A stretch of DNA of 10,290 bases from an uncultured bacterium (GTDB taxonomy: Bacteria > Actinomycetota > Coriobacteriia > Coriobacteriales > Coriobacteriaceae): assembly GCA_905214895.1 (NCBI GenBank), contig CAJMNP010000022.1:1-10290 (forward strand), in the 5' to 3' direction. A program made the translations under genes and the position numbers. Numbering within the stretch: the stretch's first letter is position 1; the number at the start of each line of letters is the position of its first letter. Shown here piece after piece: positions 1 to 10,290 of this stretch. The notes below the pieces were generated by a model. It ran no database searches, was not told the origin of the DNA, and was given only the letters and a program-made list of their open reading frames with translations.

Positions 1-422
1 TCGGCTCATTTTGCGCCCGCGTGATGTGGCCATTCGAGTCCGTGGATGGCGAGGGCAATGAGGACTCTCTTGTTTTGCTGCTCTCCTATGCTCAGGAAGG
101 CAAGAGTCTGCGTGTGCTCCTCACTGGTGATGCCGAGCTCGATCAAGAGCGCGAGTTTGTACAGGAGGTGGGTGATATCGATGTGCTCAAGCTAGGGCAT
201 CACGGCTCAAAAGTTTCCGTCGACACAGACCTGCTGGGCACGCTTAAGCCCGAGCTCTCTATCGCGAGCGCGGGCGAGGGTAACCGCTACGGCCATCCGT
301 CGGATGCCTGTATCGATGCCGTTAAGGAAGCGGGCGGCGCTTTCGCTTGTACCATCGAACAAGGAGACATTATCGTCTCGCCGACCGTAACCGGTTTTGC
401 TATGCGATGCCAGCGACCGTGA
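1..422 (+). CDS. comEC: ComEC/Rec2-family DNA-uptake protein, C-terminal end (partial)
   Basis: This is the 3' end of a gene that begins upstream of the window; about 139 residues are visible, read in the frame beginning at base 3. They match the C-terminal metallo-beta-lactamase-like domain of ComEC, the polytopic membrane channel that takes single-stranded DNA into the cytoplasm during natural transformation. Visible motifs, in order, are SLVLLLSY, LLTGDAE, LKLGHHGSK and NRYGHP, followed by a glycine-rich end (EQGDIIV). The GDAE aspartate and HHGS histidines are conserved metal-site type residues of this domain; the upstream HxDxDH-type motif would lie outside the window. A free-standing ComEC-like hydrolase is possible, but the position directly before holA is the classic comEC place. 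The stop TGA is at 420-422. The methionine at base 21 is internal to the domain and is not the real start. Confidence 0.88.
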   Translation, partial: GSFCARVMWPFESVDGEGNEDSLVLLLSYAQEGKSLRVLLTGDAELDQEREFVQEVGDIDVLKLGHHGSKVSVDTDLLGTLKPELSIASAGEGNRYGHPSDACIDAVKEAGGAFACTIEQGDIIVSPTVTGFAMRCQRP

Positions 423-430
423 TGCTGCCG

Positions 431-460
431 TTGGCGCGGGACCAACCCGTGGGCTAGAAT
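431..460 (+). promoter_or_regulatory. Candidate promoter for holA
   Basis: A TTGGCG hexamer at 431-436 and a TAGAAT hexamer at 455-460 are separated by 18 bases, a plausible sigma-70 type arrangement in the gap after comEC. Transcription would start near 467 and give a short leader of about 34 bases before the holA ATG. The bases before the -10 (GGGC) resemble those at other promoters proposed in this window. Inferred from sequence alone. Confidence 0.5.
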
Positions 461-500
461 GGCACGGTACGTATTCGAGAGTCTGCGAGAGGGGAGCGTA

Positions 501-1463
501 ATGTCCGAAACCGGTCTGCTGCCGGCATATCTGATCGTCGGTACCGATGGGGTCAAGCGCGACCACGCCGTCTCGCGTATGAAGGCGCGTCTGGAAAAGA
601 CGGGCATGGTCGAGTTCAACCTCGATGAGCGCGATATGACCAAAGACCCCGATATCGAATCGATTATCGGATCGCTCAACACCTTTCCCATGGGCAGCGA
701 GTTTCGCCTGGTGATCCTCGACGGCTGCTCCAAGCTTGCCAAGGCGGTCTCGGAACCGCTCGTCGAGTACCTCGCAAGTCCCAGCCCCACGACGGTCTGC
801 CTTATCATCGCCGACTCACTTGCCAAGAATACGCGCCTGTATAAGGCAATCGCCAAGATCGACAAGAAGGCTATTGTCGATTGCTCGGGTACCAAGCGCT
901 GGGAACTGCCGCGCCGCGTTCAACAGATGGCGATGCAGCACGGTAAGTCCATCTCGACGGCTGCTGCCGAGGAGCTCGTCTCGCGTTCGGGAGAAAACAC
1001 GCGCATGCTCGATAACGACCTGGCAAAGCTCGCCCAGATGGTCGAAGCGCCCCAGATTGAGCTTGCCGACGTGGAGCGTTGGATCATGCGTACGGCCGAG
1101 GTTCAGCCCTGGGACTTCCTCAACGCCGTCTCGGCTCGCGATATGCGGCGTTCGCTCGAGCTCTTTAAGCTTCTGCCCTCCAAGAGCTACGTGTGGACCT
1201 ACACGCTGCTATGCGGTCGCATCCGTGAGCTGATCGTCGCCAAGGCACTCGACTCTCGTGGGCAGGGGCGTGAGCTCGCCGCGACGCTCAAGCTTCAGGC
1301 CTGGCAGGTCAAGAATCACCTTACCTGGGCGCGTCGTTTTTCGATGACCGAGCTCGTTGCCGCGCTCGAGGGCGCCGTCGATGTTGAACTCGCGCTCAAG
1401 GGTTCGGCCGATTCTCAGACCGCGCTTTTGCTCTGGATTACGAACATCTTGAGAAAATCGTGA
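501..1463 (+). CDS. holA: DNA polymerase III delta subunit (clamp-loader subunit)
   Basis: This encodes a 320-residue protein that matches the delta subunit of the replicative polymerase clamp loader, which binds and opens the sliding clamp (DnaN). The start contains the family's YLIVGTDGVKRDHA segment, equivalent to the YLLYG(D/E)...R.EA pattern. The middle contains FRLVILDGCSKL, TVCLIIADSL and KRWELPRRV, then the three-helix lid (EELVSRSGENTRMLDNDLAKL) and a helical C-terminal collar domain. The delta subunit is an AAA+ fold without a functional ATP site, so the lack of a Walker A motif is expected. Length is close to the usual 330-345 residues. The ATG at 501 was chosen because GAGGGGAG lies just upstream (489-496); the in-frame ATG at 459 falls inside the proposed -10 element and has no ribosome site. 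It lies 78 bases after comEC, the conserved order. Confidence 0.93.
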   Translation: MSETGLLPAYLIVGTDGVKRDHAVSRMKARLEKTGMVEFNLDERDMTKDPDIESIIGSLNTFPMGSEFRLVILDGCSKLAKAVSEPLVEYLASPSPTTVCLIIADSLAKNTRLYKAIAKIDKKAIVDCSGTKRWELPRRVQQMAMQHGKSISTAAAEELVSRSGENTRMLDNDLAKLAQMVEAPQIELADVERWIMRTAEVQPWDFLNAVSARDMRRSLELFKLLPSKSYVWTYTLLCGRIRELIVAKALDSRGQGRELAATLKLQAWQVKNHLTWARRFSMTELVAALEGAVDVELALKGSADSQTALLLWITNILRKS

Positions 1464-1512
1464 TGATACCTGCCTATTTGACAAATTCGTTCTATCCCTT
1501 TGAGGGGGAGCG

Positions 1513-1521
1513 TGCTATAGT
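1513..1521 (+). promoter_or_regulatory. Extended -10 promoter for rpsT
   Basis: The bases TGCTATAGT form an extended -10 element (TGn followed by TATAGT at 1516-1521). A start site near 1528 would give a leader of about 70 bases before the rpsT GTG. No good -35 hexamer sits at the right distance, which is tolerated with an extended -10. A perfect TTGACA at 1478-1483 is 32 bases away, too far to pair with it. Confidence 0.6.
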
Positions 1522-1526
1522 AGGCG

Positions 1527-1591
1527 CTTGCATGACCTCACCGTGTCTCAGAGGTGTCATACATTTTTTGCAAGGAACTCGAAAGGAACTC
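1527..1591 (+). promoter_or_regulatory. Structured rpsT leader, possible S20 autoregulatory element
   Basis: The untranslated leader can fold into nested stems. CTTGC at 1527-1531 pairs with GCAAG at 1570-1574. Inside that, ATGAC then CTC pairs with GAG and GTCAT (region 1532-1560) with a two-base bulge. The block AAGGAACTC occurs twice, at 1572-1580 and 1583-1591. The second copy carries the Shine-Dalgarno used by rpsT; the first is partly sequestered in the outer stem. S20 represses its own translation in Escherichia coli, but the leader there is different. A regulatory role here is inference. Confidence 0.45.
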
Positions 1592-1596
1592 CAGAA

Positions 1597-1863
1597 GTGG
1601 CAAACATCAAGTCTCAGAAGAAGCGTATCCGCACCAATGAGGCAGCTCGCATGCGTAACAAGGCTGTCAAGTCCGAGCTCAAGACGCTGACCAAGCACGT
1701 CCAGTCCGCCGTCGCCGAGGGCGACGCCGAGAAGGCCCAGGCTGCCCTCAAGACCGTCACCAAGCGTCTCGACATGGCTGCCGCTAAGCATGTCATCCAC
1801 AAGAACCAGGCTTCCAACCGCAAGTCCGGCCTTGCCAAGCTCGTGAACAGCATCAACGCTTAA
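1597..1863 (+). CDS. rpsT: 30S ribosomal protein S20 (bS20)
   Basis: This encodes an 88-residue, lysine- and alanine-rich helical protein typical in length and sequence for bS20, a primary binder of 16S rRNA in the small subunit body. The N-terminus ([20 protein letters not shown]) is the family signature, and the C-terminal half shows [15 protein letters not shown]. The start is GTG at 1597, preceded by AAAGGA at 1582-1587 with 9-base spacing. An in-frame TTG at 1528 lies in the leader with no ribosome site and would add 23 residues foreign to the family. S20 genes often use non-ATG starts; in E. coli a UUG start is tied to autoregulation. The gene appears monocistronic: own promoter, structured leader and intrinsic terminator. 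Location next to holA is conserved. Confidence 0.97.
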
Positions 1864-1897
1864 GTTGTAAATTTCACACCACACAGATTACGCGCAT

Positions 1898-1934
1898 AAA
1901 TGGAGCCTGTTTTATGGAACAGGCTCCATTTTTT
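1898..1934 (+). terminator. Intrinsic terminator after rpsT
   Basis: A perfect 14-bp inverted repeat (arms 1898-1911 and 1918-1931, loop TTATGG at 1912-1917) runs into a T tract at 1929-1934. The arm contains GGAGCCTGTT and its exact complement. It lies 34 bases past the rpsT stop and just upstream of lepA, so it separates rpsT from the lepA unit. The A-rich left arm could also pair with U residues for some activity on the other strand. Confidence 0.93.
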
Positions 1935-1937
1935 GTA

Positions 1938-1959
1938 CCGCTCGGGTAAGATAGTCCGC
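1938..1959 (+). promoter_or_regulatory. Candidate lepA promoter, possibly giving a leaderless mRNA
   Basis: Directly after the terminator lies CCGCTCGGGTAAGAT (1938-1952), with TAAGAT at 1947-1952 as a -10 hexamer. The expected start site, about 7 bases downstream, falls on or next to the ATG at 1960. No Shine-Dalgarno sequence is visible between 1935 and 1959. No convincing -35 is seen. The same GCTCGGGTA block precedes the -10 of the first dnaJ gene (6058-6066). Confidence 0.5.
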
Positions 1960-3771
1960 ATGAATACTTCAATTGACATTTCCCACATCCGTAACTTCTC
2001 GATCGTTGCGCATATCGACCATGGCAAGTCCACGATCAGTGACCGCATCCTCGAGCTCACCCATACCGTCGATGAGCGCGACATGGAGTCGCAGCTGCTT
2101 GACACGATGGACATTGAGCGCGAGCGCGGCATCACGATCAAGTCCAATGCCGTCCGCGTGTCCTATGACGCCGACGACGGCGAGACGTATCAGTTCAACC
2201 TGATCGATACGCCGGGCCACGTGGACTTTACCTACGAGGTCTCGCGTTCGCTGGCCGCCTGCGAGGGTGCGGTGCTCGTCGTGGACGCCACGCAGGGCGT
2301 CGAGGCGCAGACCGTTTCCAACGCGACGCTCGCCATGAACGCCAACTTGGACATTGTTCCGGCCATCAACAAGATCGACCTTCCCTCAGCGCATCCCGAC
2401 GAGGTTAAGACCGAGATCGAAGACGATCTGGCCATTCCTGCCGACGATGCCGTGTGCGTGTCGGGCAAGACCGGTGAGGGTATCCACGATCTGCTGGAGT
2501 CCATCGTCTTTTTGATCTCGCCTCCCAAGGGCGATGCAAATGGCCCTCTCAAGGCACTAATTCTGGATTCGTACTTCGACGAGTATCGTGGCGTCGTCGC
2601 CACGGTGCGCGTCTTTGACGGCTCCATCAAAAAGGGTGATACGCTGCGCATGATGCAGGCCAAGGGTGACTTCTTGGTCGACGGCGTGGGCGTCAAGCGT
2701 CCCGCCGAGACCCCGGTCGACGCGCTTACGGTCGGCGAGGTCGGATACGTGGTCACGGGCCTGAAAGACCCCGAGGCTGTGCGCGTGGGCGATACCCTCA
2801 CGTGGGCGTCGAATCCCTGCCCCGAGCCGCTTCCCGGTTACCGCGAGGCCAAGCCCATGGTCTATACGGGCCTGTTCCCGATCGATAACAAGGACTACGA
2901 GAACCTGCGCGACGCGCTCGATAAGCTGCACGTCAACGATCCGTCGTTGGTGTGGGAGCCCGAGACGTCGGTGGCGCTGGGCTTTGGCTTCCGCGTGGGC
3001 TTCCTGGGCCTGCTGCACATGGAGGTCGTCAAGGAGCGCCTGGAGCGCGAGTTCAATCTGGACCTGATCGCCACGAGCCCCTCGGTCGACTACCACGTGT
3101 ACAAGACTGACGGCGAGATGATCGATGTCCGCAGCCCGCAGGATCTGCCCGAGGCCACGCGCATCGAGCGTATCGAAGAGCCCTACCTCAAGGCAAAGAT
3201 CATCTGCCCTCCCGAGTATACGGGTGCTGTCATGCAGCTCGCTATCGAACACCGTGGCGTCACGACCGATATGATCCACCTGACGAGCAAATCGGTCGAG
3301 ATGCGCTTTGATATGCCGCTCGCCGAGCTCATCTTGGACTTCTTCGATCAGCTCAAGAGCCGCACCAAGGGTTACGCCTCACTCGACTACGAGTTCAACG
3401 AATATCGCCCCTCCGAACTCGTCAAGCTCGACATCCTGCTTTCGGGCGACGAGGTGGACGCGCTGTCGTTTATCGTGCACAAGGATAAGGCCTATGGCCT
3501 GGCCCGCGGCCTGTGCGACAAGCTCAAGGAGATCATCCCGCGACAGCTGTTCGAGGTGCCTATCCAGGGCGCCATCGGCAATAAGATCATCGCCCGCTCC
3601 ACCGTTAAGGCGCGTCGTAAGGACGTGCTGGCCAAGTGTTACGGTGGCGATATCTCGCGAAAGCGCAAGCTGCTCGAGAAGCAGAAAGAGGGCAAGAAGC
3701 GCATGAAGGCCATCGGCTCGGTCGAGGTTCCGCAGGAGGCCTTTATGGCGATCCTCAAGGTGGACGAGTAG
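1960..3771 (+). CDS. lepA: Translation elongation factor 4 (LepA GTPase)
   Basis: This encodes a 603-residue protein of normal LepA length. LepA is a ribosome-associated GTPase linked to back-translocation and to 30S biogenesis under stress. GTPase motifs are complete: AHIDHGKST (17-25), RGITI (56-60), DTPGH (83-87), NKID (137-140) and a VSGKTGEG segment near 170 in place of the common SAKTG. Domains II, III and V follow, and the LepA-specific C-terminal domain is present ([19 protein letters not shown], then [18 protein letters not shown]). The ATG at 1960 gives the family start ([14 protein letters not shown]). An in-frame ATG at 1900 lies within the terminator stem and is rejected. lepA heads a likely operon: dus starts 4 bases after its stop. 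Confidence 0.97.
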
Positions 3772-3775
3772 GTCT

Positions 3776-4819
3776 ATGGCGCTTTCTGAATACAGCAAGC
3801 GGCTGCTGGGTGCCTATGCCGAGCAGCCGTTCCTTATGGCTCCCATGGCGGGCGTAACCGACCCCGCCTATCGCATCATGTGTCGCCGCCGCGGTGCCAA
3901 CCTTGCCTACAGCGAGATGGTGAGCGTTGCAGGCCTTGCCTATGCCAGCAACAAGACGTGGCGCCTGGTGTTGCCGGCCGACGAGGAGCAGCAGATTTGC
4001 GTGCAACTCTTTGGCTCCAAGCCCGATCAGTTTGCGAGTGCCGTCGCCGCCGTCGAGGAACGCGTGGGCGATCGTCTGTCATTGATTGATATCAACATGG
4101 CCTGTCCGGCTCGCAAGGTTGTTACCAAGGGCGAGGGCTCGGCGCTTATGCGCACGCCCGACCTGGCCGAAAGAATCGTCGAGGCAGCAGTGGGCGCGGC
4201 GCATGTTCCCGTGACCGTGAAGATCCGCAAGGGTTTTTATGCCGAGGATCGCAACGCCGCAACGTTTGCCCAGATGCTCGAAGGGGCGGGCGCCTCTGCA
4301 GTTGCCGTGCACGGTCGTTGTGCCACGCAGCTCTATACGGGCCAGGCCGATTGGTCCGTCGTCGATGAGGTTGCCGACGCTGTCGAGATTCCCGTGATTG
4401 GTTCGGGCGATGTGTTCTCGGCCGAGGACGCTGCCGAGCATCTGAGCGGCTCGGGTGCCAGCGCGGTGTTTATCGCGCGCGGCATCTACGGCAATCCGTG
4501 GGTGTTCGGCGATGCCCGAGCCCTTGCGCTCGATGGAACGCCGGTTCCTTCTCGCTCCTCGGTCGAGCGCCTGGAGGCTCTGCGTGAGCACCTGACGTTG
4601 ACGCACGAGCTTCTGCCGCTTATGTCGCGCGCCCGCACGTATGCAAGCTGGTACTTAAAGGGCATGCCCCACGCCGCCGCCTGGCGCGCTCAGGTGGTGC
4701 GCTGCTCCACGTACGAGGAGTTTATGGCGCTGGTCGATGATATCGAGCGCGACGTGGTGGCCTGCGAGGCCGCGCTTGCCGCCGGTGAGTCGGTGCCCGC
4801 TCATCCGCTGGAGGCTTAA
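3776..4819 (+). CDS. dusB: tRNA-dihydrouridine synthase (DusB-like)
   Basis: This encodes a 347-residue FMN- and NADPH-dependent enzyme of the Dus family that reduces uridines in the tRNA D-loop. The TIM-barrel N-terminus has APMAGVTDPAYR. DINMACPARKV carries the catalytic cysteine (Cys110), the general acid in the Dus reaction. VKIRKGF and AVHGRCATQLYTGQADW are flavin and tRNA contact segments, and IPVIGSGDVFSAEDA plus FIARGIYGNPWVF form the phosphate-binding end. The small helical C-terminal domain is present. The overall pattern fits the DusB/NifR3 group, but the exact subgroup and modified position cannot be decided by eye. The ATG at 3776 follows the lepA stop by 4 bases; a weak AAGGTGG (3757-3763) and the close spacing suggest translational coupling. 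The variant HGRC, where HGRT is common, is a mild oddity. Confidence 0.92.
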   Translation: MALSEYSKRLLGAYAEQPFLMAPMAGVTDPAYRIMCRRRGANLAYSEMVSVAGLAYASNKTWRLVLPADEEQQICVQLFGSKPDQFASAVAAVEERVGDRLSLIDINMACPARKVVTKGEGSALMRTPDLAERIVEAAVGAAHVPVTVKIRKGFYAEDRNAATFAQMLEGAGASAVAVHGRCATQLYTGQADWSVVDEVADAVEIPVIGSGDVFSAEDAAEHLSGSGASAVFIARGIYGNPWVFGDARALALDGTPVPSRSSVERLEALREHLTLTHELLPLMSRARTYASWYLKGMPHAAAWRAQVVRCSTYEEFMALVDDIERDVVACEAALAAGESVPAHPLEA

Positions 4820-4821
4820 GG

Positions 4822-6054
4822 GTGGCCGTTACCGCGCTGTATGTGCACGTGCCGTTTTGCGCTCAAAAATGCCGTTATTGCGACTTTGACTCGCAAAGCG
4901 TGGCGCCGTGCGACCTGGACGCAGCGCTCGATGTCTATTTTGAGCACCTGTATGCTCGGCTCTATGCCTTTGGCAACGCTGGGGTACTCAGGCAGATCCG
5001 CACGGTCTACGTTGGCGGCGGCACGCCGTCGCTGGCAGGGGAGCGCCTGGTGAAGCTTGCCCGTTGTATCTCCATGTGGTGCGAGCCCATTGAGTTTACT
5101 TGCGAAGCCAATCCTGAGTCGCTGACCGCTGGGCTCGCCACCGCGCTTGCCGAGGCGGGCGTCACGCGCATCTCTTTGGGCGTGCAGACCCTCGACAATA
5201 CCGAGTTGGCTGTCATTGGCCGCATCCATGATGCCGAACGGGCGCTTGAGGCTATCGCGACGGTGAAGGATGTTGGGCTCGATGTGTCGTGCGACCTGAT
5301 GTGCGGCCTTCCCGGACAGACGGCCACGAGCTGGCAGCGCACGCTCGATGGCGTGCTGGCGGCGGCTCCGCATCATGTGTCGGTTTACCCGCTCACGCTC
5401 GAGGAGGGAACGCCCCTCTATCGCATGGCGTGCCGCGACGAGTCGCTTGAGCCTGATGAGGATTTTCAGGCGGCGTGCATGGACGTGGCGCGTGATTGTC
5501 TGACTGCGGCCGGCTATCACCCGTATGAGGTGGCGAGCTACGCTCTCGACGGCCATGAGTGTGCCCACAACATTGCCTATTGGACCGGACGGGGCTATCT
5601 GGGCCTGGGCCGTTCTGCCGCGGGCATGCTTGATGCCGAGGATTTCGATCGCTTGGCTGGACTGTTTCCCGGTGTGGCCCCCCGTGGTGACTTTCACCGC
5701 GTTCGTCTGGTGCAACGCGACGATGACGCGACGGCGTTTGAGGCCGAGTACCTGACGCATCGCGAGACGGCAGCCGAGGATCTGATGCTCGCTTGTCGCA
5801 TGACGCGCGGTGTCACGTCCGACCTGTTGGTTCGCGCGGCTCGTGTCATCCCTGCCGATGAACTGACGGCGGCTTGTGACCGCGCTCTTGAGCTTGGGCT
5901 TGCCACTTGGGTGCCCGAGCACGGTGATACCCATGCGGGGCCTATCGCCTCTGTCGATGTCGTCGCCGGCCGCACCTGTGCTCGCCTGGCGCCGACCCAG
6001 CTAGGTTGGCTCGATGGAAATGTGCTGTTCGAGCTGTTTTGGGGTCTAGCTTAG
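4822..6054 (+). CDS. hemW: Radical SAM haem chaperone HemW
   Basis: This encodes a 410-residue radical S-adenosylmethionine protein of the HemN/HemW family. The N-terminus YVHVPFCAQKCRYCDF contains the cluster cysteines Cys13, Cys17 and Cys20. Phe22 follows in the CxxxCxxCxF form that marks HemW rather than the oxygen-independent coproporphyrinogen oxidase HemN, which has a fourth cysteine there. Further motifs are VYVGGGTPSL, TCEANPESLT, RISLGVQTLD, DLMCGLPGQT and VSVYPLTLEEGTPLY. A HemN-type C-terminal domain follows. HemW proteins bind haem and deliver it to acceptor proteins. The region usually reading GxGAHG reads GLGRSAAGM here, so the histidine is replaced by alanine. The start is GTG at 4822, with GGAGG at 4810-4814 inside the end of dus and only 2 bases between genes, pointing to co-translation with lepA and dus. 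Many genomes mislabel this family as coproporphyrinogen oxidase. Confidence 0.9.
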   Translation: MAVTALYVHVPFCAQKCRYCDFDSQSVAPCDLDAALDVYFEHLYARLYAFGNAGVLRQIRTVYVGGGTPSLAGERLVKLARCISMWCEPIEFTCEANPESLTAGLATALAEAGVTRISLGVQTLDNTELAVIGRIHDAERALEAIATVKDVGLDVSCDLMCGLPGQTATSWQRTLDGVLAAAPHHVSVYPLTLEEGTPLYRMACRDESLEPDEDFQAACMDVARDCLTAAGYHPYEVASYALDGHECAHNIAYWTGRGYLGLGRSAAGMLDAEDFDRLAGLFPGVAPRGDFHRVRLVQRDDDATAFEAEYLTHRETAAEDLMLACRMTRGVTSDLLVRAARVIPADELTAACDRALELGLATWVPEHGDTHAGPIASVDVVAGRTCARLAPTQLGWLDGNVLFELFWGLA

Positions 6055-6055
6055 G

Positions 6056-6070
6056 CCGCTCGGGTAGAAT
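6056..6070 (+). promoter_or_regulatory. Candidate promoter for the first dnaJ-like gene
   Basis: CCGCTCGGGTAGAAT lies directly after the hemW stop, with TAGAAT (6065-6070) as a -10 hexamer. A start near 6077 would leave about 36 bases of leader, including a strong AGGAGG at 6098-6103. The block matches the lepA promoter candidate over CCGCTCGGGTA. No clear -35 was found at normal spacing. Confidence 0.5.
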
Positions 6071-6112
6071 TACCGAAATATATACGCTGCTGTGAGCAGG
6101 AGGTTGCCGCGC

Positions 6113-7216
6113 ATGGCGACGATGAACGAAAAAGATTACTACGAGATTTTGGGTGTCTCCAAGGATGCCACCTCGCGTGATATTCAAAAGGCTTTCCAGC
6201 AAAAGGCCCGCAAGCTCCATCCGGACGTCAATAAAGAGCCGGATGCCGAGGAGAAGTTTAAAGAGGTTTCCGAGGCCTACGCCGTGCTCTCGGACGAGCA
6301 AAAGCGTGCGCGTTACGACGCCATGCGGTCGGGCAATCCCTTTGCCGGTGCACCGACGGCTTCGCCCTATGGCGGTGGCTATGCCGGCAGCGCCGGTTAC
6401 GGCAATCCCTTTGACGGCGGTTTCCCCTTCGGGGGCGCCTGGGGCCAGCCTCGTCGCGGTCAGGCGGCCTACAACCCCGAGAGTGGCGCCAACGTGGTCG
6501 TCGATATCAAGCTCGACGCCAAGGAGGCCAAGAGCGGTGCCCACAAGACCGTTCGCTACACCCGCTTTGACACCTGCGGACATTGTGGCGGCTCGGGCTC
6601 CGTTTCGTCAGAGCATGCCCACACCTGTCCGAGCTGCGGTGGTCGCGGTCATATCGATGTCGACCTGTCCTTCCTGTTTGGTGCGGGCACGTTCCAGACG
6701 GTTTGTCCTGAGTGCGGCGGTTCCGGCAAGGTCGTTGCCGACCCGTGCCCCGATTGCGGTGGCAGCGGCCGTACCCGCGTAACCTCCGAGCAGACGATTG
6801 AGTTTCCCGCCGGCACGCATGATGGCGACGAGGTGCGCATCCCCAACATGGGCCACGCCGGCACGAACGGCGCTTCGGGCGGTGACCTGGTCGGTCGTGC
6901 GCACGTTGAGGCCGAGCGCCTGGAGGGTAAGGCTCGCACCGGCTTCTACCTCATGGGCATCATCGCGCCGTTTTTGGTGCTGTCGGCCATCTCGGGCGTG
7001 TTTTCCGCCTTTGCCATGATGTGCTTCATTCCGTTTGCCATGGGCTTGTTCATGGTGCTGTCGGACGGCGTGCTTCATCGCAGTCTGCTGTGGTGGAAGC
7101 GCGGCGCGATGCAGTTTGCCAATGGATTTGCCAACGGTTTTATGTTCGCGCTCGTGTCGGTTTGGTTTGCGAGCTGCTCGCAGCGGGCCGTGCTTTCGCC
7201 GTACGGAATGCAATAA
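6113..7216 (+). CDS. DnaJ-like co-chaperone with zinc fingers and membrane-type C-terminus
   Basis: This encodes a 367-residue J-domain protein with unusual architecture. Residues 8-75 form a complete J domain with HPD at 36-38, the motif that stimulates DnaK ATPase. A Gly/Phe/Ala-rich linker covers about 76-120. The first C-terminal beta domain begins near 125 and holds four intact CxxCxGxG zinc-finger repeats (Cys155/158, 172/175, 198/201, 212/215). After [18 protein letters not shown] (to 273) the normal second substrate-binding domain and dimerisation region are absent. Residues 277-320 are instead strongly hydrophobic (one or two membrane spans), followed by a WWKR turn (327-330) and another hydrophobic stretch at about 335-355. 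I infer a membrane-tethered DnaJ with J domain and zinc fingers in the cytoplasm. The ATG at 6113 has AGGAGG nine bases upstream; a GTG at 6092 overlaps that ribosome site and is rejected. A complete dnaJ follows 81 bases downstream. No frameshift remnant of the lost domain is visible. Confidence 0.85.
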
Positions 7217-7246
7217 CATCAAACCCTCTGTTTGCGCCCGGCCCAG

Positions 7247-7258
7247 CTTGGGTATAGG
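7247..7258 (+). promoter_or_regulatory. Candidate promoter for canonical dnaJ
   Basis: In the 81-base gap between the two dnaJ genes, GCTTGGGTATAGG (7246-7258) carries TATAGG as a -10 hexamer. TTTGCG at 7231-7236 lies 16 bases upstream as a weak -35. A start near 7265 would give a leader of about 33 bases. The GGGTA context matches the lepA and first dnaJ promoter candidates. No CIRCE operator (the HrcA heat-shock site) is seen here. Confidence 0.45.
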
Positions 7259-7297
7259 ACGCACTGTGACAATAATGAAAGTTGGAAGGATTCGGTC

Positions 7298-8446
7298 GTG
7301 TCGGAAAATAGGGATTACTACGAGGTACTTGGCGTTGACAAGAATGCCGACGCGCGGACGATCAAGCGCGCGTTTCTAAAGAAAGCCCGTACGGTACACC
7401 CGGATGTTTCGGACGACCCCGAGGCCGAGGCCAAGTTCAAAGAGCTCAATGAGGCCTATTCCGTTCTTTCCGACGAACAGAAGCGTGCTAACTACGACCG
7501 TTACGGCACCGCAGACGGCCCCGGTGGCTCTGGCTATGTCGACATTAACGATATCTTTGGCGGCATGGGCATGGACGACCTGTTCTCGTCGTTCTTTGGC
7601 GGTGGCGCCGGTGGTGGCGCTCGCAGCCGTCGCGAGCGCCGTCGCGGTCGCGATATGGCCATCTCCCTTTCGGTGACGCTCGAGGAGGCGGCGCTCGGCT
7701 GCAAAAAGACGATCAGCTACGATCGTCTTGCCCCTTGCGATGACTGCAATGGTACCGGCAAGGCCGAGGGCGCTACCGAAAAGCAGTGCAGCCGCTGTCA
7801 CGGCACAGGCTATGTGACGACGGTCCAGCGTTCTTTCCTGGGCCAGGTTCAGTCCTCTTCGCCCTGTCCCGACTGCCACGGCGAAGGCACGGTCATCGAT
7901 CATCCCTGCGAGACCTGTGACGGCCAGGGCCGCACGCCTTCTCACGATAAGATTGACATCGATATTCCCGCCGGTGTTTCGACCGGTCGCCAGCTGCGGG
8001 TGAGTGGTTTTGGCGAGGCCGGCCTTCGTGGCGAGCCGTCGGGCGACCTGATCGTTAACGTGCGTGTCGCCGACCACGAGCGTTTTAAGCGCAATGGCGA
8101 TGACCTGTATCTGGTGAGCGATATCTCGATTGCACAGGCCGCGCTCGGTTGCGAGATTGAGGTCGAGGGCATTATGCCTGACGAGGTCGTCAAGGTGTGC
8201 GTCCCCGCCGGCACACAGTACGGTGACACCGTGAGCGTCAACAATTACGGCATGCCGCGTATCGGCGGTGGCGGTTCGCGCGGTCGTCTGATCGTGCAGC
8301 TGCGCGTGGTCGTCCCCACCAATCTCTCCAACAAGCAGCGCGAGCTGCTTCGCGCCTTTGCCGACGAGATGGGCGATGACGTCGCATCCGGAAAGAAGTC
8401 GGTGACCGACCGTATCAAGAGTGCCCTCGACGACATCCTCGATTAA
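7298..8446 (+). CDS. dnaJ: Molecular chaperone DnaJ (type A Hsp40)
   Basis: This encodes a 382-residue full-length DnaJ, the co-chaperone that delivers unfolded clients to DnaK and triggers its ATP hydrolysis. Domains in order are a J domain (residues 6-70, HPD at 34-36), a Gly-rich linker (about 75-115, ending in an Arg-rich stretch RSRRERRRGR), the first C-terminal beta domain, four CxxCxGxG zinc repeats (Cys147/150, 164/167, 190/193, 204/207), a complete second beta domain (DLYLVSDISIAQAALGCEIEV) and a helical dimerisation end (SVTDRIKSALDDILD). The start is GTG at 7298, with GGAAGGA at 7284-7290 seven bases upstream; this gives MSENRDYYEVLGV, the standard beginning. Upstream in-frame ATG/GTG codons would add residues unlike the family. 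dnaK, grpE and hrcA are not adjacent, so the partner DnaK must be encoded elsewhere. mtaB begins 9 bases after the stop. Confidence 0.96.
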   Translation: MSENRDYYEVLGVDKNADARTIKRAFLKKARTVHPDVSDDPEAEAKFKELNEAYSVLSDEQKRANYDRYGTADGPGGSGYVDINDIFGGMGMDDLFSSFFGGGAGGGARSRRERRRGRDMAISLSVTLEEAALGCKKTISYDRLAPCDDCNGTGKAEGATEKQCSRCHGTGYVTTVQRSFLGQVQSSSPCPDCHGEGTVIDHPCETCDGQGRTPSHDKIDIDIPAGVSTGRQLRVSGFGEAGLRGEPSGDLIVNVRVADHERFKRNGDDLYLVSDISIAQAALGCEIEVEGIMPDEVVKVCVPAGTQYGDTVSVNNYGMPRIGGGGSRGRLIVQLRVVVPTNLSNKQRELLRAFADEMGDDVASGKKSVTDRIKSALDDILD

Positions 8447-8455
8447 GGAGCCCGT

Positions 8456-9748
8456 GTGCTCGCACCCCATATTTCCGTCGTCAACCTCGGTTGTCGTGTC
8501 AACCGGGTTGAGTCCGACCGTATCACTGCCGATCTTATGCGCCTGGGTTTTGCAATGGTGGAGCCCCGGGACGCCGAACTGATCGTTATCAATACCTGTG
8601 CCGTGACGGGGGAGGCCGAGGCCAAGACCCGCAAGGCCGTCCGTCACGCCCTGGCCTATCCGGGTGAGCCTTACGTGGTCGTAACCGGCTGCGTCGTCAA
8701 CCTGCATCCCGAGGAGCTGCTGGAGCTCTCCGATCGCGTGATCGCTGAACCGTCCAAGATAGACGTCGCCGAGCGCGTCTGCGAGGTGCTAGGTGTCGAA
8801 TCCGATAGCGTTCCCGCCTGCAGCGATGGTGACGTGGTCGATGCGCTCGGTCGTTCGCGGCTGGGCGTGAAGATACAGGATGGCTGCAACCACCGCTGCA
8901 CCTATTGCATCGTATGGAAGGCCCGCGGCCCCGAGCGTTCCGTGCCCGTCGAGTCCGTGCTCGAACAGGTGCGTGAAGCCCAGGAGGCCGGCGTGCCCGA
9001 GGTCGTGCTGACCGGCGTGAATCTGGGTGCCTATGACGGCAAGAGCGCGACCGACGAACATGTCGAGATCGATGAGCTGCTCCAGGCCATCATGGAGCGC
9101 ACCGAGATTGCCCACGTGCGCATCTCCTCGGTGGAGCCCATGGATATTTCCGAGCGCCTGCTCAAGGTGATGGCTCGCTATCCGAAGCGCATCGCGCCAT
9201 TTTTGCACCTGCCCGTGCAGTCTGGCTGCACGGCGACGCTGCATCGCATGGGTCGTCCCTATAGTGCCGAGGCCTTTGAGGATACGGTGCGCATGATTCG
9301 CACCAACTTGCCCCAGGCGTCTCTTTCGTGCGACGTTATCGTTGGTTTTCCTGGCGAGACGGACGAGGAGTTCGAGGAGTCGCTGGCGCTGTGCCGTCGC
9401 GTGGGCTTTTCGCGCATGCACGTATTCCGCTATAGCAAGCGCCCCGGCACCCTCGCTGCCGACATGCCCGACCAGGTACCCCCCGAGGTTATGGCCGAGC
9501 GCAGCCGTCGCATGCGCGCGGCGGCTCAGGAGCTCGCGGTTGCCGATGCCCGCCGTCGCGTGGGCACCGTCGAGCGCGCCGTGCTTGAGTACGGTGACAA
9601 TTTGACGCTCGGCTCGTTCCATCATGCCCGTCTCGATGATACCTGTGGACTCACAGCCCCGTGCCTGCTCGATGTTGCTATCATCGGAGTCGATGATTCC
9701 GGCTTGGTCCATGCACGCAGGGAGGTTCATGGAAGCCTCGAAGATTAG
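8456..9748 (+). CDS. mtaB: tRNA t6A37 methylthiotransferase (MtaB-type radical SAM)
   Basis: This encodes a 430-residue methylthiotransferase that converts N6-threonylcarbamoyladenosine at tRNA position 37 to its 2-methylthio form, improving decoding of ANN codons. The N-terminal domain carries three cluster cysteines, Cys13 (NLGCRVN), Cys48 (NTCAVT) and Cys79 (VTGC). The radical SAM domain has Cys144, Cys148 and Cys151 in DGCNHRCTYC. Further motifs are KARGPERSVP, VVLTGVNLGAY, ISSVEPMDIS, HLPVQSGC, VIVGFPGETDEEF and HVFRYSKRPGT. The last 60 residues are a plausible TRAM RNA-binding domain. LGC(K/R)VN together with the NTCAVT pattern fits MtaB (YqeV group) better than MiaB or RimO. The start is GTG at 8456 with AAGGAG at 8445-8450, 9 bases past the dnaJ stop, so it is probably co-transcribed with dnaJ. 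Its 3' end overlaps phoH. Confidence 0.92.
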   Translation: MLAPHISVVNLGCRVNRVESDRITADLMRLGFAMVEPRDAELIVINTCAVTGEAEAKTRKAVRHALAYPGEPYVVVTGCVVNLHPEELLELSDRVIAEPSKIDVAERVCEVLGVESDSVPACSDGDVVDALGRSRLGVKIQDGCNHRCTYCIVWKARGPERSVPVESVLEQVREAQEAGVPEVVLTGVNLGAYDGKSATDEHVEIDELLQAIMERTEIAHVRISSVEPMDISERLLKVMARYPKRIAPFLHLPVQSGCTATLHRMGRPYSAEAFEDTVRMIRTNLPQASLSCDVIVGFPGETDEEFEESLALCRRVGFSRMHVFRYSKRPGTLAADMPDQVPPEVMAERSRRMRAAAQELAVADARRRVGTVERAVLEYGDNLTLGSFHHARLDDTCGLTAPCLLDVAIIGVDDSGLVHARREVHGSLED

Positions 9749-10290
9749 ACTTACCGTTCCCGAGGGTATCGACCCCTCGCGCGTTTTGGGCGCCGGCGAC
9801 GGCGTCCTTCGTGCACTCGAGAACTTGGTGCGCGCCCATGTGGTTGCCCGCGGCGACAGCGTTGCCGTGAGCGGCGATCCGGACGAGGTTGAGCTGGTCG
9901 CGCGTTTTTTCGAACACGCCTTTCGCGAGGCTGCTGCCGGGCGCACGCTTTCTGACGATGATGTCTCGCGCTGTCTGGCCGTTCTGCGCGACGGCGAGCA
10001 TGATGCCTCGTCGCTGCGCGATGACGTGCTGCTATCGTATCGCGGTCGCGTCATCCGCCCCAAGACGCTCGGTCAAAAGCGCTATGTGGATGCCATCCGC
10101 TCTTCTACCATCACGTTTGGCCTCGGTCCCGCCGGTACCGGTAAAACCTATCTGGCCATGGCACTCGCCGTCGCCGCGCTCAAGCGACATGAGGTAGGCC
10201 GCCTGATCCTGACGCGCCCGGTTGTCGAGGCGGGAGAGAACCTGGGCTTTTTGCCCGGCACCCTCGAGGAAAAGATCGACCCGTATATGC
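9729..10290 (+). CDS. phoH: PhoH family ATPase (partial, runs off the window)
   Basis: The reading frame is open from the ATG at 9729 to the end of the window, giving 187 residues of a protein normally about 320-350 long. The Walker A motif GPAGTGKT occupies residues 133-140, inside the PhoH signature TITFGLGPAGTGKTYLAMA. The downstream LILTRPVVEAGENLGFLPG is highly characteristic of PhoH, an ATPase/helicase-like protein associated with RNA metabolism that is commonly encoded next to the rRNA-processing nuclease YbeY. Residues 1-110 are the family's variable N-terminal domain. The ATG at 9729 has GGAGG at 9721-9725, rather close (3 bases); an in-frame ATG at 9711 has no ribosome site. The gene overlaps the end of mtaB by 20 bases, implying translational coupling. 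The Walker B region lies beyond the window. Confidence 0.95.
   Translation, partial: MEASKIRLTVPEGIDPSRVLGAGDGVLRALENLVRAHVVARGDSVAVSGDPDEVELVARFFEHAFREAAAGRTLSDDDVSRCLAVLRDGEHDASSLRDDVLLSYRGRVIRPKTLGQKRYVDAIRSSTITFGLGPAGTGKTYLAMALAVAALKRHEVGRLILTRPVVEAGENLGFLPGTLEEKIDPYM

What the first reader, a model, noticed from the sequence alone, without database searches (positions are those of the whole stretch)
6113..7216. DnaJ variant with a membrane-type C-terminus in place of the second substrate domain
Seen directly: a complete J domain with HPD, Gly-rich linker, four intact CxxCxGxG repeats, then from about residue 274 a hydrophobic tail with two or three potential membrane spans ending in a short polar tail. 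From family knowledge: type A DnaJ proteins continue with a second beta domain and a dimerisation helix and are soluble. Inference: this protein tethers the J domain and zinc centre to the inner face of the cytoplasmic membrane, recruiting DnaK to membrane or secreted clients, perhaps without normal dimerisation. The gene is intact, with a strong ribosome site and clean codon use, so it looks like a maintained architecture and not decay.
Basis: partly seen in the sequence, partly recalled or inferred. Interest (0 to 1): 0.7.

Follow-up and report, generated by a model that had tools for sequence, protein, structure and literature searches.

The report
Membrane-anchored DnaJ-type co-chaperone of Coriobacteriales
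A DnaJ co-chaperone has traded its second substrate-binding and pairing end for a set of membrane-type helices, and nearly all examined genomes of Collinsella's family and of a neighbouring family keep this gene by the ordinary dnaJ, so it looks like a long-maintained membrane version of a core folding helper and not a broken copy.

Summary
The 367-aa ORF at 6113-7216 has a J domain with HPD, a Gly-rich linker, four CxxCxGxG motifs and only the first half of the DnaJ C-terminal module (DnaJ_C positions 2-73 of 152). A hydrophobic tail follows, modelled by AlphaFold2 as three helices (273-294, 298-317, 325-366). It is not a local truncation: a model of the tail matches in 65 of 65 genomes of the window's family and 134 of 140 of a second, probably Atopobiaceae, and the gene lies between hemW and dnaJ in 44 of 44 named loci. 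A deeper branch has it too. The tail is under purifying selection (dN/dS 0.068). The copies form one clade (support 0.98), sister to the dnaJ of the order (0.93). Best explanation: a membrane-tethered class-A-derived J protein that brings DnaK to the inner membrane face; location, topology and function are inferred. New here: a near-invariant cysteine near the C-terminus, lipobox-like in 94 of 117 proteins of the two families but 0 of 19 of the deep branch. New variant of a known kind.

The parts
6098..6103 (+). Shine-Dalgarno AGGAGG, 9 nt before the ATG
6113..7216 (+). Gene of the membrane-tailed DnaJ variant, 367 aa
   Evidence: in the genus search 43 of 43 genomes match, 41 of them over at least residues 2-357
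6134..6319 (+). J domain, residues 8-69, with HPD at 36-38
   Evidence: Pfam PF00226 E 1e-25
6341..6469 (+). Gly/Phe-rich linker, residues 77-119, predicted disordered
   Evidence: pLDDT below 50
6497..6910 (+). First C-terminal beta domain (CTD1), residues 129-266, with the zinc region inserted
   Evidence: PF01556 positions 2-73/152; strands in the model
6575..6769 (+). Four CxxCxGxG motifs, residues 155-219; all eight Cys invariant in 61 sequences
6929..6994 (+). Predicted membrane helix 1, residues 273-294
7004..7063 (+). Predicted membrane helix 2, residues 298-317
7085..7210 (+). Helix 3, residues 325-366: WWKRG, then hydrophobic stretch, then short tail
7175..7177 (+). Codon of near-invariant Cys355 at the end of the last hydrophobic stretch
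   Evidence: 60 of 61 in A3; 134 of 136 proteins have a Cys in the last 35 residues
7301..8446 (+). Neighbouring canonical class A dnaJ (context)
   Evidence: TIGR02349 394 bits, over the cut-off
4822..6054 (+). hemW-like gene upstream (context; name recalled, no family search run)
   Evidence: ORF; syntenic order

Best explanation
This is a membrane-anchored paralogue of class A DnaJ. Shown: a dnaJ relative, old in Coriobacteriales, has the J domain, G/F linker, zinc region and first substrate domain, stops at the CTD1/CTD2 boundary, and continues into a conserved tail of two to three hydrophobic helices. Inferred: the N-terminal part lies in the cytoplasm, the helices fix it to the cytoplasmic membrane, the J domain triggers DnaK ATP hydrolysis there, and the retained zinc region/CTD1 holds clients, so that DnaK is concentrated on nascent or misfolded membrane and exported proteins. 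Helix-helix contacts may replace the lost dimerisation domain. The soluble dnaJ next door and the zinc-less J protein beside dnaK and grpE would serve the cytosol.
For: Domain order. Hydrophobic tail in 136 of 136 homologues (119 of the 139 proteins then held, those of 350-400 aa, plus 17 f5 loci): tail KD19 maximum 2.04 or more, part before the tail 1.55 or less. HPD in 135 of 136 (the miss should be L099, a partial copy that starts after the J domain), at least four zinc-type motifs in 134 of 136; HPD in 61 of 61 of A3. Three-helix model and the same plan in the most distant branch (H275-321, H334-366). Spread: 65/65 genomes of family f1, 134/140 of f5. Position: between hemW and dnaJ in 44/44 named loci. 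Purifying selection: dN/dS 0.015 J, 0.063 linker, 0.035 CTD1+zinc, 0.068 tail; canonical dnaJ from residue 272 on 0.096. One clade, support 0.98. The 19 proteins found with the deep-branch tail all carry a J domain.
Against: No experiment. The positive-inside signal is weak, and the third helix is only moderately hydrophobic in the window protein (1.43). No known partner or client gene sits beside it; the neighbours look like housekeeping genes. The tail conservation is specific (WW[KR], Pro286, Cys355), more than a plain anchor needs, which hints at a further function that this explanation does not cover. 16 of the 120 tail homologues listed have no J domain in their precomputed domains; most are short pieces, and P0009 and P0018 are fused to unrelated domains; I took these for fragments and chimaeras and did not check them.
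Confidence: 0.62

Rival explanations
1. The tail is a specific membrane device (sensor, channel, or docking site for one membrane partner such as the translocase or a membrane protease) and the J domain serves that one partner, so it is a dedicated co-chaperone and not a general membrane one.
For: Invariant or nearly invariant tail residues across 61 sequences, among them F278, G282, P286, G311, W327, R330, G331, G338, A346, C355; a P-Y pair after the Cys is also kept (P363 in 55 of 61, Y364 in 43 of 61). One tail match per genome in 64 of 65 f1 genomes.
Against: No partner gene is linked; the conserved neighbours are lepA, dusB, hemW, dnaJ, mtaB and phoH (names recalled). The zinc region and CTD1, general client-binding parts, are also strictly kept.
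Confidence: 0.22
2. The last helix works as a C-terminal type II (lipoprotein) signal: Lgt lipidates the near-invariant Cys355 at the outer face and LspA may release a short lipopeptide or leave a lipid anchor.
For: K/R-rich segment, hydrophobic stretch, then a small residue and Cys: a PS51257-like pattern (pattern recalled) in 80 of 100 proteins of the Collinsella-like set and 14 of 17 of f5. Position -1 is A/G/S in 97% against a mean of 32% over residues 333-353. LspA is present in 6 of 6 genomes tested.
Against: 0 of 19 proteins of the deep branch match the pattern although the Cys is kept. Other helix-3 positions are as strictly small (G338, G342, A346 at 93-98% A/G/S), so the -1 residue may only reflect packing. 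The stretch from Arg330 to Cys355 (24 residues between) is long for a lipoprotein signal (recalled norm). AlphaFold2 runs the helix through the Cys. The sequences are related, so counts are not independent. Lgt was not searched for.
Confidence: 0.1
3. A decaying or mis-assembled dnaJ copy.
For: Second domain missing; one genus genome (G043) has a broken copy; L070 reads in two frames in a record with masked stretches.
Against: Same architecture in two families and a deeper branch, dN/dS below 0.07 in every region, no remnant of the second domain in any frame.
Confidence: 0.01

Closest known systems
Class A DnaJ (TIGR02349)
   Same: J domain, G/F linker, four CxxCxGxG motifs, CTD1; the tree places it as sister to the dnaJ of the order
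   Different: No CTD2 or dimerisation helix; membrane-type tail; 245 bits against a cut-off of 377
E. coli DjlB and DjlC (class C, tail-anchored, partners of HscC; PMC8215388, passages read)
   Same: A J protein with a C-terminal membrane segment
   Different: Class C proteins share only the J domain with DnaJ; here zinc region and CTD1 are kept and two to three helices are predicted
E. coli DjlA (recalled: N-terminal membrane span, C-terminal J domain)
   Same: Membrane J protein; works with DnaK
   Different: Opposite order, no zinc region (recalled)
Yeast Ydj1 (recalled: class A, C-terminal farnesyl anchor)
   Same: Class A J protein that can be held at a membrane through its C-terminus
   Different: Lipid anchor, full CTD2 and dimer (recalled)
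ORANGE and ZnJ6 (plant/algal DnaJ-type zinc proteins; starts of abstracts in listings)
   Same: DnaJ-type proteins; ZnJ6 has four such zinc motifs and is thylakoid membrane-associated
   Different: Recalled: no J domain; plastid proteins

Membership tests
Class A J-domain protein (DnaJ) | J domain with HPD | tested here: met
   PF00226 E 1e-25; HPD in 61 of 61 of A3
Class A J-domain protein (DnaJ) | Four CxxCxGxG motifs | tested here: met
   PF00684 E 2e-13; eight Cys invariant in 61
Class A J-domain protein (DnaJ) | CTD1 | tested here: met
   PF01556 2-73/152, beta strands in the model
Class A J-domain protein (DnaJ) | CTD2 and dimerisation helix | tested here: not met
Class A J-domain protein (DnaJ) | Score over the NCBIfam DnaJ_bact cut-off | tested here: not met
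   245.1 against 377.2 bits
Class A J-domain protein (DnaJ) | Stimulates DnaK ATPase | not testable with these tools
   needs biochemistry
Tail-anchored J protein (DjlB/DjlC) | Single C-terminal membrane span | tested here: not met
   two to three hydrophobic helices
Tail-anchored J protein (DjlB/DjlC) | Only the J domain in common with DnaJ | tested here: not met
   zinc region and CTD1 also present
Bacterial lipoprotein | N-terminal type II signal peptide | tested here: not met
   the N-terminus is the J domain
Bacterial lipoprotein | Lipobox-like Cys after a hydrophobic helix | tested here: inconclusive
   94 of 117 in two families, 0 of 19 in the deep branch; located at the C-terminus

The most novel reading that the evidence does not exclude
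The last helix is a type II signal placed at the C-terminus of a cytosolic chaperone: the cell's lipoprotein enzymes modify Cys355 outside the membrane and may release a short lipopeptide (4 to 30 residues after the Cys), linking DnaJ/DnaK status inside to a lipid mark or signal outside.
Probability: 0.08. Interest if true: 0.85.

Novelty: new variant of a known kind. Interest (0 to 1): 0.52.

Why it matters
If it works as inferred, a lineage of mostly host-associated Actinomycetota (habitat recalled) runs a second, membrane-fixed DnaJ beside the soluble one, with a zinc centre and one substrate domain kept. That gives a natural test of what CTD2 and dimerisation are for, and of how DnaK is brought to membrane and secreted clients. 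The near-invariant tail cysteine is an unexplained feature that a single mutant could test.

Tried and rejected
Decay, truncation or frameshift: rejected. Replacement of hrcA by this gene: it sits where G128 (family f2) has hrcA (hemW-hrcA-dnaJ), but in G103 and G110 and, by eye from the translation, G233 hrcA stands between this gene and dnaJ, so it is not a simple replacement. Tail as a domain shared with other proteins: no Pfam match for three tails (two of them typed with a slip, see below). The 1042-1044 aa ORFs hit weakly in three g68 genomes look by eye like large multi-span membrane proteins without a J domain and were taken as chance. G361, G676, G437 and G432 (E 0.004-0.009) and the second, weak match in G003 (E 0.002) were also taken as chance and not looked at. 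HAIR and CIRCE operators (motifs recalled): none in the window at up to 3 mismatches. PDB fold search: the rows shown were mostly DnaJ/Hsp40 or J-domain chains; I did not examine matches to the tail.

Literature: nine searches of the held open-access library listed no paper whose title or shown abstract start describes this architecture; listed papers were mostly not opened. Barriot et al. 2020 on bacterial J proteins, named in PMC8215388, was looked for under a DOI that I recalled and is not held; it may list this architecture. PMC8215388, PMC11677576 and PMC7157817 were seen as passages only.

Full report
What is there. The ORF at 6113-7216 (+) encodes 367 aa behind AGGAGG at 6098-6103. Pfam finds a J domain (8-69), the CxxCxGxG region (155-219) and DnaJ_C, but only profile positions 2-73 of 152; the next gene (7301-8446) matches the whole DnaJ_C and passes the NCBIfam DnaJ cut-off, while this protein scores 245 of the required 377 bits. 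From residue 274 the chain is hydrophobic: 19-residue Kyte-Doolittle windows reach 2.23 over 274-322, with a weaker third peak of 1.43 at 343-361; the maximum in the canonical neighbour is 1.06. AlphaFold2 on 61 sequences gives the J domain, a disordered linker, the CTD1 strands and three helices, 273-294, 298-317 and 325-366. The relative placement of the parts is uncertain (pTM 0.53).

It is a conserved gene family. In the window's genus 43 of 43 genomes have a match, which includes their canonical dnaJ; 41 have this gene over at least residues 2-357. G033 has only a C-terminal piece, at 333-367, and G043 has a broken copy with the middle missing. With a model of the tail alone, 65 of 65 genomes of the family (6 of 6 genera) match (G033 only by that piece), and 134 of 140 genomes of a second family, f5. 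The six misses there have completeness 57, 68, 69, 73, 79 and 91%; among genomes at least 90% complete and at most 5% contaminated it is 100 of 101. Names: the loci are Collinsella, Enorma and Coriobacteriaceae; a relative of an f5 protein is labelled Atopobiaceae (P0148), so f5 is probably Atopobiaceae. One genome of a third family (G045, f3) has a 370-aa version directly upstream of its dnaJ, and 18 further proteins share its tail; of two other f3 genomes one had no match and one a 20-residue match at E 0.02. In the order search 157 of 297 genomes matched at E 0.001, all f1, f5 or G045. In the class search 133 of 296 matched at E 0.01, all f1, f5 or G045 apart from G361 (f19, E 0.007). In the phylum search 17 of 296 matched: 14 clear f1 and f5 members and three weak ones (E 0.004-0.009). 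No other phylum was searched genome by genome.

Place in the genome. In 44 of 44 named loci hemW, this gene and dnaJ follow in that order; 40 of 44 show the full order lepA, dusB, hemW, this gene, dnaJ, mtaB, phoH, and in L070 the gene reads in two frames in a record with masked stretches (gene names recalled). Of the 17 f5 loci fetched, 14 have it directly next to dnaJ; in G110 and G103 hrcA lies between, and in G233 an ORF that by eye is HrcA-like. Two f2 genomes were looked at: G128 has hemW-hrcA-dnaJ and G118 has hrcA-dnaJ with about 3 kb between hrcA and hemW; neither locus holds this gene. HrcA matches were found in 59 of 120 genomes of the order; the only f1 genome among them, G105, has a 36-position scrap. 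In G001 the third J protein is a 321-aa one without the zinc motifs, downstream of grpE and dnaK (named by eye).

Origin and selection. A FastTree tree of 77 sequences (209 columns of J domain and CTD1/zinc; 31 tailed, 46 canonical; midpoint root) puts the 31 tailed proteins in one clade (0.98), sister to the canonical DnaJ of the order (0.93), so the likely origin is an old dnaJ duplication followed by exchange of the C-terminal half; the branch order inside the canonical set of the order is partly unsupported. Among the window and 19 Collinsella loci (95% or more identical) dN/dS is 0.015 (J), 0.063 (linker), 0.035 (CTD1 and zinc) and 0.068 (tail); canonical dnaJ gives 0.044, 0.031, 0.023 and 0.096 over the same residue ranges.

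The tail. Across 61 sequences the strictest positions include G277, F278, G282, P286, G311, R323, W327-W328, R330, G331, G338, A346, S354 and C355. A Cys lies in the last 35 residues in 134 of 136 proteins; 17 of these have more than one there. In the Collinsella-like set and f5 it sits in a lipobox-like setting in 94 of 117; in the deep branch in 0 of 19, although the Cys is kept. The mean charge pattern is weakly compatible with an N-in topology, by which the Cys would lie at the outer face. LspA is present in 6 of 6 genomes tested. This is a lead, not a demonstration: alternatives are a packing residue (other helix-3 positions are as strictly small), a disulphide or a metal contact.

How it most likely works. 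Shown: architecture, conservation, position, selection and ancestry. From established knowledge of the family (recalled, and passages of PMC8215388): J domains with HPD stimulate Hsp70, CTD1 and the zinc region bind clients and DnaK, CTD2 and the C-terminal helix complete the dimer, and membrane-anchored J proteins place Hsp70 at membranes. Inferred: this protein tethers a J domain, zinc centre and one substrate domain to the inner face of the cytoplasmic membrane and brings DnaK to membrane or exported clients. Rivals are a dedicated membrane partner, and lipid processing of the C-terminus.

Comparison and novelty. It is class A by descent and by parts, but lacks the second domain and dimeriser that complete the class, and it fails the DnaJ_bact cut-off; it is not a DjlB/DjlC-type protein. 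I therefore call it a new variant of a known kind. Nine searches of the held open-access library listed no paper that by title or shown abstract describes it; where sources name it the names are general, such as 'DnaJ domain-containing protein', 'heat shock protein DnaJ domain protein' or 'DnaJ-class molecular chaperone', and one relevant survey could not be read.

Mended: the f5 neighbourhood (14 of 17 direct, not 17), the f2 loci, what the HPD count rests on, the typing slips, and results against the reading.

Noticed in passing
L106 3424-5356 (G241, 1.0-Mb genome, 94% complete): The canonical dnaJ ORF next to the membrane-tailed gene is only 259 aa and matches canonical DnaJ to residue 210, while the tailed gene is intact; possibly the tailed copy is the one kept in a reduced genome.
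   Followed up: no
L098 4437-7746 (G110), L099 (G103), L090 3346-4479 (G233): hrcA (in L090 HrcA-like by eye) lies between the tailed gene and dnaJ here; the only f1 genome with an HrcA match has a 36-position scrap, so hrcA may have been lost from this slot.
   Followed up: partly
G043:C2:660573-661170: Broken copy of the gene, middle part missing; the one clearly broken copy seen in the genus search.
   Followed up: no
window 7022-7024 (Cys304): A second tail Cys, in helix 2, is present in 52 of 61 sequences of A3; it could pair with Cys355.
   Followed up: no
window 7199-7204 (P363-Y364): A Pro-Tyr pair after the Cys is kept (P in 55 of 61, Y in 43 of 61), so the short C-terminal tail is also constrained.
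   Followed up: no
L111 5854-9664 (G001): dnaK, grpE and a zinc-less 321-aa J protein in a row (named by eye): with dnaJ and the tailed gene, three J proteins of DnaJ type in the genome.
   Followed up: partly
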